A stretch of DNA of 64,000 nucleotides, from the NCBI GenBank assembly GCA_001798595.1, contig MGSS01000037.1, forward strand, positions 33,919 through 97,918, given 5' to 3'. A program made the translations under genes and the position numbers. Shown in pieces: positions 1-64,000 of this stretch (position 1 is its first letter; each line of letters starts with the position of its first letter). The notes under the pieces were generated by a model. The model saw nothing but the letters and a program-made list of their open reading frames with translations, searched no databases and was not told the origin of the DNA. Source of the stretch: Deltaproteobacteria bacterium RIFCSPLOWO2_12_FULL_60_19 (GTDB lineage: Bacteria; Desulfobacterota; Binatia; UBA9968).

Positions 1-516
1 TTCGATATCGACGCCAACGGCATCGTGCACGTGTCGGCGAAAGATCTGGGGACTCAGAAAGAGCAGTCGATCCGGATCACGGCGTCGAGCGGCTTAAACG
101 AGGAAGAGATCAAGCAGATGGTCAAAGACGCCGAGGCCCACGCTTCCGAGGACAAGAAGCGGAAAGAGCTGGCCGAGGCGCGCAACCAGCTCGACTCGCT
201 GATCTATTCCACGGAGAAGTCGCTTAAAGAATACGGCGGCGAGCTGGAAGCCGGCGTCAAGGAAAACCTCGAGGGCGCGCTGGAAAAGGCCAAGAAGGCG
301 CTCGAAGGCGACGATGCGCAGGCGATGCGCTCGGCGGTCGAGGAGTTAAACAGCTCTTCGCACAAACTCGCCGAGGCGATCTACGCCAAAGCTTCGAAGC
401 AGCAGGCCTCGGCGCAACCGTCCGGCGATGGCAAGCCGGGGCAAACCGCGGACGGCGACGGCAAGAAGAAAAAAGAGGATGTGGTCGATGCGGACTTCGA
501 GGAGGTTAAGGACTGA
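1..516 (+). CDS. dnaK: Chaperone DnaK, C-terminal part (5' end outside window)
   Basis: Reads in frame from base 1 ([32 protein letters not shown]...), classic Hsp70 substrate-binding domain and acidic tail [11 protein letters not shown]; followed by dnaJ. Confidence 0.97.
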
Positions 517-557
517 GAGAGCTGAAAAATTGCGCCTTGCTTAATGTCCGTCAAGGG

Positions 558-605
558 AAGGCCCCTGGTCCCCCATGCGTTGCGTTGAGGACGGGGGCTT
601 TTTCG
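558..605 (+). terminator. Probable Rho-independent terminator after dnaK
   Basis: GGCCCCTGGTCC...GGACGGGGGCTTTTT stem with bulge followed by T run. Confidence 0.65.
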
Positions 606-638
606 TTATATAAACTGACATCGGGTTGAGGTTCACGC

Positions 639-1751
639 TTGAACGGAAAGAAAGACTACTACGAGCTGCTGGGCGTGAGTCGCAGCGCCAACGAGGAGGA
701 GATCAAGAAGGCTTACCGCAAGCTGGCGCTCAAGCACCACCCGGACCGCAACCCCGGAGACAGACAGGCCGAGGAAAAATTCAAGGAGATATCGGAGGCG
801 TACCAGGTCCTGGCGGACGCGGAGAAACGCGCCCAATACGATCAGTACGGCCACGCGGCGTTCGGCGATGGCGGGCCGTTCCGCGGCGGCTTCGATTTTA
901 CCGGCGGCTTTGAAGACATCTTTGGCGATATTTTCGGCGAGTTCTTCGGCGCCGGAACCGGCCGCCGGCGCGGACGGGCGCGCGGCGACGATCTCCGCTA
1001 CAACCTGACGATCGGTTTCGAAGAGGCCGCCTTCGGCGCGGACAAAAAGATCAAAATCCCCCGCCAGGCGCCGTGTGAAGCCTGCCACGGGAGCGGCTGC
1101 AAGCCGGGCGCCGCGCCGCGAACTTGCTCCACGTGCCACGGCCGGGGACAGGTAAGCTTTCAGCAGGGCTTTTTCACCGTCTCGCGCACCTGCACCCAGT
1201 GTCACGGCCAGGGAACCACGATCGCCGACCCGTGCGGGTTGTGCGGCGGCGCGGGCCGCCTGCGCAAGCTACATACCCTGAGTGTCAAGATACCGGCGGG
1301 AGTCGATGCCGGCTCGCGGCTGAAACTTCGAGGCGAAGGCGAGAGCGGTCCCGCGGGAGGGCCGGCCGGCGATCTTTACGTCGTCATCGAGGTGGAACCC
1401 CACCCGCTGTTTGTGCGGGACGGCCTCGACATCATCTGCGAGGTGCCGATCAGCTTCGTGCAGGCCGCGCTCAGCGCCGAGATCGACGTCCCGACGCTCG
1501 AAGGAAAAGTCAAAATGAAAATTCCGACCGCCACGCAATCGGGAAAGGTTTTCCGCTTGAAGGGCAAAGGGGTCCGCGACGTCCAGGGCTACCACCAGGG
1601 AGACCAACTGGTGCGAATCTCGGTGGAGACGCCGACGCACTTGACCGCGCGGCAGAAGGAGTTGCTCAAGGAATTCGCCGCCCTTGGAGGAGAGGAAGTT
1701 CACCCCCTCTCGAAAGGTTTTTTTGACAAGGTCAAGCAGCTATTCGGCTAA
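639..1751 (+). CDS. dnaJ: Chaperone DnaJ
   Basis: J domain with HPD, G/F region, four CxxCxGxG-type zinc motifs; TTG start. Confidence 0.97.
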
Positions 1752-1885
1752 GCGCGCGCCGTTTCGTGAACCTCCCCCGTTTCTCGGCGCCCCGATGAGG
1801 TTCCGCTTCGTGTTCCGACCCCGAAGATTTTTATTGACGAGCGCCACCAGTGTGATTAACTACGCTAGACGAGGGGCCAATAGCC

Positions 1886-4375
1886 ATGACTGAAGCCCAG
1901 TGGAACCTGGAAGGGCAAGAGACCAAGGAAGCGCAAGTGGAGATCCCCGATCTCCTGCCGCTGCTGCCGATCCGCGACATCGTCATCTATCCCTACATGA
2001 TGCTGCCGCTGTTCGTCGGCCGGGACATGTCGATTCGCGCGGTGGAGGAGTCCCTCTCGCGCCAGCGGCTGATCTTTCTCGTGGCGCAGAAGAACTCGGC
2101 GGAGGACAACCCCGTGCCTAACGATATCTATCGCGTCGGCACCGTCGCCTCCATCATGCGCGTGCTCAAGCTGGCCGACGGCCGCGTCAAGATTCTCGTC
2201 CAGGGGCTGTCGAAGGGCGAACTGGAGAGCTATGTCCGCGAACAGCCGTTCTTCGAGGTCAAAATTCGCAAGGTCACCGAGATCGCGTCGTCGGAGGTGT
2301 CGATCGAGGTCGAAGCCTTGATGCGCAACGTCAAGGAGAAGATCGAGCAAATCCTCAACCTCAAGAACCTGCCGCCCGAGATCGTGATGGTCACCGACAA
2401 CATCAGCGATCCCGGCGTGCTCGCCGACCTGGTCGCCTCCAATCTCCGCCTGAAGATCGAAGAGAGCCAGGCGATCCTGGAGATCTTCGATCCGGTGGCG
2501 CGCCTAAAAAAAGTGAACGAGCTGCTTAGCCGCGAGCTTGAGCTCTCAACCGTGCAGGCGCGCATCCAGAACCAGGCCAAGGAGGAGATGAGCAAGACGC
2601 AGCGGGATTATTTCCTCCGCGAGCAGCTCAAGCAGATCCAGCAGGAGCTCGGCGAAGGGGATGAGCGGGCGGAAGAGGTCAAGGAGATCAAGAAACAGAT
2701 CGAGAAAGCCAAAATGCCGGGGGAGGTCAAGCGGGAGGCCGACAAGCAGCTCAAGCGCCTGGAGCAGATGCACCCGGAATCTTCGGAGGCCTCCCTGGTG
2801 CGGACCTATCTCGACTGGCTGGTCGATCTCCCCTGGAGCAAGCGGACTAAAGACAACCTCAATATCAAGAAAGCGAAGTTGGTCCTCGACGAGGACCATT
2901 ACAATCTGGAGAAGATCAAGGAGCGGATCCTCGAGTATCTCGCGGTCAACAAGCTAAAACGCAAGATCAAGGGGCCGATCCTCTGCTTCGTCGGACCGCC
3001 GGGAGTCGGCAAGACCTCGCTCGGAAAGTCGATCGCGCGCGCGCTCAGAAGGGGCTTCGTGCGCATCTCCCTTGGGGGCATCCGCGACGAGGCGGAGATC
3101 CGCGGCCACCGGCGCACCTACGTCGGCGCGCTGCCCGGAAGAATCATCCAGGGCATCAAGCAGGCCGGCTCCAACAACCCGGTTTTCATGCTCGATGAGA
3201 TCGATAAAGTGGGAACCGATTTTCGCGGCGATCCTTCGGCCGCGCTGCTCGAGGTCCTCGACCCGGAGCAGAATAACGCCTTCAGCGACCACTATCTGAA
3301 TCTGCCGTTCGATCTTTCCAATGTCCTGTTTATCTGCACCGCCAATTTGCTGGACCCGGTGCCGCCGGCGCTGGCCGATCGTATGGAGGTACTCCAACTT
3401 TCCGGCTACACCAACGAGGAGAAGCTGGAGATCGCCCGCAAGTTCCTCGTTCCCAGGCAACTCAGCGACAACGGGATCTCGGAGAAATATCTGGAGCTCT
3501 CCGACGATGCGGTTCTGCGGATCATCGCTCAATACACCAAAGAGGCGGGGCTTAGAAACGTCGAGCGGGAGATCGCCTCGATCTGTCGCAAGGTGGCGCG
3601 CCGGATCGCGGAGGGCAAAAAAGAGCTCACGCGCGTGACCCGCGCCAATCTCCATCTGTTCCTGGGCCCGCCGAAGTTCCTTCCCGAAACCGAGCAGGAG
3701 CAGCACGAGATCGGCGTCGCCACCGGTTTGGCGTGGACCAGCGCGGGCGGCGAGGTGCTCTATGTCGAAGCGTCGCTCTCCAAGGGTCGAGGAAATCTCA
3801 CCCTGACAGGTCAACTGGGCGACGTGATGAAGGAATCCGCCCAGGCGGCGGTCAGCTATGCCCGCTCCCAGGCGAAACAACTCGGCATTGAGGAAGACTT
3901 CTATCAGAAGCTCGATATCCACATCCACGTGCCCGCCGGCGCCATTCCCAAAGACGGCCCTTCGGCCGGCATCACGATGGCGACGGCGTTGATCTCGGCG
4001 CTGACGAAACGGCCGGTGAGTCGAGACGTCGCCATGACTGGCGAGATCACGCTGCGCGGCCACGTCTTGCCCGTAGGCGGTCTTAAAGAAAAAACGCTGG
4101 CGGCGTTCCGCGCCGGCGTCAAGACCATCGTCATCCCCGAGCGCTGCGAGAAAGACCTGGAGGAAATTCCCAAGCACCTCCGCCGCAAACTCAAGCTGAT
4201 CGTGGCCAAAAACATGGGAGATGTCCTCAACGCGGCCCTGCTTCCCAAGGAGGCTCGACGGCCGTCCGCCGCTCTGAGCGCCGCGAAAAAACCACTTCAC
4301 GGGAGAGGGCCCAAGCGGAAAGAGAAGCCGCTTGAGAAGGTTGGCCGGGTAGGCGTCGTGCCGCTCCGGGCGTAG
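1886..4375 (+). CDS. lon: ATP-dependent protease La (Lon)
   Basis: LON N-domain (LLPIRDIVIYPYMMLPLFVGR), Walker A GPPGVGKTSLGKSIA, Ser-Lys protease motif PKDGPSAGITM. Confidence 0.98.
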   Translation: MTEAQWNLEGQETKEAQVEIPDLLPLLPIRDIVIYPYMMLPLFVGRDMSIRAVEESLSRQRLIFLVAQKNSAEDNPVPNDIYRVGTVASIMRVLKLADGRVKILVQGLSKGELESYVREQPFFEVKIRKVTEIASSEVSIEVEALMRNVKEKIEQILNLKNLPPEIVMVTDNISDPGVLADLVASNLRLKIEESQAILEIFDPVARLKKVNELLSRELELSTVQARIQNQAKEEMSKTQRDYFLREQLKQIQQELGEGDERAEEVKEIKKQIEKAKMPGEVKREADKQLKRLEQMHPESSEASLVRTYLDWLVDLPWSKRTKDNLNIKKAKLVLDEDHYNLEKIKERILEYLAVNKLKRKIKGPILCFVGPPGVGKTSLGKSIARALRRGFVRISLGGIRDEAEIRGHRRTYVGALPGRIIQGIKQAGSNNPVFMLDEIDKVGTDFRGDPSAALLEVLDPEQNNAFSDHYLNLPFDLSNVLFICTANLLDPVPPALADRMEVLQLSGYTNEEKLEIARKFLVPRQLSDNGISEKYLELSDDAVLRIIAQYTKEAGLRNVEREIASICRKVARRIAEGKKELTRVTRANLHLFLGPPKFLPETEQEQHEIGVATGLAWTSAGGEVLYVEASLSKGRGNLTLTGQLGDVMKESAQAAVSYARSQAKQLGIEEDFYQKLDIHIHVPAGAIPKDGPSAGITMATALISALTKRPVSRDVAMTGEITLRGHVLPVGGLKEKTLAAFRAGVKTIVIPERCEKDLEEIPKHLRRKLKLIVAKNMGDVLNAALLPKEARRPSAALSAAKKPLHGRGPKRKEKPLEKVGRVGVVPLRA

Positions 4376-5368
4376 ATGAAATTAAGCAAAGTAGGGGAAT
4401 TCGGCCTGATCGAAAGAATCAGCCGGGCCGCCCCCAAAGGCCGCGGCGTGCGCGTCGGGATCGGCGACGATGCGGCATGGCTGGACTCCAAGAACGAAAA
4501 TCTCCTCCTCACCACCGATCTCCTCATCGAAGGAGTTCACTTCGACCTCAGTTGGACTTCGTTCTACGCGCTCGGCTACAAGACACTCGCCGTGAACTTG
4601 AGCGACATCGCCGCGATGGGGGGCCGCCCCGCGTATCTCACCCTCTCTCTGGCCGTCCCGGTTGACTTTAGAGTCGAGGATGTAGAAGAATTTTACCGTG
4701 GGATTTTAAAGCTCGCCTCCCGAAACGGGGTGTCGCTCGTGGGAGGAGATACGAGCCGGGCCGACCGTCTGTATATCAGCGCCGCCCTGATCGGCCGCTG
4801 TCCGTGGGCGCCGGTCACGCGCGGCGGCGCCAAGCCGGGCGATGATATCTACGTCACCGGAACTTTAGGGGACTCCGCGCTGGGACTTGATTGCCTCAGA
4901 AAGAAAGACCGAAAACGAAGTAAGAAGGCTGCCGAATATCTCATCTCGCGCCACCGGTTCCCGACCGCCCGGCTGGAGGCGGGAGCACTCCTGGCGCGGG
5001 AAAGACTGGCGCGGGCGATGATCGACGTGAGCGACGGCTTGGTGCAGGATCTGTCCCATATCTGTAAAGCCAGCCGCGTTGGTGCGGTGATTTGGGAGGA
5101 AAGCGTGCCGCTTTCTCCAGCTTATAGAAGTCTCGCCGCGCGGCGCGGCACGCGCTACGCTTTAACCGGCGGCGAGGACTACGAGCTGCTGTTCTGCGCT
5201 CGACCAAGAGACCGAGGCCGCCTGGAAAAAATCAAAGGCCGGTTGGGAGTCCCGATCGCGCGCATCGGCCGATGCCTGCGTGACAGTCAAGGCGTAAAAG
5301 TCATCGACCGTTTTGGCAAGCCGCTCTCTTATCCGGTGACGGGCCACGACCATTTTAGGGTAAGCTAA
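4376..5368 (+). CDS. thiL: Thiamine-monophosphate kinase
   Basis: GEFGLIERI...GIGDDAAW, MGGRPAYLTLSLA, GGDTSRA, DVSDGLVQDL motifs; starts immediately after the lon stop. Confidence 0.93.
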   Translation: MKLSKVGEFGLIERISRAAPKGRGVRVGIGDDAAWLDSKNENLLLTTDLLIEGVHFDLSWTSFYALGYKTLAVNLSDIAAMGGRPAYLTLSLAVPVDFRVEDVEEFYRGILKLASRNGVSLVGGDTSRADRLYISAALIGRCPWAPVTRGGAKPGDDIYVTGTLGDSALGLDCLRKKDRKRSKKAAEYLISRHRFPTARLEAGALLARERLARAMIDVSDGLVQDLSHICKASRVGAVIWEESVPLSPAYRSLAARRGTRYALTGGEDYELLFCARPRDRGRLEKIKGRLGVPIARIGRCLRDSQGVKVIDRFGKPLSYPVTGHDHFRVS

Positions 5369-5397
5369 CCGCTTGGTTTATTGAGGCTGAAGCATGA

Positions 5398-5512
5398 CAC
5401 CGTGCCGATCGAGGGGGCGAGTCACGACGGGCGAGGGCACCGAACGCGAAGGTTGCCTAAAGGTAGTGCCCTATTGCCCTCGACCGGAGGGGCTCGTCCC
5501 CGAGAACGCGAA
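5398..5512. repeat. Dispersed hairpin repeat, family 1, copy 1
   Basis: ~110 bp nearly identical to 34131-34244 and to the reverse complement of 43643-43741; inner stem CGAGGGCA (5432-5439)/TGCCCTCG (5475-5482). Confidence 0.85.
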
Positions 5513-5580
5513 TACTCCGACCTAGTCTGTAATCTACCTTACGCAAGCAACCCTCCGTCGAAACGACAGGAAACCCGGAC

Positions 5581-6330
5581 ATGGACGCTGACTTGCTGGC
5601 ACAACTGCTAGAGAGGGTTCGGCAGGGCAGGGTCTCGGTGAAGCGGGCGCTCGATCGCCTGCGCCATCTTCCCTTCGAAGATCTGGGCTTCGCCAAGGTG
5701 GATCACCACCGCTCGCTCCGTCAGGGATTTCCTGAAGTCATCATGGGCCAGGGAAAAAGCGCGGCGGACATCGCCGCCATCGCCCGCACAATGCGCCGGC
5801 GGCGCGCCAACGTGTTGATTACCCGCCTTTCCTCCGAAAAGATGGCTCAGATGAAAAAATCCCTGAGAGGCTTTCGCTACCATCCGCGAGCCGGGGCCGC
5901 CACCTGGAGCCGAGGGAACATCCGAATACGCGGTCGCGGAACGATCCTGGTCGTTTGCGCCGGCACCTCGGACATTCACGTCGCCGAGGAGGCCGCGCTC
6001 ACGGCGGAGATGACGGGCAATCGGGTAGAGCGGCTCTACGACGTCGGTGTGGCGGGGTTGCACCGGTTATTGGATAACCGCGCCAAACTATTTTCCGCCG
6101 CAGTGTTGATCGTCGTGGCGGGCATGGAAGGGGCGCTGCCGAGTGTGGTGGCCGGCCTGGTCGACAAACCGGTTATCGCGGTGCCGACCAGCGTGGGCTA
6201 CGGCGCAAGTTTCCACGGCCTAGCCGCGCTTTTAGGCATGCTCAATTCCTGCGCCGCGGGAGTGATCGTGGTCAATATCGACAACGGCTTCGGGGCGGGC
6301 TTTGCAGCGAGCCTCATCAATCGGGTATAA
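5581..6330 (+). CDS. larB: Nickel pincer cofactor biosynthesis protein LarB
   Basis: AIR-carboxylase-like C-terminal fold with [55 protein letters not shown]. Confidence 0.9.
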
Positions 6331-6340
6331 GTAGCATACC

Positions 6341-6652
6341 ATGCAGTGCTCCCACTGTGGCCGAGAGGTGAGCGAGACACGGCATACTCAGAAGGGATAC
6401 CGCTTGGATTACTATGTCCTCCACACCGGACACGCCGAGAGGGTCTTTATCAAGAACCCCAAGGACGACCTGGTTACGCTCCACTACCTCAAGCTCAGCC
6501 AACCCGTGGATATTCTAAGCTGCGCTCAATGCTACGAGAGACCCGAGATCAGAAAACGCCTGGATGACGACTTTGACGGGCTCCGGTCTATCTTGGATGC
6601 GGAGCCGGTGAAAAATCGGGGGGAGAATCAGCTCGAGAACTGCCATGGCTAA
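6341..6652 (+). CDS. Small zinc-ribbon-like hypothetical protein
   Basis: N-terminal CSHCG and later CAQCYERPEIRKRL; compact ORF between larB and archease. Confidence 0.6.
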   Translation: MQCSHCGREVSETRHTQKGYRLDYYVLHTGHAERVFIKNPKDDLVTLHYLKLSQPVDILSCAQCYERPEIRKRLDDDFDGLRSILDAEPVKNRGENQLENCHG

Positions 6653-7070
6653 CGATCAAAGATACCGCACCTTCAATCGCTCGTCGGACCTCGCCGTCAA
6701 GATCTTCGGCAAGACTCAAGCCGAGCTTTTCGCCAACTCCGCCTTCGCCCTCTTCGACATCATGACGGACGTGAAAACGATCGACCTCCACGATCATCTC
6801 CCCCTCGAAGTGGAAGGAGCGGACCGCGACGACCTGATGGTCAATTGGATGCGCGAGCTGCTCTACCTCTATCAGGGGAGCGGCTATCTGTTGAAGGAAT
6901 TCCAGGTCCACGAGGTGAAGGACAACTACATCCGCGGCGAGGTGCGCGGCGAGAAATTCGACCCCGACCGCCACGAGATCCAGCGTGAGATTCGCGCCGT
7001 CGTCCCGCACCACGGCCGGATGGAGAAGACCGGCGATCGATGGACGGCTCAAGTAGTGTTGGAACTCTAA
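6645..7070 (+). CDS. Archease family protein
   Basis: SSDLAVKIFGKTQAELFANSAFALFDIM ... HEIQREIRAVVPHHGRMEKTGDRWTAQVVLEL matches archease architecture. Confidence 0.85.
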   Translation: MANDQRYRTFNRSSDLAVKIFGKTQAELFANSAFALFDIMTDVKTIDLHDHLPLEVEGADRDDLMVNWMRELLYLYQGSGYLLKEFQVHEVKDNYIRGEVRGEKFDPDRHEIQREIRAVVPHHGRMEKTGDRWTAQVVLEL

Positions 7071-7077
7071 AAGCGCT

Positions 7078-8478
7078 ATGACGCAGCCAACTGCAACCGA
7101 GTACGAAGGCACGGCCTTGGTGGCCGATCCGATTCATCGCTACATCCAGTTCACCGTGCCGGTGACCAAGGGGGAGGTGACGGAGAAGCACATCATCGAC
7201 TCACCCTGGATGCAACGACTCCGCTATATCTACCAGCTCCAGGGCGCCCGTTGGGTCTACCCCTCGGCGGAACACAGCCGCTTCCAGCATTCCGTCGGCG
7301 CGATGCATCTGGCCGGCGAGTTCGCCAAGCACCTCTATCCCTCGCTCCGCCAGGTGTTGGGGAGCGAATGTCCCTCGCTCCCGTTGGTCGAAGCCTACAT
7401 GCGGATCACCGGCCTGCTCCACGACGTGGGTCACGGGCCGTTCGGCCATTTCTTCGATGACAACTTTTTGATCGACTTCAAGATCACCCACGAGGACCTG
7501 GGCCAGGCAATCATCCAAAAACATCTCGGCGAGTTAATCGAGCAACTGCGGCGCAGCCCCAGCGGCCCGTTTGCCTCGGGCGAAGAGCTTAAGCCGGAAG
7601 AGATCGCCTTTCCGATCAAGAAAGACGGCAAGGAAGACCAGCAGAAGCCCCGCTGGGTGAGGCTCCTTCAGCCGCTGACCAACGGCATCTTCACCTTCGA
7701 CAATCTCGACTACGTGTCGCGCGACTCCTACATGTGCGGCGTGGCGGTCGGCCCGATCGACCGCGAGCGGCTGATCCACTACACTTTTTTCTCGCCCAAA
7801 GGGCTCACGCTGCACAAGGCGGGAAACGCCGCGCTCACCATGTTCCTCAACACGCGGCTCTATCTTTACACCAACGTCTACTACCACCGCACGACGCGGG
7901 CCATCGACCTCCACCTGCGCGAGCTGTTTCCCGAAACGATGAAGCTCATCTTTCCCGGCAACCCGCTGGAGCACATGGAACAGTATCTGCGCCTGACCGA
8001 TTGGTCGCTGCTCGAAGAGGTCGCCCGCTGGCGGCGCGGCAACGCGCACGTCGAGCTGGCGCGCGAGTGGGGCAGGATCTGCGACCGGGACATCAAATGG
8101 AAAATGGCTTACGATCGCACGCTGTCGCTGAACGAGCTGCGCTACGGCACGGCGCTGGTCCAGGACTCCGACTGGGAGAAGCGCATCCGCGCGGCGCTGC
8201 CGGCCTCGGCCGCCGATCTGGTTTTCCGCGTCGATACGGCGACGCAGGACCCGCGCCCGGAAAACCCCTTCGCCATGGGCAAGAAGCAGATCCACATCTA
8301 CGACCCGTCGACGGGCGAGATCACCAAAGAATCCCTCTCCGAGCTGTTTGAGTTCATCCCTTCCAAGGTCGTCCAGTACCGGGTCTTCGCCCTCGACCAC
8401 GAAAACGACCAACTGCTGGCGGAAGTCGCCGAAGCGGCGCTCAAAGGCGCCGCCCCGGCGGTGACAACGAGCGTGTGA
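7078..8478 (+). CDS. HD-domain phosphohydrolase (dGTPase/SAMHD1-like)
   Basis: QRLRYIYQLQGARWVYPSAEHSRFQHSVGAMHLA ... GLLHDVGHGPFGHFFD. Confidence 0.88.
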   Translation: MTQPTATEYEGTALVADPIHRYIQFTVPVTKGEVTEKHIIDSPWMQRLRYIYQLQGARWVYPSAEHSRFQHSVGAMHLAGEFAKHLYPSLRQVLGSECPSLPLVEAYMRITGLLHDVGHGPFGHFFDDNFLIDFKITHEDLGQAIIQKHLGELIEQLRRSPSGPFASGEELKPEEIAFPIKKDGKEDQQKPRWVRLLQPLTNGIFTFDNLDYVSRDSYMCGVAVGPIDRERLIHYTFFSPKGLTLHKAGNAALTMFLNTRLYLYTNVYYHRTTRAIDLHLRELFPETMKLIFPGNPLEHMEQYLRLTDWSLLEEVARWRRGNAHVELAREWGRICDRDIKWKMAYDRTLSLNELRYGTALVQDSDWEKRIRAALPASAADLVFRVDTATQDPRPENPFAMGKKQIHIYDPSTGEITKESLSELFEFIPSKVVQYRVFALDHENDQLLAEVAEAALKGAAPAVTTSV

Positions 8479-8510
8479 CAGGTGTACGCCGTTTCGAAAG
8501 CTCAAGCCCC

Positions 8511-9695
8511 ATGGCAAAAATCCCCATCGTAGATCTCAACGCCCAGTATCAAAATATCCGCGACGAACTCCGTCGCGCGATTGACGGCGTGCTGGAATCG
8601 CAGCGGTTTATCCTGGGGGTCGAGGTCGAGCGGTTTGAAAAAGAAGCGGCGGCCTTTCTCGGTTGCCGCGACGCGATCGGCGTCGCCTCGGGCAGCGACG
8701 CGCTCCTGCTCGCGCTCATGGCGCTCGGCATCGGCCCTCGCGACGGAGTTTTGGTTCCGACTTTCACCTTCTTCGCCACGGCATCCGCCGTTGCGCATCT
8801 GGGCGCAACGCCTGTGTTCGTCGATATTGAGCCTGAGAGTTATCTCATCAGCAACGAGCGAGTTGAGGCCGTCGTGAAAGAACGCTGCCTGATCGACGGC
8901 GAAGGGCTCGTGGAGAAGAAAAACGGCGTGCGCATCAGAGCGATTCTGCCGGTTCATCTTTTCGGCGAGGTCTGTGCGATGAGCGAGCTCGTGCCGTTAG
9001 CGGCGAAATATCGCCTGCGCGTGGTGGAGGATGTCGCCCAAGCTTTCGGCGCGCGGGTGGGGCTAACTGGCGGCGCCAAAGCCGCCGGCGCGATCGGCGA
9101 CCTCGGATGCTTTTCATTTTTTCCGACGAAAAATCTGGGTGGCATCGGCGACGGGGGGCTGATTGTGACCGACCAAGCGGAGTTGGCGGAAAGGTTAAGG
9201 ATGCTGCGCGTCCACGGAGAGAGCGCCAAATACACGCATCAGCTGATCGGCCTCAACTCGCGCCTGGACGCGATCCAGGCCGCGGTCCTCAGCGTCAAGC
9301 TCCGCCATCTGGATCGCTGGTGTACGGAGAGAGTCGAGCGCGCGCGCCGCTATCACGAGCTCTTCGTCGCAACCGGACTGATCGGCAAGGAAGTCGTTCG
9401 GCTCCCCGCCGCTGTAAATGGAACATCCCACGTCTTCAACTACTACGTAATCCGAGTCCGGCGGCGGGACGAACTCAGAACTTTTCTAGCAGAGCAGGGC
9501 GTCCAGACTGAAGTTTATTATCCTCTGCCCCTTCATTTGCAGCCCTGCTTCGCTTATCTCGGCTATCGCAAAGGCGACCTCCCCAACTCCGAGCGCGCCG
9601 CCGCCGAAGTCCTCGCCCTGCCGCTCTATCCGGAGCTGACCGCCGAGCAGCAACAGACCGTGGTTCAGCAGATCGCTGAGTTCTACCGCAAGTAG
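8511..9695 (+). CDS. DegT/DnrJ/EryC1/StrS family aminotransferase
   Basis: IPIVDLNAQYQNIRDELRRAI...GVASGSDALLLALMALGIG...SFFPTKNLGGIGDGG (PLP lysine). Confidence 0.93.
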   Translation: MAKIPIVDLNAQYQNIRDELRRAIDGVLESQRFILGVEVERFEKEAAAFLGCRDAIGVASGSDALLLALMALGIGPRDGVLVPTFTFFATASAVAHLGATPVFVDIEPESYLISNERVEAVVKERCLIDGEGLVEKKNGVRIRAILPVHLFGEVCAMSELVPLAAKYRLRVVEDVAQAFGARVGLTGGAKAAGAIGDLGCFSFFPTKNLGGIGDGGLIVTDQAELAERLRMLRVHGESAKYTHQLIGLNSRLDAIQAAVLSVKLRHLDRWCTERVERARRYHELFVATGLIGKEVVRLPAAVNGTSHVFNYYVIRVRRRDELRTFLAEQGVQTEVYYPLPLHLQPCFAYLGYRKGDLPNSERAAAEVLALPLYPELTAEQQQTVVQQIAEFYRK

Positions 9696-9704
9696 CCTCG
9701 CTTT

Positions 9705-9771
9705 ACCCCGTACCACGCTTCCCGACGATAAGCGCCGCAAAGCCGACAGCGGCGACTACGTGGTACGGGGT
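9705..9771. repeat. Nested inverted repeat (terminator or structured RNA candidate)
   Basis: ACCCCGTACCACG (9705-9717) perfectly complementary to CGTGGTACGGGGT (9759-9771), with inner CGCCGC/GCGGCG stem (9733-9738/9749-9754). Confidence 0.8.
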
Positions 9772-9830
9772 TTACCGCTCTTCCTCCGTGTGGTAGAAAG
9801 TTTGAATCTATTCGTTTTCAGGGAGAGATC

Positions 9831-10949
9831 ATGGCAAAAGCGGCAGAGCAAAAGACAGCCACCGTCGATGAGGGCGGCAAGACAAGCTACGAGAAGTGGG
9901 TCGAAGGGGAAGGAATCCCCGTCATCAAGACCTTCTTCGTCGACGACATCCGCGCGGTCAAGCTCGAGCCGTGGGGACGCAAAGGCGGCATGGGCGCGTT
10001 TTTGCAAATGGAAGGCGCGGGGCAGGTTAACAACTGCTATATCGCCGAGATTCCGCCGGGAAAAAGTCTCAAGCCGCAGCGCCATCTGTTTGAAGAGACG
10101 ATCTACGTCGTCAGCGGCCAGGGTGCTACGACGGTGTGGAACGACGAGAATCGAAAGCAGACCTTCGAGTGGCAGGCGGGCTCGCTTTTCTCTCCGCCGC
10201 TCAACGCCTGGCACCAGCACTTCAACGGCAGCGGCAGCCAGCCGGCGCGCTACCTGGCCGTCACCACCGCGCCGACGATGATCAACCTGCTGCACAACCT
10301 GGACTTCATCTTCAATAACGACTTTGCTTTTCAAGACCGCTTCGACGCCCGCGAAGGCTATTTCAACGGCAAGGGCGTGCACTTTCCCGGCGAATACGAG
10401 GGCTTCCGGTTCAACGGCAACGTCTGGGAGACCAACTTTGTGCCCGACACGCGCGGCTTTAAACTGATGGAGTACAATGTGCGCGGCGCCGGAGGGCGAA
10501 ACATAAAGTTCGAGCTTTCCGACAACACCACGGCCTGCCACATCTCCGAGTTTCCCGTCGGCACCTACAAAAAGGCCCACCGCCACGGTCCCGGGGCGCA
10601 CGTCATCATCTTGGGCGGCACGGGTTACTCTCTCATCTGGCCGGACGGGGAGCCGATCAAGCGCTACGATTGGCGCGAGGGCAGCATGGTCGTGCCGCCG
10701 GAGAACTGGTGGCACCAGCACTTCAACACGGGGAAAGAGCCGGCGCGCTACCTCGCGCTGCGCGCCTTCGGCAGCAAGAAACACCGCGGGGCCGGCAAGG
10801 GATACAAAAGCTCGGTCGATCGAAAAAAGGGCGGCAACCAGATCGAGTACGAAGACGAGGATCTGATCGTGCGGCGGATGTTCGAGGAGGCGCTGGCGCG
10901 CGAAGGCATGGAGAGCCGGATGCAGCCCCACTACGAAAAAAACAAATGA
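9831..10949 (+). CDS. Bicupin (double cupin domain) protein, paralog A
   Basis: Two cupin domains; second has YKKAHRHGPGAHVIILGGTGYSLIW...WWHQHFN; clearly paralogous to ORFs at 38894 and 42502. Confidence 0.85.
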   Translation: MAKAAEQKTATVDEGGKTSYEKWVEGEGIPVIKTFFVDDIRAVKLEPWGRKGGMGAFLQMEGAGQVNNCYIAEIPPGKSLKPQRHLFEETIYVVSGQGATTVWNDENRKQTFEWQAGSLFSPPLNAWHQHFNGSGSQPARYLAVTTAPTMINLLHNLDFIFNNDFAFQDRFDAREGYFNGKGVHFPGEYEGFRFNGNVWETNFVPDTRGFKLMEYNVRGAGGRNIKFELSDNTTACHISEFPVGTYKKAHRHGPGAHVIILGGTGYSLIWPDGEPIKRYDWREGSMVVPPENWWHQHFNTGKEPARYLALRAFGSKKHRGAGKGYKSSVDRKKGGNQIEYEDEDLIVRRMFEEALAREGMESRMQPHYEKNK

Positions 10950-11521
10950 AAGAAGCGATTGTAAGAGCGTTCGAGGACAGCGTCCGAACGAAGAAGTCCT
11001 TCCTGAAAGAGAACCTGGAGACCCTTCTGACGGTCATCGATCTGATTGCGCAGGCCTTTATCCGCGGCAACAAGCTCCTGCTGTTCGGCAACGGCGGCAG
11101 CGCCGCGGACGCCCAGCACATCGCGGCGGAATTCGTCAACCGCTTCCGCATCGATCGGCCTCCGCTGCCTGCCTTGGCGCTGACGACCGACACTTCGGCG
11201 ATCACCAGCATCGCCAACGACTACGATTACAAAGAGATTTTCGCCAAGCAGGTAAAGGCGCTGGGCAAGGAGGGCGATATTGCCATTGCAATTTCCACCA
11301 GCGGCAACGCGGCGAATGTCCTGGCGGCGATCGACGCCTGCAAGAAATTAAAAATCACCACGGTCGCGCTGACGGGCGGGGACGGTGGAAAGATGGCCCG
11401 CAAGGTGGATCATCTGCTCTGCGTCTCCGAAGGCAAAAACACCGCGCGCATCCAGGAAACGCATATCCTCGTCGGCCACGTGATCTGCGAGATGGTGGAC
11501 CAGAAGCTCTTCTCGGCGTAA
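10946..11521 (+). CDS. gmhA: SIS-domain phosphoheptose isomerase-like protein
   Basis: LLLFGNGGSAADAQHIAAEFVNRF ... DIAIAISTSGNAANVLAAI; ATGA overlap with upstream stop. Confidence 0.85.
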   Translation: MKEAIVRAFEDSVRTKKSFLKENLETLLTVIDLIAQAFIRGNKLLLFGNGGSAADAQHIAAEFVNRFRIDRPPLPALALTTDTSAITSIANDYDYKEIFAKQVKALGKEGDIAIAISTSGNAANVLAAIDACKKLKITTVALTGGDGGKMARKVDHLLCVSEGKNTARIQETHILVGHVICEMVDQKLFSA

Positions 11522-11645
11522 TTCATTTTTACCGTTGCCCAGCCACCTCGTTTCCGTGCTACAATTCGGCACGGGCCGAAATTCCTAGCCAAACATAGTT
11601 GAAATTCTCGGTTGAAGTTTGGACTACAGAATCGGAAAAGAGATG

Positions 11646-11722
11646 ACTCGCGCAAATGCGCAAAGGGCGCCAAGTTCGGAGAAGTATTTCTTTCTTCGCG
11701 TTCTTGGCGTCTTGGCGCGATA
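11646..11722. repeat. Imperfect inverted repeat of the CGCCAAG.../CTTGGCG type
   Basis: CGCGCAAATGCGCAAAGGGCGCCAAG ... CTTGGCGTCTTGGCGCG. Confidence 0.7.
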
Positions 11723-11779
11723 TATTTTGTTGAAGTCGTTTTGTTCAAGATTTAAAGCGTAAGAAACTAACACTTCAAC

Positions 11780-12955
11780 ATGCAGTTAGATGTTCTCATC
11801 TTCGGCGGGGGGGCGGCGGGCCTGTGGTGCCTCGACCGCTTTCGCCGGGCCGGCTACCATGCGATTCTGCTTGAAGCCAAGGCGCTGGGCCGCGGGCAGA
11901 CGATCCAGGCTCAAGGCATCATTCATGGCGGGGGCAAGTACGGTTTACGCGGCGTGCGCGATTTTTCCGCGCTCCGAACTACCAGCGCCATGCCCGAGCG
12001 CTGGCGGCGCCATCTCGCCGGCGAGATCGAGCCGAATCTCAGCGGCGCGCGCCTGCTCTCGGACCGTTGCCATCTCTGGCTGCCGCGCGGATCGTCAATC
12101 GCCTGGGCCCAGTCGTGGGGCTTTGTGCCGTTGATCGCCAAGGCCGGCCTGCTCGCCACCCGACCGCAAAAAGTGCGCCGCGCCGACTGGCCGCAAGCGC
12201 TCAGCGGCGCCGCGCTGGCGGTCTACGCGCTCGCCGAGCCGGTTATTTCCACCGGCTCCTTGCTTCAGGCGCTTGCGGCGCGGCAGCAAAAATTTATTTT
12301 TTCCTACGACGCCCCCGCCGTGCGCTTCGCCGGGGCGGAGGTGCGAATCGCGGGCGGCGTCATTGAGCCCCGCGCCGTTGTGCTTGCGGCCGGCGAGGGA
12401 AACGGCGGCTTACTTACGCACATCGACGTGAACGGCGACGTGATGCAGCGCCGCCCACTGGGCATGGTGCTCTTGAGAGGAAATCTCCCGCCGCTGTTCG
12501 GCCACTGCGTCGTTGGCGGAAAAACCCAGCTTACCATAACGGCGCCGGCCGACGGCATCTGGCAGGTCGGCGGTGAAATCGCCGAGCAGCTCGCATCCGA
12601 AGAGAACCCGGAGCGCGCTCGGCAGCGGGCGATGGCTGAGATACGACGCCGTCTGCCGGGCCTGGAGCTTTCCCGAATCGAGATCGCAATCTATCGCGCG
12701 GTCCGCGCCGAGGCCCGCACGAGCAACCTCCGGCGGCCCAGCGGCGTGCACGTAAGCCGCGTGGCGCCGCGCACGGTGGTTGCCTGGCCCACCAAGCTCG
12801 CCCTCATCCCCGTCCTGGCCGACGAGGTCTTCGACATCGTGACTATGGAGCTGAGGCAGCCGGCACGATACGATGCGACGGCGCTGCCGCCGTGGCCGAC
12901 GCCGCCGGTGGCGCGCTATCCATGGGAGGAGGCCCAATGGTTCCCCGCCCGCTAG
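11780..12955 (+). CDS. FAD-dependent oxidoreductase (DAO family)
   Basis: N-terminal VLIFGGGAAGLWCLDRFRRAGYHAILLEAKALGRGQT Rossmann motif. Confidence 0.85.
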   Translation: MQLDVLIFGGGAAGLWCLDRFRRAGYHAILLEAKALGRGQTIQAQGIIHGGGKYGLRGVRDFSALRTTSAMPERWRRHLAGEIEPNLSGARLLSDRCHLWLPRGSSIAWAQSWGFVPLIAKAGLLATRPQKVRRADWPQALSGAALAVYALAEPVISTGSLLQALAARQQKFIFSYDAPAVRFAGAEVRIAGGVIEPRAVVLAAGEGNGGLLTHIDVNGDVMQRRPLGMVLLRGNLPPLFGHCVVGGKTQLTITAPADGIWQVGGEIAEQLASEENPERARQRAMAEIRRRLPGLELSRIEIAIYRAVRAEARTSNLRRPSGVHVSRVAPRTVVAWPTKLALIPVLADEVFDIVTMELRQPARYDATALPPWPTPPVARYPWEEAQWFPAR

Positions 12956-13704
12956 GCCGCACGCGCATTCAAGTAAGCCCGATCGGCCTTGGAACGACGA
13001 AGCTCGGGCGCAACACCGACGTGAAGTATCCGAAGCCGTTCGAGTTGCCGTCGGATAAACAGGTCTACGAATTGCTCGAAACGGCGCTGACGCTCGGCGT
13101 GAATCTGATCGATACCGCGCCGGCCTACGGGGAAAGCGAGGCCAGGCTCGGGCCTTTCGTTGAGAAACAGCGTGACCGCCTGGTGCTGTGCACCAAGTGC
13201 GGCGAGAAGTACGAGCATGGACGCTCGACCTATGATTTTTCCGCCGCCGCCGTGGTGGCTTCGGCTGAAGAAAGCCTGCGTCGCTTGAGAACCGATTGTC
13301 TCGACATGCTGCTGCTTCATTCCGACGCGCGGGATGCGGAAATCTTGACTCAGACCGACGCGCTCGAAGGGCTTACGCGCATAAAGCAGAGCGGCAAGGC
13401 GCGCGCGATAGGAATCTCCGCACGAACGCCGGCGGGGATCGCGGCAGCGTCACGAACGCTCGACGTCATTATGGCGCCGTTCAGCGAGAGAGAATACGGG
13501 CTGGCTGACGCGCTTCAGAAGGCTCACAATGCCGGCCTCGGCGTTCTGGCAATTAAAGGGCTTTTCAGCGGACATGTGGAAGCGCGGGCGGCGATCGAGT
13601 TCGTGCTCCGCCAACCGTTTATCGATGCGCTGATTGTAGGGACGATTAACCCGGCCCATCTCAGAGAAGCCGTCGACGCGGCGGAGTCTCAAGAACGGGC
13701 GTGA
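12937..13704 (+). CDS. Aldo/keto reductase
   Basis: RPLGRTRIQVSPIGLGTTKLG ... LIDTAPAYGESE ... CLDMLLLHS; overlaps previous CDS by 19 bp. Confidence 0.9.
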   Translation: MVPRPLGRTRIQVSPIGLGTTKLGRNTDVKYPKPFELPSDKQVYELLETALTLGVNLIDTAPAYGESEARLGPFVEKQRDRLVLCTKCGEKYEHGRSTYDFSAAAVVASAEESLRRLRTDCLDMLLLHSDARDAEILTQTDALEGLTRIKQSGKARAIGISARTPAGIAAASRTLDVIMAPFSEREYGLADALQKAHNAGLGVLAIKGLFSGHVEARAAIEFVLRQPFIDALIVGTINPAHLREAVDAAESQERA

Positions 13705-13711
13705 ACGATTT

Positions 13712-13792
13712 GTGGGGGCAGACCTATGTGTCTGCCCTGTTCCCATGCGTGCCTGTGCGGGCCGGGCAATCACACAGGATTGCCCCTACAAA
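13712..13792. repeat. Tandem hairpin intergenic repeat
   Basis: GGGCAGAC/GTCTGCCC (13716-13723/13730-13737) and GGGCAATC/GATTGCCC (13764-13771/13778-13785). Confidence 0.8.
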
Positions 13793-13853
13793 ATGATGAT
13801 CCCGTTTATTTTGGCAAGGAAGATGAGTGCGCTCGTATCGGTAACGGCGGGCA

Positions 13854-14132
13854 TTACTCGGCACGAGCTTTGGCGTCCGATACCTCGCGTTCCAACTTTT
13901 CGGGCGTGTAGTTGAATACCGACACGCGGTAGCGGCCGAGACCCACTAAGAAGCTTACCCGATCCGTGCCGGCCAGCGCCGCCGCCTTTCCGGAGGAGAT
14001 CTTACCCAGCTCGTAGAGCTTCACCGCCGCCAGCATTTTTAGCTCTTGGGCAAACTCTTCCTTGCTCTCGTGAAGAGATAAGCGGACATCCACCGGATAC
14101 TCCACGCTCACGCTCTCATTGGGTTCGCTCAT
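13854..14132 (-). CDS. UPF0175-like small protein (possible antitoxin)
   Basis: VDVRLSLHESKEEFAQELKMLAAVKLYELGKISSGKAAALAGTDRVSFLVGLGRYRVSVFNY resembles UPF0175/PF03683. Confidence 0.75.
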   Translation of the reverse strand: MSEPNESVSVEYPVDVRLSLHESKEEFAQELKMLAAVKLYELGKISSGKAAALAGTDRVSFLVGLGRYRVSVFNYTPEKLEREVSDAKARAE

Positions 14133-14260
14133 AAGGCGGGCTCCTCTGACAATGAGAAAGTTTACTTCCCGTCCCGCCGGAAAACAAGAGCCGCTCCGCC
14201 TTGAACCTCGCTTTACCCCTGAGGAAATTTCCGTTAGATTGGGCCGGCGAACCATCTCTT

Positions 14261-15073
14261 ATGGAGCACCGGCTCATCACACTCACCACGGACTTCGGCC
14301 ACCAGGATCCCTTCGTCGGGATCATGAAGGGCGTGATCTTCAGCATCAACCCCAACGCCCGGATTATCGACTTGAGCCACGGGATTCCGCCTCAGGACAT
14401 CAGGGCGGGCGCGCTGGCGCTCTGCCGCTCCGCGCCGTTCTTCCCGCGCGGAACGATCCACGTCGCCGTCGTCGACCCTGGAGTAGGAAGCGAGCGGAGG
14501 CCGATTCTGATCGAGGCCGGGGGCGTTTTTTTTGTCGGTCCGGACAACGGCATTCTGAGTCTCGCCGGGGAGGGGAAGCGAGTAAACTGGATTATCGATC
14601 TGTCGGACGACACCTACCACCTGAAACCCACAAGCGCGACGTTTCACGGACGAGACATCTTCGCCCCCGTGGCCGCCCATCTGTCTCTGGGAATCCCCGC
14701 TTCGGAGTTCGGCGAGCCTGCGAAGGACTACGTTCGTCTTCGCTTGCCGGAGATTGTCCGATCCGCCGGCGCTATCCAGGGAGAAGTCCTCTACATCGAC
14801 AGCTTCGGCAACCTCGTCACTAATATCCGGGAGCGCGACCTGCAAGCGATTCAGCCGCAGAATAGTTCGATAAGCCTGGGCAACGTGACGATCCACGGGA
14901 TTTCGCCCAACTATTCCAGCGCCCGGCAGAACGATTACGTCGCTGTAATCAACAGTTGGGGCCTGCTCGAAATCTCCTGCTTCAAGGGGAACGCCCACCA
15001 TCGCTCCGGCGCGAATACCGGCGACCGTGTCGAGGTCCGTCTTGGTAAAGACGATCGAGGACAAACTCCGTGA
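14261..15073 (+). CDS. SAM hydroxide adenosyltransferase (DUF62 family)
   Basis: ITLTTDFGHQDPFVGIMKGVI...VVDPGVGSERRPI...GPDNGILSLA...HGRDIFAPVAAHL...YIDSFGNLVTNI. Confidence 0.93.
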   Translation: MEHRLITLTTDFGHQDPFVGIMKGVIFSINPNARIIDLSHGIPPQDIRAGALALCRSAPFFPRGTIHVAVVDPGVGSERRPILIEAGGVFFVGPDNGILSLAGEGKRVNWIIDLSDDTYHLKPTSATFHGRDIFAPVAAHLSLGIPASEFGEPAKDYVRLRLPEIVRSAGAIQGEVLYIDSFGNLVTNIRERDLQAIQPQNSSISLGNVTIHGISPNYSSARQNDYVAVINSWGLLEISCFKGNAHHRSGANTGDRVEVRLGKDDRGQTP

Positions 15074-16083
15074 CGGAAGAGACCCGCCGGCCGGGAAAAA
15101 CCCGGCTCCATATTATTTTGTTTCTCATTACGCTGCTGACCACGACGGCAGCCGGGGCGTTGCAAACGGGCGCCGATCCTCTCGAAGATCCCTGGGCGCT
15201 CCTCTCCGGTCTCCCTTTCTCCCTTACGCTGATGTCGATCCTCCTGGTGCATGAGATGGGTCATTACCTTGTGTCGCGCCACCACGGCGTGAAAGCGACG
15301 CTTCCCTACTTCATTCCGGCGCCGTCGTTCATCGGCACCTTCGGCGCGTTCATCAGAATGCAGTCTCCTCCGCCGGACCGGCGATCGCTGTTCGATGTGG
15401 CCGCGGCCGGCCCTCTGGCCGGTCTGGTGCTTGCGGTTCCTGCGGTGATCGTTGGGTTGCACCTTTCAACAGTGACCCCGGCGGTGACGCAGAGCGGCGG
15501 CATCGCTCTGGGTTCATCTCTGCTGCTCAGCTTCCTCAGCCAAATGACACTCGGCCTGCTGCCCGACGAAGCAAACATCGCGCTCCATCCGATCGGTTTC
15601 GCCGGCTGGATCGGGCTGCTCGTCACAGCGCTAAATCTTTTGCCCGTGGGACAGTTGGACGGCGGCCATGTGATCTATGCCCTATTCGGACGGCGATCCA
15701 TTTGGATAGCGCGCCTCGCGCTGGCGACGATCCTTATGCTCGGCGTGTTGCGCTGGTGGGACGGCTGGCTCATCTGGGGCGTCTTGCTGCTCTTCTTGGG
15801 CGTGCGCCATCCACCGCCTTTGGACCCCTACACCCCGCTCGATTTCAAGCGAAAGGTCCTCGGCTGGATCACGCTGGCGATGCTCGCCGCGACTTTTACT
15901 CCCGTGCCGTTTACAATTTCGGAGCCGGAGGTGTATCAAGAGCAGCACAGCCCCGAGCCGGACGAGCCGCCGCTGCCGGTGAGAGAACAGGAGGTCTTCG
16001 ATGAGCGAGAGACTAAGCTGGGATCAGTATTTTATGACCATCACCCGGCAGGTGGCGGAACGCTCGACCTGCGCCCGAGCTAA
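15070..16083 (+). CDS. Site-2 protease (M50) family membrane metalloprotease
   Basis: Membrane protein with [15 protein letters not shown] (HExxH) and [13 protein letters not shown] (NxxPxxxLDGG). Confidence 0.92.
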
Positions 16084-16462
16084 GGTCGGCGCGGTCATCG
16101 TGCGCGAGAAGAGCATCCTCGCCACCGGCTACAACGGCGCGCCGGCCGGCATGCCGCACTGCACCGAGGCGGGCTGCTTGATTTACGAATCCAAGACACC
16201 GAACGGCGATACCGAAGAGAACTGCTTTCGCACGATCCACGCCGAGATCAACGCCATCGCGCAGGCGGCGAAGAACGGCGCGAGCATCAAGGACGCCGCG
16301 ATCTATATCACCCACACCCCCTGCATCCACTGCCTCAAAGTGCTGGTCAACACCGGCATCCGCGACATCTACTACGAGCGCCCCTACAAGCTCCACACGC
16401 TGGAGGAAATCCTCCGCCTCACGCAAGTGCGCCTGGAAAAAGTCGACCCGCCGCAAAAATAA
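16001..16462 (+). CDS. dCMP/cytidine deaminase family protein
   Basis: [16 protein letters not shown] ... [17 protein letters not shown] zinc motifs; SWDQYFM N-terminus. Confidence 0.93.
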
Positions 16463-16492
16463 AAGGGGCGAGACCGAAGCCCCGCCCCTTTT
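16461..16492. terminator. Bidirectional Rho-independent terminator between convergent genes
   Basis: AAAAGGGGCG AGACCGAAGCCC CGCCCCTTTT perfect 10-bp stem flanked by A and T runs. Confidence 0.9.
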
Positions 16493-16511
16493 TCCCTGCT
16501 CCTCTAAAACC

Positions 16512-16838
16512 CTAGATCTTGCCCTGAAGAAAGAACGCGATAACGAACGCGTAGAGGGCAAGCGCCTCGATGAAGGCGAGACCGAGAATCATCGGCAGCT
16601 GAATCCTGTCTGCCGCATTCGGATTGCGCCCGATGCTTTCCATCGCGGCCGCGGCCATACGTCCCTGGCCTAAAGCCGCGCCGAAAGCGCCGATCGCTAT
16701 GGCCAACCCGGCGGCGATCGCAAGGGCAGCCTTGGTATTCGAATCCCCGGCCGCTCCGGCGGTTTCCGCCGCCGCCATGGCGACGCCGGAAAACAAAACT
16801 ACCAGCGTTACAATCGCCAACGACACTATCTTTCGCAT
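16512..16838 (-). CDS. atpE: F0 ATP synthase subunit c
   Basis: Glycine-rich helix [26 protein letters not shown] and carboxylate helix [20 protein letters not shown]. Confidence 0.95.
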
Positions 16839-16914
16839 CTTTTACCTCCTTTCCAGCGGATGATCATGCCTCTTCCATCTCCTCTCTCATCATCCTCGCC
16901 GCAAGGCGATCCGC

Positions 16915-17622
16915 TCAGTGCTCATGGCTGATAGCCATGGCGACATAAATCACGCTAAGTATGGTAAAGACCGCAGCCTGTATGACTGAAACCAACGTGC
17001 CCAAAATATAAAACAGCACGGGAACGACGAGCTTGGTCAAGTTGCTGAAGATCTCCAGCACTAGATGATCGCCGAACATGTTGCCGTAAAGACGTATGGA
17101 AAGAGAAACGGGCCGGAATACGTGGGAAAACAGTTCTATGACAATAAAGAGTGGCGCAAGAAAAAGCACCGGTCCCATGAACTGCTTGAAGTAACCCGCT
17201 CCATGCTCGCGGACGCCGAAATAGTGGTAGGCGACGAACACGATAAGTCCCATGCCTAAATTATTCAAAAAACTGCTCGTCGGAGGCGTAAAGCCGGGAA
17301 TCAGGCCGGAGAGGTTGGCGAGCAATATGAACAGGAACAAGCTGCCGAAGAGGGGCACATACTTGCGGCCTTTCTTTCCGATGATGCTATCGCTCAACCC
17401 AACGACGATCTCGACCAGGACTTCCATCGCGTTCCTAACGCTGAGGCGCTCCTCGGGAACGACCGGATCTTTGGCGCTCGACACGGACCGCCTGAAAACA
17501 AAGGCGAGCGCCACCAACGCTCCCATGACGACAAGTGCAGTGAAATTAGTTTCGCCCAGCAAACTCAGGGGATACGGCAGGAATGGATGTATAGCCGAGT
17601 GCCAGGTAAAAGGATGCTCCAT
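16915..17622 (-). CDS. atpB: F0 ATP synthase subunit a
   Basis: SLSIRLYGNMFGDHLVL and C-terminal YVAMAISHEH. Confidence 0.95.
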   Translation of the reverse strand: MEHPFTWHSAIHPFLPYPLSLLGETNFTALVVMGALVALAFVFRRSVSSAKDPVVPEERLSVRNAMEVLVEIVVGLSDSIIGKKGRKYVPLFGSLFLFILLANLSGLIPGFTPPTSSFLNNLGMGLIVFVAYHYFGVREHGAGYFKQFMGPVLFLAPLFIVIELFSHVFRPVSLSIRLYGNMFGDHLVLEIFSNLTKLVVPVLFYILGTLVSVIQAAVFTILSVIYVAMAISHEH

Positions 17623-18000
17623 TTATCCACCTACCGAAAGGGTCCAGAGTCTTTCAAAAACAATCGCGATCAGCAGAGACGAAAAGCCGAGCGTAAATGA
17701 CAGGGGGTCCAATTGGATCCGCAAAAACAAGGCGGCAACCAAACCCAAAAATAGTCCCATCTTCAGTATCAGCAAAAGAATTCCCGTCCTTACTCTTCCC
17801 TTGCCGGCAAATGGAGTCAGGACCCATCTTATGCCGCAACTCAAAAGTAAAAAGTTTACGCCCATGAATAGGGCGCCGGCAAAGAGCGCCCCAGGCTGCG
17901 CGATGCGCGTCGGAACCAACGCGAGCCACAGGCCGGCAACAAGCATCGCGTGCAGCGCCTCGATGCGAACGACCGTCGGTCCTAGAGCGTAATTCCTCAT
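17623..18000 (-). CDS. atpI: ATP synthase subunit I-like membrane protein
   Basis: Four-helix small membrane protein immediately upstream of atpB. Confidence 0.7.
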   Translation of the reverse strand: MRNYALGPTVVRIEALHAMLVAGLWLALVPTRIAQPGALFAGALFMGVNFLLLSCGIRWVLTPFAGKGRVRTGILLLILKMGLFLGLVAALFLRIQLDPLSFTLGFSSLLIAIVFERLWTLSVGG

Positions 18001-18260
18001 CTTTTGTCCGTCTCACCTTGGGCAAAATATTTTAGATACTTGAGTAATCGAAACACCGCTCCGACAAAGCCCAACACGGCCGCGGCGACGGTAATCCACG
18101 GAGACGTACCAAACTGCCGATCGATCACGTAACCGACGACGAGTGAGCCTACGATTGTGCTCGGGATCTCCAGACCGATCGCGAGGTACTTGGCTATTTT
18201 GGCGAAGGGGAGATTAATTTTCCCCGGTTCCCCGCCAGGCCGCTGAGCGCCTTGCCCCAC
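17997..18260 (-). CDS. AtpZ/AtpI family protein
   Basis: LAIGLEIPSTIVGSLVVGYVIDRQFGTSPWITVAAAVLGFVGAVFRLLKYLK two-helix AtpZ pattern. Confidence 0.85.
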   Translation of the reverse strand: MGQGAQRPGGEPGKINLPFAKIAKYLAIGLEIPSTIVGSLVVGYVIDRQFGTSPWITVAAAVLGFVGAVFRLLKYLKYFAQGETDKR

Positions 18261-18294
18261 TTCGCAGAAGGTCTATCATGCGGGCGCTTCCACT

Positions 18295-19587
18295 TCAACC
18301 TTTTGCTTCTTCGCGCGCCCACTCCTCGAAAGCAGCGACGGTCGCCTCTATGTCTGCGGCGCTGTGGCTAAGCGATAGAAACGCCGCTTCAAACTGCGAC
18401 GGCGGCCAGTAGATTCCCCGATCCAGCAGGCCGTGAAAGAAGCGGGCGAAGCGGGCCGTGTCTGAGCGGCGCGCTTCCTCGACGCTGCGCACCGCCGCCG
18501 CGCCGAAAAAGAGCGTCAGCATCGACGCTCGCCGGTTCACTGCGCCCGCGATGTTGTAGCGGCGAAGAACGGTTTCAAAACCTTCCTGCAACGCCTTCCC
18601 TTTGGCTTCAAGCTCCTCATAGACGCCAGGCCGCGAGAGCTCCTCCAGCGTCGCCAGGCCGGCCGCGACGGCCAGTGGATTGCCCGAGAGCGTTCCCGCC
18701 TGATAGACCGGCCCCTCGGGCGCCAGCAAATCCATAATTGCCGCTTTGCCGCCAAAGGCGCCGAGCGGCAGGCCGCCGCCGAGGATTTTCCCCAAGCAGG
18801 TAAGGTCCGGACGAATGTTGAATAACTCCTGCGCCCCGCCGCGCGCCACGCGAAAGCCGGTGATCACCTCGTCGAAGATCAACAACCCCCCGTGGCGGGC
18901 GGTCAGATCGCTTAGCGCCGACAGAAATCCCGGCGCGGGCGGGATCACTCCCATGTTGCCGCAGATCGGCTCGACGATCGCCGCCGCGATGGAGCCGCCC
19001 CGTTCAGCAAAGAGACGCTCAAGGCCGACCGTGTCGTTGAACTCCGCGACGATCGTCTCGGCCGCAAACGACGGCGGCACACCGGCGCTGTCGGGCAATG
19101 CGAGCGTCGCCACGCCGGAGCCGGCCCGCGCCAGCAGCCCGTCGGAGTGGCCGTGGTAACAGCCGTCGAACTTAACGATCTTGGTCCGTCCCGAGGCCGC
19201 ACGCGCCAGCCGTATCGCGCTCATCGACGCTTCGGTGCCCGAGCTGACAAGCCTGAGCTTCTCGATCGACGGAAAGCGCTCGCCGACCCTTTCCGCCAAC
19301 TCCACCTCCCGCGCCGTGGGGGCGCCGAAGCTCGTGCCGCCTTCCAGCGTCCGTTTGAGCGCGCCGATCACCGGCGGGGGCGCGTGCCCCAGAATTAGCG
19401 GCCCCCAGGAGCAGACATAGTCGAGGTACTCCTTCCCGTCCGCGTCATAAAGCCGTGAGCCGCCGCCGCGCTCGATGAACCGGGGCTCGCCGCCCACCGC
19501 GCGCCACGCCCGCACCGGACTGTTCACTCCGCCGGGAATTTTTTTTCGCGCCCGCTCGTACAACGCGCCGGATTTCTTCGAAGCCAT
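18295..19587 (-). CDS. hemL: Glutamate-1-semialdehyde 2,1-aminomutase
   Basis: IPGGVNSPVRAWRAVGGEPRFIERGGG...GTEASMSAIRLARAA...TCLGKILGGGLPLGAFGG. Confidence 0.97.
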   Translation of the reverse strand: MASKKSGALYERARKKIPGGVNSPVRAWRAVGGEPRFIERGGGSRLYDADGKEYLDYVCSWGPLILGHAPPPVIGALKRTLEGGTSFGAPTAREVELAERVGERFPSIEKLRLVSSGTEASMSAIRLARAASGRTKIVKFDGCYHGHSDGLLARAGSGVATLALPDSAGVPPSFAAETIVAEFNDTVGLERLFAERGGSIAAAIVEPICGNMGVIPPAPGFLSALSDLTARHGGLLIFDEVITGFRVARGGAQELFNIRPDLTCLGKILGGGLPLGAFGGKAAIMDLLAPEGPVYQAGTLSGNPLAVAAGLATLEELSRPGVYEELEAKGKALQEGFETVLRRYNIAGAVNRRASMLTLFFGAAAVRSVEEARRSDTARFARFFHGLLDRGIYWPPSQFEAAFLSLSHSAADIEATVAAFEEWAREEAKG

Positions 19588-19894
19588 CGTTTTTTCCCTA
19601 ACATCCGGGCTAAAATTTTGTCAAGCCGCTCGCGCTGCGAGAGTAAAAATTCTTTGTGAATTTTTTTCTTGCAATGCGGTATGAAAAGGTTTATGAAAAT
19701 TTGCTCGCTGTGACAGGAACGCTTCAGCCACCGTTGATCTGCTCCTTGCTGCAAGCGCGATTCGCCACAGGTTCGCTCAAGTCTCCGGTGTCTCTGACAA
19801 GGAGTCATTGGGCCGGCAAGCTAGTCAGGCGTGCTTGTTTATACTGTTGTTAAAAATGATACGCAAGGTGGCCGGCGCTGCTGGCTTTTTCGAG

Positions 19895-19914
19895 TTATCC
19901 ACAGATGTGGATAA
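19895..19914. promoter_or_regulatory. Inverted pair of consensus DnaA boxes upstream of dnaA (oriC candidate)
   Basis: TTATCCACA (19895-19903) and TGTGGATAA (19906-19914) in a palindrome GAGTTATCCACAGATGTGGATAACTC; AT-rich tract at ~19650-19700 nearby. Confidence 0.85.
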
Positions 19915-19974
19915 CTCTGTTTGTAACTCTTGGCGCTTTTCTCTCTGTAAAACAATAAGTTAGCTTGGATTTGG

Positions 19975-21312
19975 ATGGGGCTGGTGATGGACGAGCTTTG
20001 GGAAGGGGTCTTGCCGCAACTCCGGGAGCGGCTTGGAACTCAGAATTTCGAGACCTGGATCAAGCCCATCCGTGCAAAATCGCCGGCCGCCGACGAGCTG
20101 GCGCTGGAAGTCCCGAATAAGTTTTTCCGCGACTGGCTGGCGGAACACTTTCTCGCCTCGATCCAAGAGCTTCTGGCGCAGGTCGCGCAGCGAACCGTCA
20201 AGGTTTCGCTCAGCGTCAACCAGCACCTCCCGCCGGGCGCCGCCGCGCCGAAAAGAGTCGAACGGGAGAGTATCAAGCCACAAAGAGTCAGCAACCTCAT
20301 CCCGAAGTACAACTTCGAGAATTTCGTGGTCGGCGCCAGCAACCAGTTCGCTCACGCGGCGTCGCTTGCCGTAGCGAACCAGCCGGGCGACCACTACAAT
20401 CCGCTCTTCATCTACGGCGGCGTCGGCCTGGGGAAGACTCATTTGATCAATGCCATCGGCCACCGGATCGTCGAGCGGGGGCCCGGTCTTAAGGTCTTTT
20501 ATCTTAGCTCCGAAGCGTTCATGAACGAGCTGATCGCTTCGCTGCGCCGGGACAAGATGGATGAATTCAGGACCCGATTCCGCAACAGCGACGTCCTGAT
20601 CCTCGACGACATCCAGTTCATCGGCGGCAAGGAGCGCACCCAGGAGGAGTTTTTCCACACCTTCAACAGCCTCTACGAGTCGCATAAGCAGATCATTCTT
20701 ACATCGGATCAATTCCCCAAGGAAATCCCCGATCTAGAAGACCGCCTGCGCAACCGGTTTGAGTGGGGACTCATCGCCGATATTCAGCCGCCCGATGTCG
20801 AGACGCGGGTCGCTATCCTGCAGAAAAAGGCTGAAATAGTGGCTGTTCCGCTGCCGCACGATGTGGCGATCTTCCTCGCTTCCAACATCGATTCCAACGT
20901 GCGCGAACTCGAAGGTTCCTTGACGCGCCTCGGCGCCTTCGCATCGCTCACCAAAACCCCGATCACAGTGGAACTCGCCAAGGAAGTGCTGCAGAATACC
21001 CTAAAAGGCAACCAGAGAGAGGTGACGGTCGAGAGCATCCAGAAGACGATCTGCGACTATTTCAATCTCAAGCTCGGCGATCTGAAAGCCAAAAGAAGAA
21101 CCAAGAACATCGCCTTGCCGCGCCAGCTGGCGATGTACCTTTGCCGGAAATACACCTCAACCTCATTCCCGTCCATTGGAAACAAGTTCGGGGGCCGAGA
21201 CCACTCCACGGTTATTCACGCCACAAAGACAATTGAGAAAAAGATCAAGGCGGATCCACAGATGTCGGCGACGATTGAAAAGCTGGAGAAAAATCTCAGC
21301 GTCAGGAAATAG
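19975..21312 (+). CDS. dnaA: Chromosomal replication initiator DnaA
   Basis: NPLFIYGGVGLGKTHLINAIGH, VLILDDIQFIGGKERTQEEFFHTFN, C-terminal GGRDHSTVIHATKTI. Confidence 0.98.
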   Translation: MGLVMDELWEGVLPQLRERLGTQNFETWIKPIRAKSPAADELALEVPNKFFRDWLAEHFLASIQELLAQVAQRTVKVSLSVNQHLPPGAAAPKRVERESIKPQRVSNLIPKYNFENFVVGASNQFAHAASLAVANQPGDHYNPLFIYGGVGLGKTHLINAIGHRIVERGPGLKVFYLSSEAFMNELIASLRRDKMDEFRTRFRNSDVLILDDIQFIGGKERTQEEFFHTFNSLYESHKQIILTSDQFPKEIPDLEDRLRNRFEWGLIADIQPPDVETRVAILQKKAEIVAVPLPHDVAIFLASNIDSNVRELEGSLTRLGAFASLTKTPITVELAKEVLQNTLKGNQREVTVESIQKTICDYFNLKLGDLKAKRRTKNIALPRQLAMYLCRKYTSTSFPSIGNKFGGRDHSTVIHATKTIEKKIKADPQMSATIEKLEKNLSVRK

Positions 21313-21393
21313 TGGATGGAGGTGTGAGTTACTGCGGTAGATTTATGTATGATCGCGGTGTTGAAAGCGTAAACTCCCGCTACCTGTGAAGAG

Positions 21394-21421
21394 TGTGCAT
21401 AACCATCTTGGTTTATGCACA
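21394..21421. promoter_or_regulatory. Inverted pair of DnaA boxes (TTATNCACA) between dnaA and dnaN
   Basis: TGTGCATAA (21394-21402) and TTATGCACA (21413-21421), perfect inverted repeat. Confidence 0.75.
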
Positions 21422-21531
21422 GGGAAAGATAACTGAAAAGACGACGGAATATATGGTTGTCAACAGAATCCACAAGCCCTATTGCTACTACTCAGTATTT
21501 TAACTAGAAGGTAGATACAGAAGAGGGGTGT

Positions 21532-22638
21532 ATGGAGTTTAGAGCCAAGCGGGATGAGTTTCTTGCCGCGCTGTATTGGACGCAGGGGATCGTGGAGCGG
21601 CGCAACACGATGCCGATACTGTCCAACGTCTTGTTGGAGTGTCGCAGCGGAGGGATCTATGTGACGGCGACGGATCTCGAAGTCGGGTTTAGGGGAAAAG
21701 TGGAAGGGGAGATGGTGGGCGAAGGGACAGCGACGGCGAACGCAAAGAAGTTGTACGAGATTGTGCGTGAAGCTCCGGCGGACACCCTTCAACTTAAGCG
21801 GCTGGAAAACGAGTGGGTGGAAGTGAAAAGCGGGAAGTCCGTGTTTAAGATCGTCGGTTTGGAGGCGCGGGAGTTTCCGCAATTTCCTGAATTTGGCGGC
21901 GAGAAGCTCGCGAGTATCCCAGCGACGGTCGTGCGCGAGATGGTGGAGAGAACGATCTTTGCGGTGTCCACCGATGAGACGCGTTATAATCTGAACGGCG
22001 TCTTCATCGAGGAGTTGCGCGATGGCAAGGCGCGGATGGTGGCGACAGATGGCCACCGGTTGGCCATGATCGAGAAATCCGTAGGCGCTCTGGGGTTGAG
22101 TAAGGGGGTTATTCTACCGCGCAAGGGGTTGGGAGAGTTAAGGCGGCTGGTCGAGGGGGCGGAAGACGGTTTAGTTTCTCTCGGATTTAAAGAAAATATG
22201 GCGCTTGTCACGAAAGATAACATGGAGCTTTTTATGCGCTTGATCGAGGGAGATTTTCCGGATTACACGAAGGTTATTCCGAAGGAAAATCCGTACGTCG
22301 CCAAGATCGACCAGGATGAATTTCTGCACGCTCTCAGACGTGTGTCGATCCTATCGAGCGAGCGCTACAAGGGGATTAAAATCGACTTTAAATCTGGCAA
22401 AGTATTGGTTTCTGCAAGTAATCCGGATTTAGGCGAGGCGGTCGAAGAGATCGAGGTTGAGTACGATGGCAAGGCGTTGTCCGTCGGGTTCAACGCGCGT
22501 TATCTGCTAGACGTGTTAGCCGTGCTCGGCGCCGGCGGCGAGGTCGATGTCCTGCTGAAAGATGAGGTCAGCCCGAGCATCGTCCGCAAGGGCGGCGATG
22601 AGGAATATCTCTACGTCGTCATGCCGATGCGACTATAA
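21532..22638 (+). CDS. dnaN: DNA polymerase III beta subunit (sliding clamp)
   Basis: MEFRAKRDEFLAALYWTQGIVERRNTMPILSNVLLE ... C-terminal YLYVVMPMRL. Confidence 0.97.
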   Translation: MEFRAKRDEFLAALYWTQGIVERRNTMPILSNVLLECRSGGIYVTATDLEVGFRGKVEGEMVGEGTATANAKKLYEIVREAPADTLQLKRLENEWVEVKSGKSVFKIVGLEAREFPQFPEFGGEKLASIPATVVREMVERTIFAVSTDETRYNLNGVFIEELRDGKARMVATDGHRLAMIEKSVGALGLSKGVILPRKGLGELRRLVEGAEDGLVSLGFKENMALVTKDNMELFMRLIEGDFPDYTKVIPKENPYVAKIDQDEFLHALRRVSILSSERYKGIKIDFKSGKVLVSASNPDLGEAVEEIEVEYDGKALSVGFNARYLLDVLAVLGAGGEVDVLLKDEVSPSIVRKGGDEEYLYVVMPMRL

Positions 22639-22726
22639 CCGGCAGGGTCCTTTCGCATCATAACGTCCGTAAAATATTGTTACCACTCTTCCGTCACTCC
22701 CTGGCGGGGTTTATTCCTCTCTGTTG

Positions 22727-23611
22727 CTATTCCCGTGTGCCGATAATGACGCCGGCGATAATCACGACTCCACCTACAAGTTGGTAGGGATAGATCGTCT
22801 CGCCGAGAAAAATCACCGCCAGCAACACCGCGAACAGAGGAAGCAGATTGTAAGCGAGGCTCGCCCGGCTCGGCCCGAACGTCCGGATGGATCGGTTCCA
22901 CAGCAAAAAAGAGAGGAACGAAGGGAATATCCCGAGATAAAGAAAAGCGAGCAAGACATCCATCCGCCAGATGTCGGCGGGTCTCAATTGCAGCTCGACA
23001 AGTGCCGCGGGCACCAAGAAACACGCGCCGATGACGGTGGTGATCGAGGTCAGCGCGAGCGGCGAGAGAACCTGCATCATCGGTTTGGCCATCACCATGT
23101 AAAATCCCCACAGTCCGGTGGCGAAAAAGACGATGATATCCCCCGGGTTGAAATTAAACTGCCAGAGGGCATCGCGCGATCCTTTGCTGAGGATCCACGC
23201 CACGCCCGCAAGGGAGATCAATACCCCAGAAAGACGGCGCGCCGTCAGCTTCTCGCCGATCAGCAGCCACGCGAGCAGCGCCGTTGTCACGGGCGTGGTC
23301 GAGTTCACCAGCGTCGCGTTGGTCGCGCTGGTATATCCAAGCCCGATGTAGAGGACCGCATTGAAGGCAAAGACGCCGGTGATGCTCATGAGGACAAGCG
23401 AAACGAGCGCGCGTCGCGGCGGCCATTCTTTGCGGTAGAGCAAGAGCGGCAGCAGGATCAAGGCGGAGACGACGAAGCGGCCGGCGTTCAGCGTCCAGGG
23501 CGGGACCGTGCCGACCAACGCCTTGCCGACGATAAAGTTGCTGCTCCAAAAAAGCGGCGGCAGAACCAGGAACAGGTAGGCGGCGGCGGAAGGGTGGTTG
23601 GGTTTCTCCAC
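22727..23611 (-). CDS. EamA/DMT family transporter
   Basis: Ten hydrophobic segments, PLFWSSNFIVGKAL and FLGETIYPYQLVGGVVIIAGVI. Confidence 0.88.
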   Translation of the reverse strand: MEKPNHPSAAAYLFLVLPPLFWSSNFIVGKALVGTVPPWTLNAGRFVVSALILLPLLLYRKEWPPRRALVSLVLMSITGVFAFNAVLYIGLGYTSATNATLVNSTTPVTTALLAWLLIGEKLTARRLSGVLISLAGVAWILSKGSRDALWQFNFNPGDIIVFFATGLWGFYMVMAKPMMQVLSPLALTSITTVIGACFLVPAALVELQLRPADIWRMDVLLAFLYLGIFPSFLSFLLWNRSIRTFGPSRASLAYNLLPLFAVLLAVIFLGETIYPYQLVGGVVIIAGVIIGTRE

Positions 23612-23647
23612 TAGGCTGTCACAATCGGGTTGCGCTGCTTCGATAAA

Positions 23648-24610
23648 CTACCCCACGGTAATTTTTGCGAAGAGATCGTCCACGGCCATCTTGCCGCCGA
23701 TCATGCCCTGCTCGTAGGAGTATTGCATGAGGGTTTTGAGATTCTTGCGGTTGGCCTCGCCCAAACCGTAAATCCAAGGGTCCTGGCCGAGGATATCCTC
23801 CTGCTCTTCGAGAGTATGGCGAAACCAGGCGAGCGGCACGCGCCTCGGGTTCTCCATCCGCTTGTAAGCCGCCTGCTTCGCCTTCTCAAACGCCTGGAAA
23901 AGACTCGTCGGCACCCATGGGTAGCGCTCGACGATGTCGAGCTTGATTGCCGTCGTGTGCATGATGGGGAAGATGCCGGTTCGTTGGTAATATTCGATTT
24001 CCAGCTCCTTGTATTTCGGAAACAGCCGCGCGACTCTGGGGTCGCGGTCCAGAATCGGCTGGATTAGCTCCGGATGGATCAGCGCGTCGAGCTCCCCCTC
24101 CGCCACCATGCGCTCAACGCTCTTCCCGGAGGGAATCATTTGCAGCGAGAGTTCGCGCGGCAACGTGAGCTCGATCTCCTCCTCGTCCTGCTTGTGCCAC
24201 TCGATCTTTCGGTGGGGCACCTGGAACTCGTGTTCGAGGATGCCCCGCACCCAGAGATTGCTGGTGGCGGAGTAGTTGCGCAGCCCTACCTTGCGGCCGA
24301 TCAGGTCCGTCGGCTTGCGGATGGCTTTGTTGACATTGACGAAGACAAAGCCGTGGCGGAATCGTCGGTGGAGAAAGACCGGAATCGCGACGAAGGGGAG
24401 GCTGCGATACTTTGCGGCAAGGTAGTTGGACATGGAAAGCTCGGCGACGTCGAACTCGCGCCCGCGGATCATGCGCCAGTGGCGGATGTCCGAGGTCATG
24501 TCGGTCAGGACCGTCAGCTCGATGCCGTCGGGCTTGACGCTGCCTTCGATCAGCGGCCTGACGATTTCATAGTCGCCGCATGCCAGGGTCAGGTGCAGGT
24601 CTTTCGACAT
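23648..24610 (-). CDS. 4,5-dihydroxyphthalate decarboxylase-like / NMT1-like periplasmic-binding-fold protein (no obvious signal peptide)
   Basis: LTLACGDYEIVRPLIEGSVKPDGIELTVL...GREFDVAELSMSNYLAAK...GRKVGLRNYSATSNLWVRGIL. Confidence 0.8.
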   Translation of the reverse strand: MSKDLHLTLACGDYEIVRPLIEGSVKPDGIELTVLTDMTSDIRHWRMIRGREFDVAELSMSNYLAAKYRSLPFVAIPVFLHRRFRHGFVFVNVNKAIRKPTDLIGRKVGLRNYSATSNLWVRGILEHEFQVPHRKIEWHKQDEEEIELTLPRELSLQMIPSGKSVERMVAEGELDALIHPELIQPILDRDPRVARLFPKYKELEIEYYQRTGIFPIMHTTAIKLDIVERYPWVPTSLFQAFEKAKQAAYKRMENPRRVPLAWFRHTLEEQEDILGQDPWIYGLGEANRKNLKTLMQYSYEQGMIGGKMAVDDLFAKITVG

Positions 24611-24716
24611 GCGGTCTATCTACCACGCCGCCGTGAATTTTTCCAAGTTGCGCCGGAGCCTTCCTTTTTGGCGCGGAAAAATGTAGATTGCGCTCATCGG
24701 TCGGAAGGAGAAAGCC

Positions 24717-25700
24717 ATGAGACTACGCCTCGCTTACTCAGCCGCAACCCTGGCGCTTTGTCTGTTTGCCCCGCCGTCGTGGGGGCAGACGAAGGTCAGG
24801 CTCAACTGGACCGCCGTCACCGGGGCGCAGAGCGGCGCCTACGTCGCGCAGGAGGAAGGGCTGTTTAAGAAGCATGGGATCGACATGGAGCTGATCCACA
24901 TTGCCTCCAGCTCGCGCGGCATCCAGGCGATTCTGGCGGGCGAGATCGGCTTCTCCTACATGGATGGCAACAACGCGATCCAGGCCAATCTCAAGGGCGC
25001 CGGCTTAGCCCTGGTGGCCGGCGCGACCAACCGTATGGTCTTCTCGCTTATGGCGCGGCCCGAGATCAAAAAGATCGCCGATCTTCGCGGGAAAAAGATC
25101 GGCATCACCCGCGTCGGCTCGTCGACGCATACATCAGCTCTCTATGCGCTGGGCCAAGCGGGCCTTAAACCCAACGACTACCAGATTCTTCCGCTGCTCG
25201 AAGTTCCTAACATCTTCACCGCCCTTGTTGCCGGGCAGATTGACGCGGGGGTTGTCTCCCCTCCGACCAATAGCCGGGCGCGCAAGGCGGGCTTGAACGA
25301 GCTTATGAATATCGCCAAGGAGGGGCCGGAGTATGTCTCGGTGGCGATCGGCACGACGCGGGCGTATATCAAGGCGAACGAAGACACCGTGCGGCGGGTT
25401 GTGCGGGCCTATGCAGAAGGAGTCCACCTGTTCAGGACCAACAAGCAGGTCGGGGTCAGGGTGCTGGGGAAATACACCAAGGTGAAGGAGCAGGATATTT
25501 TAGAAGACGCCTACAACCAGTTCCAGGATTATCTCCACACACCCCCATACGTGAGCCGGAAGGGCGTCGAGGCGATTCTCGCCGAGCTGGGCGAGAAAGA
25601 GCCGGCGGCGCGCCAAATCAAGGCGGACGATATCCTCGACATGCGCTTTGTGGGCGAGCTTGAAAAGGAAGGCTTCTTTAAAAAGCTGGGAGGAAAGTAA
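24717..25700 (+). CDS. ABC transporter substrate-binding protein (NMT1/SsuA-like)
   Basis: Signal peptide then VRLNWTAVTGAQSGAYVAQEEGLFKKHGIDMELIHIASSSRGIQAILAGEIGF. Confidence 0.88.
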   Translation: MRLRLAYSAATLALCLFAPPSWGQTKVRLNWTAVTGAQSGAYVAQEEGLFKKHGIDMELIHIASSSRGIQAILAGEIGFSYMDGNNAIQANLKGAGLALVAGATNRMVFSLMARPEIKKIADLRGKKIGITRVGSSTHTSALYALGQAGLKPNDYQILPLLEVPNIFTALVAGQIDAGVVSPPTNSRARKAGLNELMNIAKEGPEYVSVAIGTTRAYIKANEDTVRRVVRAYAEGVHLFRTNKQVGVRVLGKYTKVKEQDILEDAYNQFQDYLHTPPYVSRKGVEAILAELGEKEPAARQIKADDILDMRFVGELEKEGFFKKLGGK

Positions 25701-25733
25701 AGCAGAGCGCTCGCTGGCTCGAACGGGTTAGAG

Positions 25734-25885
25734 TCCGAAGGCGCGAACCCTTCCGGTCGACGGCCGATCCTCGCTTCGCTCGAAATCTCAGATCGCAAAT
25801 TTCAGATCTCAGAATTGCAATTTGAGATATGTGATTTGAGATCCCGAAGGGCAAGCCGTCGCCCTTCACGGTTCACGCCTTCGGA
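25734..25885. repeat. Hairpin repeat: family-1-like stem with AGATCTCAAAT module in the loop
   Basis: Outer arms TCCGAAGGCGCGAACC/GGTTCACGCCTTCGGA (15 of 16), inner CGACGGC/GCCGTCG (25758-25764/25855-25861), internal module 25768-25852. Confidence 0.8.
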
Positions 25886-25929
25886 CACGCGTCTGCCGTG
25901 ATCCAGCCAGCGGGAGTAACGAACCCAGG

Positions 25930-26634
25930 CTAACTTCTCTTTCGCGCTTGTCTCGCCCGCCTGACAAAGTAGTCCCACATCGAGCCCAGCCGGTGGGGAG
26001 TGTAGATCTGCTCGAATTTGACCGGCGACTCTTCGTCGCTGGTCCACGACGGATCGCCGGAGGCCGTTGCCAGCAGGTGGATGCGGCAGGCCTTCTCCAA
26101 AAAAACCGCATAGAGCGTCGCCACTTCGATCGACTCTCCGACGACGGTCGAGCCGTGATTTTTCATCAGCACGCCGCGACACTTGGCCAGCGACTTGGCC
26201 ACCCCGACGCCGAGTTCAGGCGTGCGGATGAGCGCGGTCGTGGCGTCGAAGGTCGGCAGCCCTTCGTAGAAAATATTCCCCTCGTGGCTGATCGGCCTTA
26301 GCTTCTGGCCGAGCGCGCCGAAAACCGTCGCGTAGGGCGGATGGGAGTGCACCACACAGTTGACATCGGGACGCGCCTTCATGATTTCGGTGTGGATGAA
26401 GACCTCGGAGTGGCGTTCGTATTTGCCATCGATCTTCTTGCCGGTCGCGATGTCGACGACGATGATGTGCTGCGGTCGGATCTCCTCGAAGCCGAAGCTG
26501 TGCGGCTTCATCAGGATCTTGTTCTGTCCGGGAATGCGCACGGAGACGTGGCCGAGGATGTTGTCCCAGTGGCCCTCGTTGGCGAGGATGTTGCAGGAGT
26601 ATGCCAAATTCTCTTTGAGTTCTTTGAGGCTCAT
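25930..26634 (-). CDS. Class II aldolase/adducin family protein
   Basis: LKENLAYSCNILANEGHWDNILGHVSVR...SHPPYATVFGALG...LMKNHGSTVVG. Confidence 0.9.
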   Translation of the reverse strand: MSLKELKENLAYSCNILANEGHWDNILGHVSVRIPGQNKILMKPHSFGFEEIRPQHIIVVDIATGKKIDGKYERHSEVFIHTEIMKARPDVNCVVHSHPPYATVFGALGQKLRPISHEGNIFYEGLPTFDATTALIRTPELGVGVAKSLAKCRGVLMKNHGSTVVGESIEVATLYAVFLEKACRIHLLATASGDPSWTSDEESPVKFEQIYTPHRLGSMWDYFVRRARQARKRS

Positions 26635-26725
26635 GTTGTCTCCTTCCCGAGTAGTCGATGATGAAAGATTTTTTTCTGTATCATGGTTCGATAAGATTTT
26701 CCAAAGGTGTCCACCCATCGTTACT

Positions 26726-26802
26726 GTAGGGGCGCAATTCATTGCGCGCAGGCTAATCCCATTGGGCGTTTCCGGAGAGGGCGCGATAAATCGCGCCCCT
26801 AC
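26726..26802. repeat. Palindromic GTAGGGGCG...CGCCCCTAC intergenic element
   Basis: Perfect 10-bp terminal arms GTAGGGGCGC/GCGCCCCTAC plus internal GCGCAATTCATTGCGC and GGGCGCGATAAATCGCGCCC hairpins. Confidence 0.85.
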
Positions 26803-26823
26803 GCCAGGTGAAATGGTGCGCGC

Positions 26824-28365
26824 TTATCTGCCGCCGCGTAGCTTAAATCGCTGTATTTTCCCCGTGACGGTCTTGGGCAGCTCGTCGACGAAATCGACCC
26901 ATCTCGGATATTTAAACGGCGCGAGCCTGCTTTTGACCAGCGATTGCAGTTCGTCCTTCAGTTGATCGCTCGCCTTGTACTCGCTCTTGAGCAGGACGTA
27001 GGCCTTGGGCTTCAGCAGGCCGTCGTGATCGGGCTGTCCGACCACCGCCGCTTCCAGGACGGCGGCGTGCTCCATCAACGTATTTTCGATCTCGATCGGC
27101 GAAACCCATAGACCCCCGACCTTGAGCATGTCGTCTGAGCGGCCGCAGTACCAGTAGTAACCCTCTTCGTCGCGATAATAGGTGTCCCCGGTCTTGAGCC
27201 ACTCCCCCAGCATCGTCCGTTTGGTCTGCTCGTGCTTGTTCCAGTAGTAGGGGGCGGTGGCGTCGCCCTTGACGAGCAAGTTTCCGACCTGGCCGGTCGG
27301 CACCTCGCGCCCCTCTTCGTCGACGATCTTCGCCTCAAAAGCCGGCGTGACTTCGCCGCTGCTCCCTGCTTTCGCCCGGCCCGGCCGGTTGGCGAGAAAG
27401 TCGTGCGTCGCTTCGGTCGAGCCTACGACGTCGAGCAGCTCCAGCCCGTACTTCTCCTTCCACTGGTGAAACAGCGCCGGTGGCAGCGGCTCGCCGGAGG
27501 AGAGGCAGATCCTGAGCGAGCTCAGATCGTAATTTCGCTCGACGCGCAGCAGCCGGGCGTAAAGCGTCGGCACGGAAAAGAAAAAGGTCGGGTGGTATTT
27601 ATCGATCACGCGGAGAATCTTTTCCGGGTCGGGACGCTCGGGCCAGAGGACGGTGGCCGCGCCGAAGCGAAACGGAAAATAGAGCGAGTTGCCCAGACCG
27701 TAGGAGAAAAAGAGCTTGGAAGCGGAGAAACAGAGATCGTTTTCGTTCATCCCGAGCACCGGCTTCGCGAAGAGATCGGTGATCGTGATCATGTCGTGCT
27801 GCAAGTGGACCGCCCCTTTGGGCGAGCCGGTGCTGCCGGAGGTGTAGGCCCACCAGGAGACATCGTCCTTGGCCGTCGGCTCCGCCTCGAGCCGAGTCGA
27901 GGCCTTGGAGCTGAACAGGTCGAAGGAGACCGCACGCCCTGTTGGCTTGCCCACCACCAGCACGGCTTTGAGCTGTCGGGGCTGGTTCCAGATCGGCTCG
28001 AATTCAGGCAGGACCGACTCGTGGATGACGGCGACTTTGGCGCGGCTGTCCTGGAGCAGATACTCATAGTCCTTCGACTTCATCCACGGATTGGTCGGTA
28101 TCGGCACGGCGCCGATTTTGATCGCGCCGAAGAAGCTGAAGGCGAATTCGGGAGAGTCGGGCAGGGCCAGCAGAACGCGCTGCTCGATATCGACGCCCAG
28201 CTCTTTCAGCGCGTTGCCGGTCTGATTGACCTTTTCGTAGACGTCCTGGTAGGTGAATTTCTGGTCGTTGTAGTAGATGGCGACCCGTTTGCCGCGACCT
28301 TGGGCGACGTTCTCGTCCACGAAGGTGGTCGCCGCGTTGTAGATGTCGGGAAGGTCGAGCTTCAT
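26824..28365 (-). CDS. AMP-dependent CoA ligase, benzoate-CoA ligase-like
   Basis: WAYTSGSTGSPKGAVHLQHD, VVGSTEATHDFLANRPG, LKTGDTYYRDEEGYYWYCGRSDDMLKVGGLWVSPIEIE, TVTGKIQRFKLR. Confidence 0.92.
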   Translation of the reverse strand: MKLDLPDIYNAATTFVDENVAQGRGKRVAIYYNDQKFTYQDVYEKVNQTGNALKELGVDIEQRVLLALPDSPEFAFSFFGAIKIGAVPIPTNPWMKSKDYEYLLQDSRAKVAVIHESVLPEFEPIWNQPRQLKAVLVVGKPTGRAVSFDLFSSKASTRLEAEPTAKDDVSWWAYTSGSTGSPKGAVHLQHDMITITDLFAKPVLGMNENDLCFSASKLFFSYGLGNSLYFPFRFGAATVLWPERPDPEKILRVIDKYHPTFFFSVPTLYARLLRVERNYDLSSLRICLSSGEPLPPALFHQWKEKYGLELLDVVGSTEATHDFLANRPGRAKAGSSGEVTPAFEAKIVDEEGREVPTGQVGNLLVKGDATAPYYWNKHEQTKRTMLGEWLKTGDTYYRDEEGYYWYCGRSDDMLKVGGLWVSPIEIENTLMEHAAVLEAAVVGQPDHDGLLKPKAYVLLKSEYKASDQLKDELQSLVKSRLAPFKYPRWVDFVDELPKTVTGKIQRFKLRGGR

Positions 28366-28366
28366 C

Positions 28367-28455
28367 CGTCCTCGCTATGCTCGGAATCTCAGATCTCATA
28401 TGGCAAATCTCAAATCTGGAATTTGAGATCTGAGATTTGAGATGCCCGCAGGGCC
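28367..28455. repeat. AGATCTCAAAT module, copy B
   Basis: TCCTCGCTATGCTCGGAATCTCAGATCTC...ATTTGAGATCTGAGATTTGAGATGCCCGCAGGGC, matches modules at 25768-25852 and 30055-30148. Confidence 0.85.
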
Positions 28456-29927
28456 TATTCTCCCCCCACCGCCTCCGACTGCGTCTCGGTGGCGATGACG
28501 ACCGACTTTGATTCCGTGTAGTGCTCGATCGCCTCTTCGCCGTGCTCCTTGCCGATGCCGCTCTGCTTTACTCCGCCGAACGGCAACTCGTCGTAGATGA
28601 TCTGCGCCGAGTTGATCCAGGTGTAACCGGCCTCGATCTCTTCCGCGGCGAGCATCGCTTTGTTGATGTTGCGCGTCCAGACCGAGGAGCCAAGACCGAA
28701 GATCGAGCTATTTGCCTGCCGGATGCCGTCTTCCAAATCTTTAACCCGAACGATCGGCAGCGCCGGGCCGAAAACTTCCTCTTTGATCATCCGGGACTCC
28801 GGATCGACGTCGGCGACGAGTGTCGGCAACAGGTAGAAGCCTTTGTCGTAGGCGCCGCCTTTGGGCCGCTCCGCGCCGAGGAGCAGCTTCCCGCCGCGCT
28901 TGACCGCGTCTTCTACCTGCTCTTCGACCTCTTTGCGTTGTTCGGCGGTGTGGAGCGGCCCCATGATCGTCTCACGGTCCAGGCCGTTGCCGATTCTCAG
29001 CTTTTTGACTTTCTCGACCAACTTCTCGATGAATACGTCGGCGATCTTGTCGGCCAGATAGAGTCGCTTAACGGCCAGGCAGGCCTGTCCGCAGTTGAAG
29101 AAGCGGCCGACGGAGGCGGCGCTCACCGCCCGGTCGATTTCCGCGTCCTCACAGACGATCATCGGATCGCTGCCGCCGAGCTCCAGCGTTACGTGCTTGA
29201 AATCTTTCGCGGCCGACTGCATCACCCGTCTGCCGGTGTCGGTCGCGCCGGTGAAGCCGATCTTTCGCACCGTCGTATTGACGAGCAGCTCTTCGCCGAC
29301 GACACTGCCCGGACCGGTGACGAGGTTAAGGACTCCTTTGGGGCCGCCGGCCGCCTGGATCGCCTTGTCGATCAGGTCGCAGCAGCGGATGTCGGTGAGC
29401 GGAGTCGTTCCCGCGGGCTTCACCACGACCGTATTGCCGGCCAAGAGCGCAGGGCCGAGCTTGTTGCCCATGAGGGAGACCGGAAAATTCCACGGCACGA
29501 TCGCGCCGCAGACACCCAGCGGCTTGCGCAGGACGAGGCCGTGCCGTCCGTGGTCGAGCACCACCGCGGCGGTGCGGAGGCTCTTCGCCATGCCGCCGTA
29601 ATGGTCGAGCGTGTGGACGAAGCGGCGAATCTCCAGGATCGACTCACGGAACGGTTTTCCCTGCTCCTTCGTCAGCAGAGTCGCCAACTCTTTTTCCTGT
29701 TCGAGAATCAGCCGGCCGGCCGCGAGCAGGGCGGCGCCGCGCTTGGACGGGGCCATCTGGGACCATTTTTTCAGCGCGCCGGCGGCGACGTCGATAGCTT
29801 TGCGGATGTCGTTGACGGTTCCCTTGGGGACGGTGTCGACTACTTCGCCGGTGGCCGGATTACGCACCTCGGTCGTCTGTTTGCTCTCCGAGTCCAGATA
29901 CTCGCCGGCAACAAAAAATTTCGCCAT
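28455..29927 (-). CDS. Aldehyde dehydrogenase family protein
   Basis: GVCGAIVPWNFPVSLMGNKLGPALLAGNTVVVKPA, VTLELGGSDPMIV, FNCGQACLAVKRL. Confidence 0.95.
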   Translation of the reverse strand: MAKFFVAGEYLDSESKQTTEVRNPATGEVVDTVPKGTVNDIRKAIDVAAGALKKWSQMAPSKRGAALLAAGRLILEQEKELATLLTKEQGKPFRESILEIRRFVHTLDHYGGMAKSLRTAAVVLDHGRHGLVLRKPLGVCGAIVPWNFPVSLMGNKLGPALLAGNTVVVKPAGTTPLTDIRCCDLIDKAIQAAGGPKGVLNLVTGPGSVVGEELLVNTTVRKIGFTGATDTGRRVMQSAAKDFKHVTLELGGSDPMIVCEDAEIDRAVSAASVGRFFNCGQACLAVKRLYLADKIADVFIEKLVEKVKKLRIGNGLDRETIMGPLHTAEQRKEVEEQVEDAVKRGGKLLLGAERPKGGAYDKGFYLLPTLVADVDPESRMIKEEVFGPALPIVRVKDLEDGIRQANSSIFGLGSSVWTRNINKAMLAAEEIEAGYTWINSAQIIYDELPFGGVKQSGIGKEHGEEAIEHYTESKSVVIATETQSEAVGGE

Positions 29928-30021
29928 TTCTTTCCTCCAACAGTAAACTGAAATTAGAAAAGAATCATCTTCCCTCTGGAATGTCAAGAATTTGCAGGCC
30001 TTGGAAAAAGGCTCCGCCGCC

Positions 30022-30173
30022 GCCCGCCCGGGAATCTCACTCCGGACCGACAAGTCCTCGCTGCGCTCGGAATCTCTCCGCCAAAGTACTGTGGCGGACA
30101 GATCTCAGATCTGAGATTTGAGATTTGCCATTTGAGATCCCGAAGGGCTCGCGTCGGCCCTCCGAGAGACCCC
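30022..30173. repeat. Hairpin repeat family 3 containing AGATCTCAAAT module, copy C
   Basis: Outer arms 30030-30051 GGGAATCTCACTCCGGACCGAC / 30153-30173 GTCGGCCCTCCGAGAGACCCC; module 30055-30148 with extra TCCGCCA/TGGCGGA hairpin. Confidence 0.75.
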
Positions 30174-30231
30174 CAGACGAGCGCTGGTGGAGGCTTTGCA
30201 ACCGGCGGCTGATTGGCTGTATGCAAGAGCA

Positions 30232-31812
30232 ATGAGCGGACTGCCGGGAACGCTGCCAGAGCTTTTGCGGGAACAGGCGGGAAAGAGTCCCAAAAGCCTC
30301 CTGCTTCTGTGCAACGACCTGAGGCTGACTTACGGAGAGTTCGAGGGCGAGGTCCGGCGCGTCGCCCATGCTTTTCTCCGCTTGGGCGTGAAGCGGGGCG
30401 ACAAGGTTGCCCTGCTGCTCGACAACTGCCCGGAGTTTCTCTTTACCGTTTTTGCCGCGGCCGAGATCGGCGCGGTCTTCGTCCCGATCAACACCGCCTC
30501 TTCCGCCGAGGAGACAGGCTACGTCTTAGGCCACTCGGAATCGAGTTATCTCCTCACGAGTCAAGCCTTTGTCCCGCTGGTGGAGCGGATACGGGAGAGC
30601 GGCCCGCATTTAAGGCGCGTCATCTCGTTGCAGATGGATCATAGGGCGGAGTGCCTGTCGTGGGATGAGTTTCTTCGCGGGGCATCGACTGACTTCACGC
30701 CCAACGCCGTGCAACCGGACGACATCGCGTCGATCACATACACGTCCGGGACAACCGACCACCCCAAAGGGGTCATGCTCACGCAATATGCCTACTCTTT
30801 CGCGCCGCAGAAGCGGGCCGAAGCTCTAGGATGGAATGAAACCGACCGGGCCTTCGTCATGTTACCGCTGTTCCACGTCAACGCCCTCTGCCACATGGCG
30901 ATCGCGATGATGTCGGTTGGCGGAAGCATATTATTAACAGAAAAATTCAGCGCCTCCCATTTCTGGGATCAAGTCCGCGAGCACAACGTGACGACTTCGA
31001 GCCTGATGCGCACGATCCCGAATATTCTGCTGAATCTCCCGGAGCGGCCCGACGATGCCAGGAATTCGCTCCGCCTGGCCGTCGCGCTGCTCCCGCCCGA
31101 GGCCCATCTTCGCTTCGAAGAGCGCTTCGGCGTCACGGTCGTCGGCTCCTACAGCCTAACGGAAGATCTGCTCAGCGTGATCGGTCTGCAGGATAAAACC
31201 AGAAGAAAACTCGGCAGTTGCGGCCTGCCCGTCGCGGCCGAGGTGCACCAGGTCAGGATTCTCGATGAACGCGGCGCTGACTGCGCGCCTGGACAGTTGG
31301 GCGAGATCGCAAAACAAAGCCCGACGGTCATGAAGGGATACTACAAAAATAGTGCCGCCACTTCAGAGGCCCTGAGGGACGGTTGGCTCTACACCGGCGA
31401 CCTCGGCTATCTCGACGACGACGGCTTCCTCTATTTCATCGACCGAAAGAAGGATGTCATCAAACGCGGCGATGAGAATATCTCCGCGGAAGAGGTTGAG
31501 AGGGTCTTAAACTCCCATCCGCTGATCGCTGAATCCGCCGTCATCGGCGTCCCCGACCCGATCCGCCAGGAGGAAGTGAAGGCATGCATCGTCCTCAAGC
31601 CTCCCGCCACACTCGAAACTCTGCCGCCGGAAGAGATCTGGGCCTTTTGCAGCCAGCACCTCGCCGCCTTCAAAATCCCGCGCTATCTCGAATACCGCGA
31701 TTCTCTCCCCAAAACGCCGAGTTCGAAGGTGCAGAAGGGTGTTTTGCGGGGTGAGGCGCGGGAGCAAGGGCCGCATGTCTTCGATTCAGTCCAAGCGGGG
31801 AAAGGGAAGTAG
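30232..31812 (+). CDS. Acyl-CoA synthetase/AMP-binding protein (CaiC-like)
   Basis: SITYTSGTTDHPKGVMLTQYAY, YTGDLGYLDDDGFLYFIDRKKDVIKRGDENISAEEVE, TPSSKVQKGVLR. Confidence 0.92.
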   Translation: MSGLPGTLPELLREQAGKSPKSLLLLCNDLRLTYGEFEGEVRRVAHAFLRLGVKRGDKVALLLDNCPEFLFTVFAAAEIGAVFVPINTASSAEETGYVLGHSESSYLLTSQAFVPLVERIRESGPHLRRVISLQMDHRAECLSWDEFLRGASTDFTPNAVQPDDIASITYTSGTTDHPKGVMLTQYAYSFAPQKRAEALGWNETDRAFVMLPLFHVNALCHMAIAMMSVGGSILLTEKFSASHFWDQVREHNVTTSSLMRTIPNILLNLPERPDDARNSLRLAVALLPPEAHLRFEERFGVTVVGSYSLTEDLLSVIGLQDKTRRKLGSCGLPVAAEVHQVRILDERGADCAPGQLGEIAKQSPTVMKGYYKNSAATSEALRDGWLYTGDLGYLDDDGFLYFIDRKKDVIKRGDENISAEEVERVLNSHPLIAESAVIGVPDPIRQEEVKACIVLKPPATLETLPPEEIWAFCSQHLAAFKIPRYLEYRDSLPKTPSSKVQKGVLRGEAREQGPHVFDSVQAGKGK

Positions 31813-31915
31813 GCTATTGGCCGATTTCCGGCTAAAAACCCGGCTACTTCCTTTGACATCGGTTTTCCTGGGTGTTATAGAAAAAATTCGTCTGTCAAGG
31901 GGGGGTCTTGCAGTC

Positions 31916-32443
31916 ATGGCCTGGTTTGGTCGCGGCCCCCGAGAATCCAAGGGGCTGGTTGAAGATCGACCCGATCTGAGCGAAAGTTCGGCGACGCTTG
32001 ACGAAGGCGGCGTGATCGAGCTCTCGGGAGAGGAGACGGTTGCCTATCTCTATAAAGGGAGCCGGGTGACCGGCCGCTTGACATTCCACGGCGCCGCCCG
32101 GGTGGACGGCAACGTGGACGGGGAGGTGCTGTGCAACGGCATTCTCACGATCGGAGAAGGGGCGGAGATCCGGGCCAAGGTCTCAGGCGACGTGATTGTG
32201 ATCCACGGCCAGGTGGAAGGGGACGTTACTGCGACGGATAAGATCGAGCTTGGCGCGCCGGCCCACGTCGTGGGCAACATCGTCGCCCCGCGAGTAGTCG
32301 TGACCGAAGGCGTGGTGTTCGACGGTTACTGCACGATGGGCGGGGCCAAGGAGAAACGCAAAGTCAAGAATCCGCTGAGTTCGACGAGCGAGAAGGTCTT
32401 TGAGAGCGGCGCTCCCAAATTCATTACGACATTGGAGAAATAG
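31916..32443 (+). CDS. Bactofilin (polymer-forming cytoskeletal protein)
   Basis: Repeating beta-helical pattern GSRVTGRLTFHGAARVDGNVDGEVLCNGILTIGEGAEIRAKVSGDVIVIHGQVEGDVTATDKIEL. Confidence 0.92.
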   Translation: MAWFGRGPRESKGLVEDRPDLSESSATLDEGGVIELSGEETVAYLYKGSRVTGRLTFHGAARVDGNVDGEVLCNGILTIGEGAEIRAKVSGDVIVIHGQVEGDVTATDKIELGAPAHVVGNIVAPRVVVTEGVVFDGYCTMGGAKEKRKVKNPLSSTSEKVFESGAPKFITTLEK

Positions 32444-32576
32444 CTTTCGGAACGCCGCCCGACTTTTCCCCACATCAGGTTATTTTCCACAGATCGCGTG
32501 GAACCAGGCTCATGGCCGATCGGCCGTAGGCCGTGGGCTTGACGAGACGTTTACAAGGCAGGTCGCCCGCTGATTT

Positions 32577-33005
32577 ATGATCAAGCTGGATTACACGTTC
32601 GTCGTACAAGCCGTTCTTTTTCTGGCTCTGTTATTTCTCTTAAGGCGGCTGCTTTTCACGCCGTTTATCGCTCTACTCGAAGAGCGGGAGAAAAAGACCG
32701 AGGGGGCCAAGGCCGAGGCGACGGCGCTGATGGCGGAGGGCGAGCGGCAGCGCGCTGAGTATGAGAGCGCGGTGGCAGAAGCACGGGATCGGGGCGCGGC
32801 GCTTAAGGAGGGCATCCTGCAGGAGGCCCGCAGCGGGCGTGAGCGGATCCTGACCCACGCGCGGGAGCAGGCGGCGAGCAAACTCGCCGCCGTGCGCGAG
32901 GAAGTTCGGCAAGAGATGGCCAAGGCCCGGCAGGTCGCCGCCCGCGAGGCCGAAGATATCGCGCGCCAGATGGCGGAAAAAGTTTTGGGTAGGAAAATCG
33001 GATGA
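32577..33005 (+). CDS. atpF: F0 ATP synthase subunit b/b' (first copy)
   Basis: Single N-terminal TM, long charged helix; upstream of second b subunit and atpH. Confidence 0.85.
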   Translation: MIKLDYTFVVQAVLFLALLFLLRRLLFTPFIALLEEREKKTEGAKAEATALMAEGERQRAEYESAVAEARDRGAALKEGILQEARSGRERILTHAREQAASKLAAVREEVRQEMAKARQVAAREAEDIARQMAEKVLGRKIG

Positions 33006-33553
33006 GCTTCTTTATCGCCGTGCTGTTGACCGCGCTCTGGGCGGCGCATGCCGCCGCGGCCGAGGAGCATGCGCCCGCGATAGGCCAGCTCCTTTTTCCC
33101 CTCCTCAACTTTCTCATCTTCGTTTACCTCTTAAAGCGCTATTTACTCCCCTTCGCCAAAGAGTATCTTAAGTCGCGGCGAGAGCAGATCGTCGCCGCTC
33201 TGAAGGAGTCCGCTGACTCTAAACAGCGGGCCGAAGCGCTGGTCCGCGACTATAAGGGCCGGCTGCAACGGCTCGATCAAGAGACCCGAGAGATTCGCGA
33301 CGCGCTCAAGGCGGAGGGAGAGAGAGAAAAGGCCGGGCTCTTGGCCGAGGCGGAGGAGTCGGCGGCGAGAATCAACGCCGACGCCGATTTTCTAGCCGAT
33401 CAGGAGACCAAGCTGGCGCGGCAGGAGTTACGGAGAGAAATCGCGCGCGCGGCCCAAGCGTCCGCCGGAAAGCTCGTTCAGGATAACCTGACGGCCGCCG
33501 ACCGGAGACGGATGGTGGAAGAGTTTCTGAGCGAGGTCGGGGGCGCGCGATGA
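33002..33553 (+). CDS. atpF: F0 ATP synthase subunit b (second copy)
   Basis: Signal-like N-terminus, TM LLFPLLNFLIFVYLLKRYLLPFAKEYLKSRREQIVAAL, coiled coil. Confidence 0.88.
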   Translation: MSFFIAVLLTALWAAHAAAAEEHAPAIGQLLFPLLNFLIFVYLLKRYLLPFAKEYLKSRREQIVAALKESADSKQRAEALVRDYKGRLQRLDQETREIRDALKAEGEREKAGLLAEAEESAARINADADFLADQETKLARQELRREIARAAQASAGKLVQDNLTAADRRRMVEEFLSEVGGAR

Positions 33554-34092
33554 TCGAGGGGAGCTTAAGCCGGCGCTACGCCAAGGCTCTTTTCCAGCTC
33601 GCGCTCGAGGCGAAGCGCGAGGAAGAGATCGGGCAGGAGATCGAGCGCTTCAGCTCCGTCTATGGGGCGACCGAATTGAGGCAGGTTCTTACCAATCCGG
33701 CCTTTTCCGCGGAAAATCGAAAGAATGTTCTCATTCAGATAGCGCGGAGTCTTAAGCTTTCGCCGCTGGTTGCTAATTCCGTGGCGTTCCTGCTCGAGCG
33801 CGATCGTCTGCCTTATCTTCCTTCCATTATCTCGCGCTACCGGAGACTGCTGGATGAGAAGAACGGCCGGGTGGAGGCGAAGCTCGTGGCGGCCGGCCCG
33901 GTGGAAGAGAACGACATCAAACGGCTCAGCGCGGCGCTGGAGAAGGTCTCGGGCAAACAGGTGGTCCTCGGCCAGGAGAGCGATCCGAGCCTGGTCGGGG
34001 GATTGGTGATTCACCTGGAAGGCAAAGTTTACGACGGCAGCGTGCGGACCCAACTGGAAAAGATGAAAGAGCGCATCGAGCGCGGCTATTAG
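33550..34092 (+). CDS. atpH: F1 ATP synthase delta subunit
   Basis: LSRRYAKALFQLALE ... DPSLVGGLVIHLEGKVYDGSVRTQLEKMKERI. Confidence 0.95.
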   Translation: MIEGSLSRRYAKALFQLALEAKREEEIGQEIERFSSVYGATELRQVLTNPAFSAENRKNVLIQIARSLKLSPLVANSVAFLLERDRLPYLPSIISRYRRLLDEKNGRVEAKLVAAGPVEENDIKRLSAALEKVSGKQVVLGQESDPSLVGGLVIHLEGKVYDGSVRTQLEKMKERIERGY

Positions 34093-34130
34093 CCCGGATC
34101 GGTCATGGGACGAGGAAGGACCAAGCCACA

Positions 34131-34244
34131 GTGTCGATCGAGGGGGCGAGCCATGAAGGGCGAGGGCACCGACCGCGAAGGTTGCCACAAGGTAGAGCCC
34201 TATTGTCCTCGACCGGAGAGGCTCGTCCCCGAGAGCGCGCATAA
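34131..34244. repeat. Dispersed hairpin repeat, family 1, copy 2 (in atpH-atpA gap)
   Basis: GTGTCGATCGAGGGGGCGAGCC...GAGGCTCGTCCCCGAGAGCGCG; near-identical to 5398-5512. Confidence 0.85.
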
Positions 34245-34265
34245 CCTAAGCTAGGGAGGATACTC

Positions 34266-35773
<1,508 letters not shown>

Positions 35774-35774
<1 letters not shown>

Positions 35775-36634
35775 TGGCCACTCTTAAAGCGATACGCAAG
35801 CGGATCGGCTCGATCCGCAACACGCAGCAGATCACCAAGGCGATGAAGATGGTCTCCGCCGCGAAGCTGCGCCGCGCGCAGGAGGCGGTGGTGCAGGCGC
35901 GGCCCTACGCCGAAAAGATGGCGGAGCTGTTTAACAACCTTTCCGCGCGCGTCTCCCGCGAGGCCCATCCGCTGCTGGGAGCGCGCGAGGAAAAACGGAT
36001 TCAGCTCTTGTTGCTCACGTCGGACCGCGGGCTGTGCGGCGGTTACAACGCCAACTTGATCCGGACGGCCGAGGGATTTATTCGCCGCGAAGGCGCCGGC
36101 AAAGAGATTCAGGTCGCGCTGGTGGGGCGCAAAGGGGCGGACCATTTTCGCCGGCGCAGGGCCGCGATCTCCGACCGCTACGTGAATATCCTCTCCACCC
36201 CCGCCGAAGAGCTGGCGGGCGAGCTGGCCCAGAAGCTGATCGGCCGCTTTGTCGGCGGCGAGACGGACGCGGTCTATATTCTCTACAGCCGCTTTCGATC
36301 GGCGCTGTCGCAAGTGCCGACGCTGGAGAAGCTGTTGCCCGTCGCCCTGTCGGAAAAAGAGAGCGCGGAACCGCTCACCGAGTATCTCTACGAGCCGGGG
36401 GTCAAGGAGCTGCTCGCGAGTCTTCTGCCAAAAGTGATCGAGGTCGGGATCTGCCGCGCGCTGTTGGAAGCCGCCGCCAGCGAACATGGCGCGCGCATGA
36501 CGGCGATGGATTCGGCGACCACGAACGCGTCGAAGATGATGGGGAGCTTGACGCTCCAGATGAACCGGGCGCGCCAGGCTTCGATCACGCGGGAGTTGAT
36601 GGAGATTGTCGGAACGGCGGAAGCGTTGAAGTGA
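35774..36634 (+). CDS. atpG: F1 ATP synthase gamma subunit
   Basis: RKRIGSIRNTQQITKAMKMVSAAKLRRAQ ... NRARQASITRELMEIVGTAEAL. Confidence 0.98.
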
Positions 36635-36640
36635 GAGGAT

Positions 36641-36739
36641 GAAAGCCGCCACCCGCTCTCCGAGCCTGCGCAATGGGTAGCTACTTATTCCCACCGGCAG
36701 TATCGGATGCCCAGGCTCCTCGAACGGGCGGCGGCTTTC
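36641..36739. repeat. Dispersed hairpin repeat, family 4, copy 1 (in atpG-atpD gap)
   Basis: Arms 36641-36668 and 36712-36739 complementary at 23 of 28 positions; same element in reverse orientation at 62291-62382. Confidence 0.85.
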
Positions 36740-36767
36740 TGTGCGAGGCCGAAGGGCGCGAGGGAGA

Positions 36768-36828
36768 GGGCCGCGGACGTCCGATGAGAATGGTTCGACT
36801 CATGGTAGCTACCTATCGGCCGCGGCCC
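36768..36828. repeat. Second inverted repeat in atpG-atpD gap
   Basis: GGGCCGCGG (36768-36776) / CCGCGGCCC (36820-36828) with an internal ATGAG/CTCAT. Confidence 0.6.
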
Positions 36829-36896
36829 GAAGACTCGCGCCGTGAGGGCTCGCTATCGGCGGAAACGAGCACGAACATGATACGCGGAGGTTTTGA

Positions 36897-38312
<1,416 letters not shown>

Positions 38313-38339
38313 GCAGTAAGAAGGCAGCAGGCAAAAGGC

Positions 38340-38405
38340 GCCGCCGGAGCAGAGGCTCCGCCAAAGGCGGATCAGTCCTTCGGCTGAGGATCAGCCTCCG
38401 GCTGA
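38340..38405. repeat. Cluster of short hairpins in atpD-atpC gap
   Basis: GGAGCAGAGGCTCC, CCGCCAAAGGCGG, and tandem GGATCAGTCCTTCGGCTGA / GGATCAGCCTCCGGCTGA. Confidence 0.7.
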
Positions 38406-38459
38406 AGCAGGCAGTAAAAAACTAACGATCATGCCTGACGCCTTTGCATCGGTGGCATA

Positions 38460-38876
38460 ATGGCAGGTAAGATAAGACTTAGACTGGTGACATTGAATCG
38501 GCTCTTGTTGGACGACGAGGTCGATGAAGTGACGGGGCCCGGCGCGTTGGGCGAGTTCGGCGTGCTGGCGCTGCACATTTCTTTTCTGACTCTGCTGGAG
38601 CCGGGAGAGATGAGTTACAAGCGCGGCGGCGAGCGGACGCATCTGGCGATCAGCGGGGGCTACGCCGAGGTCGTGGGCGATGTCATGACGGTGCTGGCGA
38701 GCGCCGCCGAGTTCAGCGGCGAGATCGACGTGGAGCGCGCTCGTCGGGCCAAAGAGCGCGCGGAGAAAAACCTGGGCGAATTGAGCCGTGAAGAAAAACA
38801 AGCGGTCGCGGCGGAAGCGGCCCTGCGGCGCGCGCTTGTGCGATTGCAGGTCGCGGGCAAAGAAGCGAGAAAATAG
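38460..38876 (+). CDS. atpC: F1 ATP synthase epsilon subunit
   Basis: VTGPGALGEFGVLALHISFLTLLEPGEMSY ... AISGGYAEVVGDVMTVLA. Confidence 0.95.
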   Translation: MAGKIRLRLVTLNRLLLDDEVDEVTGPGALGEFGVLALHISFLTLLEPGEMSYKRGGERTHLAISGGYAEVVGDVMTVLASAAEFSGEIDVERARRAKERAEKNLGELSREEKQAVAAEAALRRALVRLQVAGKEARK

Positions 38877-38893
38877 TTTCAGGAGGCAACGGT

Positions 38894-40024
38894 ATGGCAA
38901 ATGCAGCGGCGCCTGCGCGCACGATGTGGAGTAAGAAGTTTTCCTATGACCTTTGGATGGAGTCTGTCGGCTTGCCGATCCACAAGGGTTTTTACATCGA
39001 AGATATCAGAACGCTCGAACTGGCCTGGTGGGAGGAGCGGCAGTGCAACGCCGCCTTCATCCAACTGATGGGGCAAGAGGGGGTGAGCGCCGCGCGGGTC
39101 ACGGAGATCGCTCCGGGCAAGACCCTGCCGCCGGTCAAGTTCGCGCTCGACGAGATCGTCTACGTGGCTCAGGGGCGCGGTCTCGCCACGATCTGGGCGG
39201 GCAAAGACAGGCCGAAGAAGAACTTCGAATGGCAGGCCCACAGTATGTTCCTGATTCCGCACGGCTACACGCACCAGCTGAGCAACATGCAGGGCGACAA
39301 GCCGGTCCGGCTGCTCCACTACAGCTATCTTCCGCTCGCCTTGTCGGCGCTGCCCGAGCCGGATTTCTATTTCGGCAATCCCTATGAATTGAAAGCCGAC
39401 TCCGCGGCCGAAGGCGATTTTTATTCCGAAGCCAAGGAAATTCAGGCGCAGGAGCGGGACGAGTTTTTAAGCCTTAATTCCTTCTGGTACGGCAACTTCT
39501 TTCCAGACATGCGGGCCTGGGACCGGCTCGAGGCCAACAAGCGGCGAGGCGCCGGCGGCAAGACCGTCTATATTCAGTTCCCGCACTCGGAGCTCTCGGC
39601 GCACATGTCGGTCTTCGCCGCCCAGACCTACAAAAAGGCCCATCGTCACGGCCCGGGGCGCGTGATCGTGATCCCGGCCGGCGAGGGATACTCGATCATG
39701 TGGGAAGAGGGCAAAGAGAAGATCGTCTGTCCGTGGCACGAATGCAGCCTGCTCGTGCCGCCCAACAAATGGTTTCATCAGCATTTCAACGCCGGCGGGA
39801 CTCCCGCGCGCTATCTCGCCTTTCATCCTCCCATGCAGTTCCACGGCCACGCCGAGAAGATCGAAGACCGGGCGAAGGATCAGTTCGAATATCCCGATGA
39901 AGATCCGTGGATCCGGAAAAAATTCGAGGAGGAGATGGGCAAGCGGGGACTCAAGTCGCTCATCCCTGCGGAAGCTTACACGGATCGCGACTTCGAATGG
40001 TCCAAGGGCATGGGAAAGAAGTGA
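38894..40024 (+). CDS. Bicupin protein, paralog B
   Basis: Shares YKKAHRHGPGRVIVIPAGEGYSIMWEEGKEK...VPPNKWFHQHFN with ORF 42502; N-cupin ALDEIVYVAQGRG. Confidence 0.85.
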   Translation: MANAAAPARTMWSKKFSYDLWMESVGLPIHKGFYIEDIRTLELAWWEERQCNAAFIQLMGQEGVSAARVTEIAPGKTLPPVKFALDEIVYVAQGRGLATIWAGKDRPKKNFEWQAHSMFLIPHGYTHQLSNMQGDKPVRLLHYSYLPLALSALPEPDFYFGNPYELKADSAAEGDFYSEAKEIQAQERDEFLSLNSFWYGNFFPDMRAWDRLEANKRRGAGGKTVYIQFPHSELSAHMSVFAAQTYKKAHRHGPGRVIVIPAGEGYSIMWEEGKEKIVCPWHECSLLVPPNKWFHQHFNAGGTPARYLAFHPPMQFHGHAEKIEDRAKDQFEYPDEDPWIRKKFEEEMGKRGLKSLIPAEAYTDRDFEWSKGMGKK

Positions 40025-40039
40025 GGTTGACGCGGCATC

Positions 40040-41566
40040 ATGCACGACGATCACGATAACGAGCACGACCACGAGCACGGCGAGCCGTATGAGATCGGCC
40101 CCGACACCATTGTCGAAGACATCGAAGGGCTCGAGATGTTCACGCTGCGCAGCGTGGGCATCGACATCGGCTCCTCCACATCCCATCTGGTTTTCTCCCA
40201 CCTGACTCTCAGGCGCGAGGGGGCGTCCCATTCGGGCCGCTTCCGCGTGACCGGCCGCGAGGTGCTCTATCGCTCCAAGATCATGCTGACGCCCTATCTT
40301 TCCGGGACGCTGATCGACACGGAGAAAGTTAAGGACTTCATCCACTTGGCTTACCGGGAAGCCGGCTTCACGCCCGACGATATCGATACGGGAGCGGTGG
40401 TGATCACCGGCGAGGCGCTGAAAAAAGAAAACGCCCGGCCGATTGTCGAATTTTTCGCCAAGGACTCGGGCAAGTTTATCTGCGCCTCCGCCGGCCCGAA
40501 CCACGAGGCGCTGTTGGCCGCCTACGGCTCCGGCGCGGTCGATCTCTCCAAGCGGGAGAAGACGGCGGTGCTGAATGTGGACATGGGCGGCGGCACGACC
40601 AAGTTTTCCCTGATTCAGGACGGGATTGTGGCCCAGACCGCTTCGATCAACATCGGCGCGCGGCTGATCGCCTTCGACGACTCGGATGTCGTCACCCGTG
40701 TCGAGGACGCGGGCCGGGACATCATGAGACAGCTCGGCTATAGCGTCGCGCTGGGACAGAAGGTAACGGCCCAGCAAAAGGAGGATTTCGCGGCCTTCAT
40801 GGCGGAGGTTCTCTTCGAGGTGATCGACGGCGGCCCCACTTCCGCGCTGGCCAAGAAGTTGATGGTCACCGAGCCGTTCAAAAACTACCGCGGGCTAAGC
40901 GATATCGGCAGCATTGTTTTTTCCGGCGGCGTCTCGGAGCACATCTACGATCACGATCGCACGTCCTACGGCGACGTCGGACCGCTGCTGGGAAAATATG
41001 TGAGAGAGCAGTTGAAGAAGTTTTCCAGACCGGAGCTGCTGCGCGAGCCGAACGAAGGGATCCGCGCCACCGTCATCGGCGCGGGGGAGTACACCATCCA
41101 AGCCAGCGGGACGACGAGCTATATTTCGAGCGCCAAGGCGCTGCCGGCCTTCGGCTTGAAGGTCATCCGCGTCCCGCTCAATGGGCAGGATTCCGCGGCG
41201 GAGAACCTAAGACAAGGGTTGGCTAAATTCGACCTCCCCGCTTTTACTTCGGGCCTTGCCCTGGCGTTTTCGCTCGACGATCAGCCCGACTACCAGTCGA
41301 TTAAAAAAATCGCCGAGGGGATCGTTGCGGTAGTGCGCGACTCCGGCGTCAAGACTCCGCTTTATCTCGCGCTCGACATCGATGTGGCAAAATCTTTGGG
41401 AGCGATTCTCAAGGAGGAGCTTAAACTCGCGCCGGAAGTGATCGCCGTCGACGGGATCGATGTCGGCGACCTGGACTACATCGACATCGGCCTCCCCATG
41501 GGGATCACCGAGGTGATCCCGGTCACGGTCAAGTCGTTGATGTTTCCGTCGACGCAGTTGGGCTAG
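40040..41566 (+). CDS. eutA: EutA-like ethanolamine ammonia-lyase reactivating factor
   Basis: SVGIDIGSSTSHLVFSHLTLRRE, VLNVDMGGGTTKFSLIQDG, IVFSGGVSEHIY, GIRATVIGAGEYTIQASGTTSYIS; actin/ASKHA-like EutA family. Confidence 0.88.
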   Translation: MHDDHDNEHDHEHGEPYEIGPDTIVEDIEGLEMFTLRSVGIDIGSSTSHLVFSHLTLRREGASHSGRFRVTGREVLYRSKIMLTPYLSGTLIDTEKVKDFIHLAYREAGFTPDDIDTGAVVITGEALKKENARPIVEFFAKDSGKFICASAGPNHEALLAAYGSGAVDLSKREKTAVLNVDMGGGTTKFSLIQDGIVAQTASINIGARLIAFDDSDVVTRVEDAGRDIMRQLGYSVALGQKVTAQQKEDFAAFMAEVLFEVIDGGPTSALAKKLMVTEPFKNYRGLSDIGSIVFSGGVSEHIYDHDRTSYGDVGPLLGKYVREQLKKFSRPELLREPNEGIRATVIGAGEYTIQASGTTSYISSAKALPAFGLKVIRVPLNGQDSAAENLRQGLAKFDLPAFTSGLALAFSLDDQPDYQSIKKIAEGIVAVVRDSGVKTPLYLALDIDVAKSLGAILKEELKLAPEVIAVDGIDVGDLDYIDIGLPMGITEVIPVTVKSLMFPSTQLG

Positions 41567-41582
41567 CGGCCCGCGGCGGAAC

Positions 41583-42449
41583 ATGGCCGAATACTTCGCG
41601 CTGCAGGCCGCGCTCTTTTTTGCCTCTTCGCATATTCTGATCCGGCGCGGCCTGGTCTCCTCGAACGCGCTGACCGGCTCGGTTATTTCGCTCGGCCTTT
41701 CGGCTCTGACATTATGGATCATGGTTCCATTTTCCGTGCCTTTGTCGGCCTTCATGACCTCTGCGAGCTGGTATTTTCTGGTAGCCGGGCTTTTTGCGCC
41801 GGGTCTCGGGCGGACGCTCACTTACGTGGGGATCGAAAAGATCGGCGTGGCCCGGTCGGTGCCGGTTTCCAACTGCTCGCCCATCGTCGCGTCGATTCTC
41901 GCCGTGGTGGTTTTGGGGGAGGAGTGGAGGCCAAGCAATATTTTGGGTACTTGTCTAGTCATTCTGGGGATCGTGATTCTCTCAACCGGCCATTCCGCCA
42001 AGGGAAGTTGGCGCAAGGCCGATATGATCTATCCGGTGCTGTCGGCCATCGTCTTCGGCATCTCAACCAACCTGCGCAAGCTGGGCCTCATGATCAGCAA
42101 CCTTCCGCTGATGGCTGCGGCCTTGACCGCGGCTACAGCGATCATTTTTGCCGGCGGCATGGTGTGGATGCGAGGGGGAGTGCGGGAGTTGCAGTTCACG
42201 AGGGCGAGCCTGGGTTGGTTCTTCGCCGGCGGGCTCGTGAACACGGCGGCGATGCTGTCGGCATTTTACTCGCTGAGTTTCGGCAAGGTGGTCGTCGTGG
42301 AACCTTTGATCTCGACCAACCCGGTTATCTCCATCGTGCTGTCCGCGATTTTTCTGAGAGACCTCGAGGCGATTACGTCGCGCGTGGTGTTGGGCGCGAC
42401 GCTGACCGTGATCGGCACGCTCCTCGTCATGGCGGCGGCCAGATGGTAA
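41583..42449 (+). CDS. EamA/DMT family transporter
   Basis: Ten hydrophobic segments; EKIGVARSVPVSNCSPIVASILAVVVLGEEWRPSNILGTCLVILGIVILS. Confidence 0.9.
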   Translation: MAEYFALQAALFFASSHILIRRGLVSSNALTGSVISLGLSALTLWIMVPFSVPLSAFMTSASWYFLVAGLFAPGLGRTLTYVGIEKIGVARSVPVSNCSPIVASILAVVVLGEEWRPSNILGTCLVILGIVILSTGHSAKGSWRKADMIYPVLSAIVFGISTNLRKLGLMISNLPLMAAALTAATAIIFAGGMVWMRGGVRELQFTRASLGWFFAGGLVNTAAMLSAFYSLSFGKVVVVEPLISTNPVISIVLSAIFLRDLEAITSRVVLGATLTVIGTLLVMAAARW

Positions 42450-42501
42450 TATGTAAATGGGAATGATTTGGGCGACACAAATCTACGGAGGAGGAAGTTA
42501 G

Positions 42502-43629
42502 ATGGCAAGCGGCATTGAAACGGTTCGCAACATGTGGAGCAAGCATTTCACCTACGACGAGTGGATGGAGTCGCGGGGCGTGCCGATTTATCGGGGGTAC
42601 TACATTGCGGATTTACGAACGCTGGAGCTGGGCTGGTGGGAAGAGCGGCAGTGCAACACCGCTTTCATCCAGCTCACGGGACAGGAGGGGGTAACCGCCG
42701 CCCGCGTGACCGAGATCGCTCCCGGCAAGACGCTCCCACCGGTCAAGTTTGCCCTCGATGAGATTGTCTACGTTGTTGAAGGCCGCGGCCTCACGACGCT
42801 CGCGGCGGCTGGGGGAAAGTCGAAAAAGAGCTTCGAGTGGCAGAAGCACAGCATGTTTCTCATTCCTCACAACAGCCGGCATCAGTTCAGCAACATGCAG
42901 GGAGATAAGCCCGTGCGCCTGCTGCACTACAGCTATCTTCCCCTTGCGTTGTCGGCGGTAAGGGATCCCAATTTTCTCTTCTCCAACCCCTACGAGGCGC
43001 CCGAAATCGGGACCGGTCAAGAGGCGGATTTCTATTCCGAGGCCAAAATGGTGAAGAACACCACCCTCGACGCCTCATGGTACAGAAATGTGTATTGGTA
43101 CGGCAATTTCTTTCCCGACATGCGGGCCTGGGACAAGCTCGACACCAACGAGAGAAGAGGCGCCGGCGGCCGCAGTGTCTATATCCAGTTTCACGATTCG
43201 GAGATGTCCTGTCACATGTCGCTGTTCGACTCGCGGACCTATAAGAAGGCCCACCGCCACGGCCCGGGGCGCGTGATCGTCATTCCGGTCGGCGAAGGCT
43301 ACTCGATCATGTGGGAGGAGGGAAAAGAGAAAGTGGTGGTGCCGTGGCATGAGGCGAGCATGTTCGTGCCGCCGAATAAGTGGTTTCACCAGCACTTCAA
43401 CGTCGGCTCGACGCCGGCGCGCTATCTGGCGCTCCATCCGCCGATGCAGTTCCACGGCCACGCGGAAAAGGTCGAGGACCGGGCGAAAGACCAGATCGAG
43501 TATCCCGACGAGGATGCAAGCGTTCGGCGCAGGTTTGCCGAAGAGCTCTCAAAGCACGGCCTCACGAGCCTGATGCCGGAAGAGGTCTATAAGGACAAGA
43601 ACTTTCAGTGGTCGAAACCGGCCGCGTAG
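42502..43629 (+). CDS. Bicupin protein, paralog C
   Basis: Highly similar along full length to ORF 38894 (MWSKxFxYDxWMES, WWEERQCN.AFIQL.GQEGV.AARVTEIAPGKTLPPVKFALDEIVYV). Confidence 0.85.
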   Translation: MASGIETVRNMWSKHFTYDEWMESRGVPIYRGYYIADLRTLELGWWEERQCNTAFIQLTGQEGVTAARVTEIAPGKTLPPVKFALDEIVYVVEGRGLTTLAAAGGKSKKSFEWQKHSMFLIPHNSRHQFSNMQGDKPVRLLHYSYLPLALSAVRDPNFLFSNPYEAPEIGTGQEADFYSEAKMVKNTTLDASWYRNVYWYGNFFPDMRAWDKLDTNERRGAGGRSVYIQFHDSEMSCHMSLFDSRTYKKAHRHGPGRVIVIPVGEGYSIMWEEGKEKVVVPWHEASMFVPPNKWFHQHFNVGSTPARYLALHPPMQFHGHAEKVEDRAKDQIEYPDEDASVRRRFAEELSKHGLTSLMPEEVYKDKNFQWSKPAA

Positions 43630-43642
43630 CGCGGGCCTGAGC

Positions 43643-43741
43643 GACCTCGGGGGCAAGCCCTTCCGGTCGACGGCAATATGGCTGTACTTTTAGGCAACCT
43701 TCGCGTTCGGTGCCGTCGCCCGTCACGGCTCGCCCCCTCGG
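43643..43741. repeat. Dispersed hairpin repeat, family 1, copy 3 (reverse orientation)
   Basis: Inner stem CGACGGCA (43668-43675)/TGCCGTCG (43711-43718); reverse complement matches 5398-5512. Confidence 0.85.
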
Positions 43742-43764
43742 TCTGCTGCATCGCTATCGGTATT

Positions 43765-43899
43765 GCCCGCTTGGGGTCTCTCGGAGGGCCTACGCGTGGG
43801 ACGAAGAGAGTCAAGCGTATTTCAGAGGTACTCTCGGTTCTGAGGGGCAGCGTGACACCGACATATCGCGTCGGCCCGGAGAGAGATTCCCAGGCGGGC
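43765..43899. repeat. Hairpin repeat family 3, second copy (reverse orientation)
   Basis: Arms GCCCGCTTGGGGTCTCTCGGAGGGCC (43765-43790) / TCGGCCCGGAGAGAGATTCCCAGGCGGGC (ending 43899); same arms as 30022-30173 with a different loop. Confidence 0.75.
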
Positions 43900-43933
43900 T
43901 GGCTGCAGTAGGTCCTCCGTTCTCTCTGGCCTG

Positions 43934-44842
43934 TTAACGACTCAGCAGCGGCAGCACTTTTTCTCCAAACAGATCGAGCTGTTTGGGATCAGGCCGCGCC
44001 AGGCCGATGATCAAAGTGTCGAGCCCTTTGGAGAAGAACAGGCGGATGCGCTCGGCACAGGCCTCCGGGGCGCCGACCGGAAAGGTCTTTTCGACATCCA
44101 TCCTCACCTTCCCGTAATAGCGCGTAAGATAAGCCGCGCAGTCCTCCACAGCTTTGGCCTTGTTGTCATCGATCGACATGTAGGTGAGGCCGGCCTTTTC
44201 GATTGTTTCGGGCTTGCGGCCTGCGGCTAAGGCGAAGCCGGCAATCTTCTCCCACACCGCAGGAAACTCTTGAATCGCCGAACTTCCGCAGATGTAGCCG
44301 TCGGCTAACCGTCCGGCGCGTTTAAGCGCGATTTCCGCCCCGCCTCCGGTCCAGATCGGAGGGTGCGGGCGCTGTATCGGGCGCGGGCCGATCGTGACAT
44401 TTTCGATCTTAAAAAATCTCCCCTTGTGTGTGACATTCTCCTCCGTCCAGAGCCGTTTCATCAGCTTCACGGCCTCCTCGGCGCGACTTCCGCGGTGCTC
44501 ATAGGGAATTTCCACCGCGGTAAAGTCGTTCTCGCGGCTGCCGAAGCCGACGCCCAGAGTGAAGCGGCCGCCGGAGATGAAATCCAACGTCGCAACCGTC
44601 TTTGCCAGCAGCGTCGGATGTCTTGAGCCTACCAGCAGAACCGAAGTCCCAAGCCTGATTTTTGTGGTGGCGCCTGCCGCCGCCGCTAACAGCGTGAGCG
44701 GCTCCAGGTTGTCGTAGGCGATCCGGTCGATCACCCAGAGCGAGTGGAGACCGATCGCTTCAGCCTTCTTTGCCAGGGTCGTGACATAGCCCGGCTGAAT
44801 CTGCGGCGCCGGATTGACAAAACACAAACCGATCTTTCCCAT
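43934..44842 (-). CDS. LLM-class flavin-dependent oxidoreductase
   Basis: KIRLGTSVLLVGSRHPTLLAKTVATLDFISGGRFTLGVGFGSRENDF. Confidence 0.92.
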   Translation of the reverse strand: MGKIGLCFVNPAPQIQPGYVTTLAKKAEAIGLHSLWVIDRIAYDNLEPLTLLAAAAGATTKIRLGTSVLLVGSRHPTLLAKTVATLDFISGGRFTLGVGFGSRENDFTAVEIPYEHRGSRAEEAVKLMKRLWTEENVTHKGRFFKIENVTIGPRPIQRPHPPIWTGGGAEIALKRAGRLADGYICGSSAIQEFPAVWEKIAGFALAAGRKPETIEKAGLTYMSIDDNKAKAVEDCAAYLTRYYGKVRMDVEKTFPVGAPEACAERIRLFFSKGLDTLIIGLARPDPKQLDLFGEKVLPLLSR

Positions 44843-45013
44843 CTGTGACTCTCCTTCTAAAGCGGAATGCGCTTAGGCTTAGCATCAAACCATAAGTTCC
44901 AGGCAGAATGCAAAACGAGAGCGCCAACGGTTGCTTGACAGCAGCCCTACCCTTCAACTAGATGACTGTAGCGGATGCGCAGTCTGCCTCGCCCTTTCAC
45001 GCAAGGAGGTGCT

Positions 45014-46030
45014 ATGCGACGATTTATTTTTTGCCTGATGGTTTGGACTGGCCTGCTCTTGTTCCCCCAGTTTATCCTCGCTCAGCCGGCGCCTGCCGAG
45101 CGGGCCAAGCTCATCGAAGAGGCGAAGAAAGAAGGCAAGGTGGTGGTCTACGCCGCCTACTCGACGGCCGATGCCAACGCCTTCAAGGCCGCGTTTGAGA
45201 AAAAATACCCGTTTATCCAGTTCGAATATTTCCGCGCCGGCAAGGACAAATTGCTTGCGAGATATTTAACCGAGGTCAAAGCGGGCCGGTTTTTTCCCGA
45301 CGTCTACCAGTCCAGCATTTTTCCGGTCATGACGCTGCAGCAGCGGGGTCTGCTTGGGAAGCATAACTCGCCGGAGCGCGGCGCGTATGCCGATGCGTTT
45401 AAAGATAAAGAGGGCTACTGGACGGCGGCCTACGTCAACGCCATGACCGTTGCCTACAACACCCGTTTGGTCAAACCCGACGAGGTGCCGAAGAGCTACC
45501 AGGATCTGCTGCTGCCCAAATGGAAGGGAAAGTTGGGGATGGACCTCAACAAAACGGAATGGTACGTCGCGATGCTCCAGATGATGGGCGAAGAGAAGGG
45601 AAAAAAATACATGGAGGCGCTGAGCAGGCAGGATATCCAGCCGCGCGACGGCAATACCATCACCGGGCAGCTGCTAGTGGCCGGCGAGTTTCCCCTGGTC
45701 GTCTCGCAGTATCCTACAAGTGTCGAGGAGCTTAAAAAGCTCGGCGCGCCGATCGAGTGGGTGGCGCTCCAGCCGCACTTCGTCTATTCCATCGTCATCG
45801 GAGTGACGGCGAAGAATTCACATCCGGCCGCGGGCAGATTATTCGTCGACTTTGTGATCTCTGAGGAAGGGCAGAAAGTCATGCGGAGCCTGAGCCGTGT
45901 TCCGGCGCGCAAAGACGTTCTCCCCGATCCGCCCCGCCTCATTCAGGGCCATAAGCTCCTGGTCGTAAACCCGGCCTCGAGCGAAGATTACAACCGCTAC
46001 AACAACGAGTACCACAAGCTTTTTCGCTGA
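45014..46030 (+). CDS. Extracellular solute-binding protein (iron(III)-type ABC SBP)
   Basis: Signal peptide, AKKEGKVVVYAAYSTADANAFKAAFEKKYPFIQFEYFRAGKDKLLARYLTE; RBS AAGGAGG. Confidence 0.88.
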   Translation: MRRFIFCLMVWTGLLLFPQFILAQPAPAERAKLIEEAKKEGKVVVYAAYSTADANAFKAAFEKKYPFIQFEYFRAGKDKLLARYLTEVKAGRFFPDVYQSSIFPVMTLQQRGLLGKHNSPERGAYADAFKDKEGYWTAAYVNAMTVAYNTRLVKPDEVPKSYQDLLLPKWKGKLGMDLNKTEWYVAMLQMMGEEKGKKYMEALSRQDIQPRDGNTITGQLLVAGEFPLVVSQYPTSVEELKKLGAPIEWVALQPHFVYSIVIGVTAKNSHPAAGRLFVDFVISEEGQKVMRSLSRVPARKDVLPDPPRLIQGHKLLVVNPASSEDYNRYNNEYHKLFR

Positions 46031-46124
46031 AAAGATCACGAAACTCTCCGGTTCGCGCGCCGGCCGGTTGCGTTTTCCCTTGTTGCCTTAGAGCGCGAAG
46101 TTGTTAAGATATTCGCGCCCTATC

Positions 46125-47501
46125 ATGTACAAAGAAGATACCATAGCCGCGATCGCCACTCCTCCGGGTGAAGGGGGCGTGGCTATCGTGCGCGCGAGCG
46201 GGCCGGACAGCGAACGCATCGCCAAAGAAATATTCCGGCGCTCCGGCGGCAGAAACGGCGCGCTGCGCTCGCACACGCTACACTATGGGACGGTTCAAAA
46301 TCCCGAGAGCGACGAGACGCTGGATCAGGCGCTTGTGGTTTTGATGCGCAAGCCGCGGAGCTACACGGGCGAAGACGTTTTTGAAGTTCACTGCCATGGC
46401 GGGCCGCTGGTGGCGCGCGCGATCCTCGAGCTGATCCTCGTTCGCGGGGCGCGCCATGCCGAGCCGGGTGAATTTACCAAGCGGGCATTTCTGAACGGGC
46501 GGCTCGATTTGGCGCAGGCGGAGGGAGTGCTCGATCTGATTCGGGCGCGGACGCGCAAGGGGATGAGTCTCGCGTTGGATCAGGCGCAAGGCGGCCTGTC
46601 GAAATGGGTCGGCGAGTTGCGCGAAGAGCTGCTCGATATTCTCGTGCAGGTCGAAGCGTCGATCGATTTTCCCGAGGAGGAGATCGAGCTGCTCCAACGT
46701 AACCAGCTTGCAGGAAAGATCGGCGCGTTAAAAGAAAAGGTATCGGAGCTGATCGCGAGCTATGAGTGGGGCAGACTGTTTCGCGACGGCGCGCGGGTCT
46801 GTATCGCGGGGCGGCCCAACGTCGGAAAATCAAGCCTGCTCAATGCCCTGCTCGGCGAAGAGAGGGTGATTGTGACGCCGGTGCCCGGAACAACCAGAGA
46901 TGTGGTCGAAGAGACCATCAACCTGGGCGGGCTGCCGGTTGCGCTGAGCGACATGGCGGGGATACGGGAGACCGAAGATCCGGTGGAAAAAATCGGCGTC
47001 GAATTTTCCTTGAAGCGCGTCGAAGCGGCCGACGCGACACTGGTAGTTCTCGACGGTTCTGCGCCGCACACGGCGGAGGACCGATCGGTCCTGGAGGCGG
47101 TGCGGCAGAAGCGTACGCTGGTGGCGATCAACAAGAGCGACCTGCCGCAGGCGATCGACTCCGGTTGGGTTGCTGCGACAGCAGGCGACAAGCCGCTGGT
47201 TTCGGTTTCGGCAAAACAGGGCCTGGGGCTGGATAAACTAAAGCAGCAGCTGAGAAACCTGCTGCTAAATCTTCCCTCGGAGCCTCCGCTCATGGTGACG
47301 AACCTGCGGCATAAAGTGGCCCTCGAAAAAGGGGAGCGAGCGCTTACTGCGGCCATGGAGGCGATACGAGACGGGTTAGCGCCGGAGTTGATCGGCGTGG
47401 AGCTTCAGGAAGCGAAAGACGGGCTGGAAGAGATAATCGGCGCGGTTACTAACGATAATATTATAGAACGTATTTTTGAGAGTTTTTGCATTGGAAAATA
47501 A
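46125..47501 (+). CDS. mnmE: tRNA modification GTPase MnmE
   Basis: DTIAAIATPPGEGGVAIVRASG, GRPNVGKSSLLNALLGEERVIVTPVPGTTRD, C-terminal FESFCIGK. Confidence 0.98.
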   Translation: MYKEDTIAAIATPPGEGGVAIVRASGPDSERIAKEIFRRSGGRNGALRSHTLHYGTVQNPESDETLDQALVVLMRKPRSYTGEDVFEVHCHGGPLVARAILELILVRGARHAEPGEFTKRAFLNGRLDLAQAEGVLDLIRARTRKGMSLALDQAQGGLSKWVGELREELLDILVQVEASIDFPEEEIELLQRNQLAGKIGALKEKVSELIASYEWGRLFRDGARVCIAGRPNVGKSSLLNALLGEERVIVTPVPGTTRDVVEETINLGGLPVALSDMAGIRETEDPVEKIGVEFSLKRVEAADATLVVLDGSAPHTAEDRSVLEAVRQKRTLVAINKSDLPQAIDSGWVAATAGDKPLVSVSAKQGLGLDKLKQQLRNLLLNLPSEPPLMVTNLRHKVALEKGERALTAAMEAIRDGLAPELIGVELQEAKDGLEEIIGAVTNDNIIERIFESFCIGK

Positions 47502-47570
47502 TAAGTTATAAAATCATAAATATCAAGTATCGCGCAAAAGATCTAGGCTTTGGTTTGGAGATGATAGGAT

Positions 47571-47586
47571 TGTTTCACGTGAAACG
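47571..47586. promoter_or_regulatory. parS-like site 1
   Basis: TGTTTCACGTGAAACG, 15 of 16 to TGTTTCACGTGAAACA. Confidence 0.92.
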
Positions 47587-47594
47587 AGGCAGCT

Positions 47595-49463
47595 GTGGAT
47601 AAGCGCTATGACGTTATAGTGGTCGGCGCCGGCCATGCGGGTATTGAGGCGGCAATGGCGAGCGCGCGTATGGGCTGCCAGACGCTCATGCTGACCTTGA
47701 ATCTCGACCACATCGGTCAGATGTCCTGCAATCCGGCTATTGGCGGGATCGGCAAGGGACACCTGGTCAAAGAGATCGACGCTCTGGGCGGCGAAATGGC
47801 TCGAGCCATCGACGAGACCGGCATCCAGTTTCGGATATTGAATACTAAAAAAGGGCCGGCGGTCAGGGCTTCTCGCGCGCAGGCCGACAAAGCCTTGTAC
47901 CGCCAGCGGATGAAGCGGGTGCTTGAGAACTGCGAAAATCTCACCCTCAGGCAGGCAAGCGTGGAGCGACTGTTGGTAGAAAATGGCCGGGTTGAAGGTG
48001 TTGAGACGCAGATCGGCGAGCGCTTCTACGGCCAGCGCACGATCTTGACTACCGGGACTTTTCTCAAGGGGCTTATTCACGTCGGGGATAAGAATTACTC
48101 AGCCGGGCGGGCTGGCGATTTTGCAGCCCAGGGGCTAAGCGATTCATTGAGAGAGCTTGGCTTTAAAATTGGCCGACTCAAGACCGGGACTTGTCCGCGG
48201 CTGGATGGCAGAACGATCGACTTCTCGAAAACGCAGCCACAGAAGGGCGATGATCCTCCCCAGCCTTTTTCCTTTTCGACCGAGAGGATTATTCAGAAGC
48301 AGGTGCCGTGTTACATAACCTACACCAACAGCCGGACGCACGAGGTCATTCGCTCGTCGTTGCATCGCTCGCCGATGTATTCGGGCACGATCAAAAGCCG
48401 TGGCCCCCGCTACTGCCCGTCCATCGAAGATAAGATCGTCCGTTTCGCCGACAAGGGCCGACATCAGATCTTCCTCGAGCCGGAGGGTGCAGACACGGTT
48501 GAAATCTATCCCAATGGCTTGTCAACTAGCTTGCCACTCGACGTGCAGATCGAAATGGTTCGATCGATTGAAGGGCTGGAGCGGGCGGAGATCATGCGGC
48601 CCGGCTACGCAATCGAATACGACTATGCAGAGCCGACGCAGCTCTATCCGTCGCTCGAAACCAAGCTGGTGAAAAGACTGTATCATGCGGGTCAAATCAA
48701 TGGAACGACCGGGTACGAGGAGGCGGCGGCGCAGGGAATCATGGCCGGAATCAACGCCGTGCTCAGCATCCGCGGCGAGGAGCCGCTTATCTTTTCCAGG
48801 GATCAGGCCTACATCGGAGTCCTGATCGACGATCTGGTGACTAAAGGAACCGACGGCGAGCCGTACCGCATGTTCACCTCACGCGCGGAATATCGGCTGC
48901 TGCTGCGCGAAGACAACGCGGATCTTAGGCTGACCGAAATCGGCCATAGAGTCGGTCTGGCGACCCTAGAAGCCTACGTGCGAACACAGAACAAGAAGAC
49001 CAGAGTGGGCGAGCTGGTAGAGCTGCTTGAGCGGAGCGTCGTAAGCCCGACGGAGGCGGCTAATGCACGGCTTGAAGCTTTAGACTCCGCGCCGCTACGC
49101 GGGGCGACGTCGCTGGCGCAATTGCTGCGTCGGCCCGAGGTGTCGGCCCCCGACCTGGCCGGTTTCAGCTCTACGCTCGAAGCAACTCCGGCAGCCATAG
49201 CCCTTCAGGCCGAAGTCGAGATAAAGTACCACGGCTATATCCAGCGCCAGCTCGAGGGTGTTCAGCGGTCTAAAAATCTGGAAGCGCTCCGTCTGCCTGA
49301 GGACATCGATTATGCCGTGGTCTCAGGGCTGTCACGCGAGGCCCGGGAAAAACTCTCGCGAATTCGCCCGCGCTCGCTAGGGCAGGCTTCGCGCATCGCC
49401 GGGCTTACCCCGGTGGCAATCTCGCTGCTGTCGATCTACCTCAAAAAGCGCAAGCTGGCCTAG
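47595..49463 (+). CDS. mnmG: tRNA uridine 5-carboxymethylaminomethyl modification protein MnmG/GidA
   Basis: YDVIVVGAGHAGIEAAMASARMG, SCNPAIGGIGKGHLVKEIDALGG, EPYRMFTSRAEYRLLLREDNAD. Confidence 0.98.
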   Translation: MDKRYDVIVVGAGHAGIEAAMASARMGCQTLMLTLNLDHIGQMSCNPAIGGIGKGHLVKEIDALGGEMARAIDETGIQFRILNTKKGPAVRASRAQADKALYRQRMKRVLENCENLTLRQASVERLLVENGRVEGVETQIGERFYGQRTILTTGTFLKGLIHVGDKNYSAGRAGDFAAQGLSDSLRELGFKIGRLKTGTCPRLDGRTIDFSKTQPQKGDDPPQPFSFSTERIIQKQVPCYITYTNSRTHEVIRSSLHRSPMYSGTIKSRGPRYCPSIEDKIVRFADKGRHQIFLEPEGADTVEIYPNGLSTSLPLDVQIEMVRSIEGLERAEIMRPGYAIEYDYAEPTQLYPSLETKLVKRLYHAGQINGTTGYEEAAAQGIMAGINAVLSIRGEEPLIFSRDQAYIGVLIDDLVTKGTDGEPYRMFTSRAEYRLLLREDNADLRLTEIGHRVGLATLEAYVRTQNKKTRVGELVELLERSVVSPTEAANARLEALDSAPLRGATSLAQLLRRPEVSAPDLAGFSSTLEATPAAIALQAEVEIKYHGYIQRQLEGVQRSKNLEALRLPEDIDYAVVSGLSREAREKLSRIRPRSLGQASRIAGLTPVAISLLSIYLKKRKLA

Positions 49464-49531
49464 GGAAACCACCACAGCTGGCCGCTTCGGGTCATTTCGT
49501 TCTATCGGTGAAGGTATAGCTCTCAGCATCC

Positions 49532-49547
49532 AGTTTCACGTGAAACA
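49532..49547. promoter_or_regulatory. parS-like site 2
   Basis: AGTTTCACGTGAAACA, 15 of 16 to consensus. Confidence 0.92.
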
Positions 49548-49626
49548 AATTTCCTCTTTCTTTTTTCTGGCGACTGTGATAAAAACTAATGTAATATTTA
49601 TAACATATTGATTTAATAGAGTTTTT

Positions 49627-50421
49627 ATGGCAAAGATCATCGCGATAGCCAATCAAAAAGGGGGCGTGGGGAAGACCACCACGGCGGTTAACCTCGGCGC
49701 CTCGCTGGCGGTCGCGGAAAAGAAAACGCTCATCATCGATGTCGATCCGCAGGGCAACACGACCACGGGCCTGGGGATCGAAAGAGCAAGCGTCCAGCAT
49801 AGCCTCTATCAGGTGCTGATCGGCGAGGTTTCGCTCGCCGCGACGGTGTTAAAAACCGAACTCGCCTGTCTCTCCGTCGCTCCATCGACCAAGCATTTAA
49901 CGGGCGCGGAGATCGAACTCGTGACTACGGAGCGGAGAGAATCACGGCTGAAAGAGGCGCTGCGGTCGATTGAGCAGTCATTTGACTACGTGCTGCTCGA
50001 CTGTCCTCCGTCTCTCGGCATCCTCACACTGAACGCGCTTACGGCCGCAAAGTCCCTGCTCGTACCGCTCCAGTGCGAATATTACGCGCTTGAGGGACTG
50101 ACCTCGCTGTTAGAGACCCTCAAACTGGTTCAGCGCGGCTTCAATCCCGAGCTCTATCTCGAAGGCATTCTGCTGACGATGTTCGATAGCCGCAACCGTC
50201 TTTCCCATCAGGTGGCGGAGGAGGTTCGCGCCCATTTTCCCGACCGCATTTTTCGCGCCGTGATCTATCGCAACGTTCGCCTGAGCGAAAGCCCGAGCCA
50301 TGGAAAGCCGGCGCTGCTCTACGACGCTCACTCGAGCGGCGCGCAGAACTATCTGGAGCTCGCCAAAGAAATCATCCGTAACGGAGAGGAGAATCGTCGT
50401 GCAGAAAAAGGGACTGGGTAA
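49627..50421 (+). CDS. parA: Chromosome partitioning ATPase ParA/Soj
   Basis: IIAIANQKGGVGKTTTAVNLGASLA, DCPPSLGILTLNAL. Confidence 0.97.
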   Translation: MAKIIAIANQKGGVGKTTTAVNLGASLAVAEKKTLIIDVDPQGNTTTGLGIERASVQHSLYQVLIGEVSLAATVLKTELACLSVAPSTKHLTGAEIELVTTERRESRLKEALRSIEQSFDYVLLDCPPSLGILTLNALTAAKSLLVPLQCEYYALEGLTSLLETLKLVQRGFNPELYLEGILLTMFDSRNRLSHQVAEEVRAHFPDRIFRAVIYRNVRLSESPSHGKPALLYDAHSSGAQNYLELAKEIIRNGEENRRAEKGTG

Positions 50422-51268
50422 GGGACTGGGCGCTCTGATCCCCGGCGCGGAGGAGGCGCGGCAACCCTCCGGCCTCACGGTGGAGTTGCAGCGAATTACG
50501 GCCAATCCGCTGCAGCCGCGCCGCGTGTTCGACGAGACGAAGCTTGAGGAGCTGGCAACCTCGATCCGCGACCAGGGAGTGATTCAGCCGCTCATCGTGC
50601 GCCGCAACGGAGACGGCTACGAACTCATCGCCGGAGAGCGGCGGCTCCGCGCCGCGATGAAGGCGGGCTTGAAAGAAGTCCCGGTCGTCGTCAGAGAGGC
50701 GAGCGACAACGACTCGCTGCAACTCGCGCTCATCGAAAATCTCCAGCGCGAGGATCTCAATCCGATCGAAGAGGCGGAGGCCTACCGTCGCCTCCACGAG
50801 GAATTTCATCTGACTCAGGAAGAAGTCGCCGGGAAAGTCGGCAAAAGCCGGCCGGCGGTAGCGAACTCCATGCGCTTGCTGCTCCTCCCAAAAGAGATGC
50901 AGCAGGACGTGGCCCAGGGCAGACTCGCCGCGGGCCAGGCCAGGGCGTTGCTCGCCTTAGGCAATGAAGCGATGATGACCGCCGTGGCGCGCCGGGTGAT
51001 CGCCAAAGGACTTTCCACGCGCGAGACCGAGCGCCTGGTCGCGCGGCTGAAACTCGGGAGGCGAGGCCGCAGGCTGGGCGCGGCGCTCGATCCGGACCTG
51101 CGCGCCATCGTCGAGAAGTTGCAGCGCGCGCTCGGCAGCAAGGTGCGGTTAGTGCAAGGCAAGCGCAGCGGTAGAGGGAAGCTGGAAATTGAATACTACT
51201 CACTCGATGATTTGGACCGGCTCATAGCCATCTTAAGCCAGTCGCAGGCGGCAAGCCCCGGCGTGTAG
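50399..51268 (+). CDS. parB: Chromosome partitioning protein ParB/Spo0J
   Basis: GLGKGLGALIP, NPLQPRRVFDE, GYELIAGERRLRAA, ALIENLQREDLNPIEEAEAY; GTG start overlapping parA. Confidence 0.97.
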   Translation: MQKKGLGKGLGALIPGAEEARQPSGLTVELQRITANPLQPRRVFDETKLEELATSIRDQGVIQPLIVRRNGDGYELIAGERRLRAAMKAGLKEVPVVVREASDNDSLQLALIENLQREDLNPIEEAEAYRRLHEEFHLTQEEVAGKVGKSRPAVANSMRLLLLPKEMQQDVAQGRLAAGQARALLALGNEAMMTAVARRVIAKGLSTRETERLVARLKLGRRGRRLGAALDPDLRAIVEKLQRALGSKVRLVQGKRSGRGKLEIEYYSLDDLDRLIAILSQSQAASPGV

Positions 51269-51357
51269 CCAATCCACCACCCCACAGGGTATGCCGGGTG
51301 CTTGCTCTTCCGCCTGCGCTCCAATATAGGATAGGCCAGTTCTTTCAGGAGGTCGCT

Positions 51358-52410
51358 ATGCTAAGAAAGAAGCTCCTCACGTCGCTCTTAGGCGCGCTCG
51401 CTGGACTTGCCGTGACCGGCTCCGGCTATTCACAAGCGCCTTTCTATCAAGGCAAGACCATCACGATTATCCAGGGACGCGAGCCCGGCGGCACTGGAGA
51501 CATGCGGGCGAGATCGGTGTTTTCTTTTCTTCGGAAATACATTCCGGGGCAGCCGACCATTATCACCGAGTTTATGCCGGGCGGCGGCGGGCGAAAGGCG
51601 GCCAACCATATCTTCCGGGGGGCCCCGGCTGACGGAACGGTCATCGGCAACGTCGGCGCCGGCCTCATCGCCAACGCGGTGTTGGGTCAAACGGGGGTTC
51701 AATACGACCTGGCAAAATTAGCCTATCTGGGAACGCCGAACAGCGCATCCCACTACGTTTTCCTGAGCCGGCAGGAAGCCGGCCTCACCAGCCTTGAAAA
51801 GCTCAGGGCCGCCACCGGCGTCCGGATCGGCGCGCAGACCGTGGGACACGACATCTATATCAACGGCCGGATGTTCGCCTGGCTGTTGGGCCTCAAAGAG
51901 CCGCGGTTCGTTACCGGCTATTCAGGGCCCGAGGTGGACGCGGCGCTTTTGCGGGGAGAGGTGGATGCGCGGGCGAATATCGCGGACACTATCGCGCACC
52001 GAACGCCTGAATGGATAGAAAAGCGGCTGGTGAATTTCCACAGCATCATCGAAATCCCCAAGGGCGACAAGCACCCGCGCTTCGCCAATCTGCCGGAGGT
52101 CGAAACCTTCGCCAAAACCGACCGGGAGCGACAGGTTGTGGCGCTCAATCGGGCTTTCAGGCTTGGCGGTTCGCCCTTTATCCTTCCTCCGGGAACGCCG
52201 AAAGAGGCCACCGAGATCCTGCGCGAAGCGTTTAGAAAAACATTCGGCGATCCCGAGTTTCGCAAAGAGTTCAAAAAGCTCACGGGAGACGACCCCACGC
52301 CCATTATGCCGGAGACGCTGGAAAAATATGTGCGGGATCTGCCGCGCGATCCCGACACGATCGCGATCTTCAAGAAGCTTGCCGGCGCCGATCCGCTGCC
52401 CGCGCGGTAA
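51358..52410 (+). CDS. Tripartite tricarboxylate transporter substrate-binding protein (TctC/Bug-like) copy 1
   Basis: Signal peptide, SQAPFYQGKTITIIQGREPGGTGD; ends AGADPLPAR. Confidence 0.85.
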   Translation: MLRKKLLTSLLGALAGLAVTGSGYSQAPFYQGKTITIIQGREPGGTGDMRARSVFSFLRKYIPGQPTIITEFMPGGGGRKAANHIFRGAPADGTVIGNVGAGLIANAVLGQTGVQYDLAKLAYLGTPNSASHYVFLSRQEAGLTSLEKLRAATGVRIGAQTVGHDIYINGRMFAWLLGLKEPRFVTGYSGPEVDAALLRGEVDARANIADTIAHRTPEWIEKRLVNFHSIIEIPKGDKHPRFANLPEVETFAKTDRERQVVALNRAFRLGGSPFILPPGTPKEATEILREAFRKTFGDPEFRKEFKKLTGDDPTPIMPETLEKYVRDLPRDPDTIAIFKKLAGADPLPAR

Positions 52411-52436
52411 GCTCGGTCGACGCAAGGAGGCCTGCC

Positions 52437-53510
52437 ATGAAGCGAAACAAACCCGGCCACGCGCTTGCCGCCGGACTCATTCTCAGCGCCGGGCTGGCGC
52501 TGGTTTTATCGACCGCCGATTCCGCCCTGTCCCAAGCGCCCTTCTATCAAGGAAAGACGATTACGCTCATTCAGGCCACGTCGCCGGGCGGCACCTCGGA
52601 TATGATGGTCAAGGCCGCCGTCCCGTATCTCAAAAAACATATTCCCGGCGAGCCGACCCTGGTCTCTGAGTACATGCCGGGCGCCGGCGGCATCAAAGCC
52701 GTCAATCACATTTACAAAAACGTTCGGCCCGACGGCCTCACGATCGGCAACGTCGGAGGCGGTCTGGTGTCCAACGCCGTCTTAGGCGAAGCCGGAGTGC
52801 TCTACGACATTAATAAATTGATTTACCTCGGCTCGCCGCACAGCCACTATCACTGGGTTTTCATGACCAGACGGGAGAGCGGCCTCGTGAACCTCGACGC
52901 GCTGCGTTCGGCCTCCGGCGTGCGCATCGGCGCGCAAGCGGTGGGCCACTCCGTCTACATCGTCGGCCGGATCTTCGCCTATCTCATGGGGCTCAAGGAG
53001 CCGAAGTTCGTCGTCGGCTACGGCGGGACAGAACTCGATCTGGCCCTGGTTCGAGGAGAATTGGACGGCCGCATCAACAACGCCGACACTTTGTTAAAAC
53101 GTAATCCGGAATGGTTGGCCAAGGGAGTTGTTGACGTCCATGCCATTATGGAAGTCCCGAAAGGCGCCAAACATTCGCATTTTGCAAAGCTGCCGGAGGT
53201 GGAGGATTTTGCAAAGTCCGAAAGGGAGCGGAAGCTGTTGACGATGCTCAGAGCTTTTAGACAGGTCGGGTCGCCGTACATTCTACCGCCGGGCACGCCC
53301 AAAGAGCCGGTCAAGATTCTGCAAGAGGCGGTGGCCAAGACGTTTAACGATCCCGGTTTCCACAGTGAATACAAAAAGCTTACGGGCGACGAAGCGACCC
53401 CTCTGATGCCGGACGCGATGGAGAAGGCGATCAAGGAGCTGCCGCGGGATGCGGAGATCGTCGGGCTGTTTAAGAAAATCGCCGCCGCGGGCCCCTTGCC
53501 GCCGCGCTAA
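52437..53510 (+). CDS. TctC/Bug-like substrate-binding protein copy 2
   Basis: SQAPFYQGKTITLIQATSPGGTSD; ends AAAGPLPPR; paralogous to neighbours. Confidence 0.85.
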   Translation: MKRNKPGHALAAGLILSAGLALVLSTADSALSQAPFYQGKTITLIQATSPGGTSDMMVKAAVPYLKKHIPGEPTLVSEYMPGAGGIKAVNHIYKNVRPDGLTIGNVGGGLVSNAVLGEAGVLYDINKLIYLGSPHSHYHWVFMTRRESGLVNLDALRSASGVRIGAQAVGHSVYIVGRIFAYLMGLKEPKFVVGYGGTELDLALVRGELDGRINNADTLLKRNPEWLAKGVVDVHAIMEVPKGAKHSHFAKLPEVEDFAKSERERKLLTMLRAFRQVGSPYILPPGTPKEPVKILQEAVAKTFNDPGFHSEYKKLTGDEATPLMPDAMEKAIKELPRDAEIVGLFKKIAAAGPLPPR

Positions 53511-53628
53511 CCATCCGGGAAGCTGAGTTGCGGAACACGAAAATCGTTCAAACAGTTCAATTCGTTTAACTCGCGAGAAAACGGTTAACGGCCGCAACGT
53601 TCTGAACGTGTACGTAAGGAGGTTGACC

Positions 53629-54693
53629 ATGAGGCGCTTAACCGACGGACTGTTCAAAGCCTCTTTTTTTCTGGGGGCGCTCTCGACGTTTCTCTTTCCA
53701 AACCAGGTCTTTTCCCAGGCGCCGTTCTACCAGGGAAAGACCATCACCATCATTCACGGCCGGGATCCGGGCGGCACGGGAGATCTCAGGGTGCGAGCGT
53801 TGATTCCCCTCCTGCAAAAATATATTCTCGGAAACCCGACGATCGTAAACGAGTACATGCCCGGAGGAGGCAGCCGCAAGGCGGCCAATCATATCTTCCG
53901 ATCGGCCCGTTCCGACGGACTCACTATCGGAAACCTGAGCGCCGGTATGGTTTCCCTTGCGGTGCTCGGAGAGTCCGGCGTGCTGTACGATCTCGAAAAG
54001 TTCTCTTTTCTTGGCTCCCCTTACAGCAGCTACCATTCCGTCTTTGTCACCCGAAAACAGGCCGGATTTAGCGGCGTAGAAAAACTGCGCGCGGCGTCCG
54101 GAATCCGAATCGGCGCTCAATCCGTCGGTTTCTCGACCTACAACGAGGCGCGCCTGTTCGCGTTTATTCTAGGCCTTAAAGAGCCTAAGTTCATCGCCGC
54201 GTACGCGGGCGCGGAGATCGACCCAGCCTTGATGCGCGGCGAGGTCGACGGCCGGGCGACCGGCGCCGACACGATCACCAAGCGAAACCGCGAGTGGCTC
54301 GAAAAAGGGCTGGTCGACTTTCATGCGATCGTGGAAACCCCCAAAGGCGACAAGCATCCGCGATTCGGCCATCTCCCGGAGCTTGAGAGCTTCGCTCAGT
54401 CCGATCGAGAGCGCAAACTCATCGGACTGCAGCGCGCGTTCAGGGTCACCGGCGCGCCGTTTATCCTGCCTCCGGGAGTTCCCAAGGAGCGCGTCGAGAT
54501 TCTTCAGGACGCGTTTCGCAAAACCTATCGGGATCCGGCCTTCCATGCCGAGTATAAAAAACTAACCGGCGACGACGCCTCGCCTCTGCTTCCCGAAGCG
54601 CATGAAAAGGCGATCCGGGAAATTCCCCGGGACCCTGAAGTCATCGAACTGTTTAAGAAGCTGGTCGGCGCCGATCCTCTGCCGCCGCGCTGA
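53629..54693 (+). CDS. TctC/Bug-like substrate-binding protein copy 3
   Basis: SQAPFYQGKTITIIHGRDPGGTGD; ends VGADPLPPR; paralogous to neighbours. Confidence 0.85.
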   Translation: MRRLTDGLFKASFFLGALSTFLFPNQVFSQAPFYQGKTITIIHGRDPGGTGDLRVRALIPLLQKYILGNPTIVNEYMPGGGSRKAANHIFRSARSDGLTIGNLSAGMVSLAVLGESGVLYDLEKFSFLGSPYSSYHSVFVTRKQAGFSGVEKLRAASGIRIGAQSVGFSTYNEARLFAFILGLKEPKFIAAYAGAEIDPALMRGEVDGRATGADTITKRNREWLEKGLVDFHAIVETPKGDKHPRFGHLPELESFAQSDRERKLIGLQRAFRVTGAPFILPPGVPKERVEILQDAFRKTYRDPAFHAEYKKLTGDDASPLLPEAHEKAIREIPRDPEVIELFKKLVGADPLPPR

Positions 54694-54727
54694 GAAATCG
54701 ATTAGGTCAGGAGAATAAATCGTAAAT

Positions 54728-56266
54728 ATGGAGACTTCGCTATTCGACGCGGCAGCCCAGGGTTTGTTGAACCTCATACAGTTGAAGGTTTGGTTTGCGC
54801 TGCTAGCCGGCGTCGCCATCGGCACTTTCACCGCGGTTGCGCCTCAGGGAATCGGGACGCCTTTGGTCTACGCGATAGCCTTGCCGGTGGTCATCAGGTG
54901 GGAACCGCTCACGGGAATCGCCTTGCTCATAGGCGCTAGCTCTGTAAGCGCCATTTGCGCGGCCTACCTACCGGTCCTTTTTGGGATCCCGGGAGGAGGC
55001 GGCTCCCAGGCAACCGTGCTCGACGGCTACCCGATGGGGAAGCGAGGCGAGGCGAGGCGAGCGCTGGGCGCGTCATTTATGGCCGGGGGGATGGGATGCC
55101 TGATCGGCACCCTCACGCTAGTCATTGCGGTGCCTGCGGCGAAGCCCCTGATCTATCTCATGGGCTCGCCGGAGCTTTTCGTCGTCATGCTTTGGGGCCT
55201 GAGCATGGTGGCGGTTCTTGCCGGGCGGCGCCCGATCAAAGGGCTCATCGCCGCCGCCTTCGGTCTCCTGATCGCGATGATCGGCCAACAGGCACAAAGC
55301 GGCGTCATGCGCTTCGTCTTCGATCAGCCTTATCTCCTGGATGGCATTTCCATAAGCATTATCGCCTTGGCCATGTTCGGCATCCCGTCCGCGCTCGACC
55401 TGGCCCTCACCAAGCTTGGTGTCGAACAGCAGGCGGTGCCGCTCAAGGGAAGCCTTTTCGACGGGATCCGGGATACCCTGCGCGAGTGGTGGCTGGTGGT
55501 GCGGTGCAGTTTCGTGGGGGTCTGGGTGGGGATCGTCCCCGGGCTCGGCTCGCAGGTGGTGGATTGGCTCGCGTATGGCCACGCGGCTCAGAGTTGCAAG
55601 GGCGCAAGAGAGAGCTTCGGTAGGGGCGACGTGCGGGGGGTGATCGCTCCTGAGAGCGCCAACGACGCCAAGGACGGAGGCGATCTGATCACGACCCTAC
55701 TGCTGGGATTCCCGCAAGGGGTTGCGACGGCCCTCTTTATCGTCGCTTTGCTTGCCTGGGGTTTCCTCCCGGGCCCCGAGATGGTGAAGAAGAACCCGGA
55801 GTTGATCTACAGCATCATTTGGATTCAGGGGATTGCGGGGATTATCGGAACCCTGGTCGGCTTTGTCTTATCCGGCCAGCTCGCCAAGCTCGCGGAGCTG
55901 CGCTACACGTTCATGGTGTCGATACTTTTCATATTCATTCTGATGGGGGCCTTCAGCGTCCATCGCGATCCTCTGGATCTTGTGGCAGTGGTCGGCTTCG
56001 GGATTCTCGGCTATTTCATGAGGCGTTATGCCTATCCCCGGCCGGCCATGATTCTCGGCCTTGTCTTGGGAGACCTGATGGAGAAGTACCTCTATAGGTC
56101 GATGATGGCTTATGGGTTCAGTTGGCTCGCGCGACCCGCAGTGATCGTCCTGCTCATTCTGGCTGCCGTCTCTTTTGTCTTCACCCTGCGCGGCAGGCTT
56201 AAAAGCAAGTCGGAGTCCCCGGCTTCTCTAGGTGGGGCGATGGGGAGGGCTGAAGATGAAAGCTAA
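54728..56266 (+). CDS. Tripartite tricarboxylate transporter permease TctA family
   Basis: Large polytopic protein; GIPGGGGSQATVLDGYPMGKRGEARRALGASFMAGG, APESANDAKDGGDLITTLLLGFPQG. Confidence 0.92.
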   Translation: METSLFDAAAQGLLNLIQLKVWFALLAGVAIGTFTAVAPQGIGTPLVYAIALPVVIRWEPLTGIALLIGASSVSAICAAYLPVLFGIPGGGGSQATVLDGYPMGKRGEARRALGASFMAGGMGCLIGTLTLVIAVPAAKPLIYLMGSPELFVVMLWGLSMVAVLAGRRPIKGLIAAAFGLLIAMIGQQAQSGVMRFVFDQPYLLDGISISIIALAMFGIPSALDLALTKLGVEQQAVPLKGSLFDGIRDTLREWWLVVRCSFVGVWVGIVPGLGSQVVDWLAYGHAAQSCKGARESFGRGDVRGVIAPESANDAKDGGDLITTLLLGFPQGVATALFIVALLAWGFLPGPEMVKKNPELIYSIIWIQGIAGIIGTLVGFVLSGQLAKLAELRYTFMVSILFIFILMGAFSVHRDPLDLVAVVGFGILGYFMRRYAYPRPAMILGLVLGDLMEKYLYRSMMAYGFSWLARPAVIVLLILAAVSFVFTLRGRLKSKSESPASLGGAMGRAEDES

Positions 56267-56726
56267 TTTTGGTTTGTTTTTTCTGGCTATATTTTTGGTG
56301 GCGGTTTGGACCGGTTGGGAGTGGCCTTACATTGCCAAGCTCATGCCGGTCTACATTGCCGCCATACCGGGCTTTGCCCTGGTCCTGGTCCAACTTTACC
56401 GGGATGCCACAGACTGGGAGGGCGGTCGGGGCGGGCAAGGCGGAGGCATCGAGATGGATGAGGTCTACGATCTGAAGTTGGAGAAAAAAGTCGAGCTCCG
56501 ACGCACCGTGGCTTTTTTCGCGTGGTTCGCGGGCGGCGCCTTGGCGATCTGGGTGTTCGGTATTGTGATCGCCTTGCCCGCTTTGGTGTTTCTGTATGCC
56601 CTGGTTGAGGGGAAGGAGCGGTGGATCACCTCGCTTGCCATGAGCGCCTGCACGTTTCTACTCGTCTGGGGGCTGTTCGAATATATGCTCGAATCAAGGT
56701 GGCCGCCGGGAGTTCTTTTCCGCTAG
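56256..56726 (+). CDS. TctB-like small membrane subunit
   Basis: Four hydrophobic segments immediately after TctA; LFEYMLESRWPPGVLF. Confidence 0.75.
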   Translation: MKANFGLFFLAIFLVAVWTGWEWPYIAKLMPVYIAAIPGFALVLVQLYRDATDWEGGRGGQGGGIEMDEVYDLKLEKKVELRRTVAFFAWFAGGALAIWVFGIVIALPALVFLYALVEGKERWITSLAMSACTFLLVWGLFEYMLESRWPPGVLFR

Positions 56727-56786
56727 AGTAGCTTCGAGTTCGCGTTTCGAATTGGAGCCCGAGAGCCGAGACTGACGCTCCTCGGC

Positions 56787-57803
56787 CTACCGCGTCTTAA
56801 AAATCTCCTGGAAGAGTTTTACATTGTCGGCGAAGTATTTGTAGTCGTCGGGTCGCTCAACGATCCGCTGATAACCTCGAAAGAGGCGTGCCGGTTTAGG
56901 TTCTACGTCGCTCCGAACTGGAATCCTCTGGAATTCCAATAGCATCGCCTGTCCTTCCTTGGAGAGCAGATAATCAAGGAAAAGCCTGGCCGCATTGGGG
57001 TTCGGCGCTTTGGAGCCTACCATGAGTGGATCGATTTCGACCACAGCGGGCTCGAGCGCTACCCAGTCCATGGGTCCTCCCTTAAACTTGTCCCTCTCCA
57101 CAGTGTGGGCATACGCAATGATAAGGGGATACTCTCCGGCAGAAGTCATGGTGACCCTTTCAGTGTTTCCCCTACTGAGCACTGGATCCTGAGCGGCCAA
57201 CTTTCTCATGTAGTCCACTGCTTTTTCCCTGCCCCAGGCGGAGGCAAGACCCTGAAGGAGGAGATACGCTTCGTTATCCATCGAGATCTTTCTCCCCTTC
57301 CATTTGGGTTCTAGAAGAGCTTCATAGGTCTTAGGAACCTCGTCTTTCTTTACCAGCTTCGTGTTGTACCCCAGAGCATTAGGAACGACGTAGTACGTGT
57401 ACCAGTAACCCTCCTTATCGAAGAGATCCGGATCGATCCTTGCGGTCTCCGGCGACCGATAGGCAGCTAAGAGACCTCTCTCCTTGAAGGCCTGAATCAT
57501 CTCCCCTCTGCCACCCACTACATCAAAGAACGATTTTCCGGCCCGGGACTCGGTTAGCACCCGATTCATCAGTGCGCCTCCCCCCAGACGCAGGAAGCTG
57601 GTCTTGATAAAAGGGTATCTCTCTTGAAACCGATCTACGACCACCTTGCTTTGATCGATGGCCATCGACGTGTACCACATAACGGCGCCTTCTTTTTTCG
57701 CGGCCTCGATGATCTTGGGATCGGTGCTCGTTTGAGAGAGAGAAGCGGCGGGTAGAAAAAAGAAAAGCGCCGCGAACAGTATGGACGTGAATCCAATCTT
57801 CAT
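56787..57803 (-). CDS. Extracellular solute-binding protein (iron(III)-type)
   Basis: Signal peptide; AAKKEGAVMWYTSMAIDQSKVVVDRFQERYPFIKTSFLRLGG. Confidence 0.88.
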   Translation of the reverse strand: MKIGFTSILFAALFFFLPAASLSQTSTDPKIIEAAKKEGAVMWYTSMAIDQSKVVVDRFQERYPFIKTSFLRLGGGALMNRVLTESRAGKSFFDVVGGRGEMIQAFKERGLLAAYRSPETARIDPDLFDKEGYWYTYYVVPNALGYNTKLVKKDEVPKTYEALLEPKWKGRKISMDNEAYLLLQGLASAWGREKAVDYMRKLAAQDPVLSRGNTERVTMTSAGEYPLIIAYAHTVERDKFKGGPMDWVALEPAVVEIDPLMVGSKAPNPNAARLFLDYLLSKEGQAMLLEFQRIPVRSDVEPKPARLFRGYQRIVERPDDYKYFADNVKLFQEIFKTR

Positions 57804-57986
57804 TTGAATCCTCCCTTAGGCTTTGATAGCGCCGCCATACAACATATGAAGGCTGAGAGTCAAGAGAAGTGAGAGTCGCCGGCCTTTCGGTGAATTTCAA
57901 CAAAGGCAAAAGCGCTGCTAAATTTGCACGGCTATTGACGGAATGATATGTATACCGCTTGATCTGAAGTTCAACGGAGGTTCGAG

Positions 57987-59117
57987 ATGGATGCCCCTCT
58001 TCCCGAGAGTGAATACCGTGAGCGCTATGAGCGGGCGAGCGCCCTCATGGAGCGCGACGGGCTTGACGCCCTGGTGGTCTCTGGACGCGATAACTATTGG
58101 TACTTCACCGGCCTGATCAGCTATCAGTTCGATCACCTCATGCGTCCGCAAATCTGTTTTCTTCCCAAGGGAGGGAAACCTCTTGTCCTGGTTTACGGGA
58201 ACGAGCGCGCAAAGGCTAAGACTCTACCGTGGATCGGCGAGGTAAGGAGCTATGTGGACGTCCCCTTTCCCCAGGAGATGATCAGCAACTCCCTGAAAGA
58301 GATGGGCTTGGGCGCGGGCAAATTGGGTTTTGAGCTCGGGGAGGATCAACGGCTGGGTTTTCCCGCGAACTATCTCTCGGGACTCCGCGAGGCCTTACCC
58401 AAGGCGGAAGTTATGGACGCCTCTCCCGCCCTCTGTGACCTTAGGATCATCAAAAGCGCGCTTGAGATCTCTGCGATGCGAAAAGCCTGTGACATCTCGA
58501 TGAAGGCCTACGATCGCTGCCTCCCGCAACTCCAGCCGGGCATGACTCGGCGTGAGGTTGCAGAGCGTCTGTTCATAGCGATGATTGAAGAGGGCGCTAA
58601 CCCCCGCACACCGGGCTTTCTTATGTTGAACGCCTCTACGGCTTACGACGATCGCCGCTACGAACGCGGCGACCGAATGATAGCGGACTTTGGCGCATGC
58701 TTCGAGGGCTACTTTGGCGACATTACAAGGATGGCTATTTTTGGACCACCTAGCGCCGAGCAGAGGACAGAACATCAGGTCGCCTGGGACCTAATCAGAC
58801 GCTGCGGCGAGGCGATGAAACCAGGCACTCCCATCGCCGAGTTATCCCGCATCGCAAACCGTGAACTGGAAAAGAGAGGTTACGCTAAAGTTGAAAGCCC
58901 CAAACGGATCGGCCATGGCATCGGCCTGGCCCGGGCCGAACCTCCCTCCCTCAACGAAGTGGAAAAAGCCGTTCATAAACCTGGGATGATTCTGGCGCTT
59001 GAGCCCAAAGTTCGCACTGAAAAGGGATCTGTCCACCTCGAAGAGGATGTTCTCATCACCGAAGCCGGCGCGGAGTTTTTGACCTCCGGAGCCGGGGAAT
59101 TGCGAGTTGTAGAGTGA
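57987..59117 (+). CDS. M24 family Xaa-Pro aminopeptidase-like protein
   Basis: Creatinase N-domain then RRYERGDRMIADFGACFEGYFGDITRM, GHGIGL, ALEPKV, LEEDVLIT. Confidence 0.9.
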   Translation: MDAPLPESEYRERYERASALMERDGLDALVVSGRDNYWYFTGLISYQFDHLMRPQICFLPKGGKPLVLVYGNERAKAKTLPWIGEVRSYVDVPFPQEMISNSLKEMGLGAGKLGFELGEDQRLGFPANYLSGLREALPKAEVMDASPALCDLRIIKSALEISAMRKACDISMKAYDRCLPQLQPGMTRREVAERLFIAMIEEGANPRTPGFLMLNASTAYDDRRYERGDRMIADFGACFEGYFGDITRMAIFGPPSAEQRTEHQVAWDLIRRCGEAMKPGTPIAELSRIANRELEKRGYAKVESPKRIGHGIGLARAEPPSLNEVEKAVHKPGMILALEPKVRTEKGSVHLEEDVLITEAGAEFLTSGAGELRVVE

Positions 59118-59136
59118 GACAGTGAGGCAGTGAACA

Positions 59137-60132
59137 GTGAGACAAACGGGCATCCTTTATCTCTCCAATGATGAAGTCAAAGGTCTCCTCGACCTGGGTC
59201 AAGCCATTGAAATAACCGAGCAGGCTTTGCGCGACCATGGCGAAAGTCGCGTCATCTGGTCAAAGCCCGAGGATCTTGCGATTAAACCGGATCACGGCTG
59301 GCAATCGTGGGTGACGGGCTGTGCGCTAGTTTCCCGTTCAATCGCAGGGTTTCGTTTCCGATCGATCAAGGCCGAGGGCGGGAGCCGTGATCCATCGCGT
59401 GCCGCGCAGGGACCGCGGCGGATTCTTATCCTGACTGACCGCGAAGGGGGTGAGGTCCTTGCCATCATGGACGAAGACTGGTGTCACGCGGTACGCACCG
59501 GGGCCGCCGCAACAGTCGCCTGCCGCACCCTGGCCCGCAAGGATTCTTCCACTCTAGCCATGTTAGGCGCTGGGGACACAGCCCGCGCCACCCTTCCGGT
59601 GATGGCGAGAGCCTTCCACCTAAAAGAGGTTCGCGTTACCTCCCGCACCCCGCAGTCGCGCGAATCCTACGCCAAGGAACTCGGAGAACAACTTGCCGTC
59701 GCCATCCGGCCTGTGGATACGGCTGAAGCGGCGCTGCAAGGCGCAGATATGGTCATCTCCGCCACCACTACCTCACGGCCCTTTGTTCGCGAAGAGTGGC
59801 TTGAAGAGGGTGTCTTCGTCTACTCTATCGGCAAGCACCAGGAGATGGAAAACGCGGTTTACAAAAAAGTGGACAAGTTTGTCGTCGATAGCTGGGAGCA
59901 CTGCAAAAAGAAGTCCGACCTGGATCGGATGCTCAAAGAAAAATTCCTGACTAAGGATGATCTTTACGCCGAGCTCCCTGGTCTGATTGCCGGCCGTAAA
60001 GCGGGGCGGGAGTCGGATCGAGAACGCATTTTCATGCGCGCTATCGGCCTCGTCAATCAGGATATCGCCATTGCCGACTGGGTTTATCGGCGCGCCCTGG
60101 AGGCGGGGGTGGGCACACGCCTGCCGTTTTGA
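59137..60132 (+). CDS. Ornithine cyclodeaminase/mu-crystallin family protein
   Basis: LAMLGAGDTARATLPVMARAFHLKEVRVTSRTPQSRESYAKEL, ALQGADMVISATTT; GTG start. Confidence 0.85.
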   Translation: MRQTGILYLSNDEVKGLLDLGQAIEITEQALRDHGESRVIWSKPEDLAIKPDHGWQSWVTGCALVSRSIAGFRFRSIKAEGGSRDPSRAAQGPRRILILTDREGGEVLAIMDEDWCHAVRTGAAATVACRTLARKDSSTLAMLGAGDTARATLPVMARAFHLKEVRVTSRTPQSRESYAKELGEQLAVAIRPVDTAEAALQGADMVISATTTSRPFVREEWLEEGVFVYSIGKHQEMENAVYKKVDKFVVDSWEHCKKKSDLDRMLKEKFLTKDDLYAELPGLIAGRKAGRESDRERIFMRAIGLVNQDIAIADWVYRRALEAGVGTRLPF

Positions 60133-60170
60133 GGATAGAGGATCGATCTTCTGTCGCCTATCCTCGATCC

Positions 60171-62219
60171 TCAGCTTTGCAAAAGCATTTTTAGTTCCTC
60201 CCACTCCGTAACCGGCGCGGAACAGGTGAAATTGTGGCAGACGTAGACGGTCGGCTTGCCGTCTCTTTGGGTTTTGCCTTGGAGAAGCGGCGATAGCTTC
60301 CCGGCGGGGGCGCCTGGCGCGACGATCTGGATCGTCTTGTTGGGCAGGTAGAGCGAATGAATCTTCCTTAGCAACTCTTGTTCGCCCGCGCCGTTTTTGT
60401 CTCCCACCAAGACGATCTCTCTGGGTTTCTCTAAATAAAAATCGAGCGCCGCGACCATGTGGGCAAAGCCGAAAGGCTGGGCTTCCATAGCGTCGTAGTA
60501 AAGCCGCAGGATTTTCTCCGCCCGCTTCAGAAAACCCTCCTCGCCGGTGTAGTGGTGGAGTCGCAGTAACAGCTGGGCGGCCGTGGAATTTCCCGACGGA
60601 ATGGAGCTGTCGAAGGCCGGTTTGGTGCGGCTGATCAACTTCTCGTGCGATTTTCCCGTGTAGAAAAAGCCGCCGTCGATATCGTCCCAGAACTCCCGGA
60701 TCATGATGCCCGCGAGCTCGATCGATCGTTCCAAGTTCGAGCGCTCCAGCGTCGCCTCATAGAGATCGAGCAGGCCCGTGGCTACGAAGGCGTAGTCGTC
60801 GAGGTAACCGGGAAGCATTGCCTTGCCGTCTTTGTAGGTGTGCAGAAGAAGGCCGTCTTTGAACATCCGCCTGAAGATAAAGTCCACGGTTTTCTCCGCA
60901 GCCCCAAGGCAATCCGGCGCCGCTAAAATTTTCCCGGCTTCCGCCAAGCCCGAAAGCATCAGGCCGTTCCAGGACGTAAGGACTTTCTCATCGCGGAACG
61001 GCTTCACCCGCTTTTCCCGCTCCACAAAGAGCCTGGCCTTAGCCTCGGCGATTAAGGTCTTAACCTGGGCCCCCTCCTTGCGGAAAAGCTTCGCCGCCTG
61101 CTCGACGGTCAAGGTTGGATGGAGAATGTTTTTCTCCTCGAAGTTGCCCAACTCGGTCACGTCGTAAACGCGGCAAAAAATCTCTCCGGCCTCCTCCCCT
61201 ACGATTCGCGTCACCTCATCCTCAGTCCAGACGAAGAATTTCCCCTCGTCTCCTTCGCTGTCGGCATCCTGGGTGGAATAGAAACCCCCCTCCGGACCCC
61301 GCATCTCGCGGAGCAGATAGGCAACTGTCTCCTCGACGGTCCTCTTGAACAACGCCGCCAGCGTGATGGTATACGCCTGGGCATAGACGCGGAGCAGTTG
61401 GGCGTTGTCGTAGAGCATTTTCTCGAAATGGGGCACCAGCCACTTTTCATCGACGGAATAGCGGTGAAAGCCGCCGCCCAGGTGATCGTAAATTCCCCCC
61501 TCGGCCATGCTGGTGAGCGTGTGCGCGACCATTTCGAGAAAACGCGGGCTTTTGGATTTGCGCCAGTGGCGCAGAAACAGCTCGTAAACTCCGACGTTTG
61601 GAAATTTGGGCGCCCGGCCCAGGCCGCCGTGGTCCGGGTCGTAAGCCTCCGTAAGCTTCTCGGCGCTCTGCGCGATGATGTCGGGAGAAAACGAACGGCG
61701 GCTCTCCTCGACGCTGCCGAGGCGTTTTAATACGCCGAGAATCTGCTCGACGCTCTTCTCCACCTCGTGCGGCCGCTCACGGTAGGCCTGAGCTACGGCT
61801 CTCAGCACTCTGGGAAAGCCCGGTGCGCCATAGCGGTCTTCCGGCGGGAAATAGGTGCCGCCGAAGAACGGCTTACCCTCCGGCGTCAGAAAAACGGTCA
61901 TCGGCCAGCCGCCGCGTCCCGTCAGCATCTGCACGGCGTTCATGTAGATATCGTCGAGATCGGGCCGCTCCTCGCGGTCCACTTTAATGCTGACGAAGTT
62001 TTCGTTCATCACTGCGGCGATCTCTTCGCTCTCGAACGACTCCTTCTCCATCACGTGGCACCAGTGACAGGCGGAGTAGCCGATACTCAAGAGAACAGGC
62101 TTGTTTTCGGATTTCGCCTTCCGAAAGGCCTCTGTACTCCAGGGGTGCCAATCGACCGGGTTGTGCGCGTGCTGCAGAAGGTACGGGCTGGTTTCGTGGA
62201 TCAGGCGGTTGGTATGCAC
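60171..62219 (-). CDS. Thioredoxin-domain protein, DUF255/YyaL (SSP411-like)
   Basis: [24 protein letters not shown]...[19 protein letters not shown]...[10 protein letters not shown]. Confidence 0.95.
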
Positions 62220-62290
62220 GTTTCGTTTAGTTTCTGGTAAAGTTGGGAGGGCAGCGGATTATCCCTCGCCCCCTTCGGCTTCGAAGTGAA

Positions 62291-62382
62291 CGCCGCCGGC
62301 CGTTCGAAGAGCCCGCGCATCCGATACCGACGGTGGGAATAAGCAGCGACCCATTGCGCGGGCTCGGAGAGCGGGTGGCGGC
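62291..62382. repeat. Dispersed hairpin repeat, family 4, copy 2 (reverse orientation)
   Basis: Reverse complement GCCGCCACCCGCTCTCCGAGCCCGCGCAATGGGTCGCTGCTTATTCCCACCGTCGGTATCGGATGCGCGGGCTCTTCGAACGGCCGGCGGC aligns with 36644-36736. Confidence 0.85.
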
Positions 62383-62397
62383 ATGCATTGTCGAGTT

Positions 62398-63390
62398 TTA
62401 TTTAGCGCCGAGCTGTTTAGCGAAGCCGCTGGTCTCGATCTCCTGGAGAAAAGAATTCTCTATAATCTCGTCCGGCTTTACCGCCTTCGCCTTCGGGTTG
62501 CTCTCGGCGATCGTGTCGAGCAGAAACTTCATTCCTTTGAGGTTCGTGTACGGGACCGTCGCCGTCTTCGGCGCGTAGTAATCGTAGGCGGATTGGATGA
62601 CGTCGGCATCCGTGACGCGCAGGTGCCGCTCCAGGACTTTCAGGCCAAAGGCTCTGTCGGTCTTGAAGCGGTGAATGCCTTCGACCAGGGCCTTCATGAA
62701 GCGGGCCATGAGATCGCGGTTTTTGTCGATGTAAGATTTGGTCGTGCCGATTCCGCTATGCTGATAGTCGAGGCCGATGGTGGAATAGTCGAGCAGGGAA
62801 CGGTAGCCCGATTTTTTTGCGAGATGAGCGAAAGCCTGTTCGAGCAACGTTCCTTGGATCGCTCCTTGCGCCACCGCGGCCAGTCGCTCCGCGTTGCCGC
62901 CGGTTTGCAGGATCGTCACATCCTTGCCCGGCTTGAGGCCGTTTTTCTCCAACCCCCAGCGGGCCAGAAAGTCGGCTGATCCGCCAAAGCGCGCGATGCC
63001 GATTCTTTTGCCTTTGAGATCCTCGAGTCGCGTGATCTCCTTGGAGACGATCAGCTCGTACGGAGCGAAGTTAACCATGCCGGCGACCATGACCGCATCT
63101 CTGCCCGCGAGGTGAACGTTGATCAGTCCGGACCCGGCGATGCTGATGAGGCCGACCTCGCCGGCGAGCATCGCGGAGAGCGCGGTGGAAGAGCCGGACA
63201 TGATGAGCGGCTTCACATCAAGCCCGTGTTTTTTGAAGTAGCCGCCGTCGACACCGGCCAAGACCGGCGCATTGGAAGGCGTGACCGAGACGAGGCCTAC
63301 GTAAACGGTCGGAATTTTCTGCGACCAGGCGGGCGCTGGAAAACAGGCGAGCAAAATCAGGGACGCGGCAATCGCGATGCTGTTTCGCAT
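62398..63390 (-). CDS. ABC transporter substrate-binding protein (NMT1-like)
   Basis: Signal peptide; VYVGLVSVTPSNAPVLAGVDGGYFKKHGLDVKPLIMSGSSTALSAMLAGEVGLISI. Confidence 0.88.
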   Translation of the reverse strand: MRNSIAIAASLILLACFPAPAWSQKIPTVYVGLVSVTPSNAPVLAGVDGGYFKKHGLDVKPLIMSGSSTALSAMLAGEVGLISIAGSGLINVHLAGRDAVMVAGMVNFAPYELIVSKEITRLEDLKGKRIGIARFGGSADFLARWGLEKNGLKPGKDVTILQTGGNAERLAAVAQGAIQGTLLEQAFAHLAKKSGYRSLLDYSTIGLDYQHSGIGTTKSYIDKNRDLMARFMKALVEGIHRFKTDRAFGLKVLERHLRVTDADVIQSAYDYYAPKTATVPYTNLKGMKFLLDTIAESNPKAKAVKPDEIIENSFLQEIETSGFAKQLGAK

Positions 63391-63433
63391 GACGGACCTC
63401 CAAGCGTGGGAGCGGTTAGTGGCACACGTAACC

Positions 63434-63637
63434 CTAGCGGAGCTTTAAATCGAACGCCACCGGCCCTTTCTCTCCCCGCCGCGTCTGGAACTGAACGGTG
63501 TCCCCTTCATTGATGCCGTCGAACTCGACGCGCGGGGCGAGACTGCCGCGGTGGAAGAACACATCGTCGCTGCCGTCGTCGGGAGTGATGAAGCCGAAGC
63601 CCTTCTCCCTGATGATCTTTTTTACCGTTCCGGTCAT
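63434..63637 (-). CDS. Cold-shock domain protein
   Basis: GTVKKIIREKGFGFITPDDGSDDVFFHRGSL (RNP1/RNP2-like). Confidence 0.93.
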   Translation of the reverse strand: MTGTVKKIIREKGFGFITPDDGSDDVFFHRGSLAPRVEFDGINEGDTVQFQTRRGEKGPVAFDLKLR

Positions 63638-63919
63638 AAGCCGCGCTTCCTCCTTGCTTTCCGAAGCTTAGCATCTCCTATCCCGTTTCGCCGGTCGCTG
63701 CAAGTTACGCTGTTTGTTAGGGCCACGTCAATCGGCGATAAGGTCCGGCCGTCCAAAGCCAACGCGGCCGCATTGTTTGACAAAATTCCGGCAAGTTGTT
63801 AGGGTCGGGGTTGCTCAAAATCTCAGCGGGCCTTTTCCAGGAAAGCGACGTGGGGAGTCCGCGGGAAGCTAAGATCTTCGATGCCTGCAAGTGTCGGCGT
63901 CAAAGTTAGGAGAAACGAT

Positions 63920-64000
63920 GTGAAGAGATCGATTGTTGCGGCAGCTTTTTCTGCCGCGTTGCTTACCGCCGTTTTGCCGGGGACGAGTTTCGGCCAAGAG
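63920..64000 (+). CDS. Start of a secreted protein (truncated by window end)
   Basis: VKRSIVAAAFSAALLTAVLPGTSFGQE signal-peptide-like start, GTG, preceded by AGGAGA. Confidence 0.55.
   Translation, partial: MKRSIVAAAFSAALLTAVLPGTSFGQE

Follow-up and report, generated by a model that had tools for sequence, protein, structure and literature searches.

The window analysed here is a 64-kb stretch of DNA (contig C37, positions 33919–97918) from a 4.19-Mb, 162-contig metagenome-assembled genome (MAG) of Candidatus Binatia, labelled G000. It contains three copies of a non-coding module of about 85 nt, here called M, which were located and scored with a covariance model (CM) derived from 36 copies. 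All three lie on the minus strand, at 25768–25852, 28369–28454 and 30055–30148, in agreement with the three occurrences described in an earlier note on this DNA. The surroundings of each copy also proved to be as that note had described them. Copy 1 (88.8 bits) sits in an F1-type stem, the inverted repeat I10, whose 32-nt arms at 25733–25764 and 25855–25886 are 81% complementary. Copy 2 (79.4 bits) has no outer stem. It occupies the whole spacer between the TAG stop codon of an aldehyde dehydrogenase (ALDH) gene directly upstream (28455–29930, minus strand; Pfam PF00171, 1.2e-158) and the GAGGA-CGG-ATG start of an AMP-binding gene of the acyl-CoA ligase type directly downstream (26824–28365, minus strand; Pfam PF00501, 1.2e-79). 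For the ALDH protein, the closest named relatives come from MAGs labelled 'Deltaproteobacteria bacterium' and 'Candidatus Binatia', on which the assignment of the organism to the Binatia is based. Copy 3 lies within an F3 stem with arms at about 30022–30051 and about 30153–30182. Its lower score of 37.2 bits is due to a 22-nt hairpin, TCCGCCAAAGTACTGTGGCGGA, inserted within the heptads at 30077–30098, a hairpin that is also present in two further M copies of the genome (L022, L023).

The stem families themselves recur in the window. F1 elements with their own default loop are found at 5407–5504, 34136–34233 and 43641–43743, F2 elements at 36640–36774 (plus strand) and 62262–62382 (minus strand), and an F3 element with default loop at 43765–43899. 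The different loop of the latter had been pointed out before; the statement holds, with the correction that F3 with M is the minority form and the other loop the usual one. Genome-wide, stems with default loops are far commoner than the M versions, with at least 40 copies of F3, at least 23 of F1 and at least 40 of F2.

Read on the minus strand, M begins with a mini-hairpin GCCC-TTC-GGG, continues with about four ATNNCAR heptads and then, in inverted layout, about four ATYTGNR heptads, and ends with a second mini-hairpin, TCCGAGC-NNN-GCGAGGA. In most copies this 3' mini-hairpin has tandem G.A mismatches, in a few Watson-Crick pairs instead. The heptad pattern is not a product of chance: in the 98-kb contig, period 7 stands above every other lag from 4 to 14 (four runs versus 0–1 with the threshold set at ≥22 of 30), and shuffled sequences gave 0.2 runs even at the lower threshold of 21. 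M thus shares with short tandem heptanucleotide repeats a 7-nt periodicity in intergenic DNA in which lag 7 dominates, but it is no simple tandem array without conserved ends, for the end hairpins are conserved and the layout is inverted. Such repeats may arise from replication slippage, with the hairpin context being incidental. The strong periodicity and the several different words at the same spacers (see below) would fit this, and other bacteria are known to have intergenic repeats of heptanucleotides (PMC2700814, PMC4679880). Yet slippage accounts for none of the conserved ends, the fixed four-plus-four inverted layout, the position-specific near-invariance or the placement in the loops of many stem families, and we regard it as highly improbable as the whole explanation.

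The near-invariance is confined to certain positions. Among 89–92 copies from relatives, positions 1, 2, 5 and 6 of the left-arm heptads and 1, 2, 4 and 5 of the right-arm heptads are 98–100% identical, the remaining heptad positions 39–71%. One would expect compensatory changes if the two arms formed a conserved RNA stem. However, the variable positions of opposing arms show no compensation (79.1% of cells paired versus 78.5% after shuffling), and a conserved RNA stem was therefore rejected, while the number of arm pairs changed on both sides does exceed that in shuffles. Near-invariant AT and CA/TG positions, together with others lacking covariation, argue for sequence recognition over a conserved RNA stem. 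Judged by its sequence conservation, the palindrome resembles a set of inverted iterons, CARAT/ATYTG at 7-bp spacing, more than a base-paired RNA helix, and these iterons may be recognised by some protein. A known RNA family was sought in Rfam 15, none of whose covariance models matched at gathering score in the 64-kb window or in the M sites of eight loci. A phage origin was likewise set aside after one exact-pattern scan of viral contigs gave no match to M.

BLAST and CM searches of the genome yielded about 33 credible copies of M among the candidates scored. According to flank inspection, 20 of these lie in the loops of the three GC-rich stem families and 13, about 40%, outside any known stem. 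F3 stems hold 17 copies, two of them with one arm only, the second hairpin of F2 holds two, and a single one sits in an F1-type stem. Both orientations of M relative to the F3 arms occur. Stems were assigned by local complementarity in this genome and by arm-family matching in relatives. At 15 of 37 candidate places scored, the flanks showed a complementarity seen at under 2% of 4000 random positions; flank-to-flank pairs in minimum-energy folds do not discriminate, as random GC-rich DNA scores high too. The M versions of F1, F2 and F3 have no default loop, that is, the loop has been replaced and not interrupted. For instance, at C152 and C100 M stands in place of the loop of the F2 second hairpin. 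This hairpin and the F5 stem of relatives both carry a GACGTCCGA...CCCATCGG loop and so seem, from their sequences, to have a default loop in common. On contig C32 three F3+M copies possess an identical 83-nt M within differing outer F3 arms. These copies (C32:26971, 36955 and 44791; L015, L014 and L013) lie within 18 kb, and their arms differ in pairs: CCCGCC/GGCGGG, CCCGTC/GACGGG and CTCGCC/GGCGAG. Nearly all F3 copies (L050–L079) also have their internal mismatches in common, namely two A.C pairs and an internal loop of 3 nt, and in this they recall the mismatched stems used in strand recognition.

Within the taxonomic family, 22 of 25 genomes contain M. A sister family gave one genome with a weak match, and under stricter filters none of 197 other genomes sampled across the phylum had a copy. 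By this sampling, the modular repeat system with M is confined to one family of Binatia, a group of uncultured bacteria from soil and groundwater. In a sample of 94 copies from relatives, which is biased to the best-scoring ones, arms of five stem families flank 66 copies (F5 27, F2 14, F7 11, F6 9, F3 5), with both arms present in 53; in shuffled flanks, stem arms appeared in 14 of 940 cases (1.5%). The modular loop swapping that the earlier note had suggested is thereby supported: M occupies F1, F2 and F3 loops here and F2, F3, F5, F6 and F7 loops in relatives, and the loop at one orthologous F5 site differs between genomes. Its proposal of a targeted insertion into loops is supported only in part: the default loop is replaced and not interrupted in F1, F2, F3 and F5. 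The flanks, checked genome-wide, are neither random nor do module and stems always occur together as one fixed element.

The module can itself be a host. Three copies of M carry a smaller hairpin, TCCGCCACAGTACTTTGGCGGA, and F4, a palindrome of about 36–40 nt unrelated to M (CCCTTCGA...CTCAGGG...GTGAGC...TCGAACC), is located in the tip loop of the 3' mini-hairpin of M in two genera, at L295 (G000:C74:19046–19166) and at L249, a tRNA spacer of G012. F4 has also been inserted within the heptads of M and, always at the same point, in the tail of F3 (L012, L051, L069, L071). A structure-guided recombinase or transposase could place M and small hairpins at extruded hairpin tips, with remnants of the loop being lost later. 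Such an activity would explain why M sits at the stem/loop boundary in six or more stem families, and why an unrelated F4 lies within the tip loop of M in two genomes of different genera. However, the default loops of F1, F2, F3 and F5 are replaced rather than interrupted, and neither an enzyme nor a target duplication came to light, so that insertion at hairpin tips appears unlikely. We are equally doubtful about a broader combinatorial stem-loop system, in which structure-directed recombination would recognise hairpin tips and install interchangeable loop cassettes, M being the most successful of these and its CARAT/ATYTG iterons the signal.

G006 and G019, two genomes of the same genus, have flanks about 78–94% identical at the compared sites. 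At three sites (C197:37.9k, C71:27.2k and C17:24.5k) an F5+M composite of G006 is missing from G019, with flanks 88–94% identical; C17:24.5k, where the right flank alone aligned, is the weakest of the three. At a further site (C139:12.4k in G006, C773 in G019) both genomes have the same flanks and the same F5 stem in the same place and differ in the loop, AA[M]CGG in G006 versus the 34-nt default GTCCGATTACAAACGGCACGACTCATGGCACGCA in G019. At C76, G019 retains only the 3' arm, consistent, in its sequence, with a deletion between 10-bp direct repeats CCGCRGCCGA. In a spacer common to G000 and G006 (L038/L357), G000 has a free half M co-oriented with the downstream gene and G006 an F5+M on the opposite strand; these were therefore independent acquisitions. 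The filled and empty sites of the three-site comparison show no clean target duplication, and the ends of the composites are not sharply defined. Loop swapping is thus supported by these alignments, with one clear in-situ case. Mobility of the F5+M composite is likely because of the presence/absence between congeners and the identical M in separate copies. Three within-genus filled/empty comparisons support movement of M-bearing composites. The main caution on the G006/G019 comparisons is that in short-read MAGs chimeric joins at repeats can mimic loop swaps.

Which enzyme might move the composites? One model is a REP/REPIN-type element that moves by means of a Y1 (RAYT/TnpA-REP) transposase, since conserved arms with a variable loop resemble REPINs and there is a small hairpin at each end of M. 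Indeed, F1–F3 with their different loops are high-copy inverted arms around a hairpin-forming variable spacer. The search for Y1 genes that had been recommended found three in this genome, and such genes are present in all 25 genomes of the family, but no association with M emerged, nor was an autonomous partner or recombinase identified in this search of Y1 genes. None of 22 Y1 genes examined has M within 1.5 kb; most inspected ones are bounded by their own GGGGTCAGRYCT-type repeats with TGACCCC-type ends. The numbers of Y1 genes and M copies are not significantly correlated (rho 0.35, P 0.086). By inspection, no GTAG- or CGTC-type tag exists at the palindrome foot of M (ends GCCC and GCGAGGA), F3 or F5. 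Mobilisation of M by Y1/RAYT was therefore rejected for lack of association with the 22 genes, and we hold this explanation for very unlikely. Among the Y1 genes of this genome, L031, L032 and L033 (G000:C64 and C144) are bounded by inverted GTGTCAGGCT- or GGGGTCAGRYCT-type repeats, and the unit of L031 also holds a group II intron domain (RF02003).

The 13 free copies occupy intergenic spacers, separating either two tRNAs or a stop codon from the start codon that follows. The tRNAHis-tRNALys spacer is taken up by M in G000, G004, G006, G012, G016, G023, G015 and G008; in G007 this spacer is plain, 26 nt long and without M. The ALDH-ligase spacer is filled by M in G000, G004 and some named relatives and holds degenerate forms in others. 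Still other relatives have at the same spacers heptad hairpins of different words, e.g. GAGGATN, CAGCNAT or CTTTTRC, with period 7 far above shuffles. Such different-word hairpins were seen in the ALDH-ligase spacers L169, L171–L174 and L180 and in the tRNAHis-tRNALys spacers of G001, G018 and G024. Within operons, free copies often touch the stop codon and place GAGGA 1–3 nt before the start (C37b, C97, C155, C16, C13), and from this position the GAGGA can serve as a putative Shine-Dalgarno site. One may ask whether M is a selected cis-regulatory or RNA element, separating cistrons or tRNAs with a sequestered Shine-Dalgarno sequence or binding a protein at the heptad iterons. Several free copies abut both a stop and a start codon. 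Furthermore, the fixed tRNAHis-tRNALys site of seven genomes keeps the AT and CA/TG positions of its heptads at 75–92% identity, compared to 38–50% elsewhere. On the other hand, relatives with different-word hairpins or no insert at the same sites speak against such a role, as does the missing RNA-stem covariation at variable positions, and most M copies reside in repeats, not in leaders. We consider a selected element of this kind quite improbable.

Altogether, M is probably one non-coding cassette of a modular repeat system whose members are dispersed palindromes, and it would spread in two ways. In the first, larger GC-rich hairpin elements (F2, F3, F5 and others) would carry M as their loop and multiply as composites; in the second, M would be swapped with another loop within a stem that is already present. 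The likeliest route would be recombinational repair or template switching between dispersed copies with common arms of about 20–40 nt, triggered by cleavage or fork stalling at an extruded hairpin, which would retain the arms and change the loop between them. We prefer this to direct insertion because the default loop is gone while the arms remain. Hairpin cleavage of the SbcCD type might be a candidate step in the loop swap. Outside stems, M may persist as a spacer of some age that is passed on vertically and separates tRNAs or genes of the same direction; its GCGAGGA end could act there in ribosome binding as a Shine-Dalgarno site, so that insertion would be tolerated. The modularity, the lineage restriction, the presence/absence between species, the one in-situ loop swap and the conservation of four of seven heptad positions come from comparison of the genomes; the repair or gene-conversion route and some enzyme moving the composites are what we infer.

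Several known systems resemble parts of this one. REPINs and BIMEs, the REP doublets of Pseudomonas and E. coli (PMC3116915, PMC2817692, PMC3733652), likewise consist of hairpins scattered between genes, in which the arms are conserved and the middle varies. REPINs have been reported to insert into one another (PMC3116915), and among GTAG/CGTC-tagged REPs one stem with different loops has been described (PMC3733652). In contrast, the M system has no such tag and no flanking RAYT gene, its arms are longer and contain conserved internal mismatches, and one defined 85-nt loop is common to several unrelated stems. The heptanucleotide repeats of Geobacter metallireducens, Beggiatoaceae and cyanobacteria (PMC2700814, PMC4679880), including those of the Nostoc tRNALeu intron, which fold as a hairpin (PMC3488679), also consist of 7-nt units, are intergenic or upstream of starts and are hairpin-capable. 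M differs from them by its conserved non-repeat ends, its inverted four-plus-four layout, four of seven positions being nearly fixed, and its nesting in the loops of other repeats. Insertion sequences target REP palindromes (PMC1525189), and IS1397, IS621, ISPpu9/10 and ISPsy8 are similar to M in that one repeat enters a palindromic one (PMC1525189, PMC8450116). They encode transposases and interrupt their target, whereas M, 85 nt long and non-coding, replaces the loop. In the open literature searched, with most subscription journals outside its scope, we came across no account of M, nor of any loop cassette common to unrelated stems.

The palindromic repeats of bacteria are generally regarded as units that move as a whole by means of a dedicated transposase. 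In the present case, stem and loop behave as parts that are inherited separately, which suggests, as far as sequences can tell, that such repeats can be assembled from exchangeable pieces. For natural genomes this raises the question of whether hairpin-induced breaks may rewrite loops by conversion between dispersed copies. Finally, that the heptad grammar is kept across genera at a tRNA spacer which does not move points to a possible DNA- or RNA-binding partner.
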